Positions 1 through 64,000 of a stretch of DNA of 64,000 nt are shown here, piece by piece. How positions within the stretch are numbered: position 1 is the stretch's first letter; each line of letters begins with the position of its first letter. Origin of the DNA: Candidatus Goldiibacteriota bacterium (GTDB lineage Bacteria > Oederibacteriota > PGYV01 > DSYL01). The stretch is from the NCBI GenBank assembly GCA_018000835.1, contig JAGNJD010000004.1:1-64000 (forward strand), given 5' to 3'. The position numbers and the translations under genes were made by a program. The notes below the pieces were generated by a model, which was not told the DNA's origin, searched no databases, and saw only the letters and a program-made list of their open reading frames with translations.

Positions 1-1038
1 TTTTAACTCTTTTAATTTCAAAACAGAATAATTATAGTTATTCATCGCTTCAATAATCTGCGTTCTGATTGCTTTTTTTACGTCTTCCAGTTCATACTTG
101 GCTTTATTTACAAGTGCTTCTGCTGCGATTGTGTCTGCAAGCCTGCTCCCCCCGTTAAATACGTCCCAGTTTGCCATTAATTTTATCGTAGGACCCGATG
201 AAACGTAATTACTTGCACCAAGGTTATAATCAGCAAGTAAACTTATGGAAGGTAAAAATGTGCCTTTCCGGGCGGATGCAATTGATTCATAATAATGCAG
301 TTGCTGTTCCATTACTTTTACGTAGGGATAATTCTTAATAACGTCGGCAACGATTGAATCAGACGCCTGTGAATCAAGGGAAACATCAGGAAAAATAAAG
401 GATAAAGGTTTTTCACCGCATCGATTTTCAAATTCAAGCAATGCATTTTCAAAATCAAGCCGCGTCTGGATTAACTGGGATTTTAACTGGGCGAGTTTTG
501 CCTGTGCAGAATATACTTCGCTTATTCTTGCTTTACCCAGTTCCTCCCTGTGCTTTAATTCATCTACTCTTTTTTTCATTAAATTAACGGCATCATTAAG
601 TGACTCTGCCTGGAAATTTAAGGAAGCACATTTAAAATAAAGGGCTGCACCCTGTTCTGCTGCCTGTAATTTTTTGTAAGCGAGCGTCCATTCTTCCACG
701 CCTTCCAGATGGCCTGACATGAGAAACGTGTTTAAAACAGAAAATCCGGAAAATAAAATCTGTCTTGCAGAAAGCGTGGAACTCCAGTTTATTTCATTTA
801 AACCGTCATCCGTGCCGTAATTCCGCAAATGACCTACTGAAATTTGAGGCAGAAAACTGCCGGCGTCGCTTATCTTATTCCACCTTGCATTGTTCAATTT
901 TTCCTGCTGTGCAAGAATGGAATAATTTTTTTCAACATACAGGTTTATGTAATATAAATAATCCTTTGCAGGTTCTTCTGCAAATGCCTGTAAATAAATA
1001 AAACAGGCTATTAATAAAAAAAATATTTTTTTATACAA
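1..1038 (-). CDS. TolC-family outer membrane efflux protein (3' end beyond window)
   Basis: Open to the left window edge, so the C-terminus is missing; about 346 codons are visible. I read the start as TTG at 1038 because AAAGGAG lies a few bases upstream and the frame then opens with a signal peptide (YKKIFFLLIACF, cleavage after AFA). The body is helical with repeated heptads such as AQAQLAQLKSQL and ends of strands like LPQISVGH and LPSISLLADYN, the two-fold pattern of TolC-like periplasmic tunnel/outer-membrane barrels. In this family the protein forms the outer-membrane exit duct of RND, ABC or MFS tripartite exporters. Any partner genes would lie left of the window. It is distinct from the second TolC-like gene at 10951-12222. 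Family call is firm, substrate unknown. Confidence 0.8.
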   Translation of the reverse strand, partial: MYKKIFFLLIACFIYLQAFAEEPAKDYLYYINLYVEKNYSILAQQEKLNNARWNKISDAGSFLPQISVGHLRNYGTDDGLNEINWSSTLSARQILFSGFSVLNTFLMSGHLEGVEEWTLAYKKLQAAEQGAALYFKCASLNFQAESLNDAVNLMKKRVDELKHREELGKARISEVYSAQAKLAQLKSQLIQTRLDFENALLEFENRCGEKPLSFIFPDVSLDSQASDSIVADVIKNYPYVKVMEQQLHYYESIASARKGTFLPSISLLADYNLGASNYVSSGPTIKLMANWDVFNGGSRLADTIAAEALVNKAKYELEDVKKAIRTQIIEAMNNYNYSVLKLKELK

Positions 1039-1177
1039 TTTAACTCCTTTGCAATTTATGATTTCGTTTTATTTTATATAAAACTAATATATTTAGACGT
1101 ATATTTACTGTCTTAAGTTCCATTATAAATATTTTGGCAACTGACACCCGGCACTTGCAACCTGCAACCTGCCACTT

Positions 1178-2899
1178 TTATTTATTCATCCATTTTTTTA
1201 ACTTATCCACTGTATAAGTATTTATCACGTCTTCTTTTTGCAGCCAGCCGCGTCTTGCCTTTCCCACTCCATAAATCATGTAATCAAAACTTTCACAAGT
1301 ATGAGAATCCGTGCCTATAGTAAATTTCACGCCGTATTTTACCGCTTCCTTTATGTAAACGTCGGCTATATCAAGACGTTCCGGCTGTGCATTTATTTCA
1401 ATTGCTATGTTTCTTTCTGCTGCCTTCTGAAAAATCGCAGGATAGTCAATCTCATAAGGTTCCCTGAAATTTATCATCCTGCCGCTTATGTGCCCTATTG
1501 ATTTTAAGTATTTACTATCCATTGCCTTTAAAATTCTCGCGGTCATGTCTTTTTTATCCATTTTAAAATTGGTGTGAATTGAGCCAATCACGAAATCAAA
1601 CTGTTTTAAAACGTCAGCCGGGTAATCAAGGTTACCATCAGATAGTATGTCTGATTCAATCCCCTTTAGAATCAAAATTTTATCCCCGTATTTTTTGTTT
1701 AATCTTTCAATTTCATCCCATTGCTTTTTTAAACTATCAATTGATAATCCCTTTGCAACTTTTAAACTGCCTGAATGGTCAGTTATTGCAATGTATGAAT
1801 ATCCCCTTTTTATGCCTTCTTTTGCAAGCGTTTCAATGTCATCCCCGCCATCAGAATAAACTGAATGCATGTGGAAATCACCTTTTATCTGCCTGAATTC
1901 CACAAGTTCCGGAATTTTATTTTCCATTGCTGCTTTTATCTCTTCACCGCCCAGACGGAGTTCCGGCGGAATGTAACATAAACCAATTGATTTATAAATA
2001 TCCTCCTCTTTTTCTCCTGCTATCTTTTTATTGCCCTTAAAAAGCCCGTATTCATTTAATGTCAGTCCTTTTTTTACTGCAATCTCGCGGACAAGAACGT
2101 TATGTTCTTTGTTCCCCGTAAAATACTGTTTAGCAGCGCCGATTTCATCCGGGTTAAAAACGCGGACGTCTGCCTGAATGCCATCCACCAGATGGACGCT
2201 TGATTTTTTTTCACCTTTTGCAATTATATTATCAATAAAATCAAAAGACGTAAATTCGTCCATCAGTTTTTTCTTATCATCGCATACGACAAGAATGTCT
2301 ATGTCGCCTATGGTATCTTCCATTCTTCTTAAACTTCCAACCGGTGCAATGTAATCCACTTTTACTTTTTCCTTTAACCGGCTGATTATTTTCATTGCAA
2401 GGGGATATGCTTCGCCCAGGAGTTTTCTTTTCTCGCCTTTTTTATAAAGTTCTATGCCTTTTAACAATTTTTGCTCTATTTTTTCGCCGTATCCTTTTAC
2501 GTCCCTTAATTTCCCTTCTGCCAAAAATTTTTCAAGTTGCGCAATCGTTTTTATCTTAAATTTATCTCCAAGTAAAAATGCAGTTTTGGGACCCATCCCG
2601 GGAATTTTAAGGAGCGTATCAAGATTTTCCGGCAATGATTTTTTTAGTTCTTCCAGATAGTTAAGTTTACCGGTATCAATTAATTCTGCTATTTTTTTTG
2701 CAATGCCTTCACCTATGTTTTGTATTTCCATCAGTCCCTTAATCCCTTTTTCCTTATAAACGTCCTCCAGTTCATAAGGGTATGACGATAAAAATCGTGC
2801 GAGTTTCTCATAGGCGCGGATCTTGAATTTATTCTCTCCTTTTACGGTTAAAAGTTCTGCTATTTCATTTAATGTCGAAATTATCTGATTGTTTGTCAT
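1178..2899 (-). CDS. polX: DNA polymerase X family protein with PHP domain (PolX)
   Basis: 573 residues, the usual length of bacterial PolX. The N-terminal half carries two helix-hairpin-helix segments (LKIPGMGPKTAFLLG near residue 97, LRDVKGYGEKIEQKL near 130) and the polymerase-beta nucleotidyltransferase core VGSLRRMEDTIGDIDILV, with the GS motif and the DxD metal-binding pair. The C-terminal third is a PHP hydrolase: DFHMHSVYSDG, ITDHS, IGSIHTNF, EINAQPERLD and GTDSHT, so the 3'-5' exonuclease metal ligands look intact. In related bacteria PolX fills short gaps in base-excision repair. It follows a 26-codon ORF with only a few bases between, and lies downstream of proB. The ribosome-binding site is weak, suggesting coupling or a leader start. 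Confidence 0.93.
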   Translation of the reverse strand: MTNNQIISTLNEIAELLTVKGENKFKIRAYEKLARFLSSYPYELEDVYKEKGIKGLMEIQNIGEGIAKKIAELIDTGKLNYLEELKKSLPENLDTLLKIPGMGPKTAFLLGDKFKIKTIAQLEKFLAEGKLRDVKGYGEKIEQKLLKGIELYKKGEKRKLLGEAYPLAMKIISRLKEKVKVDYIAPVGSLRRMEDTIGDIDILVVCDDKKKLMDEFTSFDFIDNIIAKGEKKSSVHLVDGIQADVRVFNPDEIGAAKQYFTGNKEHNVLVREIAVKKGLTLNEYGLFKGNKKIAGEKEEDIYKSIGLCYIPPELRLGGEEIKAAMENKIPELVEFRQIKGDFHMHSVYSDGGDDIETLAKEGIKRGYSYIAITDHSGSLKVAKGLSIDSLKKQWDEIERLNKKYGDKILILKGIESDILSDGNLDYPADVLKQFDFVIGSIHTNFKMDKKDMTARILKAMDSKYLKSIGHISGRMINFREPYEIDYPAIFQKAAERNIAIEINAQPERLDIADVYIKEAVKYGVKFTIGTDSHTCESFDYMIYGVGKARRGWLQKEDVINTYTVDKLKKWMNK

Positions 2900-2902
2900 T
2901 GA

Positions 2903-2983
2903 TTAACCCGTCTTTTTACTTCTGTTATTAAAATAATTTAATACAGCATCTATGTCAAATTCTTTTCGTGAAATAACGTCCAT
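2903..2983 (-). CDS. 26-residue small ORF just upstream of polX, possible MoaE-like fragment
   Basis: ATG at 2983 is preceded by AGGAGAAA at good spacing, an in-frame TAG lies just upstream, and the frame ends three bases before the polX ATG. The peptide (MDVISRKEFDIDAVLNYFNN...) resembles the first 20 or so residues of molybdopterin synthase large subunit (MoaE), which typically starts with an 'I...E.FDID.L' strand-helix. It then stops, so it would be a remnant or a leader peptide coupling polX translation. Resemblance over so few residues is weak evidence. Confidence 0.3.
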   Translation of the reverse strand: MDVISRKEFDIDAVLNYFNNRSKKTG

Positions 2984-3284
2984 TTTCTCCTAAGAACAGC
3001 GTCCTGTTACTAACTTTTCACGGTCTGTAATATATAATGTTGTAAAATTTTTTTCATTTTTCCGTTTTATGAAATTTACGTAAATTTTTATATAATAAGT
3101 ATATCAATTCATAACTGTTTTATCAAATATTTATTTAGATTGACCATGCAGGTGAATTATCCAGCCACGTGACGAACAACGCCTTTATTTGTTTTTTTCT
3201 GCTTAACCGAATCATAAAAAACTGCTTTTCCGGGTCGTTTGGAATATTTATGGTATAATTTTACCCGTTCTTAAAATAAATTAT

Positions 3285-3322
3285 ATTATATTTTAACTTA
3301 CGACCACGAGTTAAAATATAAT
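3285..3322. repeat. Perfect 14-bp inverted repeat with 10-nt loop
   Basis: Arms at 3285-3298 and 3309-3322 (ATTATATTTTAACT and its exact reverse complement) enclose TACGACCACG. It lies in the gene-poor stretch 2984-3469 between polX and proB, about 150 nt past the proB stop. The stem is AT-only apart from one pair and has no clear U-tract, so it is a candidate structured 3' end, operator or element remnant. Nothing else recognisable was seen in 2984-3469. Confidence 0.5.
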
Positions 3323-3469
3323 GTTTGTTATTAACAGTTAACTATTAAAATAATAATATACTTTTAAAAAGAGGTTGTCATGTTTAATTCCGGAAAATAT
3401 AAGACAGAGATTAAATAAAAATTATTGCAATAAATTTCAGGAAGTAAAATATTACAGCGAAATACGACT

Positions 3470-4564
3470 TTAATACAAAAATAAATTATCCCTGTGAATT
3501 ACTTCCTGATAAAAATTGTCCCCCAGCAGTTTTTCTATTTCACTATTTTTTTTACCTTTTATGTTTTTTAAAACGTCTGAAGAATAATTTACAATCCCTT
3601 TCCCTATTTTTTTGCCGTTTTTATCAACTACCTCCGCTGCGTCACCAAACGAAAATTCACCTGAAACGTCCGTGATACCTACGGCAAGTAAACTTTTACC
3701 CCTTTTTAAAACTGCGTCTTTTGCTCCATCGTCTATTTTGATTTCCCCTTTTGTTTTCAAAGACATAAAAATCCATCTTTTTTTACCTTTTATTTTTACG
3801 TCTTTCCCGGTTATAACGGTTCCTTCTTTTTTACCGGCAACGATTTTTTCTATTACTTTTTCCTTATTCCCGTTTGCAATTACAACAGGTATTCCAATAT
3901 TATTTAATTTTCTTGCTATCTCAAGTTTTGTAAGCATTCCGCCTGTTCCAAGCAATGTTTTACCATCTGCTTTTATTATTTTTATTATTGAATCAATATC
4001 GTCTATTTTTTTAATCAACCTTGCATCCTTAAATTTATGCGGATTTTTATCGTAAACTCCGTCAACGGACGTAAGTATAATCACAAGGTCAACATTTAAA
4101 AGGTCGGCAACGATTCCTGCCAGTGTATCGTTATCCCCGAATTTTATCTCTTCCGTTGCAACGGTGTCGTTTTCATTAATCACCGGAATCACTTTCCACT
4201 CAATTAATTTATTTAACGTATTTACGACGTTCGTTTTTTTTATTTTGTTTTTTACGTCTTCATGTTCTATCAGGACCTGCCCGATCGTCACCCCATATTT
4301 ATTAAACAAAATTTCGTATTCATTCATCAGGGTTATCTGACCCACTGCTGCTATTGCCTGTTTTTCTGCAAGACCAAACGACTTTCTTGTTAAACCAAGT
4401 TTTGCGATGCCCGTTCCGATTGCACCGGACGATACTATTATGATTTCTTTATTATTATTTAAACCCGATATCTGTGAAACGAAAGAGTTCAGAAAATTCT
4501 TTTTTAAACCATGTTCATCCGTAAGTAAACTCGTGCCAACCTTTATAAGTATGCGTTCATACAT
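3470..4564 (-). CDS. proB: Glutamate 5-kinase
   Basis: 364 residues, full length including the C-terminal PUA domain. Catalyses ATP-dependent phosphorylation of L-glutamate, the first committed step to proline, in the cytoplasm. The amino-acid kinase fold shows near residue 4 KVGTSLL, then VSSGAIGTGIAKLGL, PVINENDTVA, FGDNDTLAGIVADLL and the ATP-site GTGGMLTKLEIA; the PUA region covers roughly residues 275-355. ATG at 4564 has a GAGAGGAAT site. It lies 30 bp after obgE, the common obgE-proB order, so it is likely cotranscribed. The usual partner proA is not next to it nor anywhere in the window. Confidence 0.95.
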   Translation of the reverse strand: MYERILIKVGTSLLTDEHGLKKNFLNSFVSQISGLNNNKEIIIVSSGAIGTGIAKLGLTRKSFGLAEKQAIAAVGQITLMNEYEILFNKYGVTIGQVLIEHEDVKNKIKKTNVVNTLNKLIEWKVIPVINENDTVATEEIKFGDNDTLAGIVADLLNVDLVIILTSVDGVYDKNPHKFKDARLIKKIDDIDSIIKIIKADGKTLLGTGGMLTKLEIARKLNNIGIPVVIANGNKEKVIEKIVAGKKEGTVITGKDVKIKGKKRWIFMSLKTKGEIKIDDGAKDAVLKRGKSLLAVGITDVSGEFSFGDAAEVVDKNGKKIGKGIVNYSSDVLKNIKGKKNSEIEKLLGDNFYQEVIHRDNLFLY

Positions 4565-4594
4565 AATATTCCTCTCGTTTTTTTATATTATCTT

Positions 4595-5848
4595 TCATTC
4601 TTCAAATATAAAATCCTTGTTGCCAATTACTACAATGTCTCCTGTTTTTACTCCATTGTCCATTAAAAATCTATTAATTCTGTTTCTTTCCAAAAATTTT
4701 CTAAATACGATTAGCGTCTCCTGATTATTAAAATCAAGCATTGCAACGTATTTTTCAATTTTTTTGTTTTCTAACTTATATATACCTTTGTCAATTTCGG
4801 TTAATTTTAATTCATCCTTTTCTTCCGTGTTCTTTTGTTCTTTTTCTACCGGTATCTCTGTGGGAACGTCTTTTATGACATTATATAATTTATTCAATAA
4901 TTCTTCCAGTCCAATGTTTTCCTTTGCAGAAATAAACACAGGATATATTTTTTTCTTTTCAAACGTCTTTTTTATAGTTTTAATTTCATCTTCGCTCAAT
5001 AAATCAATTTTATTTACGACTACAATCTGCGACTTTTTTAAAAGTTTTTTGTCATACGCTTCAAGTTCTTTATTTATAACTTTATAATTTTCAAATGCAT
5101 CTCCCTGCGTAGGGTCCACAAGATGGATAAAAATTCTCGTCCTCTCAACGTGTCTTAAAAATTCAAAACCAAGGCCTTTCCCTTTTGATGCTCCTTCAAT
5201 CAGTCCCGGAATGTCGGCAATGACGATATCCCTTAAATCCAGAAACCTGACTATGCCAAGCACAGGAACAAGAGTCGTAAAGGGATAATCTGCAATTTTT
5301 GGATGTGCATTTGATATGTGGGAAAGCAGCGTTGATTTACCTGCATTTGCATGCCCTATGATTCCAACGTCTGCAATGATTTTTAATTCAAAAATTAGTT
5401 CCTTTTCCTCCTCCGGTTCACCTTTTTCATAAAATCTTGGTGCCTGGTGAGTTGAACTTTTAAATCTCGCGTTTCCTCGGCCGCCTCTTCCGCCCTTTAC
5501 GAGTAATACCTTTTCCCCGTCGTTTAATATCTCCCCCATGAATGAATTATCAGAAGCATCCCTTATAACCGTTCCCAGAGGAACTTTTATAAAAACATCT
5601 TTGCCATTTTTACCATGCTTATTTGAACCCATTCCGCGTCCGCCGTTTTCTGCATGGTATATTTTTTTATAATACAAATCAAGAAGCGTATTTATCTTTT
5701 TGTCACCTATTGCAAAAACGTGACCACCTCTGCCGCCGTCCCCTCCATCGGGTCCGCCTTTTGGCACGTATTTTTCACGTCTGAAAGTTGAAGCTCCGTC
5801 TCCCCCTTTTCCGGACGTTACCTTTATTTTTACGTAATCAACAAACAT
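4595..5848 (-). CDS. obgE: Obg/CgtA GTPase
   Basis: 417 residues. The Gly-rich Obg domain fills residues 1-155 (KVTSGKGGDGASTFRREK and further GGxGG stretches), followed by the GTPase with G1 GHANAGKST, G3 DIPGLIEGAS, G4 NKID and G5 SAKEN, then a C-terminal OCT-type domain ending in VIGNKDFIFEE. The family binds the 50S ribosomal subunit and links ribosome assembly to stress and growth control. Upstream neighbours in many bacteria are rplU and rpmA; here a glycosidase gene lies between rpmA and obgE. G1 reads GHANAGKS rather than the commoner GxPNAGKS, which still fits a P-loop. Confidence 0.96.
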   Translation of the reverse strand: MFVDYVKIKVTSGKGGDGASTFRREKYVPKGGPDGGDGGRGGHVFAIGDKKINTLLDLYYKKIYHAENGGRGMGSNKHGKNGKDVFIKVPLGTVIRDASDNSFMGEILNDGEKVLLVKGGRGGRGNARFKSSTHQAPRFYEKGEPEEEKELIFELKIIADVGIIGHANAGKSTLLSHISNAHPKIADYPFTTLVPVLGIVRFLDLRDIVIADIPGLIEGASKGKGLGFEFLRHVERTRIFIHLVDPTQGDAFENYKVINKELEAYDKKLLKKSQIVVVNKIDLLSEDEIKTIKKTFEKKKIYPVFISAKENIGLEELLNKLYNVIKDVPTEIPVEKEQKNTEEKDELKLTEIDKGIYKLENKKIEKYVAMLDFNNQETLIVFRKFLERNRINRFLMDNGVKTGDIVVIGNKDFIFEE

Positions 5849-5992
5849 TTTTCTGTCTCCTCTGCCCCGACACTCTGCAATGAAGAGATAAGGTTAAGAG
5901 GCATACCTCCAGATTTGAAAATTTCTATAAATTGTTCTGCTTATGCAAAAAGAATAAATAAAATACGGGTATCATGCCTTATATTATAAATA

Positions 5993-6979
5993 TTAATTTT
6001 CAATTTTTATTTCCTGTAAAAATTTTGTTTTCCTTGACGTCTTCTTTATGCCGTATTTTGAATCTATTGCAACTTCCTTTCCCCAGCCATAAAGCGTATT
6101 ATAGGTTCCATCTTTTGTCATGTCCATTTCGCCGCAATCCGTATTCCCAGGTCCCCATTCCCATGCAAGCCATCCGGTTTCATTATTATGACATTCTTCC
6201 AGTATAGTCTGATAGGGTATGGAACCTGAACAGCCGACTCCTTTATGGGCAAATTCTGCAACAATCAACGGTGCATTGACATAAGCAGCGGCCATAAACG
6301 CCTGTCTGACTCTTTCCGGACCTCCGTCAGGCCACCACATATGGACTGAAAAAATTACGTTCTTATCAGGGTCTGCTTTTACGACGTTCTCAGCACAAAC
6401 GTAATAAGGGGTTAAATCCTGGCCGCATTTAAACATGTCAATTATTATCGGAACCCTTATGCCGGATTTTCGCATCTTCCCTATAATGTCAACGTAGGTT
6501 TTCTCATATTCTTCCAATGGGATGTTCCATCCTCCGATTTCATTTCCATAATTTATCAATAAATATTTTTCGTGTTTTTTTATGATGGAAACCATTTTTT
6601 CATCCGTCCAGTATGCCGTAATTTTATCAAACAGTTCCTTTTCCCATTTGCATGTGGCATCATGCAGTTCTATCATTGGTATCATTTTTTCTTTTATGCA
6701 ATTGGTTATTGCAGTATCCAGCCCTTCCATTGTCCCGTCTTTTATCGTCCAGACAATTCTGACTACGTTTGCGCCCGTTTTTGCTATTTCAGAAAAAGAC
6801 GGAATGCCGTCCGGGTCGGTCCATACTACCATTTTATTAACGCCGCGTAAAATTATCTTCTCGCCGTTTGGGTCGTATATGAATGTTCCACCGGTATAAA
6901 AACCGGGATGCACCAGACCATCTGCTTTTGAAATAGAAAATAAAAACAACATTGCCACAACCATTGTTACTTTTCTCAT
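5993..6979 (-). CDS. Secreted glycoside hydrolase, GH5-like (cellulase/mannanase superfamily)
   Basis: 328 residues with a signal peptide (MRKVTMVVAMLFLFSISKADG). The body is a GH5/clan GH-A barrel: LRGVNKMVVW near 44, ANVVRIVW near 70, the acid/base glutamate in NYGNEIGGW (E147), an HMWW segment near 213 and the nucleophile in LIVAEFAHKG (E242), then ETGWLAWEW. The sequence most resembles short bacterial endo-mannanases or cellulases of GH5; the substrate cannot be fixed by eye. It probably cleaves beta-1,4-linked polysaccharide outside the cell. It sits alone between the rpmA terminator and obgE, with a GGAGAG ribosome site, a position that interrupts a usually tight housekeeping cluster. 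Confidence 0.8.
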   Translation of the reverse strand: MRKVTMVVAMLFLFSISKADGLVHPGFYTGGTFIYDPNGEKIILRGVNKMVVWTDPDGIPSFSEIAKTGANVVRIVWTIKDGTMEGLDTAITNCIKEKMIPMIELHDATCKWEKELFDKITAYWTDEKMVSIIKKHEKYLLINYGNEIGGWNIPLEEYEKTYVDIIGKMRKSGIRVPIIIDMFKCGQDLTPYYVCAENVVKADPDKNVIFSVHMWWPDGGPERVRQAFMAAAYVNAPLIVAEFAHKGVGCSGSIPYQTILEECHNNETGWLAWEWGPGNTDCGEMDMTKDGTYNTLYGWGKEVAIDSKYGIKKTSRKTKFLQEIKIEN

Positions 6980-7090
6980 AATAGACTCTCCAAATTACAG
7001 ATAATTGTTTATTTTAAATATGTCCGCTACTTATTGTTCTTTGCCGACGTTTATTATCAACCTTCGCCGAAGATGTAAAAACATTATACC

Positions 7091-7126
7091 ATAAAATAAA
7101 AAAAGCGGCTTGTAGAAGCCGCTTTT
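7091..7126 (-). terminator. Rho-independent terminator after rpmA
   Basis: Arms 7101-7111 and 7116-7126 form an 11-bp stem (AAGCCGCTTTT core) with a GTAG-type tetraloop; on the minus strand it is followed by TTTATTTTAT. It starts about 20 nt beyond the rpmA stop and closes the tRNA-Lys-rplU-rpmA unit. Confidence 0.9.
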
Positions 7127-7145
7127 ATGTTTTTTTAAATTAAAT

Positions 7146-7397
7146 TTATGCAGGGATAACCGATACTCTTTTTTCTCCGCCATTTCTATGAAACTTAACC
7201 TTGCCGTTTACCTTGGCAAAAATAGTGTGGTCTTTTCCCAGTCCAACGTTTAATCCGGGTTTTATTTTCGTTCCGCGTTGCCTTACTATTATACTTCCTG
7301 CCGTTATAAGATTACCATCGTATCTTTTAACGCCAAGACGCTGGCCTGCCGAGTCCCTGCCGTTTCTGCTTGCGCCCTGTGCTTTTGTATGTGCCAT
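7146..7397 (-). CDS. rpmA: 50S ribosomal protein bL27
   Basis: 83 residues, typical length. It opens directly with [16 protein letters not shown], so there is no cleavable N-terminal extension of the Firmicutes kind, and continues with [22 protein letters not shown] and [12 protein letters not shown]. The N-terminal tail reaches the peptidyl-transferase centre in known ribosomes. It follows rplU by 20 bp with a GGAGG-type site, and no Prp-type protease gene lies between them. A strong terminator follows. Confidence 0.98.
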
Positions 7398-7417
7398 ATT
7401 AAATCAGCCTCCTTTTA

Positions 7418-7729
7418 CTATAACTGAATGTTTAATATTTTTATTTTTGTATATTTCTGTCTGTGCCCTTTTTTTCTTCTGTAACCCTTTCTTCTCTTCC
7501 ATTTAAAAACTATTACTTTTTTGCCTTTTACTTCTTCATCCAGAATTTGTGCGGTTATTTTTACATTTTCAACCGTTGGCTTTCCTACTTTTATTTCGTT
7601 ATCGGTTGCCACCAGAAGAATTCTGTCAAATGTAACTTCTTTGTCCTGAACATTTAATTTATCCACGTTTATGACAGAACCTTCCTGGACTGTGTATTGT
7701 TTTCCTGCAATTTCCACTATTGCATACAT
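7418..7729 (-). CDS. rplU: 50S ribosomal protein bL21
   Basis: 103 residues. I start it at the ATG giving MYAIVEIAGKQYTVQEGS, the conserved L21 N-terminus, with AAAGGACGG upstream; a 7-codon longer frame would begin at 7750. Family features VINVDKL, KVGKPTVENV and VFKWKRRKGYRRKKGHRQ (the rRNA-binding basic stretch) are all present. It binds 23S rRNA domain VI in known ribosomes. The gene begins 28 nt after the CCA end of tRNA-Lys, so the two almost certainly share a transcript that is cut by tRNA processing. Confidence 0.97.
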   Translation of the reverse strand: MYAIVEIAGKQYTVQEGSVINVDKLNVQDKEVTFDRILLVATDNEIKVGKPTVENVKITAQILDEEVKGKKVIVFKWKRRKGYRRKKGHRQKYTKIKILNIQL

Positions 7730-7757
7730 GTTTTTTACCGTCCTTTTCACATAAAAC

Positions 7758-7833
7758 TGGTGAGCCGGCCGAGAATCGAACTCGGGACGCCCGCCTTAAA
7801 AGGGCGGTGCTCTACCAGCTGAGCTACCGGCCC
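7758..7833 (-). tRNA. tRNA-Lys (anticodon TTT)
   Basis: 76-nt cloverleaf on the minus strand with encoded CCA. The acceptor arm GGGCCGG pairs with CCGGCTC (one G-U pair), the anticodon arm is CCGCC-CTTTTAA-GGCGG giving anticodon TTT, and the T arm contains GTTCGATTC. It sits between a good sigma70-type promoter and rplU. Confidence 0.97.
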
Positions 7834-7901
7834 AGTTTTAATAGTAAAATTTATGTTTGATTTAAAAGGCAGATTACCTGATAAAACAAACGCAGATTTA
7901 T

Positions 7902-7929
7902 ATTTTACATAATTGACTTTATATGTCAA
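7902..7929 (-). promoter_or_regulatory. Sigma70-type promoter of tRNA-Lys-rplU-rpmA
   Basis: On the minus strand TTGACA (7924-7929) and TAAAAT (7902-7907) are separated by 16 bp, about 60 nt ahead of the tRNA. A consensus -35 fits a highly expressed stable RNA/ribosomal protein unit. Confidence 0.7.
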
Positions 7930-7947
7930 CAGAATTTTATTGCTTAA

Positions 7948-7982
7948 GTGGGACCCCGTCGGGCTAAAGCCTGAGGCTCACA
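7948..7982. repeat. Hairpin repeat, GGGACCCC-TCGGGCTAAAGCC type (copy 1)
   Basis: GTGGGACCCCGTCGGGCTAA and the following AGCCTGAGGCTCACAC closely match a second copy at 51151-51184. The core can fold as a hairpin around CTAAAG. This copy lies between the macB-like gene stop and the tRNA-Lys promoter. A nearby CCCGTCGATGAAATTATACGGG at 8004-8025 can also pair loosely. Confidence 0.6.
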
Positions 7983-8043
7983 CAAAAAATTCAATCAATG
8001 AAGTCCCGTCGATGAAATTATACGGGAAAACAACGGTATTTTA

Positions 8044-9996
8044 TTATTCGTATCTTAATGCATCTATCGGGTTTAATTCTGCTGCCTTACGGGCCGGCAT
8101 TATGCCAAAAACCATACCAACCGCAATGGAAAAAACGAGTGCTATCAATACGATTATTGGAGATACTGCAACTGCCCACTTTGCAAGAAAAGACAGTAAT
8201 CCCGATATTAAACTGCCGAATATGATTCCAATAATCCCGCCAACGGAAGTTATTAAAACGGATTCAATCATAAACTGATATAATATGTCTTTCCTCTTTG
8301 CGCCAAGTGCCTTTCGCAGACCAACTTCCCTTGTTCTTTCAGTAACAGACACGAGCATGATATTCATTATACCTATTCCCCCTACGAGCAATGATATTGC
8401 AGCAATGAAGCCGAGAAGCATTGTCATTGTATTTGCCGTCTCGGTCATTGTTTTTTGCATTTCAGTCATATTCATTATTCTAAACCCTGTGTCCTCCTGC
8501 AATCTGTATTTTTTCATTAAATATTGTTTTATTTCATCCTGCACTGTCTCCATTAATGACAAATCATCTACCTGCACATCTATTGAATCAATATAACTTT
8601 TACCCAGTAATCTATACATAGCCGTTGTAATAGGGATAATTACTACGTCATCGTTATCTCTGAACCCGGCAGAGCCTTTTTCAGGAAGAACGCCTATCAC
8701 CCTGAAATAAATTTTGTTTATTTTTATCTGCTGGCCTATCGGGTCCGTTTCTCCGAATAAATTGGTCAAAACCGTCTTGCCTATCACTGCAACCCTGTTT
8801 CTTGTTTTAACGTCACTTTCAGTAAAAAACTGCCCGTATTCGGGTTGTGAATTTCTAATCACCGGATAACTCACGTCAACTCCCTGAACCATAGTATTCC
8901 AGTTATTTGACCGATATACTACCTGTGCCCTGCCCTGAACGTTAGGACATACGTACTTTACGCCTTCAATTTTACTAATTGCTTCTGCATCCTGTTCCGT
9001 AAATCTCGTAACTGAACCCGCACCAAGAGAAACACCGCCTGACCGCTTCGACCCGGGCATAACCGTCAACAGATTTGAACCAAGGTTTGACAAACTTTTT
9101 TGTATTGAAACTTTTGCTCCCTCACCAAGCGCCATCATTGCAATTACAGCAGCAACTCCAATCAATATTCCAAGCATGGATAGTGCAGTTCTTAATTTAT
9201 TTCCGAGCATTGAATTAATTGCCTGTTTGGCATAATCAACCAATGCCGTTCTGTTAAAAATTGTATCGCCTGTATCTTTTATATTATCCTTTTCCTCATA
9301 TTCTCCATTATCTGAATTGCGTTGGCCTTTTTTCAATTCGTCGGAAATAATCTTTCCGTCCTTTATTTTAACGATTCTTTTTGCATATTCTGCAACGTCT
9401 TCTTCATGCGTAACGAGGATAACCGTTTTACCATTTTTATTTAAATCAGTAAACATTCCCATAATTTCCGTCTGTGTCTTTGAATCAAGATTACCGGTTG
9501 GTTCGTCTGCAAGAATTATATCTGGATTGTTTACAAGAGCCCTTGCAATTGCAACTCTCTGTCTTTCTCCGCCGGATAATTCATTTGGCAGATTTTTTTC
9601 CTTTGATTTTAATCCAACCTCTGCAATTTTTTCCAGTACGATTGCTTTATCCTGTTTTTTGCCGCCGTATATCAAAGGTAAATTCACGTTTTCCAGAACA
9701 GTTTCCCTGGGCAACAAATGGAACTGCTGAAAGACAAAACCAACCGTTTTATTTCTTATTGCCGCGAGTTCATCTTCGGATAGATTGGAAACGTCCTTAC
9801 CTTTAAAAAAATATTTTCCGCTGTCCGGAGTATCAAGAAAACCAATGATATGCATAAGCGTTGATTTACCGGAACCGGAAGGCCCCATTATTGCAACGAA
9901 TTCCCCTTTATTTATATTTAAATCAATACCTTTTAACGCCTGGAATTCAACTTTTCCGGTTTTATAGGTCTTTGAAATGTTTTTTAATTTTATCAT
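8044..9996 (-). CDS. MacB-like ABC transporter, fused ATPase and permease
   Basis: 650 residues, the MacB layout. Residues 1-225 are an ABC ATPase: Walker [13 protein letters not shown], signature [14 protein letters not shown], Walker [13 protein letters not shown] and switch His in LVTHEE. After a charged linker come one TM helix (near 270), a large periplasmic MacB core domain and an FtsX-type block of three TM helices at the C-terminus. Members use ATP hydrolysis in the cytoplasm to move the periplasmic domain and push substrate through a MacA-TolC duct (mechanotransmission). The start overlaps the stop of the adaptor gene (9996), and the three-gene order outer protein, adaptor, MacB makes a complete exporter. 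Substrate (peptide, antibiotic, lipid or siderophore) is unknown. Confidence 0.92.
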
Positions 9997-10964
9997 TATT
10001 TTTTTACTGTCCTTCGCTGCTGTCTTTGCGGCATAAAAGGGCTGGTCGTTTCATCGGACTTTTTTGTAATTAACGAAAAATCCTTTTTAATTATTAAAAC
10101 CGTTTCTCCTTTTTCTACGCCGCTTATTATTTCCGTATTCTCGCCGTCGGTAATGCCTGTTTCAACAATTTTCATTTCTCTCTGATCGTTTTTTGAAACG
10201 ACTACAAAATTTTTTCCATCCGGACTTTTTTTAACGGCGTTCGAAGGGACCAGTAAAATATCTTTTTTCTCATATTGAATAATGTCTACGTTTGCACTCA
10301 TGCCCGACCTTAAAAAATCAGGAACTGTATCCGGGACAACGTCCACTTCATATATTGTCACGTTATTTACCGTTTTTGATTCGTAGTAAATATGGTCTAC
10401 TATACCATGCATTTTATTGTCCGGATAGGCATCTATCGTTATTATTGCCTTTTGTCCTTTTGCAACCTTACCTATGTCCGTCTCGTCCACCTGAACCTTT
10501 ACTATCAATCTGTCCGATAAAACTATTATCTCGTCTGATTGGGTTACGGTCTGACCAGGTTCAACTCCCCTGACAATCACCTGCCCGTTTATTGGTGCAA
10601 TAACAGGTATTGGCTTGTATATATCTTCCCATTCTTTTAAATCCTTTTCACCCTGTGCTCTTGCTGCATCGAGTATCGCAGCTCTGTCGGTAGAACTCAT
10701 GTAAGCAAGAATCTGCCCTTTTTTTACGTAATCTCCTTCGTTAACGAGTATCTGCTCAATCCTTCCTGCAAGCGGCGGTTTTATTGACAGTCTGTTTTGC
10801 GGCAGGACAGTGCCCGATGCATTTATTGATAGTTTGATGTCGCCTCTTTTTACTACGCTTGTTGATATTGTTTCTTTGGGCTTTTTATTCCCGAAAATTT
10901 TAAAGCCCGCAAAAATGAGTATGACGGCGATTATTAATGTTAAAATAATTTTATTTTTTTTCAT
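9996..10964 (-). CDS. MacA-like periplasmic adaptor (membrane fusion protein)
   Basis: 322 residues from ATG 10964; a TTG at 10970 is an equally close alternative to the GGAGG site. An N-terminal membrane anchor ([15 protein letters not shown]) is followed by a lipoyl/biotinyl-like half-motif ([29 protein letters not shown]), a very short hairpin, the second lipoyl half ([20 protein letters not shown]) and beta-barrel/membrane-proximal domains. The helical hairpin is shorter than in Escherichia coli MacA. It bridges the MacB-like permease and a TolC-like duct. It overlaps the TolC-like gene by about 14 bp, so the operon is tightly coupled. Confidence 0.88.
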
Positions 10965-12222
10965 CTTCAAGTGTTCCTCCTGTAATTTGTATCCATGCAG
11001 CCTCGGAAAGTAAAAGGTTTGCCTGTGAATTTAAATATGACTTCTTACTGGAAACAAGGTTATCCTGTATAATCGTCCAGTTATCAAACGTAACAAGACC
11101 GTTTGAATACTGGGCATCTGCTATCTTTGCACGCTCATAAGCAGCAGATAGAAATTTTTCCTGAATTTCATTGTTTTTCATTGCATCTGTAAGGTTATTC
11201 CACGCCTGCTCCATGTTTAACAGAACGTCGTTTTTTCCATATTCCAGTTCTTTTTCCGTTTGTTTTAAATATGCATCTGCTGCATTTTTCTTTGCCATCA
11301 GCAGACCACCGTCAAGTATGGATAAAGACAAATTAATCCCTGCGGACCAGTTCGCACCGTCATCTATGGGAATTTCTTCACCTCTTTGTGATACGCTTCC
11401 GCTTAAATTAATTGACGGGAAAAACGCACCTATGGACGATGCAGCAGAATACTCTGCCATCTTTTTCTTTTTCTCGAGAGTGACGTAATTATAATTTTTT
11501 TTCAGCAGTTCATTAAAATTCGGCTGTTGGCTTAAATCCGTCATCAAATTAAAATCCGTCTGAACTTTTAAATCGGCGTAATCCGTGCGGCCAAGTTCCT
11601 TTGCAAGCAATTGCTGGGCAACCAGGAAATTCCTTTTTGACTGCTCCTGTTCAAACCCTGCCTGGGCGAAACTCGCCTCCGCATTCAACAATGAGCCCTT
11701 ATGTTCCCTGCCCGCATTATATCTCATCTTAATATCCAGATATTGCTTTTTCCTTCTTGTCAGAATGTCCTCTGTCATACTTAACAACTCCTGTGCTTTC
11801 ATAAGATTTACGTATGCCTGTCTTAATTTGTATCTTATGTCCGCAGAAGTTATTTTATAATTTAATTCCGCTACGTTAATTTCTTCATTTGATTTGTTTA
11901 TGTCGTTTATCGTCTGAAATCCGTTAAATAACGACTGGCGGACTGACGCCCCGTAAGAATATGACGTAGGGTCTGATGTGAGACTCTGAAATTCATTTCC
12001 ACCTCTTGATGCACCGGCAGATACGGATAGCTGCGGGAAAACGGAACTTTTTGCAGTCCATGCGTTTGCCTTTGATTGTTCAAGTTTTGCCTTTGCCTGA
12101 GCGATCTGCTGGTTATTCTGCAAAGCTTCGTTTACGCACATCTGCCAGGTTAGGTCATCTGCATTTACATACTTTCCAAATAAACAAAATATCATAATTA
12201 AAAAACAAAAATTTTTTTTCAT
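10951..12222 (-). CDS. TolC-family outer membrane protein of the MacAB-like operon
   Basis: 423 residues with signal peptide (MKKNFCFLIMIFCLFGKYVNA). The two structural repeats of the family are visible: QMCVNEALQNNQQIAQAKAKL with FPQLSVSAGASRG, then a second half with FFPSINLSGSVSQRG and AGINLSLSILDGG. It should supply the outer-membrane and periplasmic tunnel for the adjacent adaptor and MacB-like pump. First gene of the three-gene operon. The other TolC-like gene at the left window edge is only distantly similar by eye, so the two probably serve different pumps. Confidence 0.9.
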   Translation of the reverse strand: MKKNFCFLIMIFCLFGKYVNADDLTWQMCVNEALQNNQQIAQAKAKLEQSKANAWTAKSSVFPQLSVSAGASRGGNEFQSLTSDPTSYSYGASVRQSLFNGFQTINDINKSNEEINVAELNYKITSADIRYKLRQAYVNLMKAQELLSMTEDILTRRKKQYLDIKMRYNAGREHKGSLLNAEASFAQAGFEQEQSKRNFLVAQQLLAKELGRTDYADLKVQTDFNLMTDLSQQPNFNELLKKNYNYVTLEKKKKMAEYSAASSIGAFFPSINLSGSVSQRGEEIPIDDGANWSAGINLSLSILDGGLLMAKKNAADAYLKQTEKELEYGKNDVLLNMEQAWNNLTDAMKNNEIQEKFLSAAYERAKIADAQYSNGLVTFDNWTIIQDNLVSSKKSYLNSQANLLLSEAAWIQITGGTLEDEKK

Positions 12223-12354
12223 CTTTTTTCCTTATAATGTAAATTTCAAGTTAGACGTTTACAAAACGATTTTGTTCCAATTTAAAATCTTATCTTATAA
12301 CGGCAATCAATGGAATTACTGCTCGCAACAATTTATAACGATTGAATTATGTTT

Positions 12355-15300
12355 TTAACGTAAAATCACCGCTGCGGCTGGTTTGCTGATTAATTTTTCA
12401 TCCTTTACGTCTGTCCCTTCCATTATTAAATAATAAATCCCGTTTGATAATTCCTCAATATATTTTCTTTCTATATTAATCTTATTCTTCCCTACATCAT
12501 AATCCTTTTCCTGTGATATCTGTTTTATTAATCTAAAACCTGACGTATATATCTTTACTTTTATTAATTTACATTTGCCGGTCAATTCAAAATTTATTTT
12601 TAAATTTTCTTCCCCCGTATTACATGGATTGGGATAAATAACTACATTGGTGATTGCCGGTTGCTGGTTGCTGGTTGTAGTTTGCGTTGTTGTGGCAGTA
12701 AAAGACATTGTCAGGTGTGGACTATTAGTTGTTGTTTGTGTCGTAGTTACTGTCTTTGTCACTGTGCCTATTGCTGTTTGCGTAAATGTTTGAATCCATG
12801 TCATTGTTGATGTATGAGTAAAGGTTTGCGTCAGTGTCCTTGTCCATGTAAATGTTGATGTTATAGTATAGGTCCCTGTCAATGTTGGCGTTCCTGTGGG
12901 CGTATTGGACGATATTGTGTCTGTTACTGTAAATGTTGGTGTCGAAGTTCTTGTAGACGTTAATGTTACAGTGAATGTCCATGTTAAAGTTGATGTTCTC
13001 GTCGCTGTGGTTGTGTAAGTATTTGTCCATGTTCCTGTTGGTGTCCCTGTCATTGTCCGCGTGAAAGTTATTGTTATGGTTGATGATGATGTTACTGTTG
13101 GCGTATTCGTTGGTGACGGCGGTGTTCCTGTCCATGTTTGTGTTATCGTAGGCGATACTGAATGTGTTGGTGATATTGTTAGTGTTGGTGTTCCTGTCCG
13201 TGTTAGAGTTGAAGTCATACTTGGTGTATTTGTCTGTGTTGATGTTCGTGTGAATGTCCATGTTGCTGTTCTTGTCCATGTTGGCGTATTTGTTCCTGTC
13301 CCGGTAAATGTATTTGTCGCAACAGACGTGTTTGTCCGTGTGTATGTCGGCGTTTCTGTGTATGTGTTTGTTAAAATCTGTGTATTTGTCCGCGTTAAAG
13401 TTCGCGTATATGTTGAAGTTAATGTTAGAGTCCTGCTTACAGTATATGAAGCTGTGCCATAAAAAGTAGGTGTCCTTGAAGAAGTAAAAGTGGGTGTTCC
13501 TGATAACCCTGTGATATATATATCATCAATATAAAAAGTTCCTGTTGTATTACTTGTTCTTGAAAATCTGAATCCATTATATGTTCCACTGTATCCAAAT
13601 GCAGAAATTGGAACCACTACCCTGTTCCATGCACCAGACACCCACGAACCGCCAACAACCATTGATGCATCCACTGTCACAGCACTTCCAAGCGTTGAAT
13701 CTGTATCTTCATACCTCATCTGCACATAAAAACTTAATGAAGTGTTTGTTGTCCACACCCACATTTCCAGGTTACCACCTGCAGTTCCTGATAAATCAGG
13801 ACCACCAAAATTAATAAATGGAGTCCATGTGCTTCCTGTTGTATCAAATCTTATTCCTTCAGAACCATTACCCGTATGATTCTGTCCCATATCATCAAGG
13901 TTACATCCGGGTGTCAATGTATTCAGTGGTTGAGGACATCCGCTGCCCCAGTTTGTCCCCCACGCAGCATGATCGCTGTTATAAATCAATATTCCAGGTC
14001 CAACTGATGGTGTCGCAGTAGGTAATGGCAATGCAGGCGGAGTACCACAGGTATTATCCCACACAGCAGATATTGTTCCTAATCTATTTTTTAATTGCTC
14101 ATCATATAAAGATACAGGTTGCAATCCTTCATTGTATAATCCTTCATACAACATATTTCTATCTCCATTTATGCCAACCTGCAAACCTGGATTTGCATTA
14201 ATCTGATCGCCCCTTACATATGTTCCATTTGCTGTTGAATTATCATAAACTTTATAAAGGCCTGGACCACCTATCATAATTCCATGAGTATATGGTGAAG
14301 GATAAGGTGCAGGATTTATATCAAATTGTGCACCATACCATACACCACCTATATCATCACCTTTACTATTCCATAAAACTCCAGTTCCTAATGTTTCAAA
14401 TGCATTTGTACTTGTTGTTCCCCTGTTTAATCCTGCAAGTTTATTCCCGTGCGACATTCTGTAATCATCACGTAATATTGCATGACAGAAAGAATGATGT
14501 GTATCTTCCCCCTGACGCACATCAATTGCATCGCAATTGGTTATGACACAGTAATTTGAAAGCGACTTTTGAAAAATATATGCATGTCTCATATCTTCTG
14601 CATAACAATTTTTTACAAGCATATTTTGTGATGCATGAATATGATATCCGTATCCGTAACCATCTCCTCCATAATCCTGGGATTTTTTAACTGCACAGTC
14701 CATTACTGTTATGTTTGCATCGTATTCAAAATAAAAACCAAATCTCGGGAAATTATAAACCTGAACGTCTCTAATCCATGCATTCATAACACCTTCCATT
14801 GCAATTGCAGCACCTTCGGGTCTACCAGATGAAGGACTAACATTATCCTGAAAAATAATTGTTAAACCTGAAATACCAACATTTTCAAGCATTGAATAGC
14901 CGCCATTAACAGATCCGCTTCGTTTTATATGAATTGGATTATTTGCAGGATCTAAATGAAATGGAATTGGTGCATTTAAATAAATTCCACCTGTATCTTT
15001 ATTTGTTACCTGCCTTAAATATGTAAATGACATTTCTCTGTTATAATTGGGTGGATAATACTGCCAGACACCACCTGAATTTTGCTGGGAAAATTCCTGC
15101 CACCAATATTGCTGTATTACTATCCAGTCACCTGTATTTACATTTGCAGAATTTGTAAGTCCTGTAACATACATTGAACCTTCTGGAATCACATTTGTAA
15201 CCATAGAAAGTATTGCTCCTCTATCCACCCAACCTTTGTTCCATGCCCATCTGCTTTTCTCAAAAGTAAAAACTCCTTCAAATGCATTTGAATCATTACT

Positions 15301-15747
15301 ATAGACATGGGTTGGTGGTATATTTATTATGGTTCTTCCGCTTCCTGCTCCTTCTATGGATACATTATTATAATTTACACCTATTGGATGCAATCCGCCA
15401 TGCAATGAATGCTCTGTTATTGTATATGTTCCTACTGGTATGCGAACTATTCCACCACCAGCTGCACCAACATTATCAATTGCCTGCTGTAATTCAACTG
15501 TTATATCGCCTGTTCCTGTTATTGTAATAATATTACATGGTATTCCATTTCGTAATGGGATAGAACCTGTTTTATAACCCACATAAGCATAATCTAAAAT
15601 TCTCCAGTTTCTGCCATTAAAATTTATAGTTGCTTCGTCATATGAACCTGAATTAAATGGAAATAATTGTGAATACCAGGAAAAAATATTGCAATAAAAG
15701 AGAAGAAAACATGATATAAAAATTAATTTTTTTTTCATTTTAACCAT
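12355..15747 (-). CDS. Large exported pectate-lyase-like beta-helix protein with Thr-rich linker and C-terminal Ig-like domain
   Basis: 1130 residues. A signal peptide (KKKLIFISCFLLFYCNIFSW) is followed by a right-handed beta-helix of the Pectate_lyase_3 kind (ITVELQQAIDNVGAAGGG, VRIPVGTYTITEH, then VKNCYAEDM and similar rungs, about residues 70-560), a carbohydrate-binding-like beta-sandwich (about 590-755, ending GTFYIDDIYITG), a roughly 250-residue Thr-rich linker and a C-terminal domain beginning NVVIYPNP. No classical lyase catalytic set can be assigned by eye, so lyase, hydrolase or adhesin are all possible. The start may be either of two ATGs two codons apart and no ribosome site is evident. 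Neighbour 15766-19620 shares linker phrases and C-terminal domain. Confidence 0.8.
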   Translation of the reverse strand: MVKMKKKLIFISCFLLFYCNIFSWYSQLFPFNSGSYDEATINFNGRNWRILDYAYVGYKTGSIPLRNGIPCNIITITGTGDITVELQQAIDNVGAAGGGIVRIPVGTYTITEHSLHGGLHPIGVNYNNVSIEGAGSGRTIINIPPTHVYSNDSNAFEGVFTFEKSRWAWNKGWVDRGAILSMVTNVIPEGSMYVTGLTNSANVNTGDWIVIQQYWWQEFSQQNSGGVWQYYPPNYNREMSFTYLRQVTNKDTGGIYLNAPIPFHLDPANNPIHIKRSGSVNGGYSMLENVGISGLTIIFQDNVSPSSGRPEGAAIAMEGVMNAWIRDVQVYNFPRFGFYFEYDANITVMDCAVKKSQDYGGDGYGYGYHIHASQNMLVKNCYAEDMRHAYIFQKSLSNYCVITNCDAIDVRQGEDTHHSFCHAILRDDYRMSHGNKLAGLNRGTTSTNAFETLGTGVLWNSKGDDIGGVWYGAQFDINPAPYPSPYTHGIMIGGPGLYKVYDNSTANGTYVRGDQINANPGLQVGINGDRNMLYEGLYNEGLQPVSLYDEQLKNRLGTISAVWDNTCGTPPALPLPTATPSVGPGILIYNSDHAAWGTNWGSGCPQPLNTLTPGCNLDDMGQNHTGNGSEGIRFDTTGSTWTPFINFGGPDLSGTAGGNLEMWVWTTNTSLSFYVQMRYEDTDSTLGSAVTVDASMVVGGSWVSGAWNRVVVPISAFGYSGTYNGFRFSRTSNTTGTFYIDDIYITGLSGTPTFTSSRTPTFYGTASYTVSRTLTLTSTYTRTLTRTNTQILTNTYTETPTYTRTNTSVATNTFTGTGTNTPTWTRTATWTFTRTSTQTNTPSMTSTLTRTGTPTLTISPTHSVSPTITQTWTGTPPSPTNTPTVTSSSTITITFTRTMTGTPTGTWTNTYTTTATRTSTLTWTFTVTLTSTRTSTPTFTVTDTISSNTPTGTPTLTGTYTITSTFTWTRTLTQTFTHTSTMTWIQTFTQTAIGTVTKTVTTTQTTTNSPHLTMSFTATTTQTTTSNQQPAITNVVIYPNPCNTGEENLKINFELTGKCKLIKVKIYTSGFRLIKQISQEKDYDVGKNKINIERKYIEELSNGIYYLIMEGTDVKDEKLISKPAAAVILR
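12624..12677 (-). repeat. 54-bp tract identical to 16035-16088 (copy in pectate-lyase-like gene)
   Basis: The bases encoding TSNQQPAITNVVIYPNP at the linker/C-terminal domain border match the GH18-deacetylase gene base for base over 54 bp, while flanking coding bases diverge, including at third positions. Confidence 0.85.
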
Positions 15748-15765
15748 TTAATTTAAATTTTTTAA

Positions 15766-18700
15766 TTATTTTAAAATTATTAATTCCTCTGGACGACTAT
15801 TTAGATAATCTCCTTCCGTCCTTCTTACGTCAATTATAATATAATACACCCCATTGGCAAGTGTTTTCAGATATTCTCTTTTTATTGTTTCTGTATTCTC
15901 CCCTGCATTATAATTTCCTTCATATACAATCTGTTTTATCATCCTGTATCCTGTTGTATATATCTTCACCTTTATCAACTTACTTGGCTGTGTTATTTCA
16001 AATCTTATTTTTAAATCTTTTTTTTCTGGATTGTATGGATTGGGATAAATAACTACATTGGTGATTGCCGGTTGCTGGTTGCTGGTTGAGGTTTGTATCG
16101 GAGTTACTGTGTGCGTGACAGTAGGAATAACTGGTGTCCGCGTAAATGATGGTGTTGGCATTCCCGTACTGCATGCTACCTCGCCCTGATAAGTTACCGT
16201 AGCATATTCCCTTACCAGCAGGTATTGCACGACCTCGTCTGATGGTGCAAACCACACATTGTTAATTCCTCCTTCCCCGTATGTGTTATAAACATAATTC
16301 AGATGCGAACTCAGCGTATCCTGGTTTGTATCATACGTCCCAGGCGTTGTGCTTCCAGATTCTACGTTATGCGTAAAATTTATCAGCCATCTCTGCCTCG
16401 TATCATTTGCCGCATTGTCCGCGGCAGCATTAAATGCAGAAAGATTTGTGCCTGTAAACGCGTTACGATTTAACAAAAACAAATTTGACGGGATTATGTC
16501 CACGTAATTATTTCTCGTATAATTTTCAGCGGATAAAAATAATCCGGAATCCCTTAAACACGTCCAGGAAGTTACGTTGCAATATGGATAAACAAAATGC
16601 GTGCATAAATATCCGGGGTATCTTGCTTCTATCGCGTTTTTAACCGGTAGGGTTTCGGTGTTTATGTTATCACAGGTTACTGCCTGATGGCTGTAATTAT
16701 GGTCAAATAAACTCCAGTTATGGGCTCGTAAATCTGATATCTTCTGCCAGCACATTACATAAGTATCATAGGTTTCCTGCATCTGCTGCGTATTTAAAGC
16801 AACGCCGGCCCTGAAGCCCAGTGCATCCAGCATTGGCAATGCTATGTCGTGAACAGACGGCCTGCCATCGTCAAAAGTAAAAGAGTATGCCCATTTTTTA
16901 TCGTCAAATAAAATCGCCTTTGTAACTGCATTGGTTGCTCCGCCAATATAATTACTTCTTAATATCTGAACGTCCGTTGCATCAGTCGTGAATTTGCATA
17001 TTTGCGTTGCAGGATAATAAGTTGAAGGAATAGGAACGCCATCTGCATAAACCATGCATGACGAACAATTACCCACGTTTATTTTCAAGGTGATTTTTTT
17101 CATAAAAACCATGGATGGCACGCTGCTTCTGTCTATGTAAAAATGAAGACAGGTTCCGGCAGTTTCTGTCGGAGTCGGGGTTTGTCCGGTCATTGTCATT
17201 GTCTGAGTTGACGTAAAAGTGGGCTCTGGCGTCATAGTATCCGTCCATGTTAAAACAGACGTCCCGGTCATCGTATGTGTCATGGTTAAACTATTGGTTA
17301 AAGTCGGGGTTTCTGAAATCCATTCTGTTTGCGTATACGAACTGGTTATTGTCATTGTTCCCGTTAACGTAAAACTATTGGCAGGCGTTATTGTTACCGT
17401 TGATGTTGAACTTACAGTTGCTGATGCCGTCGGCGGTTCACTGCTCGTTGCCGTCCGGGTGAAACCTGGCGTCGTTGTTTCTGTCAACGTTGAACTCGCA
17501 GTCATTGTATCCGTTAACGTTATTGTGGTCGTAACGGTTAAAGTAGGCGGCGTTCCTGTCCATGTTTGTGTAATCGTAGGAGATACTGAATGCGTGGGTG
17601 ACGTCGTGAGCGTGTTGTGCGTAATCGTAAAAGTCCACGTCGGAGTAAACGTAAAGGTTACGGTTGCAGTAAGCGTATGCGTAAAAATATTCGTTGCCGT
17701 AGAAGTGCTGGTAAACGCAGGACTGAAAGACGCCGTTTCAGTATTAGTCCGCGTATTTGTAGCACTATAAGTCATGGTTCCGGTGAAAGTGCGGGTAAAC
17801 GTAGGAGTAATAATCAAAGTCGACGTGTGCGTAATTGTCGGCAATACTGTTTTTGTTTCTGTAGGCGTAACCGTCGGCACAGTTAATCCGCAAAAAGATG
17901 AGTATGAATTCCACATCGCATCCAGAAGCGGCTGACTGCCTGAAGAATAATCAGCAGTTATTTCCCACATGAATATTCCGCCATAACCTTTTAAATTAAA
18001 TGCATAATTTACTTTTTCTGCCACAGATGCTGGATTGTCATAAACAATTAATCCCGTTCCAGAATTATAGGTTAAATAAGGAACCAGAGAACCGGAATCC
18101 CAGTTATACGTCCAGCCAGAACCAATTAATGGCGTAATTAAATTATAATTGTTTTGTGTAGCACCTGATACAAAACTGTCATATAAATTTTCAGAATTTG
18201 GAAATCTGTAACCATAAAAAGGTATGCCAAGATTCATCTTTGATGCAGGGACTCCCCTTGTTACAGTCATATAATTATTTGTCCAGTCAATGTTTTCTCC
18301 GTCTGTGGGGTCTGTCCCCCTGTAAAGCGGCGAATTATGACCTGCATGGGATGACCATTCGCCATGATAGTCATAGGTCATAAGATTATAAAAATCAACA
18401 ACATTATTTAAATACGCATAATCATTCCACTGGCCATACCAGTTTCCCGGCGAAACCGCCATTGTAATTTCCCATGAAGGAGCAGGTGCAGCAGAAGAAT
18501 TAAATTTATCCCGCAGCGTCTGCACGAGCAGGTTCTGATTTGTCCTCTCCGTTGCATTCTGCGGAAATTCCCAGTCAATATCAGCGCCGTCATAACCATA
18601 CGTCCTGCAAAATGCTTCAACTGCATTTGCAAAAGCAGTGCGCAAACTTGCAGATGCTGCAATTGTTACAAAATTCTGGCGTGCAACCTCATCTGCGCCG

Positions 18701-19620
18701 CCAATGGATACCAGAACTCTTACGCCTGCATTATGTGCGTTTGTAATCAATGCCGGCTCCAGATATCCTGACGGAGCAGAAAGTGAACCGTTTGACTGCG
18801 GCTGGACAAAAGCATGACAGATATGTGTCAACCTGTTATAAGGAATTTTGTCAGCCCTGTAAGTTGAAACCCAGTATGGATAATATGCAAGGAACCTCCT
18901 GCACTTTTCAGTTGTAGGCGTGACCGTAGGCGTATTAGTCGGCGTGCCTGCATAAGGGGTATTTGTAGGCGTATCGGTTGCGGTTGATACGCCGTATATT
19001 TCAATACTGTCAATATACCAGTTGTTTCCTGTGTTATTTACTGCTCCACCTGTTGTATCTGCAATAGAAAATTGTATTGCCTGAACCCGGGATAATACCT
19101 GGGTTAAAGTCATTCCATTTCCCTGTCCCCAGCCGGGTGAACCAAAAGAAGTCCATGGAATTGTAACATAAGTCCAGTTTGTCTGCTGCGTCCACGCAAA
19201 ATTCCAATAGGAATAATCAGTAACGTTTGCTGAAACTATCTGAACCATGAAAGCAACGTTTGTTCCGGTCCCGTAATTACCCTTCATATATAAACGGATA
19301 CCGGTTGATAAATTCAAATCCACGGGATTTGCACCGGAATTTAAATTTGTGCCGCAACCTATGGAAGCCCATGACCCGCTTGCGCCAATGACATTGCCTG
19401 AAATTCTTCCTGAATACGTGCCGCCGCCTGACGGGACGTCACCGCTTATTACCGTCCTCGTCACAGACGAAGTTGTCGGGTCTGCAAATTCATACCACCC
19501 GCCGCCCTGGTTATTAACCGTGAATTCTCCATCCTCAAAATCATCAAGCACATAGGCAGATGCATGAGTTATACCCAGAAAAATAAACGCAATAAAAATA
19601 AAGACCGGTTTTTTTAACAT
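15766..19620 (-). CDS. Secreted multidomain chitinase-deacetylase (CBM + GH18 + polysaccharide deacetylase + C-terminal domain)
   Basis: 1284 residues from ATG 19620, which gives a normal signal peptide (MLKKPVFIFIAFIFLG...ASA) 12 nt past GAGG; longer starts at 19632 and 19662 are possible. Domains in order: CBM11-like sandwich (VLDDFEDGEF to WYIDSIEIYG, about 25-210); GH18 with the catalytic DGADIDWEFP near residue 350 and YDYHGEW; Thr-rich linker; NodB-type deacetylase with SFTFDDGRPS and metal-site DHNYSHQA; second short linker; NVVIYPNP C-terminal domain. Together they would deacetylate and cut chitin or a related N-acetylglucosamine polymer outside the cell. GH18 and deacetylase in one chain is unusual. 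Confidence 0.88.
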   Translation of the reverse strand: MLKKPVFIFIAFIFLGITHASAYVLDDFEDGEFTVNNQGGGWYEFADPTTSSVTRTVISGDVPSGGGTYSGRISGNVIGASGSWASIGCGTNLNSGANPVDLNLSTGIRLYMKGNYGTGTNVAFMVQIVSANVTDYSYWNFAWTQQTNWTYVTIPWTSFGSPGWGQGNGMTLTQVLSRVQAIQFSIADTTGGAVNNTGNNWYIDSIEIYGVSTATDTPTNTPYAGTPTNTPTVTPTTEKCRRFLAYYPYWVSTYRADKIPYNRLTHICHAFVQPQSNGSLSAPSGYLEPALITNAHNAGVRVLVSIGGADEVARQNFVTIAASASLRTAFANAVEAFCRTYGYDGADIDWEFPQNATERTNQNLLVQTLRDKFNSSAAPAPSWEITMAVSPGNWYGQWNDYAYLNNVVDFYNLMTYDYHGEWSSHAGHNSPLYRGTDPTDGENIDWTNNYMTVTRGVPASKMNLGIPFYGYRFPNSENLYDSFVSGATQNNYNLITPLIGSGWTYNWDSGSLVPYLTYNSGTGLIVYDNPASVAEKVNYAFNLKGYGGIFMWEITADYSSGSQPLLDAMWNSYSSFCGLTVPTVTPTETKTVLPTITHTSTLIITPTFTRTFTGTMTYSATNTRTNTETASFSPAFTSTSTATNIFTHTLTATVTFTFTPTWTFTITHNTLTTSPTHSVSPTITQTWTGTPPTLTVTTTITLTDTMTASSTLTETTTPGFTRTATSSEPPTASATVSSTSTVTITPANSFTLTGTMTITSSYTQTEWISETPTLTNSLTMTHTMTGTSVLTWTDTMTPEPTFTSTQTMTMTGQTPTPTETAGTCLHFYIDRSSVPSMVFMKKITLKINVGNCSSCMVYADGVPIPSTYYPATQICKFTTDATDVQILRSNYIGGATNAVTKAILFDDKKWAYSFTFDDGRPSVHDIALPMLDALGFRAGVALNTQQMQETYDTYVMCWQKISDLRAHNWSLFDHNYSHQAVTCDNINTETLPVKNAIEARYPGYLCTHFVYPYCNVTSWTCLRDSGLFLSAENYTRNNYVDIIPSNLFLLNRNAFTGTNLSAFNAAADNAANDTRQRWLINFTHNVESGSTTPGTYDTNQDTLSSHLNYVYNTYGEGGINNVWFAPSDEVVQYLLVREYATVTYQGEVACSTGMPTPSFTRTPVIPTVTHTVTPIQTSTSNQQPAITNVVIYPNPYNPEKKDLKIRFEITQPSKLIKVKIYTTGYRMIKQIVYEGNYNAGENTETIKREYLKTLANGVYYIIIDVRRTEGDYLNSRPEELIILK
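16035..16088 (-). repeat. 54-bp tract identical to 12624-12677 (copy in chitinase-deacetylase gene)
   Basis: Same bases as in the pectate-lyase-like gene, at the same border between linker and C-terminal domain. It suggests recent duplication or gene conversion of this segment. Confidence 0.85.
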
Positions 19621-19642
19621 GTCTTTAATCATCCTCACGTCA

Positions 19643-20383
19643 TTAATTAATTTTTTTTTCAAGTTCTTTTATTTTTTCCCGAATAACGTATTTTAATTGC
19701 TGAAGTTCTTTTATTTTTTCGTCAAATTCGTTTCGCCCGTCTTTTACGGAAATAACGTTTGAATTTTTAAGCAGATTATTTATTGCGATTTCTTCGTTTA
19801 ACAAATAAATTCTCTGCTCAATCTGGATTATTTTTACGTTAAGATATTCAATTAAATCTTTTATTGATTTTTCGTCGTATTTTTTTTCAAATAAGTCAAA
19901 AGCGAGGTCAACGCCGATGTAATTTTCGTAATTCTTTATGATATCAACCCACTTTATCCTTTCGTTATATAAATACTGCAGGTCGGGGCATTTGTTTATA
20001 ATGCACGTTTTTATTTTTTCTCCATATTCGGTCATTATAAGTGAAACAAGGGTAAAATAATCGTTGTTTAATTCCCTCTGTTTTTTCGTCAGTTTATAAA
20101 TCTTATAGGCGTTGTTGTTTGCCTGTCCAAGGTGATATTTTAACAACAAATTATTTATGAAATCCTGCAAAAAAAAATCACCTTTACCGTTTTTTAAATT
20201 TTCTATTTTCTTTATCCTGTTTTCGTATTTTACTCTTTCGTTATTTAATTCTTTTTTTACTTTCTGCGTTTCTTGTAAAACTTTATCTGCTTCTTTTATA
20301 AATCCGGCAATATCCTTTTTATCGGTTGCATGAATGAAATTTACGGTAAAAAAAACGGCTAATACAAAAAATATTTTTTTCAT
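19643..20383 (-). CDS. Exported coiled-coil protein of unknown function
   Basis: 246 residues. A signal peptide (MKKIFFVLAVFFTVNFIHA) leads into an almost entirely helical, Lys/Glu/Asn-rich chain with coiled-coil stretches at both ends (DKVLQETQKVKKELNNERVKY near 33, and LLKNSNVISV...KELQQLKYVIREKIKELEKKIN at the end). There is one CIINKCPDL pair of cysteines. I recognise no family. The ATG overlaps the stop of the upstream sigma54 regulator by 4 bp, so the two are translationally coupled; that makes it the best candidate for a partner or target of the regulator. Probably periplasmic. Confidence 0.7.
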   Translation of the reverse strand: MKKIFFVLAVFFTVNFIHATDKKDIAGFIKEADKVLQETQKVKKELNNERVKYENRIKKIENLKNGKGDFFLQDFINNLLLKYHLGQANNNAYKIYKLTKKQRELNNDYFTLVSLIMTEYGEKIKTCIINKCPDLQYLYNERIKWVDIIKNYENYIGVDLAFDLFEKKYDEKSIKDLIEYLNVKIIQIEQRIYLLNEEIAINNLLKNSNVISVKDGRNEFDEKIKELQQLKYVIREKIKELEKKIN

Positions 20384-21717
20384 GATTTTTCTCTTATCCT
20401 GTATTTTTTCATTTTCGCTGCGAGTGTTGGCTTCGTGATTTTTAGAATATCTGCTGCTCTGCCTTTATTTCCACCTGCCTGGTTTAATGCATTGATAATA
20501 ACGTTCTTTTCGTATTCGTTGACTTTTTTGACGATACCCGTTTTTTTTAAATCATCTCCCGAAAAACCCGTAATTTCGTAAGGGATGTCCGTTTCTTTTA
20601 TAATTTCGTTTCTGGCGGTAACTAAAATTCTCTGAATGATATTTTCCAGTTCCCTTACGTTACCGGGAAAATCATAACAGGATAATTTTTCAATTGCTTC
20701 TTTTGAAAATCCTTTTATTCTGAATTTTGCAAGATCTGAATATTTATTCATAAAATAATCGACGAGCGCAGGTATGTCTTCTTTTCTTTCGCGCAACGGC
20801 GGCATATTTATCTGCACGACGTTAAACCTGTAATAAAGGTCCTGCCTGAATCTGCCTTCGGATACTTCCCTCTCAATGTCCCTGTTTGTTGCAACTATGA
20901 GCCGCACGTCAACTTTTATGTTTTTTTCTCCCCCTACTCTTTCAAAAGATTTATCCTGCAAAACCCTGAGGAGTTTTACCTGCAGGTTCAAAGGCAATTC
21001 CGCTATTTCATCAAGAAAAATCGTACCATTGTCTGCAAGTTCAAACCGTCCTTTTCTTAAATACAAAGCATCCGTAAATGCTCCTTTTTCATGCCCAAAC
21101 AATTCCGACTCCAAGACACCCGGTGAAAGCGCTGCACAATTTACTTTTATCAGGGGATAATCCCTTCTTGCACTTTTATAATGAATTTCTTCCGCTATTA
21201 ATTCCTTACCTGTCCCGGATTCGCCGGTTATCAAAACCGTGGCATCCGTCTCAGCTATTTTATCAACTAACCTAAAAATGTCTTTTATCTGTGCAGATTC
21301 CCCTATTATTTTTCCGCGTATTGAATTTTTTAGATAAGAATTCTCGTCTTTTAATTTTTTATTCATTATAATCTTTGAAACAAGCATCTTTAGATGTTCA
21401 ATTGAAACCGGTTTGGTTATGAATTCCGATGCCCCCTTTTTCATTGCAGCAACTGCCATGTCTATCGTTCCATAGGCAGTTATCATTATTACTTCCGTAT
21501 TTGAATTTTTTTTCTTTACTTCCGTTAATACCGTTATGCCGTCCGCTTCCGGTAATTTTAAATCTGTTATTACGACGTCAAAATCCCTCTCATTTATCAG
21601 ATTTATCGCATCTTCGCCGTTTTCGCACGAAAAAACCGAATAATCTTTTTCATTAAAAGTTTCTTTTATTATGTTTCTTAATTCATCGTTATCTTCAACT
21701 ATTAAAATTTCATACAT
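20380..21717 (-). CDS. NtrC-family sigma54-dependent response regulator
   Basis: 445 residues in the standard three-domain order. Receiver 1-120 (LIVEDNDEL, phospho-Asp in VVITDLKLPEADG, Thr in MITAYG, Lys in ITKPVS), AAA+ domain about 140-375 (Walker A GESGTGKELIAEEIH, Walker B GTIFLDEIAELPL, R-finger region LRERKEDIPALV) and a Fis-type HTH (ALNQAGGNKGRAADILKITKPTLAAKM). The sigma54-contacting loop reads GAFTDA instead of GAFTGA, a substitution known in some functional members. No histidine kinase gene is adjacent, so it is an orphan in this window. It activates sigma54 promoters after phosphorylation; targets unknown. Confidence 0.93.
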   Translation of the reverse strand: MYEILIVEDNDELRNIIKETFNEKDYSVFSCENGEDAINLINERDFDVVITDLKLPEADGITVLTEVKKKNSNTEVIMITAYGTIDMAVAAMKKGASEFITKPVSIEHLKMLVSKIIMNKKLKDENSYLKNSIRGKIIGESAQIKDIFRLVDKIAETDATVLITGESGTGKELIAEEIHYKSARRDYPLIKVNCAALSPGVLESELFGHEKGAFTDALYLRKGRFELADNGTIFLDEIAELPLNLQVKLLRVLQDKSFERVGGEKNIKVDVRLIVATNRDIEREVSEGRFRQDLYYRFNVVQINMPPLRERKEDIPALVDYFMNKYSDLAKFRIKGFSKEAIEKLSCYDFPGNVRELENIIQRILVTARNEIIKETDIPYEITGFSGDDLKKTGIVKKVNEYEKNVIINALNQAGGNKGRAADILKITKPTLAAKMKKYRIREKS

Positions 21718-21730
21718 AGTCCACCGGTCA

Positions 21731-22189
21731 TTACGTTTGTCTTTTTCTTATAAATCCTGGTTCTACCCCTTGGGGAAAATAAAAAAGTTCTTTCATGTCA
21801 AATTTTTTTTTAATGCGGTAAGTTAAAAAATAACCAAACGGTTTGGTGTTGTTTGCCATCTGGTCGGGTATCATATGGGAAAGATACGAAATCGTAAACA
21901 CGACTGCAAAAGTATAATCTTTTACAAATAACGTAATAATCCATACAAGGGGGACGTATTCAAAAGCATGAAAAATTATGTATAATTTTTTAAAATCACC
22001 GAGATACGATTTTACGAACATATCCTTTAAACTAAACCTTTTTTCTTCACGGATATAATCAAAAACGTGGTCAAAATCAACAAGAAAACCGGAAAATACA
22101 GAGACAAGCGTATAAAACCACGAATGCGTAAAATAATACGTGCCAATTGCAACCGGCGCCGTGACTATGGCATGATGCTCCATCTTCAT
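21731..22189 (-). CDS. Small integral membrane protein, possibly YdjM/DUF457-like
   Basis: 152 residues with about four hydrophobic segments (VTAPVAIGTYYFTHSW, FYTLVSVFSGFLVDFD, YVPLVWIITLFV, FAVVFTISYLSHMI). An HH near the N-terminus, DFDHVFDY near residue 40 and SHMIPDQ near 115 give His/Asp pairs like those of the membrane-bound metal-dependent hydrolase (YdjM/DUF457) family. That assignment is tentative; a simple membrane protein is the safe call. It lies 13 bp ahead of the sigma54 regulator and 14 bp after argH, so it may be the tail of the arginine transcript or the head of the regulator unit. Confidence 0.6.
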   Translation of the reverse strand: MKMEHHAIVTAPVAIGTYYFTHSWFYTLVSVFSGFLVDFDHVFDYIREEKRFSLKDMFVKSYLGDFKKLYIIFHAFEYVPLVWIITLFVKDYTFAVVFTISYLSHMIPDQMANNTKPFGYFLTYRIKKKFDMKELFYFPQGVEPGFIRKRQT

Positions 22190-22203
22190 AAAATTTTATC
22201 CTG

Positions 22204-23577
22204 CTATTTTGCAAAATTCAGGAACGATTTTGCAGCCTTTATCTGCTTGCATACGTATTTATAAGAAGTAGAACCGGGCGTTAGTTTTGAATCGGCAGAT
22301 GCCTCCGGATGCAGCAGTTCAAATACATCTTCGTCAAATAATTCGGAAAAATCCTGCAGTTCATCTATTCCAAGCCGTCCAAAACTTTTTTTGTTTTCGA
22401 TGCAATAAGCAACAAGTTTCCCGACAAGTTCATACGCATCCCTGAAAGTCATTCCTTTTCTAACAAGATAATCGGCTATATCCGTGGAATACATAAAATA
22501 ATCAAGAAGTTGCTCTGACATTTTGTCTTCGTCCATTTTTACGTTTCTTAAAAACTTTTCAATAATCTTTATTATGGTTTTTATCTGGTCTATGCTTTCA
22601 AAAAGCAGCGGTTTATCTTCCTGCATATCCTTGTTATATGCAAGGGGCAATCCTTTTAAAATGGTAAGCCCTGCCATTAATCTTCCGTAAAAGCCACCTG
22701 TTTTTCCGCGTATCAGTTCTGCAACGTCAGGATTTTTTTTGTTTGGCATTAAACTTGATCCCGTCGCAAATGAGTCATCTATTTCAATGAATGAAAATTC
22801 GTTTGAATTAAAAAGAACTATTTCCTCTGCCAGCCGCGAAAGATGTGCTGCGATAAGAGACGAAGCATAAAGAAAATCCATGACAAAATCCCTGTCAGAT
22901 ACCGCATCAATTGAATTTTCCGTAATATCCTTAAATCCGAGAATTCTTGCCATCGTCATTCTGTGAACGTTGTAGTTGGAGCCGGCAAGTGCACCTGAAC
23001 CAAGCGGCAGTAAATTCATTCTTTCATAAATACAGCCCAGAAAATTATAGTCCCTCTTTAACATGGTAAAATAACTTAAAAGCCAGTGGCCAACCGCTAT
23101 TATCTGTGCATGCTGCATATGGGTATAACCCGGCATATACGTATCCTTATAAAGGTCAGCCATGTTAACGATCGTCTGCATTAAATCTTTCAATAATTTT
23201 TTTACATTTACTATTTCGTCTTTAAGATACATACGCGTATCCGTTGATATGAGGTCATTTCTGCTCCTGCCGGTATGTAATTTTTTTCCCGTATCACCTA
23301 TTAACTTTACGAGTTCAATTTCAACGGCTGAATGAACATCCTCGTATTGTTTAAAATCAATGGTGTTTTCCTTTTCAAGAAGTCTTTCCAGTCCGTTTAT
23401 TATTTTTTTCATTTCATCCGATTTTAAAATTCTTATTTTATAAAGCGCTTTTGCGTATGCCTGACCTGCCATTACATCATATCTAAAAAGCCGTTTATCA
23501 AAGGATATGGATGCATTAAAATTATTTACCTCTGCATCTATTTCTTTTTTAAATCTTCCTCTCCATACTTTTTTCAT
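22204..23577 (-). CDS. argH: Argininosuccinate lyase
   Basis: 457 residues, full length. Cleaves argininosuccinate to arginine and fumarate, the final step of arginine synthesis, as a cytoplasmic homotetramer. The fumarase/aspartase superfamily signature GSSLMPNKKNPDVAELIRGK is present near residue 280, with the other active-site blocks SRNDLISTDTRMYLKDE and YTHMQHAQI. A GGAGGCAATT site precedes the ATG. It is the last biosynthetic gene of the arg cluster, set apart from argG by a small membrane protein gene and a 480-bp gap with a repeat element. Confidence 0.97.
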   Translation of the reverse strand: MKKVWRGRFKKEIDAEVNNFNASISFDKRLFRYDVMAGQAYAKALYKIRILKSDEMKKIINGLERLLEKENTIDFKQYEDVHSAVEIELVKLIGDTGKKLHTGRSRNDLISTDTRMYLKDEIVNVKKLLKDLMQTIVNMADLYKDTYMPGYTHMQHAQIIAVGHWLLSYFTMLKRDYNFLGCIYERMNLLPLGSGALAGSNYNVHRMTMARILGFKDITENSIDAVSDRDFVMDFLYASSLIAAHLSRLAEEIVLFNSNEFSFIEIDDSFATGSSLMPNKKNPDVAELIRGKTGGFYGRLMAGLTILKGLPLAYNKDMQEDKPLLFESIDQIKTIIKIIEKFLRNVKMDEDKMSEQLLDYFMYSTDIADYLVRKGMTFRDAYELVGKLVAYCIENKKSFGRLGIDELQDFSELFDEDVFELLHPEASADSKLTPGSTSYKYVCKQIKAAKSFLNFAK

Positions 23578-23830
23578 AATTGCCTCCTTTTAAAATTATT
23601 TAAACAGTATCATTTGCAAATTTTATAAATTTGCTCCTCATGCTCTTTATTCAAAATGCCGGTCAATATTCTTTTTCCCGCTTTAACCTGATTTTATAAA
23701 TCACCACTGTCTTTATAGCAGAAAATTTTTATCCGTGCTATGTTTCCATTCCTGTTTTACATTATAGCAAACGGTTTTGATTTTTACAACATTTCAGAAA
23801 TTAAAAATTTAACAGGATTGCCACTCCAGT

Positions 23831-23978
23831 CCTGTAAAAAACATGCACTTCATATAATTACTTTCAAATTGTATTGACATTTATTAAAATAAAAACAGGA
23901 GAAGAATATACATAAGTCGCAGATATAAAAAGTAAACAAACAATTTATTACAAAAAATCATTAAGTTTGCCGGGCAGC
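23831..23978. mobile_element. Decayed copy of the CTGTCCGG-ended element family
   Basis: Left side CCTGTAAAAAACATGCACTT and the following TCATATAATTACTTTCAAATT match the left part of the copies at 49546 and 53409; right side AAACAATTTATTAC...AAGTTTGCCGGGCAG matches their right part. It occupies most of the 480-bp gap 23578-24059; the rest of that gap holds nothing recognisable. Confidence 0.55.
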
Positions 23979-24059
23979 AATTGGTTGTTTGAAATAATAA
24001 CAAGTGACGGGTGGGCCATGATTACAAAATTTTTTATCTTAATCCTTAAAATTGCAGAT

Positions 24060-24311
24060 TTAAATTATTCCTCCGCCTATAAATAAGCGTATCATTCCAA
24101 ATAACACTGCAATGCCACAACAAATAATCCCGGTAACTGATCCGCTTTTATTTTTCCCTTCCACAGTAGAAGCAAATACAATTATGCTGATCAACAATCC
24201 GATTCCTGCGAATGGAATATTAAACCAGTTCAACATACCTAAAAAAGGTATTAAACCGACAAGCATTCCGATAAGTGCAAGTATACCCCAGATAAGACTA
24301 ACAAGTTGCAT
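24060..24311 (-). CDS. 83-residue membrane protein, DUF4190-like
   Basis: Two long hydrophobic stretches (LIWGILALIGMLVGLIPFLG and IPFAGIGLLISIIVFAS) and a third shorter C-terminal one (GIICCGIAVLFGMIRLFIGG) flank a polar EGKNKSGS loop. The pattern matches small DUF4190-type membrane proteins with no known function. AAAGGAGGTATGCT gives a strong ribosome site. It lies between argG and argH on the same strand, apparently inserted into the arginine cluster. Role there is unknown; it may be unrelated. Confidence 0.7.
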   Translation of the reverse strand: MQLVSLIWGILALIGMLVGLIPFLGMLNWFNIPFAGIGLLISIIVFASTVEGKNKSGSVTGIICCGIAVLFGMIRLFIGGGII

Positions 24312-24456
24312 AGCATACCTCCTTTAATAGGTTATCCGACGACAGTTAATTTTTATGGTTAAATCCATTTCCTGACATTTTTTATTACACTGCTACGGCA
24401 GCCAGGCAACCGCCTGTATTTTACAGGTTTTACGGATATCCGATATTAAAAAATGA

Positions 24457-25680
24457 TTATTTATTTTCACCTTTATTTTTATTCTTTCTTATCTGACTTA
24501 ATATCTTGGTCTGCAGGCCAAAAAGATTTATAAAACCTTCCGCGTCTTTCTGTGAATAAACTTCCTCTTCTTCAAAGGTTGCATAAGACATCTGATAAAG
24601 GGAATAGGGAGACGTCTTTGACGCGGGAAACACATTACCCTTATGCAACTTTAATTTTATCTCACCGGTTACATTTTCCTGCGTTTTATCCACAAAAGCA
24701 GACAATGCCTCTCGTAAAGGTGAAAACCACATGCCGTTATAAATCAGTTCTGCCATTTTTTGTGAAACCAGATATTTAAAATGCATTGTTTCCCTATCCA
24801 GCGTTATCTCTTCCAGTTCTCTGTGTGCAATATAAAGGAGGGTTCCGCCAGGCGTTTCATAAACGCCCCTTGATTTTATGCCAACGAGACGATTCTCAAC
24901 CATGTCCGTAAAACCAATCCCATGCAAGCCGCCAATCCTGTTTAATTTTTCAAGTATCTGTAAAGGCATCATTTTTTCCTTATTTACAGAAACCGGCGCT
25001 CCCTTTAAAAAGCCTATTGAAACGTATTGTGGTTTATCCGGGGTTTTTTCTATCGGATTAATTTTACTCCTGATGTCTTTCGGCGGTTCATTTTCAGGGT
25101 CTTCCAGTATGCCTCCTTCATGGGAAATGTGAAATATATTGTCGTCTTCTGAATATGGTTTTTTTCTTGTTACAGGAACCGGTATGCCGTGTTTTGCAGC
25201 ATATTCCATTTCCTGTGTTCTTGAACGTATGTCCCATTCTCTCCATGGTGCTATTATTTTTAAATCCGGCGCAAGTGCTTTATAAGTAAGTTCAAACCTC
25301 ACCTGGTCATTGCCTTTTCCCGTTGCTCCATGGGCAACTGCATCTGCTTTTTCCTTTAATGCAATTTCAACCTGTGTTTTTGCAATTAAAGGTCTTGCAA
25401 TTGACGTGCCCATTAAATATTTTTCCTCATAAATTGCACCGGACTTTATCATAGGTATAACGTAATCACTCACAAACTCTTTTTTCCTGTCAACGACGTA
25501 AACCTTATTTGCACCACTTTTTATTGCTTTCTTTTTAACGACCTGAAAATCGCAATCCTGCCCCACGTCAACGACGCAGGCAATGACTTCACATCTGTAA
25601 TTCTCCTTAAGCCATGGAACTATTATGGAAGTATCAAGGCCGCCGGAATAAGCAAGAACGACTTTGTTTACCTTTTTCAT
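24457..25680 (-). CDS. argG: Argininosuccinate synthase
   Basis: 407 residues. Joins citrulline and aspartate with ATP. The N-type ATP pyrophosphatase P-loop [10 protein letters not shown] opens the protein; [14 protein letters not shown], the citrulline/aspartate block APWREWDI and RGVYETPGG follow. Belongs to the argininosuccinate synthase type 1 family by length and motif order. Encoded 80 bp after argF with its own ATG and a GGAGTAAAAAC site. The Lys/Asn-rich C-terminus ([10 protein letters not shown]) is longer than in most homologues. Confidence 0.97.
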
Positions 25681-25763
25681 GTTTTTACTCCTATATTAAA
25701 ATATATTCGTTATAAATGTACTCTGATAAAAATTTACGGCAGACATATAACGAGCAAAATTAT

Positions 25764-26702
25764 TTATCTGTTCATAAGCAGTGCAAGTATGCCTTTTTGT
25801 GCATGTAATCTGTTTTCTGCCTGGTCAAAGACAACGGAATTCGGTCCGTCCATAACGTCGTCCGTTATTTCCTCGCCCCGGTGGGCAGGCAGGCAATGCA
25901 TGATTATTACGTCCTTTTTTGCAAGATGAACTAATTCTGAATTAACCTGATACTTTTTAAATGTTGCTCTTCTTTTTTCTGTTTCTTCTTCCTGCCCCAT
26001 TGACGTCCATACGTCGGTATAAATCACATCCGCATCTTTCACAGCTTCTTCCGGCGTTTCAGTTACCATAACCTGCGTCTTTGCCGTCTGTGCAATATTT
26101 TTTGCTTTCTCCAGAACATTTTTATCAGGAGCGTATCCTTCCGGAGTTGCTATTTTTAAATTCATTCCCGTCTTTGGTGCTGCAAACAGCCATGAATTAC
26201 ACACGTTGTTGCCATCACCTATGTATGCAAGAGTAAGACCATCTAATACTTTTTTCTTATCCTTTATCGTCAGCAAATCAGATATTATCTGACATGGATG
26301 GGAAAAATCAGTTAATCCGTTTATAACCGGTATCGTGGCATTTTTTGCCAGGTCAATTACTTCCTGGTGGGAAAACGTCCTTATCATAATTCCGTTAACG
26401 TATCGCGAAAGGACCTTTGCAGTATCTGCAATCGTTTCCCCTCTGCTTAATTGAATCTCATTTGGAGATAAATAAATGGAAGCGCCGCCCAGATGAAACA
26501 TGGCAACCTCAAAAGAAACCCGCGTCCGAGTTGATGGTTTTCTGAATATCATGGCAAGACATTTTCCAAGAAGCGGAACAAAAAGTTCGTTATTTTTATG
26601 TTTGGTTCTTATCATGTCAGATATGTTTAAAATTAATTCTATTTCTTCCCTTGTCAGATCTTCCATGCTTATTAAATCCTTTTTGTTTAATTTTGTAATC
26701 AT
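25764..26702 (-). CDS. argF: Ornithine carbamoyltransferase
   Basis: 312 residues. Converts ornithine and carbamoyl phosphate to citrulline. The carbamoyl-phosphate motif FRKPSTRTRVSFE is near residue 54, followed by HPCQ and, for ornithine, DVWTSMGQE and HCLPAHRGEE. The last motif is of the ordinary ornithine enzyme rather than the N-acetylornithine variant, consistent with a linear or cyclic pathway through free ornithine. ATG 26702 with a GGAGGTCCAA site. Lies about 100 bp after argD. Confidence 0.96.
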   Translation of the reverse strand: MITKLNKKDLISMEDLTREEIELILNISDMIRTKHKNNELFVPLLGKCLAMIFRKPSTRTRVSFEVAMFHLGGASIYLSPNEIQLSRGETIADTAKVLSRYVNGIMIRTFSHQEVIDLAKNATIPVINGLTDFSHPCQIISDLLTIKDKKKVLDGLTLAYIGDGNNVCNSWLFAAPKTGMNLKIATPEGYAPDKNVLEKAKNIAQTAKTQVMVTETPEEAVKDADVIYTDVWTSMGQEEETEKRRATFKKYQVNSELVHLAKKDVIIMHCLPAHRGEEITDDVMDGPNSVVFDQAENRLHAQKGILALLMNR

Positions 26703-26808
26703 TTGGACCTCCGTCTATTTTATTATATATGCCTTTCTGTAAAGACTCGCATATAAAAATCCTGCTTTATCCGCAACAATCCGTCAATAACAGGATTACT
26801 ATTTCTTT

Positions 26809-27954
26809 TTAACTTAAAATTTTATCAATAATTTTAACTGCCTCATCAATTTCCTTTTTTGAAATTACAAGCGGCGGAACTATTCTTATAATGCAGGGTT
26901 TAACGCTGTTTAAAATAATCCCGTTTTTTAAACCGGCCTCTACGTATTTTTCCGCATTCTCATTTAATTCAATTCCTATGAGTAGTCCCATACCGCGGAC
27001 GTCTTTTATCTTTGGGGATTTTATTTCCCTTAATCTTTTTAAAAAATAATCGCCCTTTTCCTTGACCTGACGTAAAAACGATTTTTTTGAAATAACGTCA
27101 AAAACGACGTTTCCCGCCGCACATGCAACCGGATTGCCTCCCATTGTCGTTCCATGGTCTCCATTTTCAAGTATTAAAAAAACTTCCTTTTTAACGATGA
27201 CGCATGAAAGCGGCAGTCCTCCACCAAGTCCTTTACCTGCCGTAATTATGTCCGGAGTTATACCGTAATGCTGATATGCAAATATCTTTCCGGTTCTTCC
27301 AAGTCCTGTCTGAACTTCATCGGCAATCAAAAGGACGTTTTTTTCCCTGCACAATTCCTGCAAACCGGATAAAAATTCCTTTTGTGCAATCCAGACACCG
27401 CCTTCCGCCTGAATCGACTCGAATAAAACTGCGCAAACTTCATTATCAATCTTTTTTTTAACGTCATCCAGATTATTAAATTCAGCGTAAATGAAACCCG
27501 GAGATAACGGATTTAAATATTTATGAAACTTTTCCTGTCCGGTCGCCGTTAAGGCCGCAATCGTTCTGCCATGAAACGAATTTTTAAACGTAATTATTTT
27601 ATGGGCTCCGTTTTTCCTTAAAAGTCCCCATTTTCTTGCAAATTTCATTGCAACTTCGTTTGCTTCTGCACCTGAATTGACGAAATAAACTCCGCTGGCA
27701 CCGGTTACCGCAGATATTTTTTTTGCAAGTTTTTCCTGATTTTCATTATAAAACCATCTTGACGAATGAACGTATTTTTTTACCTGGGAAACGATTGCTT
27801 TATTTATTCTTTCATTGTTATAGCCGAGAAGATTTACCGCAACTCCTGCAAGCAGGTCTATATATCTTTTGCCTTTTTTATCAAATAAAACCGCACCTCT
27901 CCCATGCGACAAATCAACGTCATACGGTTTAACTGTATTATCCATGCTCTTCAT
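26809..27954 (-). CDS. argD: Acetylornithine aminotransferase
   Basis: 381 residues from ATG 27954, chosen because AAAGGTG lies six bases ahead; a GTG at 27963 would extend it three codons. Class III PLP aminotransferase: NSGAEANEVAMKFARK, the FHGRTIAALTATG block, LIADEVQTGLGRTGK with the Asp that holds the pyridine nitrogen, and PLP lysine in ITAGKGLGGGLPLS. Transfers an amino group to N-acetylglutamate semialdehyde. It follows argB by a dozen bases in the same operon. It might also serve as succinyldiaminopimelate aminotransferase, as many ArgD proteins do. Confidence 0.95.
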   Translation of the reverse strand: MKSMDNTVKPYDVDLSHGRGAVLFDKKGKRYIDLLAGVAVNLLGYNNERINKAIVSQVKKYVHSSRWFYNENQEKLAKKISAVTGASGVYFVNSGAEANEVAMKFARKWGLLRKNGAHKIITFKNSFHGRTIAALTATGQEKFHKYLNPLSPGFIYAEFNNLDDVKKKIDNEVCAVLFESIQAEGGVWIAQKEFLSGLQELCREKNVLLIADEVQTGLGRTGKIFAYQHYGITPDIITAGKGLGGGLPLSCVIVKKEVFLILENGDHGTTMGGNPVACAAGNVVFDVISKKSFLRQVKEKGDYFLKRLREIKSPKIKDVRGMGLLIGIELNENAEKYVEAGLKNGIILNSVKPCIIRIVPPLVISKKEIDEAVKIIDKILS

Positions 27955-27965
27955 CTTTTTCACCT

Positions 27966-28817
27966 TTAATTTTTTATTATTTCCGTTCCGATTCCTTTAT
28001 TTGTAAATATCTCAAGCAGCAGCGAATGCTCTACCGTGCCGTTTATTATGTGGACCTTTTTTACTCCGTTTAATATTGCACTTTTTGCCGAAATGACTTT
28101 TGGCAGCATCCCTGACGTTATCTGTCCGTTTTTGATATTTCTATTAATATCTTTTATCATCATGGAAGAAACATATCTGCCGTTTATTTTTATTCCGTCC
28201 ATGTCCGTCAGATAAATAAGTTTATCCGCTTTTATGCTTTCTGCTACTTTTCCTGCAATTATGTCTGCATTTATGTTATAACTTATGCCGTTTTCGTCTT
28301 TTCCAATCGGTGCAATGACCGGTATCATGTCGCTGTTTTCAAATACCTTTAATATTTCCGTATTTATTTTTTTTACTTCTCCGACAAACCCTATGTCTTT
28401 ATTATTAATCAATTTCTTTTTTGCAATGATTAAATTAAAATCCTTTCCTGATACTCCGGCAACCTTTAAATTATGTTTTTTTAATTCCTTAACTATTGAT
28501 TTGTTTATTTTACCTATCAATACCTTTTCTGCCATATTGAGCGTCTCTTTGTCGGTCACCCTGTGGCCTTCCACAAAAACTGATTTTTTCCCCATTTTCT
28601 GCAACTTTTTGCTTATGTCATCTCCCCCTCCATGAACAATTATAATGTTTATCCCGACGTAACTTAAAAGTGCAACGTCCTGAAAAAATATTTCCTTGTA
28701 TTTTTTAATTTTCATCGCACTACCACCGTATTTTATGACAAAGGTCTTCCTAAAAAATTTTTTTATGTACGGCAATGCTTCTATTAAAATGCGCGATTTT
28801 TGTATTAACTCTTCCAT
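27966..28817 (-). CDS. argB: Acetylglutamate kinase
   Basis: 283 residues. Phosphorylates N-acetylglutamate, the second step of arginine synthesis. Amino-acid kinase features: VIKYGGSAM, IIIVHGGGDDISKKL, NINADIIAGKVAESI and LIYLTDMDGI, with SGMLPKVISAKSAILNGV at the C-terminus. The N-terminal helix (MEELIQKSRILIEALPYIKKFF) is of the hexameric, arginine-feedback-inhibited type, which suggests feedback control of the pathway. First gene of the operon. argC, argJ and argA are not in the window. Homologues are usually 280-300 residues, so it is complete. Confidence 0.95.
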   Translation of the reverse strand: MEELIQKSRILIEALPYIKKFFRKTFVIKYGGSAMKIKKYKEIFFQDVALLSYVGINIIIVHGGGDDISKKLQKMGKKSVFVEGHRVTDKETLNMAEKVLIGKINKSIVKELKKHNLKVAGVSGKDFNLIIAKKKLINNKDIGFVGEVKKINTEILKVFENSDMIPVIAPIGKDENGISYNINADIIAGKVAESIKADKLIYLTDMDGIKINGRYVSSMMIKDINRNIKNGQITSGMLPKVISAKSAILNGVKKVHIINGTVEHSLLLEIFTNKGIGTEIIKN

Positions 28818-28841
28818 AATTTGTTATTCCTTATAAATGAA

Positions 28842-28868
28842 AAATCCTTTCCTGTAAATTGGGAAAGG
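28842..28868 (-). terminator. Putative terminator/attenuator ahead of argB
   Basis: On the minus strand CCTTTCC and GGAAAGG enclose a 9-nt loop and are followed by ATTTTTC, 25 nt before the argB ATG and 90 nt after the hslU stop. An 8-bp palindrome (ATTTTACA, 28892-28899 with 28905-28912) lies just upstream. It may end hslVU transcription or attenuate arg expression. Confidence 0.4.
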
Positions 28869-28958
28869 TTAACGCCATTGCATCTTTAAACATTTTACAA
28901 TCCATGTAAAATAGCAAAAAAAACAACCTTCGTCCTTTTCATTAAACTTTTTAAACAT

Positions 28959-30338
28959 TTACAATATGTATTTGCTCAAATCCCTGTTTTCAATAAAATC
29001 CTTTAATTTCCCCCGGACGTATTCTTTTGTAATCTCTTTTTTTATTTTTTTACCATAAGGTGCTTCAAAAAGTATGTCTTCAAGGACCTTTTCCATTATT
29101 GTATGCAATCTTCTTGCACCGATATTTTCCATTGATTCATTAATTTCAAAAGCAATCTTTGCTATTTCAGAAATTGATTCTTCTTCAAATTGAATATTTA
29201 CGTCGTCAACGTCCAGAAGTTTCGTGTATTGCATTATCAGGGAATTTTCCGGCTCCTTTAATATGCGTTCAAAATCGGATTGACTTAAACTGGATAATTC
29301 AACCCTTATAGGAAATCTTCCCTGGAGTTCCGGAATTAAATCAGACGGCTTTGAAATGTGAAAGGCGCCTGCTGCAATGAAAAGTATATGGCCCGTATTA
29401 ACGGGACCATATCTGGTGATAACCGTAGTTCCTTCCACTATTGGAAGCAGATCCCGCTGAACCCCTTCCCTTGAAACGTCAGGGCCTGCCTGGGATTTTA
29501 CGTTTGAAGCAATTTTGTCTATCTCATCAATAAAAATTATACCCGTGTTTTCCGTCTTTTCTATCGCTTCTTTTACCACATTATCCATGTCTATCATTTT
29601 TTGTAATTCTTCCGCCCTGATTATTTCCCGTGCTTCTTTTATGGTTATCTTTTTTCTTTTTACCTTTGTCCCTGCGATTCCTTCCATCATTGACTGCATG
29701 TTTATTCCTATTTCATCCATGCCGGAACCGGCAAAAACTTCAACCATTGGCATCGATTTTTCCTTTATGTTCATCTCAACCTGCCTGTCCTCAAGTTGAC
29801 CCGATAAAAGCATCTGCTTCATCTTTTCACGGGTATCGTTAAATTGTTCTTTTTCTTCTTTTATCTTTTCAAAATCCTCTTCCATCGCAAAATTTTTCTT
29901 ATTTTGTTTAAGTGACGGCACCAGTAGGTCAAGCAGCCTTTCTTCCACAATGTCTTCCACCTTATCTTTTATTCCCTCCATATATTCTTCCTTTACCATA
30001 TTTACGCTTATCTTCACAAGATCCCTTATCATTGATTCCACGTCCCTGCCAACGTAACCCACCTCAGTATATTTGGATGCTTCCACTTTTAAAAAAGGTG
30101 CTCTTACAATTTTTGCAAGGCGTCTTGCGATTTCCGTTTTACCCACGCCGGTAGGGCCTATCATCAGAATGTTTTTAGGTATAACCTCTTCCTGCAAATC
30201 CTTTGGAAGCCTCTGCCGTCTTATTCTATTGCGGAGGGTAACGGCAACTGCTTTTTTGGCAGCATCCTGCCCTACGATAAATTTATCAAGCATCTCTACT
30301 ATTTGTTTTGGTGTTAATTCTGAATTTTGTTCTCTCAT
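28959..30338 (-). CDS. hslU: ATP-dependent protease ATPase subunit HslU
   Basis: 459 residues, full length. AAA+ unfoldase of the HslUV protease: Walker [16 protein letters not shown] near residue 57, the helical I-domain in the middle (about 110-240), Walker [13 protein letters not shown], sensor region and the C-terminal tail DLSKYIL, which docks into HslV in known structures. The N-terminal [17 protein letters not shown] is typical. Overlaps the hslV stop by 4 bp, so subunits are translationally coupled. It unfolds cytoplasmic substrates and feeds them to HslV. Confidence 0.97.
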
Positions 30339-30868
30339 ATTTCCTCCAGAGTAATGTTGTCATTCGTATAAATACATATATCTGCGGCAATTTTAAGAGA
30401 TTCTACCACGATTTCTCTTGCTGATTTTTCAGTAAATTTAATCATAGCCCTTGCAGCGGCAAGTGCATAGGCACCGCCGGAACCAATTGCAATTATGCCA
30501 TCTTCCGGTTCTATCACTTCTCCGTTGCCGGATAAGATGTACGAACTTTCCTTATCTGCAACTGCCATTATTGCTTCAAGTCGTCTTAAAATTTTATCCG
30601 TCCTCCAGTCCTTTGCAAGTTCAACTGCTGCTCTCTGCAACTGCCAGTTATGTTCCTTTAATTTTTCCTCAAATTTTTCGAACAAAGTAAAAGCATCTGC
30701 AACAGAGCCGGCAAAGCCCGCAAGAACTTTGTTTTTACCTTCTATTACCCTTACCTTTTTCGCCGTCTTTTTCATTACTGTATTTTCGAGAGTAACCTGT
30801 CCGTCTCCGCCAATTACGACATGTTTATCTCTTCTAACGCATAAAATTGTAGTTCCATGAAAAACCAT
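30335..30868 (-). CDS. hslV: ATP-dependent protease peptidase subunit HslV
   Basis: 177 residues from ATG 30868, preceded by GGAGGTATTT; a start eight codons earlier exists but lacks a site and is non-conserved. The peptide MVFHG is removed to expose the catalytic N-terminal threonine of [21 protein letters not shown]. Other family marks: [18 protein letters not shown] and [29 protein letters not shown]. Forms a dodecameric peptidase in the cytoplasm with HslU. First gene of the hslVU unit, with a likely promoter 70 nt upstream. Confidence 0.97.
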
Positions 30869-30936
30869 AAATACCTCCATATATAAATACATGTTTTTTT
30901 TACGTTATTTTAGCATTTTCATTAATTAAGAAACAC

Positions 30937-30966
30937 AGTATAACACAAATATTATTATGCTTGCAA
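30937..30966 (-). promoter_or_regulatory. Candidate promoter of hslVU
   Basis: On the minus strand TTGCAA (30961-30966) and TATACT (30937-30942) are 18 bp apart, with the hslV ATG about 70 nt downstream. No CIRCE-like heat-shock operator was seen. Confidence 0.5.
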
Positions 30967-31001
30967 TATATTTCAGGGAATTAGGCATTTCTAATGCAAA
31001 T

Positions 31002-31046
31002 AAATATGGATTTCAAATAATTCCTTTAAAATTATATGTATTTATG
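31002..31046. repeat. Fragment of the dispersed element family (left part)
   Basis: AATATGGATTTCAAATAATT and the following CCTTTAAAATTATATG match the left interior of the copies at 46345, 49546 and 53409. The terminal CTGTCCGG is not preserved here. It lies in the 190-bp gap between hslV and the next gene. Confidence 0.45.
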
Positions 31047-31080
31047 GGATTTGCCGGTTATTAATGGACAGAAATGATAA

Positions 31081-32403
31081 TTATCTGACAATGCTCATTT
31101 TTCCCATTGCTTCTGCATGCTCCCCGTCAATTGACGTTGCAGAAATCTTGTATATATATACGCCCGACGATACGTTTTTATTTTTACTATTTTTCCCATC
31201 CCACACAAAAGCATTATATTCCGTTCCGCCTCTGCCTTCTCTTGCAAAATACTCATTTACGACCTCACCCGAAACGGTAAAAATTTTAATCGTAACTTTT
31301 GCTTCCTTTGTAATTTTATAAACAATTTTCGTATTTGAGACGAACGGATTCGGAAAATTACCTTTTAAAATTAGTTCAAAAGGTATGGGCGTTGGCGTTA
31401 CAGTCGGCGTATCCGTAAAAGTTGGCGTTATGGTAAACGTCGGCGATATGGAATTAGTCGGAGTTATGGTCGCGGTCTGCGTTATGGTGGGACTATTGGA
31501 AAAAGTCGGCGAAATGGAATGTGTCGGGGATATTGTTAACGTTTCGGTTATCGTATGTGTTTTTGTAATTGTAAAAGTTGTAGTAATAGTCGGAGAGTTC
31601 GTAAACGTCGTTGAAATCGTAAACGTTGGCGTCGGCGTTCTTAAATCCGTTACAGGCGTTGTAACTATATCTACGCTTCCCCTCAATCTCGCAAGCAAAG
31701 CGCCGCTGTCATAATTTGCATCGCCTACGTCGGAAATTACGAATTTTAATACGTTATTAGTGCTGCCGGGTGTAATTGGTGCTTTACAAACAAGGACGTC
31801 CGTTGAACCGTCATATTCAAGTCCGTTTTCAGGAGGAGTTTTTACGTATTTACTGCCAAAAAAAGGTCCATTAATGGTTATCGGCTTGCCGAACTGGTCA
31901 AATACAATCTGTGTATCATTTAAAAATACTCCGAAACAATCATTGAACTTTGAACCAACATATTCAGGATATTCTTCCGAGCCAAAAATTAAATCAAAAA
32001 CAATGGAATGAATATCAGCATCTACGTTAAATTTAATTGTTAAAATTATCGTATCAAACGATTCAACGCTGGCACCTACTATAGCGTTAACCAGTGTGGA
32101 ATTTCCCGGCATTCCGAGATTTGTCGACGTATTCGGACTGTCGTTAGGCGGCATGGCACTTTGTGCAAGCCCTGTCGTTAAAATTATTCCATTTGCTATG
32201 CCAAGGGGGCCGTCATAGTAAATACCGCTTGCAACACCTCCTTCTAATGAATAATTTATGCTTACGTTTGTCGTTGTTATTCCCGTATCTGCAACCAAAA
32301 AAGAAGAAACCAGATAAGGTGCATTTATCGTATCAGAAATAAAGAAAGCATAGGTATTTAATGAGAAAAAAAACAATGCCACCGGTAAAAAAAATTTTTT
32401 CAT
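31081..32403 (-). CDS. Exported choice-of-anchor L protein with Thr-rich linker and C-terminal Ig-like domain
   Basis: 440 residues. Signal peptide (MKKFFLPVALFFFSLNTYA), then a choice-of-anchor L domain (about 25-240) recognisable by SPNTSTNLGMPGNSTLVNAI, FDLIFGSEEYPEYVGSKFND and FGVFLND. A Thr-rich linker (about 255-345) carries the ISPTHSISPTFS phrase also seen in the two large CAZyme genes. The C-terminal FlgD-type Ig domain ends GVYIYKISATS...MGKMSIVR. The family is named for association with surface-anchoring domains; the biochemical role is unknown. It lies 12 bp downstream of the 1440-residue activase gene on the same strand, though no functional link is obvious. Confidence 0.82.
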   Translation of the reverse strand: MKKFFLPVALFFFSLNTYAFFISDTINAPYLVSSFLVADTGITTTNVSINYSLEGGVASGIYYDGPLGIANGIILTTGLAQSAMPPNDSPNTSTNLGMPGNSTLVNAIVGASVESFDTIILTIKFNVDADIHSIVFDLIFGSEEYPEYVGSKFNDCFGVFLNDTQIVFDQFGKPITINGPFFGSKYVKTPPENGLEYDGSTDVLVCKAPITPGSTNNVLKFVISDVGDANYDSGALLARLRGSVDIVTTPVTDLRTPTPTFTISTTFTNSPTITTTFTITKTHTITETLTISPTHSISPTFSNSPTITQTATITPTNSISPTFTITPTFTDTPTVTPTPIPFELILKGNFPNPFVSNTKIVYKITKEAKVTIKIFTVSGEVVNEYFAREGRGGTEYNAFVWDGKNSKNKNVSSGVYIYKISATSIDGEHAEAMGKMSIVR

Positions 32404-32415
32404 TAATTACACCAT

Positions 32416-35400
32416 CTAAATTTTCAATTCTTTTCTGATTTTCTCTTGTTTTTCTGCAACCCTTGCTGCCTGCAGGCAAAACGCCTCAAACCGTGCTTCA
32501 ATTATCTGCGTCCATGGATTACCATCAGCCTCTATGGTCAAAAATGGTATTCTGTCATTTTTTTTGAATCCATTTTCCTTTATTTTTTCTCCTGCAAACT
32601 TATATGCTTCCATTTTTGAATTCATATCGAGAATATTATTTGCGATGGATTCGGTAAATCTTACAGGCATACATGAAAAAGGTCCAATATTTACTATACC
32701 TGCATATTTTGTAAAAATATCGCGCAGCATAGTTCCTATTATCATTCCAGGTTCACCTTTTAAATCTTTTGGTAAAATGTGTTTGGAATATCTCATTATA
32801 TCCTCAATGTCAACAAGTTCTATTTCATAAAGGCCGGATTCTGCCAGAATGTTTTTTATCTTTTTTTCCATTCTCTTCTGCACGACATCAGATATATAAA
32901 ACTCCATCCATCCCATAAAGTTATAATTTGGAATATGAAGTTTGTTATTTATCATATAAGTCAGATAATAAATCCACTCAGAAAGGTGCAAAACACGCGG
33001 AACAAAACCACGTTTTGCAAGACGTCTTGCAAGGTCCTTGTTTGAAAAAGAATCCCTGCGGACAAAAATTTCACCCATAATTGCAATCTGGGGAGCGTCT
33101 TTTAGTTTCATTTTTAACGGAATTTCGCCAAGCCTTTTTGAAGTCAGTTTTAACTGCTGATAAAAATCAGCCTGTGATAGTCCATCAATGGACAACGTTA
33201 ATTTATCAACCTCTTCGTTAAAAATGTCTTCTGCCTGTTTTGTATCTTTTGCCAGCGCCCATAAAGTATTTCTGATGTCGTCCAGAACGTCGCCTGCAAC
33301 GATTGCACGCCATGCATTTATGGTAAACCGGGTACCAAGTCCTGCATATTTTTCTTCGTTTGCCAGGGAAAGCAGTGCGACGTCTTTTATCTTTCTTTCT
33401 TTTATAAGCATGTTCATAAAAACGTGATACTGCCCAAGACGGCAATATCCGGCAGCGCGCGGCTGGAATATTACGAGTTTTTCATTTTTATCTTTTCTGT
33501 GTTTTAAATACTTTATCATTGACCCGACGCATAAAATCATAGGCAGACACTCTTTCCCTGTCGTAACGGTTCTCCCGCATCGCAGGGTTTCCTTGTCGGA
33601 AACGCCCATCCAGTGAGCGTTTATTCCGGCCCTCCTTAAAGCCGCTGCAAATAATTGCGTTGAAACGTCTCCCATAGAAGGCATTATCATTTTTATTCGG
33701 GGATCTTTTAACGACATTTTTTCGCCGTTTGAATCAATAAAATACATCATTGATTTTTCAACCACGACTTTTGCAGGAGTAAAATCATGCTTTACGGGTT
33801 TCGACTCTGACGGCACTTTGTTGATTTCAAGGTAATTCTTTATGACGTCTATAAACGCCTCAACCCGCGTGTCAATTCCCGCATCTGCGGTATGACTGTC
33901 AATTTCAAGAGTTAAATTTGGTTTTTCTTTCATAATTTTTCTGAAATAAGTTACAAGAAAAGAATCCATGGCACATAAAAAATTAGTTATATATACGCCA
34001 AAAAGTTGCTTGTCTTTTTTTACCATCTGGGCTGCACGTATTATTTTTTGTCCCATCTCCCAGTGCATGTAATCATCGTGTGGTTCGTCAATAACCTCGT
34101 CGTCGGATGGAAGCAGGTCAAAAGGAATAATTGTATATCCGCGACTGCTTATTTTTTTGGGAATGCCTTTGTTCGTATCGTCCGACAATGCATTATGCGG
34201 AGGGCCAAAGAGGACTATTGCTATTTTTGACGGGTCTTTATGCAATTCATCGAGAAATTTTCTGCCGATTTTCTTTTTCTCCTGTCTGTATTCGTATTGT
34301 ATTACAACTGCATCATCAAATGCTTTTGCTGATTCTTTTTTATTAAATCCAAGTTTTTCCCCGATCTTTACAAATTTATCTTTTTCTTTTTCGTATCCAT
34401 TTCTGAAATTAAGTGTTGGCGAAATTATTCTGTCCTTTGATACTTTATCTTTAAATATCTGTTGCATCCAGAATGCCTCGCCCTGGACAAAAATGCAGGT
34501 TGATGAAAATTCCTTTCTGTCGTTACCCTTTACCACATACATCTCTTCAGTATGCGGCATAAAATAAAAATCCGGATTTTTATCCGATAAATCCTCAAAA
34601 AGTCCGATTGCAACCTGGGCAGGAAAACAAAACGACGTTGTCTGTCTGTATGCGGATTTTTCGTTTACTTTATCCGGTAATACGACGTTACACCCGAGAT
34701 TCCTGAAAAAATTATAATAAAGAGGAAAAACCTGATATGCTATGAAACTCTTGTTTATTCCTATGGAAGGAGCTCCTGCTTTTACTTTTAACGGCGGGCA
34801 ATACTTCGTAAAGGCGAGTTCGTTTCTTAACTTTACGTAATCCATCTTTTCTGCATCAACGTTCATCTTATATCTGACATTGTAATATTTGTTGCACGCA
34901 CCGCCAAACGGATATACGCTATCTCCTATCCTTATCATATTAATGCTGCATTTTAAATCGCATTTTTCCTTTCCACCGGCGCATATAAACGGCTTTTCAT
35001 ATATAACTTCCCTTTCTATCAATTCCTTTAAATTAAAATTCTGCTCCTTAAGCAATCCGAGGTTTATCCTTTTTTTAACCTCAAGTGCCACTCCAAAAGC
35101 GCCCATCAGACCGGGGGCAGGCGGGACGATGATTGGTTTGTTAATTATGGCGGCCATTGCAAGCGGAACTGCTTTATTGTAGCAGACGCCGCCCTGCATA
35201 AAAATTTTATTCCCTATCTGCCTGTTTCCTTTTACCCTGTTTGAATAATTAAAACATATTGAATAAACCAGCCCTGCGAGTATGTCATTTTGTGATATGC
35301 CTTCATGCGTTGCCATTTTTATGTCTGACGAAATAAATGCAGCACACTGGTCGTTAAAATTAGGCGGTTCCGTTGCCTGCAATGCAAATTCTGCAATGTC

Positions 35401-36738
35401 CCTGTAATCAACGTTTAGGGATTCCTTTGCTGCCTCTTCCAGGAAAGAACCTGTGCCCGCAGAGCATGCCTCGTTCATTGCATAATCAGATGCAACGCCG
35501 TTTGTTATGTGCGTATATTTTGCATCCTGACCGCCGATTTCAAAAATCGTATCAACCTCAGGGTCAAAATACACGGCAGCAGATGCATGTGCTATTATCT
35601 CATTTATAATTCCATCCGTTAAGGTAAAAAGCCCTGCAATCTGTCGTCCGGAACCGGTTACGCCTATGCCTGTTATTTCCACGTTTTTGTCTTTTATGTT
35701 ATTATAGATTGCCTCATAACACTTTCTTGATGCTTCTATAGGATTGCCGTTCGTTCTTAAATAAACAGAAGTTAATATTACGTCGTCGTCCGTCCTCATC
35801 AGAACCGCTTTTGTAGTCGTAGAACCAACGTCGAGCCCTATTATGCATTTATTATACTGATTAAACTGTCCGTGTTTTGACTCGTGAAAGGTAACGAGGT
35901 TTTCTGCATTTTTAAGAGGTGGCAGACGCGGAAAACTCGTCTCCCCCGGCTTAAATAACTCATCCTTTACTTTCTCCCCTTTGGTAAATGAGAGAATCGC
36001 AGTGCCAAGTGCTTCAAAATAAGGTGCCTCCTCAGGCACCGTAACGTCCTTTATCTCCTGCTTTACGTATTTCATTACTATTTTATTTAATGCTGTGCCG
36101 CCCGCGATCATCACTTTTTTATATGGAATCTTTTTTATGAGTTCTATGAGTTTCTCTGCTATCATTTTGCACAAACCCGATGCAATATTTGCAATCGGGA
36201 CGCCTTTGTTTAATGCATGCGTGCAGTCAGACTTGCAAAAAACAGAACATCTTCCTGATACCCTGTATGGTTCTGCGTGCTCTGCAATTTTCATTGCTTC
36301 GTCAAGAGTTAAATCCATCCTTTTTAACTGTTGTAAAAAGAATTCACCGGTGCCGGATGCACATTTGTTACCGGTTGAAATCCCGGTTATTTTTAAATTA
36401 TCGTCCAGCCTGTAAACGATGAAAGTTTCACCGCCGGCAGAAACCAGGACGTCGTATTTATCCTTTTTCTTTACAATGTATTGCAATGCTGCTTCATCCG
36501 CCTCTGCCTCGGTAATTGAGGGAAGATTAACGAAATTCTTAAAACGTCTCCCTGTAACATGCACGGGAAAATCCCTTGTGTCCAGTTCTCTTAAAACTTC
36601 TTCATATATTTTTTTGGGATTGCCTTCATGTTCTTTTCTTATTACCTTTGTAATCCTGTAAGAATCTTCTGTTTTTTCCAGTTCAACGGCTGAAATGGTA
36701 GAAGCACCTAAACATATACCATAAGATTTCTGTTCCAT
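32416..36738 (-). CDS. Large acyl-CoA dehydratase activase-related fusion protein (2x BadF/BcrA ATPase + DUF2229 + HgdB-like)
   Basis: 1440 residues. Two tandem BadF/BadG/BcrA/BcrD (ASKHA-fold) ATPase units lie at about 5-270 and 300-580; the second has the classic IIGLDVGSTTTKAVL, IFEIGGQDAKY and NEACSAGTGSFLEE. Cluster-type cysteines appear in GRCSVFCKSDC and NDQCAAF. Then come a DUF2229 region (about 660-900) and a region like the dehydratase B subunit (about 1000-1420). Members resemble the ATP-driven, [4Fe-4S] activators that inject a low-potential electron into 2-hydroxyacyl-CoA dehydratases or benzoyl-CoA reductase. The substrate of these giant fusions is not established. GAGGAGC precedes the ATG. 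Confidence 0.9.
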   Translation of the reverse strand: MEQKSYGICLGASTISAVELEKTEDSYRITKVIRKEHEGNPKKIYEEVLRELDTRDFPVHVTGRRFKNFVNLPSITEAEADEAALQYIVKKKDKYDVLVSAGGETFIVYRLDDNLKITGISTGNKCASGTGEFFLQQLKRMDLTLDEAMKIAEHAEPYRVSGRCSVFCKSDCTHALNKGVPIANIASGLCKMIAEKLIELIKKIPYKKVMIAGGTALNKIVMKYVKQEIKDVTVPEEAPYFEALGTAILSFTKGEKVKDELFKPGETSFPRLPPLKNAENLVTFHESKHGQFNQYNKCIIGLDVGSTTTKAVLMRTDDDVILTSVYLRTNGNPIEASRKCYEAIYNNIKDKNVEITGIGVTGSGRQIAGLFTLTDGIINEIIAHASAAVYFDPEVDTIFEIGGQDAKYTHITNGVASDYAMNEACSAGTGSFLEEAAKESLNVDYRDIAEFALQATEPPNFNDQCAAFISSDIKMATHEGISQNDILAGLVYSICFNYSNRVKGNRQIGNKIFMQGGVCYNKAVPLAMAAIINKPIIVPPAPGLMGAFGVALEVKKRINLGLLKEQNFNLKELIEREVIYEKPFICAGGKEKCDLKCSINMIRIGDSVYPFGGACNKYYNVRYKMNVDAEKMDYVKLRNELAFTKYCPPLKVKAGAPSIGINKSFIAYQVFPLYYNFFRNLGCNVVLPDKVNEKSAYRQTTSFCFPAQVAIGLFEDLSDKNPDFYFMPHTEEMYVVKGNDRKEFSSTCIFVQGEAFWMQQIFKDKVSKDRIISPTLNFRNGYEKEKDKFVKIGEKLGFNKKESAKAFDDAVVIQYEYRQEKKKIGRKFLDELHKDPSKIAIVLFGPPHNALSDDTNKGIPKKISSRGYTIIPFDLLPSDDEVIDEPHDDYMHWEMGQKIIRAAQMVKKDKQLFGVYITNFLCAMDSFLVTYFRKIMKEKPNLTLEIDSHTADAGIDTRVEAFIDVIKNYLEINKVPSESKPVKHDFTPAKVVVEKSMMYFIDSNGEKMSLKDPRIKMIMPSMGDVSTQLFAAALRRAGINAHWMGVSDKETLRCGRTVTTGKECLPMILCVGSMIKYLKHRKDKNEKLVIFQPRAAGYCRLGQYHVFMNMLIKERKIKDVALLSLANEEKYAGLGTRFTINAWRAIVAGDVLDDIRNTLWALAKDTKQAEDIFNEEVDKLTLSIDGLSQADFYQQLKLTSKRLGEIPLKMKLKDAPQIAIMGEIFVRRDSFSNKDLARRLAKRGFVPRVLHLSEWIYYLTYMINNKLHIPNYNFMGWMEFYISDVVQKRMEKKIKNILAESGLYEIELVDIEDIMRYSKHILPKDLKGEPGMIIGTMLRDIFTKYAGIVNIGPFSCMPVRFTESIANNILDMNSKMEAYKFAGEKIKENGFKKNDRIPFLTIEADGNPWTQIIEARFEAFCLQAARVAEKQEKIRKELKI

Positions 36739-36771
36739 TTTCTTTGCTCCTCATAATTTTATTATAAATAT

Positions 36772-36799
36772 AATATAACACTTTTTTTGTTTTTTTCAA
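36772..36799 (-). promoter_or_regulatory. Candidate promoter of the activase gene
   Basis: On the minus strand TTGAAA (36794-36799) and TATATT (36772-36777) are 16 bp apart, with GAGGAGC and the ATG about 35 nt downstream. Confidence 0.5.
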
Positions 36800-36825
36800 T
36801 AAAATATGGACTGCTTGTTATTTAA

Positions 36826-37363
36826 GAATTAAAAGTGGACACCTCTTTTAGCCGTATAATTAAGGCAAAAAGGAGGTGTCTTATGGCACAACTGCACAAG
36901 AAGTTCACGGAAGAGCAGGTGAAAGATCTTTTAACCCGGTATTCCAAAGGAGAGATTGAAAGAAAATATTTACAAGAAATAATGGGTATTGGAAAATCAA
37001 GATTCTTTGCATTGGTAAAGGAATACAGGAAAAATCCAGAACATTTTTCAATACAGTATGAAAGGACAGACAGAACACGACAGATTTATCTGAAAATTGA
37101 AAAAAACATCCTAAAAGAATTAACAGAAGAGAAAAAACTGATAGACAATAATGATATGCCAATCAAAAACTATAACTACAGTTATATAAGGGATATATTG
37201 CACGTTGCAGAAAGCAAAAGAAGGATATGCATCACTGTGAAACACAAAAATAATGCAAGATAAAAGGTGTTTACGCGTAAAAATAAACTAAAATTTAATA
37301 GAAGCATGCAGACAATTTATTAAGAAAAAATGCAACAATCCTTTTATTTAATTAACCGGGCAG
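36826..37363 (+). mobile_element. Internally deleted insertion sequence remnant
   Basis: The left side AAAAGTGGACACCTCTTTTAG precedes a transposase start; the right side has AGGTGTTTACGCGT, AGAAGCATGCAGACAATTTATTAAG and ends ...AACAATCC...TTAACCGGGCAG. The right side matches, in order, sequences at 53600-53710 and, in part, at 47440-47529 and 23930-23978. Left inverted repeat could not be identified. The boundaries are therefore approximate. Confidence 0.6.
36883..37263 (+). pseudogene. Truncated IS transposase, N-terminal HTH part only
   Basis: 126 residues from ATG 36883, which has a strong AAAAGGAGGTGTCTT site; a start 16 codons earlier lacks one. The N-terminal half is a helix-turn-helix DNA-binding region (KGEIERKYLQEIMGIGKSRF) followed by a basic linker (YERTDRTRQIYLKIEKN). 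The DDE/integrase catalytic core expected after residue 110 is absent; instead the frame continues into a short tail KRRICITVKHKNNAR. An almost identical tail (RRRICITVRHKK) is readable at 47449-47490, so the tail belongs to the element family. I infer an internal deletion. It is one of only two plus-strand protein frames I accept here. Confidence 0.7.
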
Positions 37364-37473
37364 TAATATGTTCCACCAAAAAAGAAGTGATTGAAATTCT
37401 GATGATTAAAAATTTTTATTATATATAATTTGCAGTAAAGCAATGTTTTAATATTAACTTTATATTACATAAG

Positions 37474-38601
37474 TTATTTATATATTTGTGTCCATTCATT
37501 TCTGTTCATAGTATTCCCTGTCCCCAACTCACCTTCATAATTATTTCCAGCCACCCATAATGTCCCATCCGTCTTTAATATCAAACTATGACTCCAGCCT
37601 GCTGACATAGATTTCACACCTGTTAATACCTGCGTCCATGTGTTTTTATCTGCATTATCTTCTGTCCCCAACTGACCGAAATAATTATCTCCTGTTGCCC
37701 ATAACGTCCCATCCGTCTTTAACGCAAAACTATTATAATAGCCAGCTGATACAAACTGCACGTCTGTTAATACCTGCGTCCATGTGTTTTTATCTGCATT
37801 ATCCCCTGCCCCTAACTGACCGTAATAATTATCTCCTGTTGCCCATAACGTCCCATCCGTCTTTAACGCGAAACTATGATATCCACCAGCTGATACAGAT
37901 TGCACACCTGTTAATACCTGCGTCCACGTGTTTTTATCTGCATTATTTCCTGTCCCCAACTGACCATCATAATTATCTCCTGTTGCAAATAATGTCCCGT
38001 CCGCTTTTAGCGCTAAACTATGATATCCACCGGCTGATACAGATTGCATACCAGTTAATACCTGCGTCCATATGTTTTTATTCACATTATCTCCTGTCCC
38101 TAACTCACCATCATAATTATATCCAGACACCCATAATGTCCCATCCGTCTTTAGTGCTAAACTATGAGAAGAGCCTGCTGATACAAACTGCACACCTGTT
38201 AATACCTGCCTCAACGTATATTTTCGTGTATTATTTCCTGTCCCTAATTCTCCTTCATAATTATTTCCAGCCCCCCATAATGTCCCATCCGTCTTTAATA
38301 TCAAACTATGACTCCTGCCTGCTGACATAGATTTCACACCTGTTAATACCTGCGTCCATGTGTTTTTATTTACATTATCTCCTGTCCCTAACTGACCATC
38401 ATAATTATATCCTGTTGCAAATAATGTTCCATCTGCCTTCAGTGCTAAACTATAACTTTTGCCTGCTGATACAGAACTCACGATAAAAGGTGCTGGTATA
38501 TACACGGCCTCATTTGGTGCTGTTGTTGTATCTTTTTTCGTGCATGAAAAAATTCCAAAACAAATAAAAATCCCTATCATAATTCCTGTCGTCCTTTTCA
38601 T
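37474..38601 (-). CDS. RCC1-repeat lipoprotein, copy 1 of 3
   Basis: 375 residues. A lipoprotein signal peptide with lipobox (GIFICFGIFSC, Cys20) is followed by a short TTTAPNEAVYIPAP spacer and seven RCC1 repeats of about 48 residues, each with an SAGxxHSLALKxDGTL strand and a GxNYxGQLGTGDN turn, ending RNEWTQIYK. Seven repeats are what an RCC1 seven-bladed propeller needs. The protein should be a lipid-anchored, extracytoplasmic propeller; ligand unknown. Nearly identical genes follow upstream at 38677 and 39883. The last repeat here resembles repeat 2 (NNYEGELGTGN), unlike the last repeat in the other copies. AAAGGAGAAAAAATG is the start context. Confidence 0.9.
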   Translation of the reverse strand: MKRTTGIMIGIFICFGIFSCTKKDTTTAPNEAVYIPAPFIVSSVSAGKSYSLALKADGTLFATGYNYDGQLGTGDNVNKNTWTQVLTGVKSMSAGRSHSLILKTDGTLWGAGNNYEGELGTGNNTRKYTLRQVLTGVQFVSAGSSHSLALKTDGTLWVSGYNYDGELGTGDNVNKNIWTQVLTGMQSVSAGGYHSLALKADGTLFATGDNYDGQLGTGNNADKNTWTQVLTGVQSVSAGGYHSFALKTDGTLWATGDNYYGQLGAGDNADKNTWTQVLTDVQFVSAGYYNSFALKTDGTLWATGDNYFGQLGTEDNADKNTWTQVLTGVKSMSAGWSHSLILKTDGTLWVAGNNYEGELGTGNTMNRNEWTQIYK

Positions 38602-38676
38602 TTTTTCTCCTTTTTTACTATTTTATTTAACTTTGACTATGCCTTACTTTATTAAATTAACTTTATATTACACAGG

Positions 38677-39807
38677 TTATTTATATATTTGTGTCCACTC
38701 ATTTCTATACATAGTATCTCCTGTCCCTAACTGACTAGATTCATTATCCCCCGTTACCCATAATGTCCCATCCGTCTTTATCGCAAAACTATTATAATAG
38801 CCAGCTGATACAAACTGCACGTCTGTTAATACCTGCGTCCATGTGTTTTTATCTACATTATCTCCTGTCCCCAACTGACCGTAATAATTATCTCCTGTTG
38901 CCCATAACGTCCCATCCGTCTTTAACGCTAAACTATGATAATAGCCGGCTGATACAGACTGCACACCTGTTAATACCTGTGTCCATATGTTTTTATTTAC
39001 ATTATCCCCTGTCCCTAACTGACCATTATAATTATATCCCGTTACCCATAATGTCCCATCCGTCTTTAATGCTAAACTATGATAATAGCCGGCTGATACA
39101 GACTGCACACCTGTTAATACCGGCGTCCATGTGTTTTTATCTGCATTACCTCCTGTCCCTAACTGACCATTATAATTATTCCCTGTTGCAAATAATGTCC
39201 CATCCGTCTTTAACGCTAAACTATGACTTCCGCCTGCTGATACAGATTGCACACCTGTTAATACCGGTGTCCATATGTTTTTATTTACATTATCCCCTGT
39301 CCCTAACTGACCATTATAATTATATCCTGTTACAAATAATGTCCCATTCATCTTTATTAGTACTAAACTATGACTTCCACCTGCTGACATAGATTTCACA
39401 TCCGTTAATACCTGTCTCAATGTATATTTTTGTGTATTATTTCCTGTCCCTAATTCTCCTTCATAATTATTTCCAGCCCCCCATAATGTCCCATCCGTCT
39501 TTAATACCAAACTATAACTCCAGCCTGCTGACATAGATTTCACACCTGTTAATACCTGCGTCCATGTGTTTTTGTCTGCATTATCCCCTGTCATTAACTG
39601 GCCATAATAATTATTTCCTGTTACCCATAACGTCCCATCCGATTTCAGTGCTAAACTATGGTATCCACCTGCTGATACAGAACTCACGATAAAAGGTGCT
39701 GGTATATACACGGCCTCATTTGGTGCTGTTGTTGTATCTTTTTTCGTACATGAAAAAATTCCAAAACAAATAAAAATCCCTATTATAATTCCTGTCGCCC
39801 TTTTCAT
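38677..39807 (-). CDS. RCC1-repeat lipoprotein, copy 2 of 3
   Basis: 376 residues, same architecture as its neighbours: lipobox Cys20, TTTAPNEAV spacer and seven RCC1 repeats. The extra residue comes from repeat 3, which reads SLVLIKMNGTLFVTG instead of SLxLKTDGTLxxTG, so an Ile-Lys-Met-Asn replaces Lys-Thr-Asp. Repeats 4 and 5 carry TPV rather than TQV before the strand. The variable positions sit mainly in the GxNYxGQ turn, which in RCC1 propellers faces one rim. It is a surface lipoprotein of unknown ligand. Its terminal repeat (GDNESSQLGTGDTMYRNEWTQ) matches copy 3, not copy 1. Confidence 0.9.
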   Translation of the reverse strand: MKRATGIIIGIFICFGIFSCTKKDTTTAPNEAVYIPAPFIVSSVSAGGYHSLALKSDGTLWVTGNNYYGQLMTGDNADKNTWTQVLTGVKSMSAGWSYSLVLKTDGTLWGAGNNYEGELGTGNNTQKYTLRQVLTDVKSMSAGGSHSLVLIKMNGTLFVTGYNYNGQLGTGDNVNKNIWTPVLTGVQSVSAGGSHSLALKTDGTLFATGNNYNGQLGTGGNADKNTWTPVLTGVQSVSAGYYHSLALKTDGTLWVTGYNYNGQLGTGDNVNKNIWTQVLTGVQSVSAGYYHSLALKTDGTLWATGDNYYGQLGTGDNVDKNTWTQVLTDVQFVSAGYYNSFAIKTDGTLWVTGDNESSQLGTGDTMYRNEWTQIYK

Positions 39808-39882
39808 TTTTTCTCCTTTTTTACTATTTTATTGAACTTTAACTCTGCCTTACTTTATTAAATTAACTTTATATTACACAGG

Positions 39883-41010
39883 TTATTTATATATTTGTGT
39901 CCATTCATTTCTATACATAGTATCTCCTGTCCCTAATTGACTATATTCATTATCTCCCGTTACCCATAATGTCCCATCCGTCTTTAGTGCTAAACTATGA
40001 TAATAGCCTGCTGATACAAACTGCACGTCTGTTAATACCTGCGTCCATGTGTTTTTATTCACATTATCCCCTGCCCCTAACTGACCGTAATAATTATCTC
40101 CTGTTACCCATAATGTCCCATCCGTCTTTAACACTAAACTATGATAATAGCCGGCTGATACAAACTGCACGTCTGTTAATACCTGCGTCCATGTGTTTTT
40201 ATTTACATTATTCCCTGTCCCTAACTGACCATCATAATTATATCCTGTTGCTAATAATGTCCCATCTGCCTTTAGCACAAAACTATGATATCCACCAGCT
40301 GATACAGATTGCACATCTGTTAATACCTGCGTCCATGTGTTTTTATTTAAGTTATTTCCTGTCCCCAACTGACCATCATAATTATATCCTGTTGCTAATA
40401 ATGTCCCGTCCGCTTTTAGCGCTAAACTATGATATCCACCAGCTGATATAGATTGCACATCTGTTAATACCTGCGTCCATGTGTTTTTATCTACATTATC
40501 TCCTGTCCCTAACTCACCATATTCATTATCTCCCGTTACCCATAATGTCCCATCCGTCTTTAATATCAAACTATGACTCCTGCCTGCTGACATAGATTTC
40601 ACACCTGTTAATACCTGCCTCAACGTATATTTTCGTGCATTATTTCCTGTCCCTAATTCTCCTTCATAATTATTTCCAGCCCCCCATAATGTCCCATCCG
40701 TCTTTAATACCAAACTATAACTCCAGCCTGCTGACATAGATTTCACACCTGTTAATACCTGCGTCCATGTGTTTTTGTCTGCATTATCCCCTGTCCCTAA
40801 CTGACCATCATAATTATATCCTGTTGCTAATAATGTTCCATCTGCCTTCAGTGCTAAACTATGGTATCCACCTGCTGATACAGAACTCACGATAAAAGGT
40901 GCTGGTATATACACGGCCTCATTGGGTGCTGTTGTTGTATCTTTTTTCGTGCATGAAAAAATTCCAAAACAAATAAAAATCCCTATTATAATTCCTATCG
41001 CCCTTTTCAT
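39883..41010 (-). CDS. RCC1-repeat lipoprotein, copy 3 of 3
   Basis: 375 residues and the first of the tandem set in the direction of transcription. Signal peptide with lipobox FGIFSC, spacer TTTAPNEAV, and seven RCC1 repeats. Repeats 4 to 6 are nearly identical to one another (SLALKADGTLLATGYNYDGQ recurs), showing homogenisation within the gene. It shares the phrase KYTLRQVLTGVKSMSAG in repeat 2-3 with copies 1 and 2. Its upstream spacer differs from the ones between copies, so the promoter for the whole set may be here, between 41011 and 41079. A glycosyltransferase gene lies immediately upstream on the same strand. Confidence 0.9.
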   Translation of the reverse strand: MKRAIGIIIGIFICFGIFSCTKKDTTTAPNEAVYIPAPFIVSSVSAGGYHSLALKADGTLLATGYNYDGQLGTGDNADKNTWTQVLTGVKSMSAGWSYSLVLKTDGTLWGAGNNYEGELGTGNNARKYTLRQVLTGVKSMSAGRSHSLILKTDGTLWVTGDNEYGELGTGDNVDKNTWTQVLTDVQSISAGGYHSLALKADGTLLATGYNYDGQLGTGNNLNKNTWTQVLTDVQSVSAGGYHSFVLKADGTLLATGYNYDGQLGTGNNVNKNTWTQVLTDVQFVSAGYYHSLVLKTDGTLWVTGDNYYGQLGAGDNVNKNTWTQVLTDVQFVSAGYYHSLALKTDGTLWVTGDNEYSQLGTGDTMYRNEWTQIYK

Positions 41011-41079
41011 TTTTTCTCCTTTTATTTTATTATTTTACGATTTTGATCTGATCCCGGAAATGATTATATTATTTATCTA

Positions 41080-42129
41080 TTAAATTGTCAAAATGTATTT
41101 TTGCATTTCTTTCGTTATTTCATCCCAGTAAAATCTTTTCAAATCAATATTTTTTATTTTTTCCATTAATTCCGTGATATTGTTTTTAGCAAACAAAATT
41201 TTGTCGCATAAATCATCCCTGTCCGGTTCTGCCATAAAACCATCTCCTCCTGCATTGTCATACTGTATTTCCCCTGCTTTTGTCATTTTGCATTTTACCA
41301 GCAGCGAATTTTGTTCGTTTAAAAAGTCGCAATGTCCGCCCCAGTTGGTTGCAATAACAGGGATGCCGCAGGCAATTGCCTCAAGGTAAATCATTCCAAA
41401 ACCCTCGGCACGCGAAGGCAGCACAAAACAATCGGCATTACGCATAAGTTCTGCCATCTGTCCCTCGTCGTATTCTTCCGTTATTATTTTTATGTTTTTA
41501 GACATGGGTATTTTGCTTAAATCCACGTCATACTTTGATTTACCGGGTTTGTATGGAAATTTTATCATAAGTTCCACGTCACTTTTACTGCCAAACGTTT
41601 TTACAAAACTTTCAGCCAATACGTCTATGCCTTTTCTTTTCTGCGGCATGCATATAGACAAGAACGTAAATTTCGGGTTATTTTTACGTTCGTCTTTTTT
41701 ATAAAATATTTTTGGATTAATTCCGTATGGAACTATTTTTATCAAATCACTTCGGACGCCCGATTCAGTAAAAATTTTCCGGTTAAATTGTCCGGGTAAA
41801 AATAAAACGTCGAGACGTTCGTTTATTCTTTTTACCCATTTTTCCGGAACTTTTGTAGTTTCATAGGTAAGCATGCCTATTTTCCGTTTCGTCGTTATCA
41901 ATTTATAGTTTTCCGGGTATTCAAAAGTAAGGGTTTTGTCATGAATAAATTTTTTCTGAAGATTAAATTTTTCAGGCAGTTTAAAATCAGGATTATACAG
42001 GAATCCCCTGCGTTCATAAACGCACACGTCAACCCCGGAATTGATGAATGAATTTATTATTTCCCTGCCGATTTTTGCCCATGAAACAGGGGAACGAAGC
42101 ATGCCGAAATAATTAATGCCGTCTGCCAT
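41080..42129 (-). CDS. Glycosyltransferase family 4-type enzyme
   Basis: 349 residues of GT-B fold. The C-terminal half has the nucleotide-sugar site: FLSICMPQKRKGIDVLAES, then LMRNADCFVLPSRAEGFGMI with the E-x7-E pattern (EGFGMIYLE), and IPVIATNWGG. The N-terminal half (YFGMLRSPVSWAKIGREII) resembles GT4 members that act on glycans in cell-envelope or protein glycosylation. Cytoplasmic or inner-membrane associated. Donor and acceptor cannot be read from the sequence. It lies between ribBA and the RCC1 set, with only a weak ribosome site (GGCGGATAAGC). It may glycosylate surface polysaccharide; a link to the lipoproteins is speculation. Confidence 0.82.
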   Translation of the reverse strand: MADGINYFGMLRSPVSWAKIGREIINSFINSGVDVCVYERRGFLYNPDFKLPEKFNLQKKFIHDKTLTFEYPENYKLITTKRKIGMLTYETTKVPEKWVKRINERLDVLFLPGQFNRKIFTESGVRSDLIKIVPYGINPKIFYKKDERKNNPKFTFLSICMPQKRKGIDVLAESFVKTFGSKSDVELMIKFPYKPGKSKYDVDLSKIPMSKNIKIITEEYDEGQMAELMRNADCFVLPSRAEGFGMIYLEAIACGIPVIATNWGGHCDFLNEQNSLLVKCKMTKAGEIQYDNAGGDGFMAEPDRDDLCDKILFAKNNITELMEKIKNIDLKRFYWDEITKEMQKYILTI

Positions 42130-42211
42130 TGCTTATCCGCCATTTACAATCATAAAATTTCTTCCCTGAAAATTACGCAGGAAGTTAAATTTTCCGCAGG
42201 GGAACAAAAAA

Positions 42212-43432
42212 TCAGATGTGAAGTATGTGTCCAAATTTTTCCTTTTTCGTCTGCAGATATTTTTTGTTCATTTCGTTCGGGGGAATTTCAATGGGGACTC
42301 TTTCTACTACTTCCAGTCCATATCCGCTCAGGCCTACTATTTTTTTTGGATTGTTCGTCATGAGACGCATTTTCCTGACGCCGAGGTCGTATAATATCTG
42401 GGCGCCTATCCCATAATCACGCAGGTCGTCAGGGAAGCCGAGTGCCCTGTTTGCCTCAACGGTATCAAGTGAATGCTCATATTGTAATTTATATGCCTTT
42501 ATTTTATTTGTAAGACCTATTCCCCTGCCTTCCTGCCTCATGTATAGCAAAACGCCTTTTTTTTCTTTTTCTATCATGGATAAAGCAACGTGCAGCTGCT
42601 CTCCGCAATCGCATCTTAAGGAACCAAATACGTCACCGGTCAGGCATTCAGAATGAACACGCGTTAAAACAGGTTCGTCGCTGTTTATGATTCCCTTTAC
42701 GAGGGCAAGATGAACTTTACCCTCGCACTTATCCGAGTAAAGGGATAATTCAAACTCGCCGTATTTTGTAGGCAGGATGATTTTCTCCTGTTTTTCTATC
42801 AGGATTTCATTTTTTCTTCTGTATTGTATCAACGATGCTATTGTGATAATTTTTAAATTATATTTTTTTGCAAATTCAACGAGTTGCGGCATACGTGCCA
42901 TCGTGCCGTCTTCATTTAATATCTCACATATAACGCCTGCGTTTACCCCGTCCCCGCAGCCGGCGAGCCGGGCAAGGTCAACCGCTGCCTCTGTATGACC
43001 TGCACGCTCCAGAACGCAACCGGTTCTTGCTATCAGCGGAAAAATATGCCCGGGTTTTATGAAATCATCCGGTTTTGCGTCTTTTGACACTGCTTTTTTT
43101 ATAGTAAGTGCCCTGTCTGCTGCTGATATTCCGGTGGTTATGCCGTAACGTGCATCAATTGATACCGTAAAAGCAGTCCTGCGTTTATCCTGGTTTTCCG
43201 ATACCATTGGTCCAAGTCCGAGTTTTTTTATCTGCGATTCTTCCATTGCAAGACAGATTAAGCCGCTGCCTTCCTTTGCCATAAAAGTTATTATTCCCGG
43301 AGTTATTTTATCTGCGAGACATATCAGGTCGCCTTCGTTTTCCCTGTCCTCATCATCCACGACTATTATCATTTTACCCTGTTTTAAATCATCCAATGCT
43401 TCTTCTATTGTATTTAATTTGAATTCTTCCAT
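42212..43432 (-). CDS. ribBA: Bifunctional 3,4-dihydroxy-2-butanone 4-phosphate synthase / GTP cyclohydrolase II
   Basis: 406 residues. RibB part (about 1-205): [46 protein letters not shown]. RibA part (about 210-406): [20 protein letters not shown] with the three zinc cysteines, [13 protein letters not shown] and [10 protein letters not shown]. Catalyses both entry reactions of riboflavin synthesis, from ribulose 5-phosphate and from GTP. CCGGAGAAAAATT precedes the ATG. It follows a DUF327 gene in the rib cluster; ribH, the lumazine synthase gene often found after ribBA, is not here. Confidence 0.96.
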
Positions 43433-43520
43433 AATTTTTCTCCGGTAAATTTTTACGGATTCTAAAAATCACTGAAATCAAAAATACTTTTCATTTTTAA
43501 TCAATTGCCCATCCGGCATT

Positions 43521-44006
43521 TTACGAATACATGTCAACGAGCAGCCCTTTTATTTTTTCAATGGTTGCAAGGAACTGCAACGTTTCTGATTGTTTATTGA
43601 GAACCTGCTTTGTCAGTTCTTCAAGATGAGCATCAACCTGCTCAACCAGATAATATATTTTTTTCCTTTTTATCATGATTTTGGAACTATCCGAAACCTT
43701 AACCATATATATTTTTTTTACAACCTGGTCTATAAATGATTTTATGAGATCTTTATATTTTTCCAGTTCTTCAAACGTCCTGTGTCTTTCAAGTATTTTT
43801 GCCTGGTCGTCTATGTCTTTTATTAACTCATCAAACGTTTTTCTTATCTCTTCTTCGGTTACTTCATCCAGATTTTTCATAAAATTTGGCTGATTAACCA
43901 TGTCACGTGAAACATGTGTTGCACGATTTTTTCCGGTTGACCTTTTTGTCTTTCCAATTTGTGCCTTATTATCTCCAAACTGTCCGGATGTTTCAGGTAT
44001 TCTCAT
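43521..44006 (-). CDS. DUF327 (YaaR-like) protein
   Basis: 161 residues, cytoplasmic and helical. After a basic, Ser/Thr-rich disordered N-terminus (about 35 residues) comes the DUF327 pattern: EEIRKTFDELIKDIDDQAKIL, TFEELEKYKDLIKSFIDQVV and SKIMIKRKKIYYLVEQVDAHLEEL, ending in a helix FLATIEKIKGLLVDMY. YaaR-like proteins are conserved in Firmicutes and spirochaetes, function unknown. Here the gene sits between ribE and ribBA, 17 bp after ribE and with a GATGAGGATAAG site, so it is in the riboflavin transcript. Whether this reflects function is open. Confidence 0.8.
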   Translation of the reverse strand: MRIPETSGQFGDNKAQIGKTKRSTGKNRATHVSRDMVNQPNFMKNLDEVTEEEIRKTFDELIKDIDDQAKILERHRTFEELEKYKDLIKSFIDQVVKKIYMVKVSDSSKIMIKRKKIYYLVEQVDAHLEELTKQVLNKQSETLQFLATIEKIKGLLVDMYS

Positions 44007-44022
44007 ATTCTTATCCTCATCT

Positions 44023-44628
44023 TTAAAATTTTTTATCTCCCTTATTTAACATCTTTTCAACGTATTTGCTTATTATATCAAATTCCAGATTGACTTTGTC
44101 TGTTTTTTTATATTCACCAACAGTCGTTACGTTTATAGTTTCAGGAATTACCGATACGTCAAATAAATTGTTTCTTACGTTAAACGCAGTTAAACTAATG
44201 CCGTCAACTGCTATTGAACCCTTTTCTACAACGTATCTGTAAAATTTTTCCGGAAATTTTATGCTTAAAATTGTATCTCCTGCTTCTTTTTTTAAACAGT
44301 TTACCTCGCCGGTTGTATCCACGTGCCCCTGGACAATGTGTCCGTTTAAAAAGCCGTCAGCCGTGACCGGCAATTCTATATTAACATTTTTACCGTAATT
44401 AACATATTTAAAAGTGGTTTTATCAATCGTTTCTTTTGAAACGTCAAAGGAAAAAATCCTGACGCCGCTGAAAGACGTGACCGTAAGGCAGACGCCGTTT
44501 ATGGCAATTGACATACCCTTATGAACGTTTTTTATTTCTTTCTCGGAAAAAATTTCAATATTTTTCCCTTTATTCATCGTTTTTATTTTTCTTATTCTGC
44601 CTCTGCTGTAAATTATTCCGGTAAACAT
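44023..44628 (-). CDS. ribE: Riboflavin synthase alpha chain
   Basis: 201 residues. Two lumazine-binding (Nudix-unrelated beta-barrel) repeats: MFTGIIYSRGRIRK with INGVCLTVTSF, and GHIVQGHVDTTGEV with VDGISLTAFNV. Dismutates two dimethyl-ribityllumazine molecules to riboflavin as a trimer. The ATG directly follows the ribD stop with one base between, giving translational coupling in place of an evident ribosome site. The name ribC is used in some species. Confidence 0.95.
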   Translation of the reverse strand: MFTGIIYSRGRIRKIKTMNKGKNIEIFSEKEIKNVHKGMSIAINGVCLTVTSFSGVRIFSFDVSKETIDKTTFKYVNYGKNVNIELPVTADGFLNGHIVQGHVDTTGEVNCLKKEAGDTILSIKFPEKFYRYVVEKGSIAVDGISLTAFNVRNNLFDVSVIPETINVTTVGEYKKTDKVNLEFDIISKYVEKMLNKGDKKF

Positions 44629-44629
44629 T

Positions 44630-45724
44630 TTATTTATATACGACCTTTCCTTTTATCAAAACGTCTTCATTTATTTTTTCCATGGAAACGTTTTTTAAAC
44701 TAAAAACCCTGCTCATCTCACTGAAACCCATTTTGCCAAAATAATGAATTCCGTCTGATCCGATTATTTTCGGTGCTATATACATCCATGCCTCATCTAC
44801 AAACCGTTTACATAAAAAAGAAGTAGTAACCGCAGAACCACCTTCTATAATCACGCTCATTATTCCGAGTTCAAAAAGTTTTTTCATGATAAAATCTTCC
44901 GACAATCTGCCTTTTGCTGCCGGACACTGAATGATTACAGCCCCCTTTTTTTCAAGCATTTCCTTTTTATTTTTACCGATTTTATTGTTAAATATGAATA
45001 CTTCGCCGGGCATCGCATACTTAAAAACGTTTGCATTTATGGGTGTCCTGCCGGCTGCGTCAAGAATAACTTTTTTTATTCTTTTTTCCCTGTCTATTCT
45101 GCAATCAAGATGCGGATTGTCTATTAATATTGTATTTATGCCCACGAGTATGGCATCGCAAAATTTACGCAGAAACTGGGAATGTTCCCTTGCTTTTTCT
45201 GACGTTATCCATTTTGATTTCTTATTTTTTAAGGCAATTTTGCCGTCCATTGAAAGTCCGGCTTTTATTATTACGTAAGGAAGTTTTTTCCTCATGTTTT
45301 TTATGAACACCCTGTTCAATTCTTCTGCTTCTTTTTTTAAAATTCCTTCCGTAACGGAAAGTCCTTCACTTTTCAATTTTTCAAATCCTTTCCCGTTTAC
45401 TTCCGGATTTGGGTCTTTCATTGACGCGACTACTTTTTTTATGCCGGATTTTATAATCTCATCAACGCATGGCGGTGTTTTTTTGTTCACATGAACGCAG
45501 GGTTCCAGATTTACGTATAAAACAGCACCTTTTGAATTTTTACCTGCTTTTTTTATTGCTTCTGCTTCTGCATGCGGCGCGCCTGATTTTTTATGATAGC
45601 CCGTTGCTATTATTTTACCGTTTTTTACTATCACACAACCAACCATGGGGTTGGGTGAAGTATGTCCCGTTGCTTTTGATGCAAGGTAAATTGTCTGTTT
45701 TATGTATTTTTCGTCCTTATTCAT
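44630..45724 (-). CDS. ribD: Bifunctional riboflavin deaminase-reductase
   Basis: 364 residues from ATG 45724, seven bases after CCGGAGG; an 11-codon longer frame is not conserved. Deaminase part (about 1-145): GHTSPNPMVGCVIVK, GAPHAEAEAI and the zinc-binding NLEPCVHVNKKTPPCVDEI. Reductase part (about 146-364): YVIIKAGLSMDGKIAL, DAILVGINTILIDNPHL and the NADPH-side VIIEGGSAVTTSFL. Performs the second and third steps of riboflavin synthesis. First gene of the rib cluster. Its promoter puts transcription start about 17 nt before the ATG, so no FMN riboswitch fits in the leader. Confidence 0.96.
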   Translation of the reverse strand: MNKDEKYIKQTIYLASKATGHTSPNPMVGCVIVKNGKIIATGYHKKSGAPHAEAEAIKKAGKNSKGAVLYVNLEPCVHVNKKTPPCVDEIIKSGIKKVVASMKDPNPEVNGKGFEKLKSEGLSVTEGILKKEAEELNRVFIKNMRKKLPYVIIKAGLSMDGKIALKNKKSKWITSEKAREHSQFLRKFCDAILVGINTILIDNPHLDCRIDREKRIKKVILDAAGRTPINANVFKYAMPGEVFIFNNKIGKNKKEMLEKKGAVIIQCPAAKGRLSEDFIMKKLFELGIMSVIIEGGSAVTTSFLCKRFVDEAWMYIAPKIIGSDGIHYFGKMGFSEMSRVFSLKNVSMEKINEDVLIKGKVVYK

Positions 45725-45747
45725 CTTTTTCCTCCGGTATAAAAACA

Positions 45748-45776
45748 AATATAACATAAATATGTTTTTTTGACAA
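45748..45776 (-). promoter_or_regulatory. Candidate sigma70-type promoter of ribD
   Basis: On the minus strand TTGTCA (45771-45776) and TATATT (45748-45753) are separated by exactly 17 bp, and the ribD site CCGGAGG follows within 20 nt. The leader would be too short for a riboswitch. Confidence 0.6.
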
Positions 45777-45906
45777 GGACAGGCTGATATCCTTTAAAAC
45801 GCAATAGAATAATTAAAAAAGACTGGGAATGAGGAAAGACATGGCAGACACATAAAAAGGCTGAAAATAATGAATAAAGAGGGGCCAGGGGAGATTTTAT
45901 TCTTTC

Positions 45907-45994
45907 AAATCCCCCTTTATCCCCCTTTTACAAAGGGGAAAAAAAGAAAAAGACAAATCCCCCTCTTTCCCCCTTTTTCAAAGGGGAAAAAAGA
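45907..45994. repeat. Two tandem C4-rich hairpin repeats
   Basis: Copy one AATCCCCCTTTATCCCCCTTTT...AAAGGGG at 45908-45940 and copy two AATCCCCCTCTTTCCCCC...CAAAGGGG at 45956-45987 are near-identical and each can fold CCCCTTT with AAAGGGG. No U-tract follows on either strand. The rest of the 45758-46174 gap holds nothing recognisable. Confidence 0.7.
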
Positions 45995-46174
45995 AAAAAA
46001 TCCTGACCTACCAAAAGAAATTTGTATGTTGCCTCCGATTATTCCTGACAATATGATTCACAGAGAGTATATAAATAGTGTTTACCATCTATGTCCTGCT
46101 CCCTTATTCAAACGCAGTTTATTTCACCATAGGTTTACTCGCTTCCAGCCCTGCTGTTACCGGATTTTTATGAT

Positions 46175-46203
46175 TTGCAAGGAGTAAATTTTTATTATAT
46201 AAT
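46175..46203 (+). promoter_or_regulatory. Sigma70-type promoter of tRNA-Leu
   Basis: TTGCAA (46175-46180) and TATAAT (46198-46203) are 17 bp apart; the tRNA starts 14 nt after the -10 box, so the transcript begins almost at the mature 5' end. Confidence 0.75.
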
Positions 46204-46217
46204 TATTTTACATTTTT

Positions 46218-46304
46218 GCGGATGTGGCGGAATTGGCAGACGCGCCAGATTCAGGTTCTGGTGGTGGCAACGCTGTGTGGGTTCAAATCCCACCATCCGC
46301 ACCA
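46218..46304 (+). tRNA. tRNA-Leu (anticodon CAG)
   Basis: 87 nt including encoded CCA. Acceptor GCGGATG pairs with CATCCGC, the anticodon arm is CCAGA-TTCAGGT-TCTGG giving CAG, a long variable arm typical of Leu follows and the T arm contains GTTCAAATC. It is the only stable RNA on the plus strand and borders an accessory stretch. Confidence 0.97.
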
Positions 46305-46344
46305 TATAAATTTCCGATTTGCGTTTTTCAGATATCCTTTACTT

Positions 46345-46403
46345 CTGTCCGGTAAAAAAAATATGGATTTCATATATTCCTTTTCAAATTATATGTTTTT
46401 TGG
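46345..46403. repeat. Partial left end of the CTGTCCGG element family
   Basis: CTGTCCGGTAAAAAAAATAT then GGATTTCATATATTCCTTTT and CAAATTATATG match the left end of the copies at 49546 and 53409. No right end is found before the HEPN gene. It lies 40 bp past tRNA-Leu. Confidence 0.6.
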
Positions 46404-46474
46404 TTTAAGTTAATTTTCCCTTTACGATTATTTACCAATATCCTGCTTCAATTCTAATTTTTCCAAATATCAGA

Positions 46475-46899
46475 TTACATATTTTTTAATTTTAATTGTT
46501 TTGAATTTTTATTTTTTCCAATTCTCTTTAAAACAAAATTTTTTACTCTTTCTGCAATTAATACGGCATTTTTTGTTTCACTTTTAGAAGGAAATAAAAT
46601 TTCCCCGGGATATCTGAATTCCACCGCATAATCTGTTAAATTATGCGCCTTGATCTCAAACAAATAACTGAAATCTTTATCTATTTTGATGCATTCTTTA
46701 ATAAGTTCCTCCAAAACATGCGTCTTTTTATCTCAACATTGTTATAAATCAAAAACGCCTTTAAACATTTTTCAACACATTGCTGCATATGAAAACAAAT
46801 CGCATCCGTAGCCGGTTTTCTTGTTTTAAATTCATCTTTACCTATTTTTAGATCACTTTCCGCTTTTAATATCCATTCATTGACCGTTTTAAATCTCAT
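46475..46899 (-). pseudogene. HEPN-domain protein, frameshifted
   Basis: Two overlapping frames together make one PF05168-type HEPN protein of about 141 residues. The N-terminal part (46681-46899) reads WILKAESDLKIGKDE and ICFHMQQCVEKCLKAFLIYN, then goes out of frame. The other frame supplies THVLEELIKECIKIDKDF and LTDYAVEFRYPGE, the family C-terminal half. Adding one A to the run of five (T-run 46725-46729 on the plus strand) would restore KKTHVLEEL exactly. It overlaps the MNT gene by 4 bp as in ordinary MNT/HEPN pairs. HEPN members are RNases or substrates of MNT-type modification; either this copy is dead, slips at the A-run, or the base was mis-sequenced. Confidence 0.85.
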
Positions 46900-47225
46900 T
46901 TTACTAAAATTCCATCTTTTACGGCATAATATGTTATCTGTCCAATGTCATCTTTATTGTCATTAAACGTTTTCTCGGATATTATTAATATATCTGCAAG
47001 GATATCCGAGTATACCAGTTTTTTTCTGATTTCGCCCTTGATCGCTCTTTTTACATCATTTTCTATTTCTTTGTCAATTACAATTAAAAAATCCCAATCA
47101 CTTCCTGACGTGAAATTCCCCTTTGCCCTTGAACCAAAAAGAATTATATTTTTTATCCGGATATTATTTTCAGCCAATTCTTCTTTGATAATTTTAATTG
47201 CTGATTTTAATTTGTTTTTAATCAT
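46896..47225 (-). CDS. MNT-type nucleotidyltransferase (partner of HEPN protein)
   Basis: 109 residues with the minimal nucleotidyltransferase motif ILFGSRAKGNFTSGSDWDFLIVI, where GS and the first Asp pair (SDWDF) hold the metals, and a third acidic residue in DILADILIIS. Similar small proteins pair with HEPN proteins and act as antitoxins, in known cases by AMPylating the HEPN partner. It is the first gene of the pair, with AAAGGACGGG as ribosome site. The protein looks intact while its HEPN partner is frameshifted. Cytoplasmic. Confidence 0.85.
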   Translation of the reverse strand: MIKNKLKSAIKIIKEELAENNIRIKNIILFGSRAKGNFTSGSDWDFLIVIDKEIENDVKRAIKGEIRKKLVYSDILADILIISEKTFNDNKDDIGQITYYAVKDGILVK

Positions 47226-47397
47226 TTTGCCCGTCCTTTTGTTTTTTCATGCATAATTGAATAACTTTCTTCATATTTGCAATTAATTCATTCCTCGCTT
47301 TGGATTGAGTATTCGCATCTGGAATCCCTGACACCTTTACTGCCGAATAATTTTATATTGCTTTAATTATACTTCAAAAATGTATGTTTTCAAGAAG

Positions 47398-47529
47398 AAA
47401 TTAAATGGAATGAAAAAATTGATTGCAATAAGTTGCATGAAGTAAGGAGAAGGATATGCATTACGGTTAGACACAAAAAAACAAAAGGGCATTTTGCGTA
47501 ACAATCCTTCCATTAAATTTGCCGGACAG
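47398..47529. mobile_element. Decayed element of the CTGTCCGG family (right part)
   Basis: TTGATTGCAATAAGTTGCAT and AGGAGAAGGATATGCATTAC match the interior of the copy at 53409 and the transposase tail of 36883-37263; AACAATCCTTCCATTAAATT then TGCCGGACAG is the right end shared with the copy at 49546. The frame here reads RRRICITVRHKK. It ends 27 bp past the stop of the DUF89 gene. The left boundary is uncertain. Confidence 0.6.
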
Positions 47530-47555
47530 CAGCAGGCAGCGCGTCCAATAAAGTA

Positions 47556-48416
47556 TCAATACCGGACGTTGTTGTATAAAATTATGCTTTCCTTTGGCAC
47601 CCCTAAATATCCGGCAACGACGTTACATTTCACCTTAAACAGAAAAAAAATCGGACGTTTTTCCTGTTCAAGTGCTTCAAAATTTCCCTGTCCTTTTGCT
47701 ACTACGACTTTTGCATTTTTATATAATTTTAGGAAATCACTGCTGCAATATTCAGGAACGATTCCGGGTGAGTCACAGCCGGTTGAGACAATCCGTGCAA
47801 CCTTGTCTATTCCTGCAAAAACCGCATCTTCCCTTGTTGCGTCGTTTATTATGGGCTTTTCTTTTACCGCATAAGTTATTTCCGAGCCATATCCGGATTT
47901 TATTTCTTCCATAAAAACCCTGTCAAAAACGGTTTCACCTGTATTATCGCCGAGATATAAAATTTCTTTTTCTTTGCTTAATTTTTCCTTTAATTCCTTA
48001 AAATGAAAAATCGCAAAATTTTTTGTCAGGACTTCATGCATGTCCTGCTCAAGTTCAAACTCTACCTGTGCACCAAAATCAATTATATTACCTGCTATTG
48101 CAATCCTTAAAGCCGTTTCAAATTTATCTTCTGATTTTTTTACTCTTTCTTTTAAATCTTCATACATTGAAAGGGCGATGTTGTTATATTTATCCTTTAT
48201 TATTTTATAAGGATCTTCATTCTTTAAAATTTTTTTTATCAGGATGTGCATGTTTCTGCTTATTTTTGGCGGAGTGTCTTCCAGATTTATATTTTTTAAA
48301 TACTTTTCTATTTTATCAACTATTTCCTTTTGTTCTTTTTCCGGGCGTCCGGCAAATTTCGCCGCCTGTATTGACTGCCTGATAAAACATGACAGGCACT
48401 CTGGAAACGTTTTCAT
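47556..48416 (-). CDS. DUF89 / ARMT1-like domain protein
   Basis: 286 residues of the DUF89 fold, the family that includes metal-dependent sugar-phosphate and metabolite-damage-control phosphatases. Visible marks are the N-terminal PECLSCFIRQSIQAAKF with paired cysteines, GNIIDFGAQ near 110, YLGDNTGETVFDRVFMEEI near 170 (the Asp-Asn metal-site segment) and the C-terminal KVVVAKGQGNFEAL. Prokaryotic members of this short type have been called damage-control phosphatases; the substrate is not known. The ATG overlaps the radical SAM gene by 4 bp. Confidence 0.85.
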   Translation of the reverse strand: MKTFPECLSCFIRQSIQAAKFAGRPEKEQKEIVDKIEKYLKNINLEDTPPKISRNMHILIKKILKNEDPYKIIKDKYNNIALSMYEDLKERVKKSEDKFETALRIAIAGNIIDFGAQVEFELEQDMHEVLTKNFAIFHFKELKEKLSKEKEILYLGDNTGETVFDRVFMEEIKSGYGSEITYAVKEKPIINDATREDAVFAGIDKVARIVSTGCDSPGIVPEYCSSDFLKLYKNAKVVVAKGQGNFEALEQEKRPIFFLFKVKCNVVAGYLGVPKESIILYNNVRY

Positions 48417-49336
48417 GCGTTCATTCCTTTATAAAACACCCTGCCATAAAGATTTTCTTTTTTTACAACGTTTTCTTTTTCAAGTTGTTCAAGTATTTCA
48501 ACGATATCACGTTCGCTGCAATTTAAAACAGACTTTAAGTCATCAAGCGATACCGGCCTTAAACGTACTATAGACGTTATTGCATCTTTTAGATTATTTA
48601 TCGTTTTTATTTTACCGCCCTTAAAAGTGCCTATTATTTCCGCTCTTTCCCCAATCAATTTTTTTATTTCTTCCATTTTCTCAGATTCAAGTGGTTCTGC
48701 ATATTCCTCTGCCCGTAAGCGGACCACGGTATTTAACTGTATTTTTTCTATTTCCGGAATTTTGTCAAAAATTGATTTTAGTTTCATAATGTGGTTTTTA
48801 TCGTCATTTATGCCTTTTACAAGCATCACTTCAACCCATATTTTTCCCTTATACTCTTTACAAAACCGCATAAATCCATCCAGAAATTTTTTGAAAGTAA
48901 AAAATCCGTGTGGTCTGTTTATTTTTATAAACGTTTCCTCGTCCGCCGCATCCATGGAAGGCAGAACGACGTCTGCCTTTGCCGTATCTTTTATTACGTT
49001 ATCATCGTAAAAAAGGGACGAGTTTGTAATCAGGGCAACGGGCGTATTTGTAATTTTTTTAACTTCACCTATTGCCTCACCAAGGTTTAAGGCGAGCGTC
49101 GGCTCACCCGAACCGGAAAAAGTAACGTAATCAGTTTTTGTTCCGGTACTTAAAAACTCCTTAAATTCCGTCATTACGTCGCTCGTTTTTACAAAAATCT
49201 GCCTTTTATCAACGTATCTGAAAGTTCTTCCCAGTTCGCAGTAAATACAGTTAAAATCACAACTTTTAAAATTTAACAAATCAATGCCGAGAGACAATCC
49301 AAGACGTCTTGACGGCACAGGTCCGAAAATATACAT
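48413..49336 (-). CDS. Radical SAM protein with C-terminal winged helix
   Basis: 307 residues. The [4Fe-4S] signature is KSCDFNCIYCELGR (CxxxCxxC) near residue 28, followed by SAM-site GSGEPTLALN and a barrel to about residue 210. The C-terminal 80 residues (VRLRPVSLDDLKSVLNCSERD...NVVKKENLYGRVFY) look like a winged helix-turn-helix. It belongs to the COG0731-like group of Fe-S oxidoreductases, whose substrates are mostly unknown. It is overlapped by the DUF89 gene, and the pairing suggests they act on one pathway. Starts at GGAAATAAAAAATG. Confidence 0.87.
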   Translation of the reverse strand: MYIFGPVPSRRLGLSLGIDLLNFKSCDFNCIYCELGRTFRYVDKRQIFVKTSDVMTEFKEFLSTGTKTDYVTFSGSGEPTLALNLGEAIGEVKKITNTPVALITNSSLFYDDNVIKDTAKADVVLPSMDAADEETFIKINRPHGFFTFKKFLDGFMRFCKEYKGKIWVEVMLVKGINDDKNHIMKLKSIFDKIPEIEKIQLNTVVRLRAEEYAEPLESEKMEEIKKLIGERAEIIGTFKGGKIKTINNLKDAITSIVRLRPVSLDDLKSVLNCSERDIVEILEQLEKENVVKKENLYGRVFYKGMNA

Positions 49337-49545
49337 TTTTTATTTCCTTTATATAAAATTTATTACGACTTCCTGCTCTACTGCCAAATAAAACAATTTT
49401 TCCGGGATTTAATTCGTTTTCCATTAATATTTGGGTAATTATATCAAACAATCATAATTATTCAATAGCCATGAACCGTAAATTCCCGGGGTTCTGCATC
49501 TTAATTTCCATCACAGATGAGCGTTACATAAGAAAAAACATACTC

Positions 49546-49699
49546 CTGTCCGGCAAAAAACATAGATTTCAAATCATTTTTTCAAATTATATGCTTTTAT
49601 GAAATTTTTGATTTGGTAGACATCAACTACAATGTTGATTGATTTTTTTACTATTACAAAAAAAAATGCAACAATCCTTCCATTAAATCAGCCGGACAG
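49546..49699. mobile_element. 154-bp MITE-like element with 9-bp perfect terminal inverted repeats
   Basis: Left CTGTCCGGC (49546-49554) and right GCCGGACAG (49691-49699) are exact inverted repeats. Interior blocks TTTCAAATTATATG, ATGAAATTTTTGATTTGGT and GACATCAACTACAATG recur in the copy at 53409. No ORF is carried, so it would be non-autonomous. It ends 26 bp past the stop of the AAA ATPase gene. The rest of the gap 49337-49545 is AT-rich without recognised features. Confidence 0.7.
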
Positions 49700-49724
49700 C
49701 GATGTCATACAATACGAATCAATC

Positions 49725-51014
49725 TTACAGGTAATATACCGGAGCGAAAAGCACACGCGTATTTTTTATTCTTTTAATACCCCAGTAATTTTTTGTAAGC
49801 ACCAGTCCGCGTTCCGGCTTAAAATTTTCAATGAAATTTACGTAACTGCGTGTAAGCGTATTTTCCTTAAACATGGAATATTTTACCTCAATGGGTATTT
49901 CCTGACCATCTGCTTTTACCACAAAATCCACTTCTGCTCCTGCTTTTGTCCGCCAGTAATAAATCGGATGTATTCCCTCAGTAATTTCAAGTAATCGTCT
50001 GTAAACGTAATTTTCAATTAATGCACCCATATCCTGCCTTTTTTCAGCAGGTCTCATATCATCTATAAGACTATTTCTGAATCCATTATCTATAAAATAT
50101 ATCTTTGGTGCTTTTGACAGTTCCTTTATCTTACTGGTAAAAAATGGTCTTACCGTGCAGCATATAAAAGTTTCCTCAAGTATTTTAATGTATTTTTTCA
50201 GTGCCCGAAAGTCAATCCCGGTCAGCGACGATAGATTATTATAATTTATAATGCCGCCTGCCTGTGCAGATAAAAATTCTGCAAGAGACATGAGACGTTC
50301 ATCAGTTGCCAGTGCAAGCAGACCTTTAATATCTTTTAAAATATAATTGTTTTGTATTTCAGTCAGAATCTTAATTTTTTTATCCCTGTTTTTCTCCAAT
50401 ACAACTGCTGGATAACCGCCCCATACGGCATATTCTGAAAATTTTGCCGAAATTTCACAAAAAAAAGGGTCCTCATCCTGTTTTATTTCTGCTTTCCTTC
50501 CGGTCAGAAGAAAATCTCTGAGTATCTGACTACCATGCTCGTATAGCCGTCGCAGTCTTACGTCATTCGCAAGCAGGAATTCACCAAAATTAAAAGGGTA
50601 AAGATTAAAAGTTAACATTCTTCCTACCATATACTTTCCTGCCTGGGTCCTGATGTCAAGAGATGACGAGCCTGTCACCAGAATTTTCAGGTCTGGCATT
50701 GTGTCGTAAATTAACTTTAAACCACTTCCACCGTTTTTTACATACTGGAATTCGTCAATTAAAATGTATGAAGGCCTGACTTTTTCGTCAATAAGAGAGC
50801 GTATAAATTCAACCGGCGCTGCAGAAAACTGCTTTAATGCCATCCTATCCTCAAAAGTAACATACGCAGTTTTTCTGCCACGAGTGCTTAACATGCTGTT
50901 TATCATGCCAAATAACACAGTTTTTCCTGACTGTCTTGGACCTACTACTGCAAGGTATTCCCTTTTATCTAAAAAACCTTCCAGGACCTTAAGGATATCC
51001 CTTTTTATTATCAT
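49725..51014 (-). CDS. AAA ATPase with C-terminal DUF4143
   Basis: 429 residues from ATG 51014, seven bases after GAGGC; a longer frame (to 51080) is not conserved. Walker A GPRQSGKTVLFG near residue 23, Walker B SYILIDEFQYV near 88, sensor VTGSSSLDI near 112 and a C-terminal DUF4143 region with a PD-(D/E)xK-like signature, RTKAGAEVDFVVKADGQE then IPIEVKYS. Common, often multi-copy bacterial and archaeal family whose role is not settled; a nuclease-like activity is suggested by the C-terminal motif. A monocistronic accessory gene flanked by two of the small repeat elements. Confidence 0.88.
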   Translation of the reverse strand: MIIKRDILKVLEGFLDKREYLAVVGPRQSGKTVLFGMINSMLSTRGRKTAYVTFEDRMALKQFSAAPVEFIRSLIDEKVRPSYILIDEFQYVKNGGSGLKLIYDTMPDLKILVTGSSSLDIRTQAGKYMVGRMLTFNLYPFNFGEFLLANDVRLRRLYEHGSQILRDFLLTGRKAEIKQDEDPFFCEISAKFSEYAVWGGYPAVVLEKNRDKKIKILTEIQNNYILKDIKGLLALATDERLMSLAEFLSAQAGGIINYNNLSSLTGIDFRALKKYIKILEETFICCTVRPFFTSKIKELSKAPKIYFIDNGFRNSLIDDMRPAEKRQDMGALIENYVYRRLLEITEGIHPIYYWRTKAGAEVDFVVKADGQEIPIEVKYSMFKENTLTRSYVNFIENFKPERGLVLTKNYWGIKRIKNTRVLFAPVYYL

Positions 51015-51122
51015 TTTTAGCCTCACTAAAATTGATTTGCTTGCAATATTAGTAATATCAAAGTAACAGGGAAATGTCAAGTTTTTTAAATTGTTAACTC
51101 ATAAATATAGTTTTTACCTCTC

Positions 51123-51212
51123 CTGTCCGGTAAAAAAATTAGATTTCAAATGGGACCCCCTCGGGCTAAAGCCCGAGGTTCCACTCAATTCTTCATTTGA
51201 GTTACCGGACGT
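51123..51212. mobile_element. Short element with GTCCGGTAA inverted ends enclosing a hairpin repeat (copy 2)
   Basis: GTCCGGTAA (51125-51133) and TTACCGGAC (51202-51210) are exact inverted repeats about 85 bp apart. Inside, 51151-51184 repeats the 7948-7982 hairpin; its stem CCTCGGGC pairs with GCCCGAGG (51159-51166 with 51171-51178) around TAAA. It lies between the ATPase start and the dehydrogenase stop, ending 10 bp past that stop. Confidence 0.65.
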
Positions 51213-51219
51213 GAGCGGC

Positions 51220-52401
51220 TTATTCCCCGTATGCACTTTTTAAAATGGAAGTCAATTTTTCCTTATTTCCTATTATTCCTGGTATTCCTGAAACCTCAAT
51301 AAGTTTATCCGCAATCATTGGGAGCATTGATTTTTCAACTCCTGCATCCTTTAAATTATTTGCAAGCCCCATGGACGAAATAAAATCCTCAAACCCTTTT
51401 GCACATACTTCCATGAGTTCTCCCTCATCCGCATACTCATCTGCTCCAAAAATTCTCATTGAAAGTTGTTTTATTCTGTCCGGCTTTTTGTCAAAAAGAA
51501 ATCTCAGATATGCCGGTAATATGGCAGCAATGCCGGAGCCGTGTGCAATGTTATCATAAATCCCGGTCACTGCATGTTCTATGGGATGCACAACCCATTC
51601 ACCTGCCCTTCCGGAATTTGGAAGTCCCTGTAATGCAACGGTTGATGCAAGTGAAATATTCGTTCTTGCCTTTTTATCTTCCGGCTCATTTATTGCTTTT
51701 TCTGCATTTTCAAAGCAGGTTAAAATGATGCCTTCCGTAATTCTGTCCTGCAAATCACATTCCGTCTCACCTGTCAGATATTCTTCCAGGACGTGCATTA
51801 TTATGTCAATTATGCCTTCTGCCGTCTGCTTTGCAGGAACTGTAACGGTAAGAGACGGGTCTACTATTGATACCCTTGGATAAATCTTATCAGGATTATA
51901 AATTGCAGCCTTCTGCTTAGTTTGTTTATTTGTAAAAACCGCTGATGGGTTACCTTCGGAACCAGTTGCAGCAAGAGTCGGTATTAACATAATTGGCGCT
52001 GCATCGTTTATCTGTTTTGCTTTTTTTGAAGGTAACCAGACGTAATCCCACAGATTCCCTCCGCTTTTTAAAACAACGGCAGCACCTTTTGCTGCATCCA
52101 TTGCAGAACCGCCGCCCAGTCCAATTACAAAATCGCAATTTTCTTTTCTTCCAAGATTTGCCGCCTCATCAGTTTCGTCCGTCTTCGGATTTGGCGTAAC
52201 GCCGGAATAAACTACGGATTCCACTCCTGCGCTTTTTAACAAAGCAATGACTTTATCCAGGACACCCGTCTTTTTCGTTGAACTTTTTCCCGTTACAATC
52301 AGTGACTTTTTTCCAAGTTTTGTGGCCTCAATCCCGCATCTTTCAATAACGCCCCATCCAAAAACTATTTTTGTCGGATTATAAATGTTAAAATCTTTCA
52401 T
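51220..52401 (-). CDS. Iron-containing alcohol dehydrogenase
   Basis: 393 residues of the Fe-ADH family, butanol-dehydrogenase type. Marks: FGWGVIERCG, the nucleotide site GLGGGSAMDAAKGAA near 95, and Fe ligands in EGIIDIIMHVLEEYLT plus HPIEHAVTGIYDNIAHGSG. The family reduces aldehydes to alcohols with NAD(P)H in the cytoplasm, commonly in fermentative metabolism. ATG 52401 has ATGGAGGTG just upstream, which is within the 3' end of the TerC gene, and the two overlap by 4 bp. Substrate and cofactor preference are unknown. Confidence 0.93.
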   Translation of the reverse strand: MKDFNIYNPTKIVFGWGVIERCGIEATKLGKKSLIVTGKSSTKKTGVLDKVIALLKSAGVESVVYSGVTPNPKTDETDEAANLGRKENCDFVIGLGGGSAMDAAKGAAVVLKSGGNLWDYVWLPSKKAKQINDAAPIMLIPTLAATGSEGNPSAVFTNKQTKQKAAIYNPDKIYPRVSIVDPSLTVTVPAKQTAEGIIDIIMHVLEEYLTGETECDLQDRITEGIILTCFENAEKAINEPEDKKARTNISLASTVALQGLPNSGRAGEWVVHPIEHAVTGIYDNIAHGSGIAAILPAYLRFLFDKKPDRIKQLSMRIFGADEYADEGELMEVCAKGFEDFISSMGLANNLKDAGVEKSMLPMIADKLIEVSGIPGIIGNKEKLTSILKSAYGE

Positions 52402-53318
52402 TTTTTCACCTCCATATTTGATTTTATAACTGATAATAAAATGGTTATGGCTAAAACTACACAGATAAATCCGAGAGAAAAAAGCGTAGATATATGGAAA
52501 AAGTTTGCCATCAATAATTTTATCCCTATGAACAAAAGTATGATTGATAATCCGTATTTCAGATATATAAACATCTGCATAATACCTGAAAGGGCAAAAA
52601 ATAAGGCCCTAAGCCCGAGCAATGCAAACATATTTGAACTATATACGATAAAAGGATCCAGGGTTATTGCAAATATCGCAGGTATTGAATCTACTGCAAA
52701 AATTACATCAACAAAATTAATTACAAGAAAAACGATAAACAATGGGGTAAAATATGTTTTACCGTTTTCTTTTACGAGAAATTTATTGCTTTCATATTCG
52801 GCTTTTACGTTTGAAAATCTGGAAAACATTTTAACGATGGCATTCTTTGATGGGTCATATGTTTCGTCTTTTTCAAAAAACATTTTTAGTGCAATATAAA
52901 CCAGAAATACTCCAAATATATACATCACCCATGAAAATTTATTTATAAGTGCTATTCCAAAAATGATGAAAACGGCTCTTAAAACAATAGCAACAAGAAT
53001 GCCTAAAAACAAAACCCTGTATTGATAAATTGCCGGCGTTTTAAAATATGAAAAAATTATCAAAAAAACGAACAAATTATCAACGCTTAGTGATTTTTCA
53101 ATCAGATAACCTGTCAGATATTCCAGCGTCTTTTGTTTTCCAAACAGGAAAAAAATCACAATACCAAAAAGCAAAGCAAGAAATATCCAGAAAAGAGTCC
53201 ATAACAACGCTTCTTTTATTGAAATCACGTGGTCCTTTTTATGAAAAACCTTAAAATCCAGAAAAAGAAGAATCAAAATAAACAAATTAAATACAGTCCA
53301 TAACAGTACCTCATTCAT
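52398..53318 (-). CDS. TerC/Alx-family integral membrane protein
   Basis: 306 residues from ATG 53318, which AAGGAG precedes; a TTG seven codons earlier is less likely. About nine hydrophobic helices. The family marks are EKSLSVDNLFVFLIIFSYF near residue 77, with the conserved acidic residue, and NFVDVIFAVDSIPAIFAIT near 208. Members export Mn2+ or act in tellurite resistance and manganese loading of secreted proteins. Translationally coupled to the downstream alcohol dehydrogenase gene. Confidence 0.92.
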   Translation of the reverse strand: MNEVLLWTVFNLFILILLFLDFKVFHKKDHVISIKEALLWTLFWIFLALLFGIVIFFLFGKQKTLEYLTGYLIEKSLSVDNLFVFLIIFSYFKTPAIYQYRVLFLGILVAIVLRAVFIIFGIALINKFSWVMYIFGVFLVYIALKMFFEKDETYDPSKNAIVKMFSRFSNVKAEYESNKFLVKENGKTYFTPLFIVFLVINFVDVIFAVDSIPAIFAITLDPFIVYSSNMFALLGLRALFFALSGIMQMFIYLKYGLSIILLFIGIKLLMANFFHISTLFSLGFICVVLAITILLSVIKSNMEVKK

Positions 53319-53408
53319 TAGTTTTTCTCCTTCTGACAAAGATACATATACTATACAAAAACAAAATAATCTTTACAATAAAAAAAACGGACACACCCAT
53401 GCCCACTC

Positions 53409-53710
53409 CTGTCAGGTAAAAAATATATATTTTCATATAATTCCTTTCAAATTATATGTTTTTATGAAATTTTTGATTTGGTGGACATCAACTACAATGG
53501 AAGGATTGATTATATTTTTTGAGAAATTTATTGCAATAAGTTACATGAAACAGGAGAAGGAAAAGTATTACTATGAGACATGGAAATAATGTAAAATAAG
53601 AGGTGTTTGCGTAAGCCGAGCAAAGTAAGTAAACTAAAACCTGATGGAAGCATGCAAACAATTTATTACGAAAAAAATACAACAATCTTTCCATTAAATT
53701 AGCCGAACAG
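53409..53710. mobile_element. 302-bp MITE-like element, largest copy of the CTGTCCGG family
   Basis: Left CTGTCAGG (53409) and right GCCGAACAG (53702-53710) are a diverged pair of the terminal repeats. Subterminal AATGGAAGGATTG and CAATCTTTCCATT form a second inverted pair. The interior contains decayed sequence of the IS remnant at 36826-37363 (AGAGGTGTTTGCGT, GGAAGCATGCAAACAATTTATTAC). It fills most of 53340-53902; 53711-53902 shows nothing recognised. Confidence 0.65.
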
Positions 53711-53902
53711 CAATGGGACATGCCACGTAATCGTCACGGTTAATCAGATTGTGTGTATTTAATATTAAATTTTTTTCAGGCAGGAATGACAATCATGCTG
53801 GATTATACAGATAAAAACAAATTAAAATTTTTAATTAATAATTATTCCGTGGGGACCGGACGTAGTGATATTTTCCCCTTAAAAAAACGAAAAATTATAT
53901 TT

Positions 53903-54271
53903 CTATTGTTTTATCAGCCATTCTTTTGCTTTTTCTTCATTATCAAAAGCAAGAAATTCCCGTTTTGAAAATTCCATTATTTTATTAAGAATAATTTTTT
54001 TAATAGGATTTATGCCGAGCACAGCAGATGCTTTTACGTATGGTTTATTTTCTTTTACGTATTCCTGCAATGCAGAAACAACGGCTGAGTTATACCTTGC
54101 ATGAGTTACGTCGGTTAAAGTAAGGAGAGAATGCTCCGGCTGGCTTCTTATTATTTTTTTTGCATAGTCAATAACCTGTAAGACCTCATTTTCAAGCAAA
54201 TCAGCCATTTTTATTAATAGTATTTTCTTCCCTTTGTATTCCACAAATTTTACTTTTTCTTCCAGATCCAT
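53903..54271 (-). CDS. SpoIIAA/STAS-like small protein
   Basis: 122 residues, cytoplasmic. The order of strands and helices (VKFVEYKGKKILLIKMADLL, IIRSQPEHSLLTLTDVT, VVSALQEYVKENKPYVKASAVLGI, then FSKREFLAFDNEEKAKEWLIKQ) fits the SpoIIAA-like/STAS group of short bacterial hypothetical proteins. No phospho-serine motif is evident. It is downstream of a strong terminator after hppA. Function unknown. AAAGGAAGAT precedes the start. It ends at 53903 with the terminal Gln. Confidence 0.65.
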   Translation of the reverse strand: MDLEEKVKFVEYKGKKILLIKMADLLENEVLQVIDYAKKIIRSQPEHSLLTLTDVTHARYNSAVVSALQEYVKENKPYVKASAVLGINPIKKIILNKIMEFSKREFLAFDNEEKAKEWLIKQ

Positions 54272-54319
54272 TTTATCTTCCTTTAATAATAATTATAGAT
54301 GCATCCGTATATTACAATA

Positions 54320-54355
54320 AAAAAGGCCGGAATTATTTAAAATCCCGGCCTTTTT
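54320..54355 (-). terminator. Rho-independent terminator after hppA
   Basis: AAAAAGGCCGG (54320-54330) pairs with CCGGCCTTTTT (54345-54355) around a 14-nt loop, 9 nt past the hppA stop, with A- and T-runs on both strands. It separates hppA from the downstream small gene. Confidence 0.88.
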
Positions 54356-54363
54356 GTATACAA

Positions 54364-56658
54364 TTATTTTTTACTTCCGGCTGATTTCATCGTTTTTGCT
54401 GCAACTTCTGCTGCAATGCCTGACGTATCTTCTCTCTTTGAAAACCATATTGCAATTCCAATAATCAATATTCCAGCCAGAATTGCGCCGATTACCACCG
54501 GATTTTTCAAGCTTGTTCCAACCAGTATTGGTGCAATAATCAACGATACGAGATTCATAACTTTGATGAGAGGATTTAAAGCAGGACCCGCAGTATCCTT
54601 AAACGGATCTCCAACCGTATCACCTGTTACGCTTGCCTTATGTGCTTCCGAACCCTTACCGCCATATAAACCATTTTCAATTAATTTTTTAGCGTTATCC
54701 CATGCTCCGCCTGAATTGGCAAGAAATACGGCGAGCAATTGTCCTACGAGAATTGTTCCTACAAGATATCCCGCCAGTCCTTTGTAGGAAAGCAAAAGAC
54801 CTACGATAACGGGTGTTAAAATGGCAAGCAGACCGGGTCCTATCAATTCTTTCAATGCTGCAGACGTGCAAATGTCAACAACCTTTGTTGCATCCGGTTT
54901 TGCCTTACCCTGCATTAAACCCTTTATTTCCTTAAATTGTCTTCTCACTTCATTAACAATCAACGACGCTGCCCTTCCAACTGCTCTGATTAAAAGAGAA
55001 GCAAATAAAAATGGAACTGCTCCGCCAATCAGTATCCCTACAAAAACAACCGGGTCTGCTACGTTAAAACTAATTTCCGTTACGTCCTGTCCCAATGCAC
55101 TTAATTTACTGACTATCGTTTCGTTGTATGAAGAGAAAAGTGAAACTGCTGCAATGACCGCAGTTGCTATTGCAAAACCTTTTGTTATTGCTTTCGTTGA
55201 ATTTCCGACCGAATCAAGTTCGTCAAGAATTCTTCTTTCCTTTGGACTCATATGTGACATCTCACCGATGCCCTGTGCATTATCTGATACGGGACCGTAA
55301 CTGTCTTCAGAAACGATTATTCCCGTAATAGTCAGCATTCCGAGTCCAAGAAGAGAAACTCCATAAAGAATCTGATCGGGATTTTGCACGCCAAATATCA
55401 ATATGGATGCTGCTATTGCAACAGCAATGGAAATTATGGCCCATACGCTGCTTTCCATACCCTCTGCAAATCCCTGAATAATTGTAGTGGCATGACCGGT
55501 TAACGTTGCTTTTGCTACTTCTTTAACAGGCGCATTTTCCGTTGAAGTAAAATACTCTGTTAATTTTGAAATAACAAAAGAAAGCAAAACGCCAATAGTA
55601 GTTATTAAAAACAATTTCCATGCAAGGACGTGCGGCGAGCCAGCCAGTCCTTCAACTTTTACCAATCCGTCAATAAGATAAAAATGAGTAACCAGCGCAA
55701 AACCGATTATTGAAAGAGTTGAGGCAATAAAAAAGCCCCTGTTTATCGGTTTCATAACATGCTCTGTTTCGTCTTTTGCTTTTACAAAATACGTCCCGAT
55801 AATTGAAGTTAAAACGCCTATCGCTCTTAACATAAGCGGAAAAATTACGCCTACGGTTCCAAAACTTGCTGCACCGAGTATCATTGCAGCAACGAGAGTC
55901 ACTTCGTATGATTCAAAAATGTCGGCAGCCATTCCCGCACAATCACCTACGTTATCACCTACGTTATCTGCTATTGTTGCCGGATTTCTCGGGTCATCCT
56001 CCGGGATGTTTTTTTCAACCTTGCCTACAAGGTCTGCTCCTACGTCTGCTGCCTTTGTATATATTCCGCCGCCAACCCTCATGAATAAGGCAAGTAAGCA
56101 TCCGCCAAATCCAAAACCTACAAGAACTTCCGATGCCTTTGAAAGAAAAATCATAAAAATTGTAGTAGCGCCAAGAAGTCCGAGCCCTATGGTAAACATA
56201 CCGGCAATTGCACCCGTTCTGAATGCAATCGTCAAAGCTTCTTTTTTGCTCGTTAACGAAGCATGTGCAACCCTCGCGTTTGCACGCGTGGTTAAACTCA
56301 TACCGACAAAACCGGTTAATGCAGAAAATGTGGCACCAACCAGAAATGCAATTCCTCTTCCAATGCGGATTTTCATGTCCCATGCAGGATCAGGGTCTCC
56401 GCTCGTGAACATAAGAACAATGGCAAGAATTACGGTAAGTAATGCTATAGTTTTAAACTGTCTTGCCAGATATGCATTTGCACCTTCCTGAACTGATTTT
56501 GATATGTCCTGCATTATTTCACTTCCAGGACTTTTTGACAATACTTCTCTCATCAGATAAAACGCATACAATAAGGCAAGAATGGCAATACACCAAATTA
56601 CCCACAACGCCTGACTTTCAAAAACCGTGGGCGGACTAACATGAATTACGCCATGCAT
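54364..56658 (-). CDS. hppA: Membrane-bound K+-independent (likely H+-pumping) pyrophosphatase
   Basis: 764 residues with about 16 membrane helices. Substrate-site blocks [39 protein letters not shown] and [19 protein letters not shown] are intact. The residue that discriminates families reads GNSTKA: the lysine in place of alanine marks the K+-independent, H+-pumping branch by published rule. Hydrolyses pyrophosphate and builds ion gradient across the cytoplasmic membrane, fitting an energy-limited anaerobe. Monocistronic, with GGAGGTACC ahead of the start and a terminator at its end. Confidence 0.96.
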
Positions 56659-56706
56659 TTGGTACCTCCTTTTAAAATTTTTTATTTTCTTAAATAATTT
56701 TCGTTA

Positions 56707-56734
56707 TTTTTACACATAAAAACGTTTTTGTAAA
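56707..56734 (-). promoter_or_regulatory. Possible promoter of hppA
   Basis: On the minus strand TTTACA (56729-56734) and TAAAAA (56707-56712) are 16 bp apart, about 50 nt ahead of the start. AT-rich context weakens the call. Confidence 0.35.
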
Positions 56735-56821
56735 GTTTTTTTTAAAACAACGGAAAAGTAAAAGATGCCTTTAAATTTTCGATTGATAATTATTGTGCTT
56801 ACCGTTTAGCAATAAATTAAA

Positions 56822-57055
56822 TCATATTCTAATTTCTTCTACGTCAAGCGACGCCAAAAGTTCTTTTAATTTTTTCATCTCTTCCTTATTTAAAGTAATC
56901 CCCTTGCTCATTCTTTTATGCTCTGCATCCCATGACCTGATGTCAACTTTTGCCGGCTTATCATTCCAGGAAATAACGTTTACTTCTTTTCTCCAGCCGC
57001 CACTTTCACTTAAAGAACCGAGATTTTTTATTAAATCCCACTTGAGTTCTGCCAT
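56822..57055 (-). CDS. YdbC/PC4-like single-strand DNA-binding protein
   Basis: 77 residues from ATG 57055, which GGAGGACTT precedes. The pattern LKWDLIKNLGSLSE, GWRKEVNVISWNDKPAKVDI, RSWDAEHKRMSKGITL and a C-terminal helix NKEEMKKLKELLASLD is that of the YdbC family, related to the transcriptional coactivator PC4/p15. Such proteins bind single-stranded DNA and are widely distributed in bacteria. Lies after two STAS genes in the same direction, perhaps in the same transcript. Precise role in this organism is unknown. Confidence 0.8.
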   Translation of the reverse strand: MAELKWDLIKNLGSLSESGGWRKEVNVISWNDKPAKVDIRSWDAEHKRMSKGITLNKEEMKKLKELLASLDVEEIRI

Positions 57056-57096
57056 AAGTCCTCCTTCCAATAAAAAATACCCGTCAGATTTTAATA

Positions 57097-57432
57097 TTAC
57101 TTATATGATTTGATTGCATCTTCCACATTGTCATAACAACTTAAAATCTCGTTAAATTCAACAGAATAAAAAACGTTTTTTACTTCTTCGTTCATTGAAG
57201 AAAGCCGTATATCCCCGCCGCCTTTTCTTGCTTTATTTAAGTTTCCCAAAAAAACTCCCCAGCCGGCACTGCTTATGAAATTAACGTCGGATAAATCAAT
57301 TACAATTTTAAAATTATTCTCATTGATTAATTTATCAAACGTTTGTTTTAAAACGTAAAAGGAATCAGCATCGATGCTTCCGGAACATTTAACTATACAA
57401 ACGTCTTCTCTTTGTTCCATATTTATCTGCAT
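57097..57432 (-). CDS. STAS-domain protein (anti-anti-sigma-like)
   Basis: 111 residues, a single STAS domain. VCIVKCSGSIDADSF, then FKIVIDLSDVNFISSAGWG with the conserved Asp and the phosphorylatable serine context (SSAGW), and LSSMNEEVKNVFYSVEFNEI. In the anti-anti-sigma branch, dephosphorylated serine lets the protein bind a kinase-type anti-sigma factor. No partner kinase or PP2C phosphatase is adjacent. It is 1 bp from the next upstream STAS gene, so it is cotranscribed with it. Confidence 0.85.
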   Translation of the reverse strand: MQINMEQREDVCIVKCSGSIDADSFYVLKQTFDKLINENNFKIVIDLSDVNFISSAGWGVFLGNLNKARKGGGDIRLSSMNEEVKNVFYSVEFNEILSCYDNVEDAIKSYK

Positions 57433-57433
57433 C

Positions 57434-57835
57434 TTAAATCTCCCGGTTGCTTTTTAAAAATGCATTTATTGCATCTTCAACCGTTTCATAATTATTTATT
57501 ACGTTTTCAAGTTCCAGTGCTTCAAACACAAATTTTACTTCCTGCGGCATTGCAGCGAGTTTTATGTCACCGCCTGCCTGCCTTGCCACTTCCAGATTGC
57601 CCAGAAAAACCGCCCATCCGCTGCTTGCAATGTAACTTATGTTTTCCAGATTAAAAATAATCTTGTATAAATTGCTTCTGAATAACCTTGATAGTATTTC
57701 TTTTGCATAATTATATGTTTCAAAATTCAGATACCCTTCACAATTTAATATTCTGATTGAATCATCCTGTTTTGCCATTGACTGCAATATTTTCAATGTC
57801 TGATGCGATTCTTTAAAATTATTGTTTTCTTCCAT
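57434..57835 (-). CDS. STAS-domain protein, second of a tandem pair
   Basis: 133 residues with a longer N-terminal stretch than its neighbour. The STAS core contains YKIIFNLENISYIASSGWA and AGGDIKLAAMPQEVKFVFEAL. The two STAS proteins are alike (ASSGWAVFLGNL versus SSAGWGVFLGNL), so they look like a local duplication. Both retain the serine, though a preceding Ser/Ala change in this one alters the exact register. Probable regulators of an anti-sigma or chemotaxis-like switch; partner unknown. Confidence 0.85.
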   Translation of the reverse strand: MEENNNFKESHQTLKILQSMAKQDDSIRILNCEGYLNFETYNYAKEILSRLFRSNLYKIIFNLENISYIASSGWAVFLGNLEVARQAGGDIKLAAMPQEVKFVFEALELENVINNYETVEDAINAFLKSNREI

Positions 57836-57850
57836 TTTATTCCTTTTACA

Positions 57851-58627
57851 TTATTTTTTTATCAAACTCATTGACGTCTTTTTTATTATATCATCTATTT
57901 CAACGACTGATTTTTTATAAATGTCGTAAATGGCGTTGTTGTTTAACAACGTGTATTTCGTTTCATCTCCTTTATTTTTATCTTTTTCATCCGACATTAT
58001 ACGCATTATTTTTTCAGCCGTTTTAAACGTTCCGGTATTTTTATAATTATTAATAATATCATAAATAGGCATAACATTGCCATCTTTAAAAGCACTATCC
58101 AGGAGGTTTAAAGCCATGCTTTCCCGTATCAGAAAAATCTGTTTCTCTGACATTTTTATCTTATATTTATCCTTATATTTAAAGAAAAAATCAGAAAGTA
58201 AAATCCAGTTTTTCGTTTTTCTTTCTCCGGCAGTAACCGGCAGAACGTATGATAACGTTGACATGAAATACGGCGTCACCTGTTTTGAAAAAGCATCGGC
58301 TTTTATTTCGCAGGAATCAACTATACCGTATGACATAATAAAATTGCAATAATCAAGTGCTTCCTCAGGATTGCCGTTTTTCGCCATAATGACGCCTATG
58401 CGTAACAGACCGTAAGCGGCCCTGATTTTATACTTTTCATCCGATACGTTGAATGTTTCCTTTAAATCCCTTGCAACGTATTTTGCTTCTTCAATTGATA
58501 CGTTATCCAGGGATAAAAGCGCTTCTTTTCTTTCTTCGTTATTTTCACTAAAAACAAGTTTATCGGTAAGAGTTGCACACCCGTCAATAAAAACAATCAA
58601 AACAAAAAACAAAAATCTGTAATTCAT
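57851..58627 (-). CDS. Putative lipoprotein, helical, unknown function
   Basis: 258 residues. The N-terminus MNYRFLFFVLIVFIDGC ends in a Cys after a hydrophobic segment; Asp at the position before Gly makes the lipobox imperfect. The rest is helical, with HEAT/TPR-like repeats (SLDNVSIEEAKYVARDLKE, KIRAAYGLLRIGVIMAKNG). No catalytic motif. It precedes the two STAS genes by 15 bp in the same direction, so it may belong to that unit as a membrane-side partner. I recognise no family. Confidence 0.65.
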   Translation of the reverse strand: MNYRFLFFVLIVFIDGCATLTDKLVFSENNEERKEALLSLDNVSIEEAKYVARDLKETFNVSDEKYKIRAAYGLLRIGVIMAKNGNPEEALDYCNFIMSYGIVDSCEIKADAFSKQVTPYFMSTLSYVLPVTAGERKTKNWILLSDFFFKYKDKYKIKMSEKQIFLIRESMALNLLDSAFKDGNVMPIYDIINNYKNTGTFKTAEKIMRIMSDEKDKNKGDETKYTLLNNNAIYDIYKKSVVEIDDIIKKTSMSLIKK

Positions 58628-58816
58628 CCCGATTTTTCTCCTTGTTTTTTGTAATCATTTTAAGATAAAATAAAAGAATAGTAAAGCCGGTTTTAAATGT
58701 AATTATATGATAATTTCCGGAAAAAGGAGCAATTTTTTGAGCACAATCAAAAATATAACGCACGTAGTCAATAAAACGCCCGTTTTCGTTTTTCTTATAG
58801 GCCGTCATATTTAAAA

Positions 58817-59848
58817 ATGAAAAAAGCATTGTTTTTCCGGATAGGAGCAATCGGGGATACGCTATTAACGACGCCTGCCGTCAGGTATTTCAAAATTAAC
58901 AATCCTGATTTTGAAGTCCATTACATGGCCGGTTATCCTGCCGTGGAAATTTTAAAAAATAACCCGTATATAGACAAAGTCCTTTGCTTTGACGAAGTTA
59001 AAACGGTATCTTCACGTTTCATAAATGCAATGCTTGCAGGGAAAAACATAAAAAATACGATAGACCGGCATTATGACGTTTTTTTTGATTTTGAATCAAG
59101 TTATTATTCTGCATATCTTTCCTTTCACGTAAACGCAAAGGAAAAAGCCGGTTTTAAAATAACGCAAAAAAGGAAATTTTACTTGAACCATCTGTATAAT
59201 TACAGGTTAAACTTCGGACAAAAAAATATTTACATGCCGTTAAGATTCATAGAACTCATAAAAAAATATGCGGGAAATAAAAATAATTTTAATATTGACC
59301 CGGTTTTAGTGATTTCCACCGACGAAAAAAATCAGGCAGAAAAAACGTTACGGGAAACCGGAATAAATCCCGGAGAAAAAGCAATTGCGGTCTGCATATC
59401 GGGAACGTGGGAAGTAAAAAAATGGCCGCTTGATAACTGGATTAAGTTGTTTGAAAAATTAAGTCCGCGTAAAATAATTTTGCTGTGGGGACCCGGGGAC
59501 GAGGAAGACGTAAAAAGAATAAAAGAAAAAAATCTGACTAACGTTTTTGTAATTCCGGACGTAAAAATCAGGGATTTAAGCGCTATTGTAAGTTTTTCGG
59601 AGGTCCTCGTTTCAAACGATAACGGCGTGCGTCATATCGCACAGGCACTTTCGGTTAAAACGATAGGACTCTTTGGGCCTACGAACGAAAAAGGCTGGAT
59701 GAAACAGGATGAAAACAACGTGGCGATTACAACGCCTGCCGTCTGCAGGCCTTGCGATAAAACCAGATGCAAAAATAATTTCTGTATGAAGGACATCTCA
59801 CCTGACGCAGTTATTGATAAAATTAAAAAATTTATGTTTTTCTCTTAA
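58817..59848 (+). CDS. Glycosyltransferase family 9 (heptosyltransferase-type)
   Basis: 343 residues, GT-B fold. FFRIGAIGDTLLTTPAVRYF at the N-terminus and SNDNGVRHIAQALSVKTIGL with FGPTNEKGW at the C-terminal donor site are standard GT9 marks. Adds heptose or a related sugar to lipopolysaccharide core in known members, so it supports an LPS-bearing outer membrane. The C-terminal CRPCDKTRCKNNFCM cysteines are common in this group. It is the only full-length protein-coding gene on the plus strand. Its 3' end overlaps the mutL 3' end by 17 bp. Confidence 0.9.
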   Translation: MKKALFFRIGAIGDTLLTTPAVRYFKINNPDFEVHYMAGYPAVEILKNNPYIDKVLCFDEVKTVSSRFINAMLAGKNIKNTIDRHYDVFFDFESSYYSAYLSFHVNAKEKAGFKITQKRKFYLNHLYNYRLNFGQKNIYMPLRFIELIKKYAGNKNNFNIDPVLVISTDEKNQAEKTLRETGINPGEKAIAVCISGTWEVKKWPLDNWIKLFEKLSPRKIILLWGPGDEEDVKRIKEKNLTNVFVIPDVKIRDLSAIVSFSEVLVSNDNGVRHIAQALSVKTIGLFGPTNEKGWMKQDENNVAITTPAVCRPCDKTRCKNNFCMKDISPDAVIDKIKKFMFFS

Positions 59849-61571
59849 ACATTTTTTCCACTTCATAAAAAGGAATATTTACGATTGCAGGCCTGCCGTG
59901 CGGACACGAATAAGGTGCCTGTATTTCAAAATAATCCTTTAACAACCCTTCTATTTCCTGGTTTGAAAGTTCGTCTCCTGCCTTTAAAGCAGCTCTGCAT
60001 GCAAGGGTTGAGGTAAGGCGTTTTAAAACCTCTTCTTTTTCAGCCGTTTCTTTTTCCATAAGAAGTGATATTGCCTCCCTTACAAAAAGGGCGGAAATTT
60101 TTGTTCTTATTATTACCGGATGCGTAGTTATTTTATATTGCTTTTCTCCAAAAATTTCGATTTCAAACCCCATTTTTTTAAATGTCCCGATGTTATTTTC
60201 AATTATTCTTTTCTCCTGCTGGTTCACTTCAATTATTTCGGGTATCAAAAGTTCCTGCAAACGCATTTTGCCGTCTTTTATTTCCTTATTGATTTTTTCA
60301 TATAAAACTTTTTCATGTGCTGCATGCTGGTCTATCATTACCAGATTTTCGTCGTCTTCTCCTATTATGTAAGTTTTGTTCAACTGTCCTATCACGCGCA
60401 CAAACAGGCTTTGCCTTTTTTCCGATTGAACTTTCACTTTCTCCTGTTTTTTAAAATCAAACGGCTTTGATTTAAACAGTTTTTCAGAAGAATCTTCTTC
60501 ATTTACAAAATAACTTTTTATGGATTTTTCTATTTCTTTTTTTGCCTCAAAAACGGTCTCTGTCTGCCGGCTTATGCTTAAATCAGAATAAGAAAGAGAA
60601 TCTGCTATGGATTCCTTTATCATATTATATATCCTGCCTTCATCCCTGAATTTTACTTCTGCTTTTGCAGGATGGACGTTTACGTCAACAAGCGACGGGT
60701 TTACGTCGATAAAAACAAAAGAAACGGGATATTTGCCTTTCATAAGATAAGTTGAATAACCGTCATAAACCGCATAATTTAATCTTTTACTCGTTATCAG
60801 CCGTTTGTTTACGAACAAAAACTGGACGTTTCTGTCGTTCCTCGATATCTGTGGTTTGCCCACGTATCCGTAGATTTTTACGTTATCGGATAAATTCTTT
60901 ATTTCTATCAGGAAATCCGAAATTTCTTTTCCAAAATACAGCCGTATTCTTTCCTTTAATCCTGCATCCTTTGGGAAAAACAAAATTTCTTTTTCGTCAA
61001 TCGTGAGTTTAAAAGAAATGCCTTCGTTTGCCAGTGCAATACCAAGGACGATTTCTATTATATGAATCTCTTCCGTATAGTTTGTTTTTAAAAATTTCAG
61101 ACGCGCAGGAGTATTATAAAACAAATCCATGACTTTTATTACGGTGCCGTTATTTACAGCCACTTTTTCTTTTTTCTTTTTTCTGCCGGCTTCAAGATAT
61201 AAAAGCGTCCCCATATTTTCATCTTTTGTTTTTGTCATTATTTCAACCCTTGAAACGGAAGCAATGGCAGCAAGCGCTTCTCCCCGAAACCCCATTGTTT
61301 CAATGTAATTTAAATCGTCTATTTCTTTTATCTTGCTTGTTGCATGACGTAAAAATGCATTCTCACAGTCATCTTCATTCATACCACAGCCGTCATCCTT
61401 TACTTCAATCAATTTCTTACCTGCGGACAAAACGTTTATGGTAATATTCTGTGCACTGGCATCAACGGCGTTCTCCACGAGTTCTTTTACGCAGGATGAA
61501 GGCCTCGTTACAACCTCACCTGCCGCTATCTGGTTTATTACGTTGTCCGGCAATACTTTAATTTGTGCCAT
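59832..61571 (-). CDS. mutL: DNA mismatch repair protein MutL
   Basis: 579 residues from ATG 61571, six bases after GGAAGGA; two codons longer is possible. The GHKL ATPase (about 1-320) shows IAAGEVVTRPSSCVKELVENA, DDGCGMNEDD and TMGFRGEALAAIASVS. The C-terminal dimer domain has the endonuclease motif DQHAAHEKVLYE, with ACRAALK and CPHGRPAIV, so this is a nicking MutL as expected when no MutH exists. mutS is not in the window. Convergent with the GT9 gene. Confidence 0.96.
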   Translation of the reverse strand: MAQIKVLPDNVINQIAAGEVVTRPSSCVKELVENAVDASAQNITINVLSAGKKLIEVKDDGCGMNEDDCENAFLRHATSKIKEIDDLNYIETMGFRGEALAAIASVSRVEIMTKTKDENMGTLLYLEAGRKKKKEKVAVNNGTVIKVMDLFYNTPARLKFLKTNYTEEIHIIEIVLGIALANEGISFKLTIDEKEILFFPKDAGLKERIRLYFGKEISDFLIEIKNLSDNVKIYGYVGKPQISRNDRNVQFLFVNKRLITSKRLNYAVYDGYSTYLMKGKYPVSFVFIDVNPSLVDVNVHPAKAEVKFRDEGRIYNMIKESIADSLSYSDLSISRQTETVFEAKKEIEKSIKSYFVNEEDSSEKLFKSKPFDFKKQEKVKVQSEKRQSLFVRVIGQLNKTYIIGEDDENLVMIDQHAAHEKVLYEKINKEIKDGKMRLQELLIPEIIEVNQQEKRIIENNIGTFKKMGFEIEIFGEKQYKITTHPVIIRTKISALFVREAISLLMEKETAEKEEVLKRLTSTLACRAALKAGDELSNQEIEGLLKDYFEIQAPYSCPHGRPAIVNIPFYEVEKMFKRKT

Positions 61572-61724
61572 ATCCATTCCTTCCCGATATTAAATACGTC
61601 TATCAAAATTATTTGTTATAAGAATTTAATACTACCGTTCATTAAACATGTGTATTTAATGTCCTTATTAAGCATATTTAACGGGCAATGTTTTTCATCC
61701 GCCATCTGGCATCCGGCAGCGTAG

Positions 61725-64000
61725 TTATCTTATCACTGCTACTTTTTCAATCACCCTTTCGCCTTTTAATTCCATCACAATTAAATAAATACCGGATGAA
61801 ACAATCTTTCCTTTGTCGTTTGTTCCATCCCAGTAAAAATCGCCGCTTTCATAAGGGTCATCTTTGGAAGCAGATCCCGTATATTCAGAATCAATCAGAT
61901 TTTTTACAAAACTGCCGCTTAAGGTATAAACGGTTATTTTGAATTTCCCGCTTTTTGTGAGAACGTATCTTAATTTTAACTGCTGTGCTTTTGTCAAATC
62001 AATTAAATTTGAAAAAACCCTTATCTTGTTTTGTGGAAAAGGCAGTTCTACCCTGACAAACGGATAAACTGCATCTTCGTTTCCTGCAGAATCAAGCGTC
62101 TTTACAATATAAAAATAAACGTTGTCCCAGGTTGTCGTTAAATCAGTAAAAGTAACATCCGCAGTAGAAGTAAGTTTCAGGTAAGTTGCCCCGTTATCCG
62201 CGCTCCTGTAAACATTATAACCCGTAAGTGGATATCCATAGATACCGCCGGGTATTGCTGCATCCCACGTCAGGACAACGTCTTTCTTATTTACTATTTC
62301 ATAAGAAACTTTTGCACCCGGGGTTAATTTTGCCGGCTCATAAGGCATCACTGAAACCTCGCTGGATTTCGGGCCTTCACCTGCATCGGTTACGGATGCA
62401 ATGGAATAATAGTAAGTGGTGCCATTTATAAGATTGTAAGTATCTACGTATTCACGGCCATCGTAAGGCAGTCCATAAGCAACCGGTCCTCCATACGACT
62501 CCCCTTCAATTCTTCTATATATGTTGTATGAATTAGGCAAAACCCTTGACCAGAATAAATAAACCTTTTTATCTCCTGCTTTTGCAACAAGAGTAAGAGG
62601 CGGTTCTTTATATCCGGCAAATGTAAAAGGGAAATAAACATCCGAAAGGTCTTCGTTATTCATGGCATCAACGGTCTTTATTTTATAATAGTAAATTTCG
62701 TTTGACGTGTCCAGATTGTCGTCTACATAGTAATTTGCCGTAACCAGTAAAGCAACCGGTTCATAATTTCCATACGCGCCGGTAGCCCTGTAAATGTTGT
62801 AAGTATAAACGTTTCGTGTAAAAGTATATGGTTCTGCCGGGGCGTCCCACATCAAAAGTGCACCATTAAAAATATTGCTTATTTCCACGGCGGTAACGGA
62901 AGACGGCCTGATAAATGCATAAGCAGAAGACGTATTTGAAGCAGGTCCTTCTACAGAATTGTTATCTACGGCAGAAACCCTATAATAATAAGTAATTGTA
63001 TTTGAAACGGATGAAACGTTTTGTATGGTCATAATGGTATCGTAATAAACGTTTGAACCGGCAGGCGAAACGTTTAAAAATTCGTCTGCCTCGGGATAGG
63101 TTGAACGATAAATTTTAAAATGATTTACAGGATAATTCATCTGCCATTGCAATTTTATTTTACCGTCACCGGCAGACGTTGCAGTTAAATTATACGGAGC
63201 ATCAGGAGGGACGGATGCAACCGGCGTTATGTTCAAAGCATAAGCAGTTATGGTATCTGACGAACCGTAAAAATTGTTTCCCTGAACTTTGTAAAAATAA
63301 CATGTGTTGTTTGTAAGTCCAGTATCATAATAATAATTATTTGCAGTCGTCGTGACTTTGATATAATCCTGATTATTCATTGATCTGTATAAATTAAACG
63401 AAATAAAATCGTATCTTTCGTCTTTATCCCAGGTAAGATAAACGTAACCATTACCGGCAGCGCCCGTTAGCCCGCCCGGTTTTGCTGGAAAAGTTACCGG
63501 TCGTGCAGACACGACGTCGGTAAACCTGCCTTCCATATAATAATATGCAGAAATCCTGTAATAATAAACCACCCCTGTCGTCACGCCGGCATCAACGTAA
63601 GACGTATCAGACGTAAAAGTAACGTTTATATAATCTGCCGCATCTGTTGATCTGTAAACATTATAATCTGTTGCAATTTCATCCGCTGCGGGACTCCATG
63701 AAAGCGATAATGCACCAATTGTCTCCGCGGCTTTATCCACGGAAAAATTTACCGGCGCCGCAGGCTGTATGGTTACGTAAATAGGATTTGAAAATCCGGA
63801 TTCATCAGTATTCCTGATTGCGGTCACATTATAAACATATGATTCATTCGTTGTCACGTTTGTATCCGCAAACACGTTTGCATAAGAAGTTGAAATTTCA
63901 CTTCCATCCCTGTATATTTTGTAATAATTTATGCCTTCCTCGGAAAGATTTGCCATCCACGTCAAATTCACTTTATTTGAAGTATACGACGTAATTGAAA
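61725..64000 (-). CDS. Surface protein with seven or more fibronectin type III repeats (N-terminus beyond window)
   Basis: Open at the right edge; the frame continues upstream past 64000 as ..TSNKVNLTW. About 757 codons are visible. At least seven FnIII units recur, each with a YNVYRS-like turn (YKIYRDG, YNVYRSTD, FNLYRSMN, FKIYRSTY, YNIYRATG, YNIYRRIE, YNVYRSAD) and a 'TYYYSI' strand. The last 90 residues are a FlgD-type Ig domain (KLRYVLTKSGKFKITVYTLSG, WDGTNDKGKIVSSGIYLI, ending KVAVIR) like those of the other exported proteins in the window. Likely secreted or surface-anchored adhesin or enzyme partner. A signal peptide cannot be seen here. Confidence 0.85.
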   Translation of the reverse strand, partial: SITSYTSNKVNLTWMANLSEEGINYYKIYRDGSEISTSYANVFADTNVTTNESYVYNVTAIRNTDESGFSNPIYVTIQPAAPVNFSVDKAAETIGALSLSWSPAADEIATDYNVYRSTDAADYINVTFTSDTSYVDAGVTTGVVYYYRISAYYYMEGRFTDVVSARPVTFPAKPGGLTGAAGNGYVYLTWDKDERYDFISFNLYRSMNNQDYIKVTTTANNYYYDTGLTNNTCYFYKVQGNNFYGSSDTITAYALNITPVASVPPDAPYNLTATSAGDGKIKLQWQMNYPVNHFKIYRSTYPEADEFLNVSPAGSNVYYDTIMTIQNVSSVSNTITYYYRVSAVDNNSVEGPASNTSSAYAFIRPSSVTAVEISNIFNGALLMWDAPAEPYTFTRNVYTYNIYRATGAYGNYEPVALLVTANYYVDDNLDTSNEIYYYKIKTVDAMNNEDLSDVYFPFTFAGYKEPPLTLVAKAGDKKVYLFWSRVLPNSYNIYRRIEGESYGGPVAYGLPYDGREYVDTYNLINGTTYYYSIASVTDAGEGPKSSEVSVMPYEPAKLTPGAKVSYEIVNKKDVVLTWDAAIPGGIYGYPLTGYNVYRSADNGATYLKLTSTADVTFTDLTTTWDNVYFYIVKTLDSAGNEDAVYPFVRVELPFPQNKIRVFSNLIDLTKAQQLKLRYVLTKSGKFKITVYTLSGSFVKNLIDSEYTGSASKDDPYESGDFYWDGTNDKGKIVSSGIYLIVMELKGERVIEKVAVIR

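What the first reader, a model, noticed from the sequence alone, without database searches (positions are those of the whole stretch)
37474..41010. Three tandem RCC1-propeller lipoprotein genes
Three genes of 375-376 residues repeat with a 1.2-kb period and each is a lipobox plus seven RCC1 repeats. Bacterial RCC1 lipoproteins in triplicate are unusual, and the arrangement suits copy-number change and antigenic or ligand variation.
Basis: partly seen in the sequence, partly recalled or inferred. Interest (0 to 1): 0.6.

Follow-up and report, generated by a model that had tools for sequence, protein, structure and literature searches.

The report
Tandem RCC1-propeller surface lipoprotein genes
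Three neighbouring genes in an uncultured Goldbacteria species encode near-identical seven-bladed propeller lipoproteins whose differences are concentrated on one likely binding face; the genes are recent, unstable additions to the genome, but the protein type itself is already known.

Summary
Three minus-strand genes (375, 376, 375 aa; period about 1.2 kb) each have a lipobox and seven 48-aa RCC1 units. The genome belongs to Candidatus Goldiibacteriota. AlphaFold2 gives a confident closed seven-bladed propeller, closest to UVR8 and other RCC1 domains, with BLIP-II further off. The array is a species-specific addition: in two congeners the flanking genes (glycosyltransferase and BcrAD-type activase) are only about 170 bp apart. 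The same genome holds three more RCC1 lipoproteins elsewhere. Two of these are copies of one dispersed cassette with 7 and 2 blades. None of the five sites examined has a detected RCC1 gene in the other congeners' available contigs. Blades have recombined within and between the three genes. The columns that vary are those aligned with UVR8's dimer-interface residues, all on one face. The best reading is outer-membrane lipoproteins that bind a macromolecule with that face, and whose genes expand and reshuffle through their DNA repeats. Antigenic variation is not supported: no host, switch, reverse transcriptase or population data. Repetitive bacterial RCC1 propellers are a known kind; the tandem array with cross-gene blade mosaicism and site turnover is the unusual part.

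The parts
39883..41010 (-). RCC1 lipoprotein gene 1 (g1), 375 aa, seven 48-aa units
   Evidence: AlphaFold2 model mean pLDDT 91.7
38677..39807 (-). RCC1 lipoprotein gene 2 (g2), 376 aa, seven units, one residue inserted in unit 3
37474..38601 (-). RCC1 lipoprotein gene 3 (g3), 375 aa, seven units
40951..41010 (-). g1 signal peptide and lipobox, codons 1-20 (FGIFSC); the same leader in g2 at 39748-39807 and g3 at 38542-38601
   Evidence: sequence and alignment; leaders 97-98% identical, bodies 86-90%
39808..39882 (-). 75-bp spacer g1-g2 with ribosome-binding site aaggag
   Evidence: 96% identical to the g2-g3 spacer
38602..38676 (-). 75-bp spacer g2-g3
40539..40618 (-). 80-bp stretch of g1 (end of unit 2 into unit 3), identical to 38274-38353 in g3 (out of register by one unit)
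   Evidence: mosaic painting
38274..38353 (-). 80-bp stretch of g3 (end of unit 1 into unit 2), identical to 40539-40618 in g1
   Evidence: mosaic painting
37477..37611 (-). g3 unit 7: chimera of a unit-2-type front and a unit-7 tail
   Evidence: nearest unit is g3 unit 2, tail matches g1 unit 7
36739..41079 (.). species-specific segment between two conserved genes: holds the array and a small ORF; the flanking genes are about 170 bp apart in congeners G001 and G002
36883..37263 (+). 126-aa ORF of unknown family, possibly a transposase N-terminal fragment
   Evidence: no Pfam, NCBIfam or plasmid match; one degenerate relative in the genome; transposase reading is from memory only
41080..42129 (-). 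left flank: GT4-type glycosyltransferase, 70% identical in both congeners
32416..36738 (-). right flank: BcrAD/DUF2229 CoA-dehydratase-activase-like protein, 1440 aa, about 80% identical in congeners

Best explanation
The three genes encode outer-membrane (or at least membrane-anchored) lipoproteins, each a closed seven-bladed RCC1-type propeller that binds a macromolecular partner with the face formed by the GxxH turn and the long inter-blade loop, as UVR8 and BLIP-II use their propellers. The genes are a recent, accessory amplification: one gene reached this site, was duplicated in tandem, and its 144-bp blade repeats then recombined within and between copies. Leaders and spacers stayed alike while the binding faces were reshuffled. 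Shown: the predicted fold, lipobox, tandem copies, blade mosaicism, one-face variability and empty sites in congeners. Inferred: export, surface location, ligand binding, and that the diversity is useful rather than neutral.
For: Lipobox in all copies. AlphaFold2 pLDDT about 98 over the propeller, best PDB match UVR8 TM 0.87, BLIP-II TM 0.76 by target length. Variable columns 6, 7, 23, 25, 26 and 36 align with UVR8 W285/R286, D96, E43/D44 and D107, described as interface residues in PMC8748919; entropy enrichment P=0.00014 in the window units and <0.0001 in the C29 paralogue. By strand topology these turns lie on one face. Blade recombination: nearby sites less often incompatible than permuted ones, P=0.001 on 18 units, 0.05 on 21 shortened units. 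Bodies differ more than leader plus spacer, P=1e-6 for g2/g3. Empty sites and no positional orthologues. Paralogues C29 (7 blades) and C65 (2 blades) share flanks.
Against: Overall pN/pS between window units is 0.41, so most change is under constraint; an excess (pN 0.54, pS 0.20) is seen only at five columns in C29, a small sample. Face-loop variability is partly a general property of RCC1 blades and shows in the other Goldbacteria genes too. No ligand, localisation or expression data. The nearest PDB relatives by sequence and fold are mostly eukaryotic and intracellular.
Confidence: 0.6

Rival explanations
1. Neutral blade amplification: RCC1 propellers continually arise by amplification of single blades and then drift. 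The triplet and its mosaicism follow from repeat instability, with no selected diversity.
For: PMC9218822 describes this in all major propeller lineages, including RCC1/BLIP-II. Window blades are under net purifying selection. Blades of C29 mostly resemble each other. The 2-blade C65 gene looks like a deletion product.
Against: Variation is not spread evenly but sits on interface-equivalent columns. Three intact full-length copies are kept, with no frameshift.
Confidence: 0.3
2. Antigenic or phage-escape variation: a surface protein whose copies switch or recombine to evade recognition.
For: Tandem paralogues with recombining repeats and variable face loops; species-specific presence.
Against: No host known for Goldbacteria, found in hot springs, subsurface, soil and digesters (PMC7031533). 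No reverse transcriptase in the genome and no switching machinery noticed near the array. No population data.
Confidence: 0.07
3. Assembly artefact: one gene expanded, or strain variants joined in tandem.
For: The source is a fragmented 74-contig assembly with contig ends at repeats.
Against: Three distinct bodies with unit identities of 77-96%; longest exact shared stretch 157 bp; distinct intact flanks on both sides.
Confidence: 0.03

Closest known systems
Highly repetitive RCC1/BLIP-II propellers (Pereira and Lupas 2022, PMC9218822)
   Same: Near-identical blades amplified from single units, mostly in bacteria; RCC1/BLIP-II is about 10% of their set
   Different: Here three complete propeller genes stand in tandem and exchange blades; no such array is described in the passages I read
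UVR8 / RCC1 eukaryotic propellers
   Same: Fold (TM 0.87 to UVR8), blade motif GxxH, and by alignment the face used for binding
   Different: About 28% identity; here with a lipobox in a bacterium; the UVR8 tryptophans are not conserved, so no photoreceptor claim
BLIP-II (beta-lactamase inhibitory protein II)
   Same: Secreted bacterial RCC1-like seven-bladed propeller that binds a protein very tightly (PMC6121496)
   Different: BLIP-II has three-stranded blades and inhibits beta-lactamase (PMC6121496); it has no lipid anchor (general knowledge). No such target is indicated here
BPP43_05035, propeller lipoprotein adhesin of Brachyspira (PMC11444514)
   Same: Surface lipoprotein made of a propeller that binds cell-surface ligands (N-glycans)
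   Different: Six-bladed sialidase-like propeller, not RCC1; a works-like analogy only

Membership tests
RCC1 repeat / RCC1-like propeller (PF00415, PF13540, PF25390) | Profile match above curated cut-off with about seven repeats | tested here: met
   all three genes above cut-off for all three models; 7 units each
RCC1 repeat / RCC1-like propeller (PF00415, PF13540, PF25390) | Closed seven-bladed propeller fold | tested here: met
   prediction only: AlphaFold2 mean pLDDT 91.7, pTM 0.86; UVR8 TM 0.87
Bacterial lipoprotein | Signal peptide with lipobox and cysteine | tested here: met
   IFSC at residues 17-20 after a charged and hydrophobic leader; read by eye, no signal-peptide predictor was available
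Bacterial lipoprotein | Lipidation and membrane anchoring of the product | not testable with these tools
   needs labelling or fractionation
BLIP-II | Three-stranded blades | tested here: not met
   the model has four strands per blade
BLIP-II | Beta-lactamase inhibition | not testable with these tools
   no assay
UVR8 photoreceptor | Tryptophans at the W233, W285 and W337 positions | tested here: not met
   these align to column 6, which holds G, Y, W, R, K or S; W in only 2 of 17 full-length units, and in g3 unit 7
Diversity-generating retroelement target | Reverse transcriptase in the genome | tested here: not met
   no PF00078 match in the 94.5% complete genome
Phase or antigenic variation system | Allelic variation within a population | not tested
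   no strain or read data available

The most novel reading that the evidence does not exclude
A self-diversifying binding repertoire: tandem and dispersed propeller lipoprotein genes that trade single blades by recombination, so that combinations of face residues change while scaffold and leader are held constant, comparable in logic to variable leucine-rich-repeat receptors but built on an RCC1 propeller.
Probability: 0.18. Interest if true: 0.7.

Novelty: new member of a known kind. Interest (0 to 1): 0.42.

Why it matters
If the face variation is selected, this is a natural, genome-readable example of combinatorial blade shuffling in a rigid propeller, seen in progress between gene copies. 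It also marks a fast-turnover surface gene family in an uncultured phylum. If neutral, it is a clear case of the blade amplification already described.

Tried and rejected
Reverse-transcriptase (DGR) mechanism: none in the genome. Phage origin: RCC1 proteins exist in 98 phage and 73 plasmid records, all below 60% identity, and no viral contig encodes a close relative. Functional link with the BcrAD/DUF2229 gene: both genomic copies lie beside an RCC1 gene, but the congener sites lack RCC1 and in G003 and G007 the two genes are on different contigs, so I treat it as coincidence or shared insertion-prone sites. Transposase identity of the ORF at 36883-37263: no family match, left open. An alignment with wrong coordinates was redone. 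A literature search for UVR8 GWRHT wording found nothing; another search gave PMC8748919.

Full report
What is there. On the minus strand, three ORFs of 375, 376 and 375 aa follow one another at 39883-41010, 38677-39807 and 37474-38601. I call them g1, g2 and g3 in order of transcription. Each begins with a charged and hydrophobic leader ending in a lipobox (GIFSC, cysteine 20). Seven units of 48 aa follow, with one 49-aa unit in g2. All RCC1 Pfam models match far above their cut-offs, and the 144-bp DNA period is strong. The two 75-bp spacers are 96% identical.

Organism. The window lies in contig C51 of a 2.3-Mb, 74-contig, 94.5% complete genome. A contig of its closest relative, G001, has the same length and gene as JAOAIN010000112.1, Candidatus Goldiibacteriota isolate SKW91, so the window is from that phylum. 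Published Goldbacteria come from hot springs, subsurface, soil and digesters (PMC7031533).

The family in the genome and phylum. The genome has six RCC1 lipoprotein genes at four loci: the triplet, C29 (7 blades), C47 (7 blades) and C65 (2 blades). G001 has at least five, on separate contigs; some of these lie near contig ends, so tandem copies there could be hidden. Nine of 45 phylum genomes have a match, mostly within the order. Outside the phylum similar propellers are common, usually as parts of larger proteins. This scan used a crude motif and is a sample, not a census.

Fold. AlphaFold2 with a 20-sequence alignment gives mean pLDDT 91.7, about 98 over the propeller. The best solved match is UVR8 (TM 0.87), then RPGR, HERC and RCC1 domains; BLIP-II scores TM 0.76 by target length. 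The strand order puts the GxxH turn (columns 5-8) and the long inter-blade loop (22-36) on one face, and the two other turns on the opposite face; this is a topological inference, as no coordinates were at hand.

Where it varies. In the window's 17 full-length units, entropy is higher on the first face (P=0.02); in C29 much more so (P=0.0002). The sequence alignment with UVR8 places columns 6, 7, 23, 25, 26 and 36 at W285, R286, D96, E43, D44 and D107. PMC8748919 describes the salt bridges R286-D96/D107 and R338-E43/D44 near W285 at UVR8's dimer interface; the numbering was checked. Mean entropy there is 1.47 bits against 0.47 elsewhere in the window (P=0.00014), and 1.79 against 0.27 in C29. 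I picked several of these columns after seeing the variability, so the P values are optimistic; their match to independently known interface residues is the stronger point. Other Goldbacteria genes show the same trend, so it is partly a general feature of RCC1 blades. Selection is not proven: window units overall have pN/pS 0.41, and only C29's face columns show pN above pS.

Recombination. Blades match blades at other positions in other genes: an 80-bp exact stretch links the start of g1 unit 3 to the start of g3 unit 2, and g3 unit 7 joins a unit-2-type front to a unit-7 tail. A compatibility test over 18 units gives P=0.001, and 0.05 over 21 shortened units. Leaders and spacers are far more alike than bodies (6 of 201 against 139 of 1002 differences for g2/g3, P=1e-6). 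At third codon positions alone the leader-body contrast is weaker (P 0.03 to 0.2). Recombination between blades, with the ends kept alike, is the simplest reading.

Turnover. In congeners G001 and G002 the glycosyltransferase and the BcrAD-like gene that flank the array are about 170 bp apart, with no RCC1 gene between them. The C47 site in G001 holds a small ORF (DUF559-like, from memory) and repeats instead. G001's mutS-adjacent RCC1 gene is absent from that site in G000 and G002. No RCC1 gene was found near the C29 or C65 neighbours in either congener, within the contig lengths available. G002 is only 61% complete. C29 and C65 share 185 bp upstream (82%) and about 490 bp downstream (87%) but differ in blade number, 7 against 2. 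They are dispersed copies of one cassette. How the cassettes move is unknown.

Explanation. The lipobox, predicted fold and one-face variability point to anchored binding proteins. By analogy with UVR8, RCC1 and BLIP-II, the variable face is the binding surface. The ligand could be a polysaccharide, a neighbour's protein or a self partner; nothing here decides. The repeats explain how copies and blades multiply. Whether the resulting variety is selected remains open, and neutral amplification (PMC9218822) is the main rival. Antigenic variation is not supported.

Assembly. Three different bodies are unlikely to come from one gene. The longest exact match between genes is 157 bp. Extra identical copies could have collapsed, so three is a minimum.

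Verdict. A real, accurately described feature; a known kind of protein in an unusual, unstable arrangement; moderate interest.

Noticed in passing
genome G000, 48 copies; window 45824-45844 (-): Dispersed repeat ending in CCATGTCTWTCCTTATTCCCA, 48 copies at up to 3 mismatches with none of the reversed control. About ten contigs start or end some 105 bp from it, and in many copies a TTGACA-like promoter follows about 17 bp after its end. Copies flank RCC1 genes C29 and C65 as direct repeats. Nature unknown.
   Followed up: partly
L011:6977-7318 (+): A 113-aa ORF beside the C65 RCC1 gene is itself part of a dispersed repeat found in several loci, including the end of the window's contig (L180).
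   Followed up: partly
G000 C47 and C51; window 32416-36738: Both DUF2229/BcrAD-like genes of the genome lie beside an RCC1 lipoprotein gene, although not in relatives.
   Followed up: partly
window 45906-45998; L164 6784-7718: Repeats of the AAATCCCCCTTTATCCCCCTTT type; in G001 they surround a small DUF559-like ORF at the site where G000 has an RCC1 gene.
   Followed up: no
window 37638-38330 (+), 38763-39392 (+), 39969-40451 (+): Long open frames antisense to the RCC1 genes (160-230 aa); likely a by-product of the stop-free repeat, not genes.
   Followed up: no
window 28962-30892 (-): Proteasome-fold peptidase with an AAA ATPase next to it, an HslVU-like pair.
   Followed up: no
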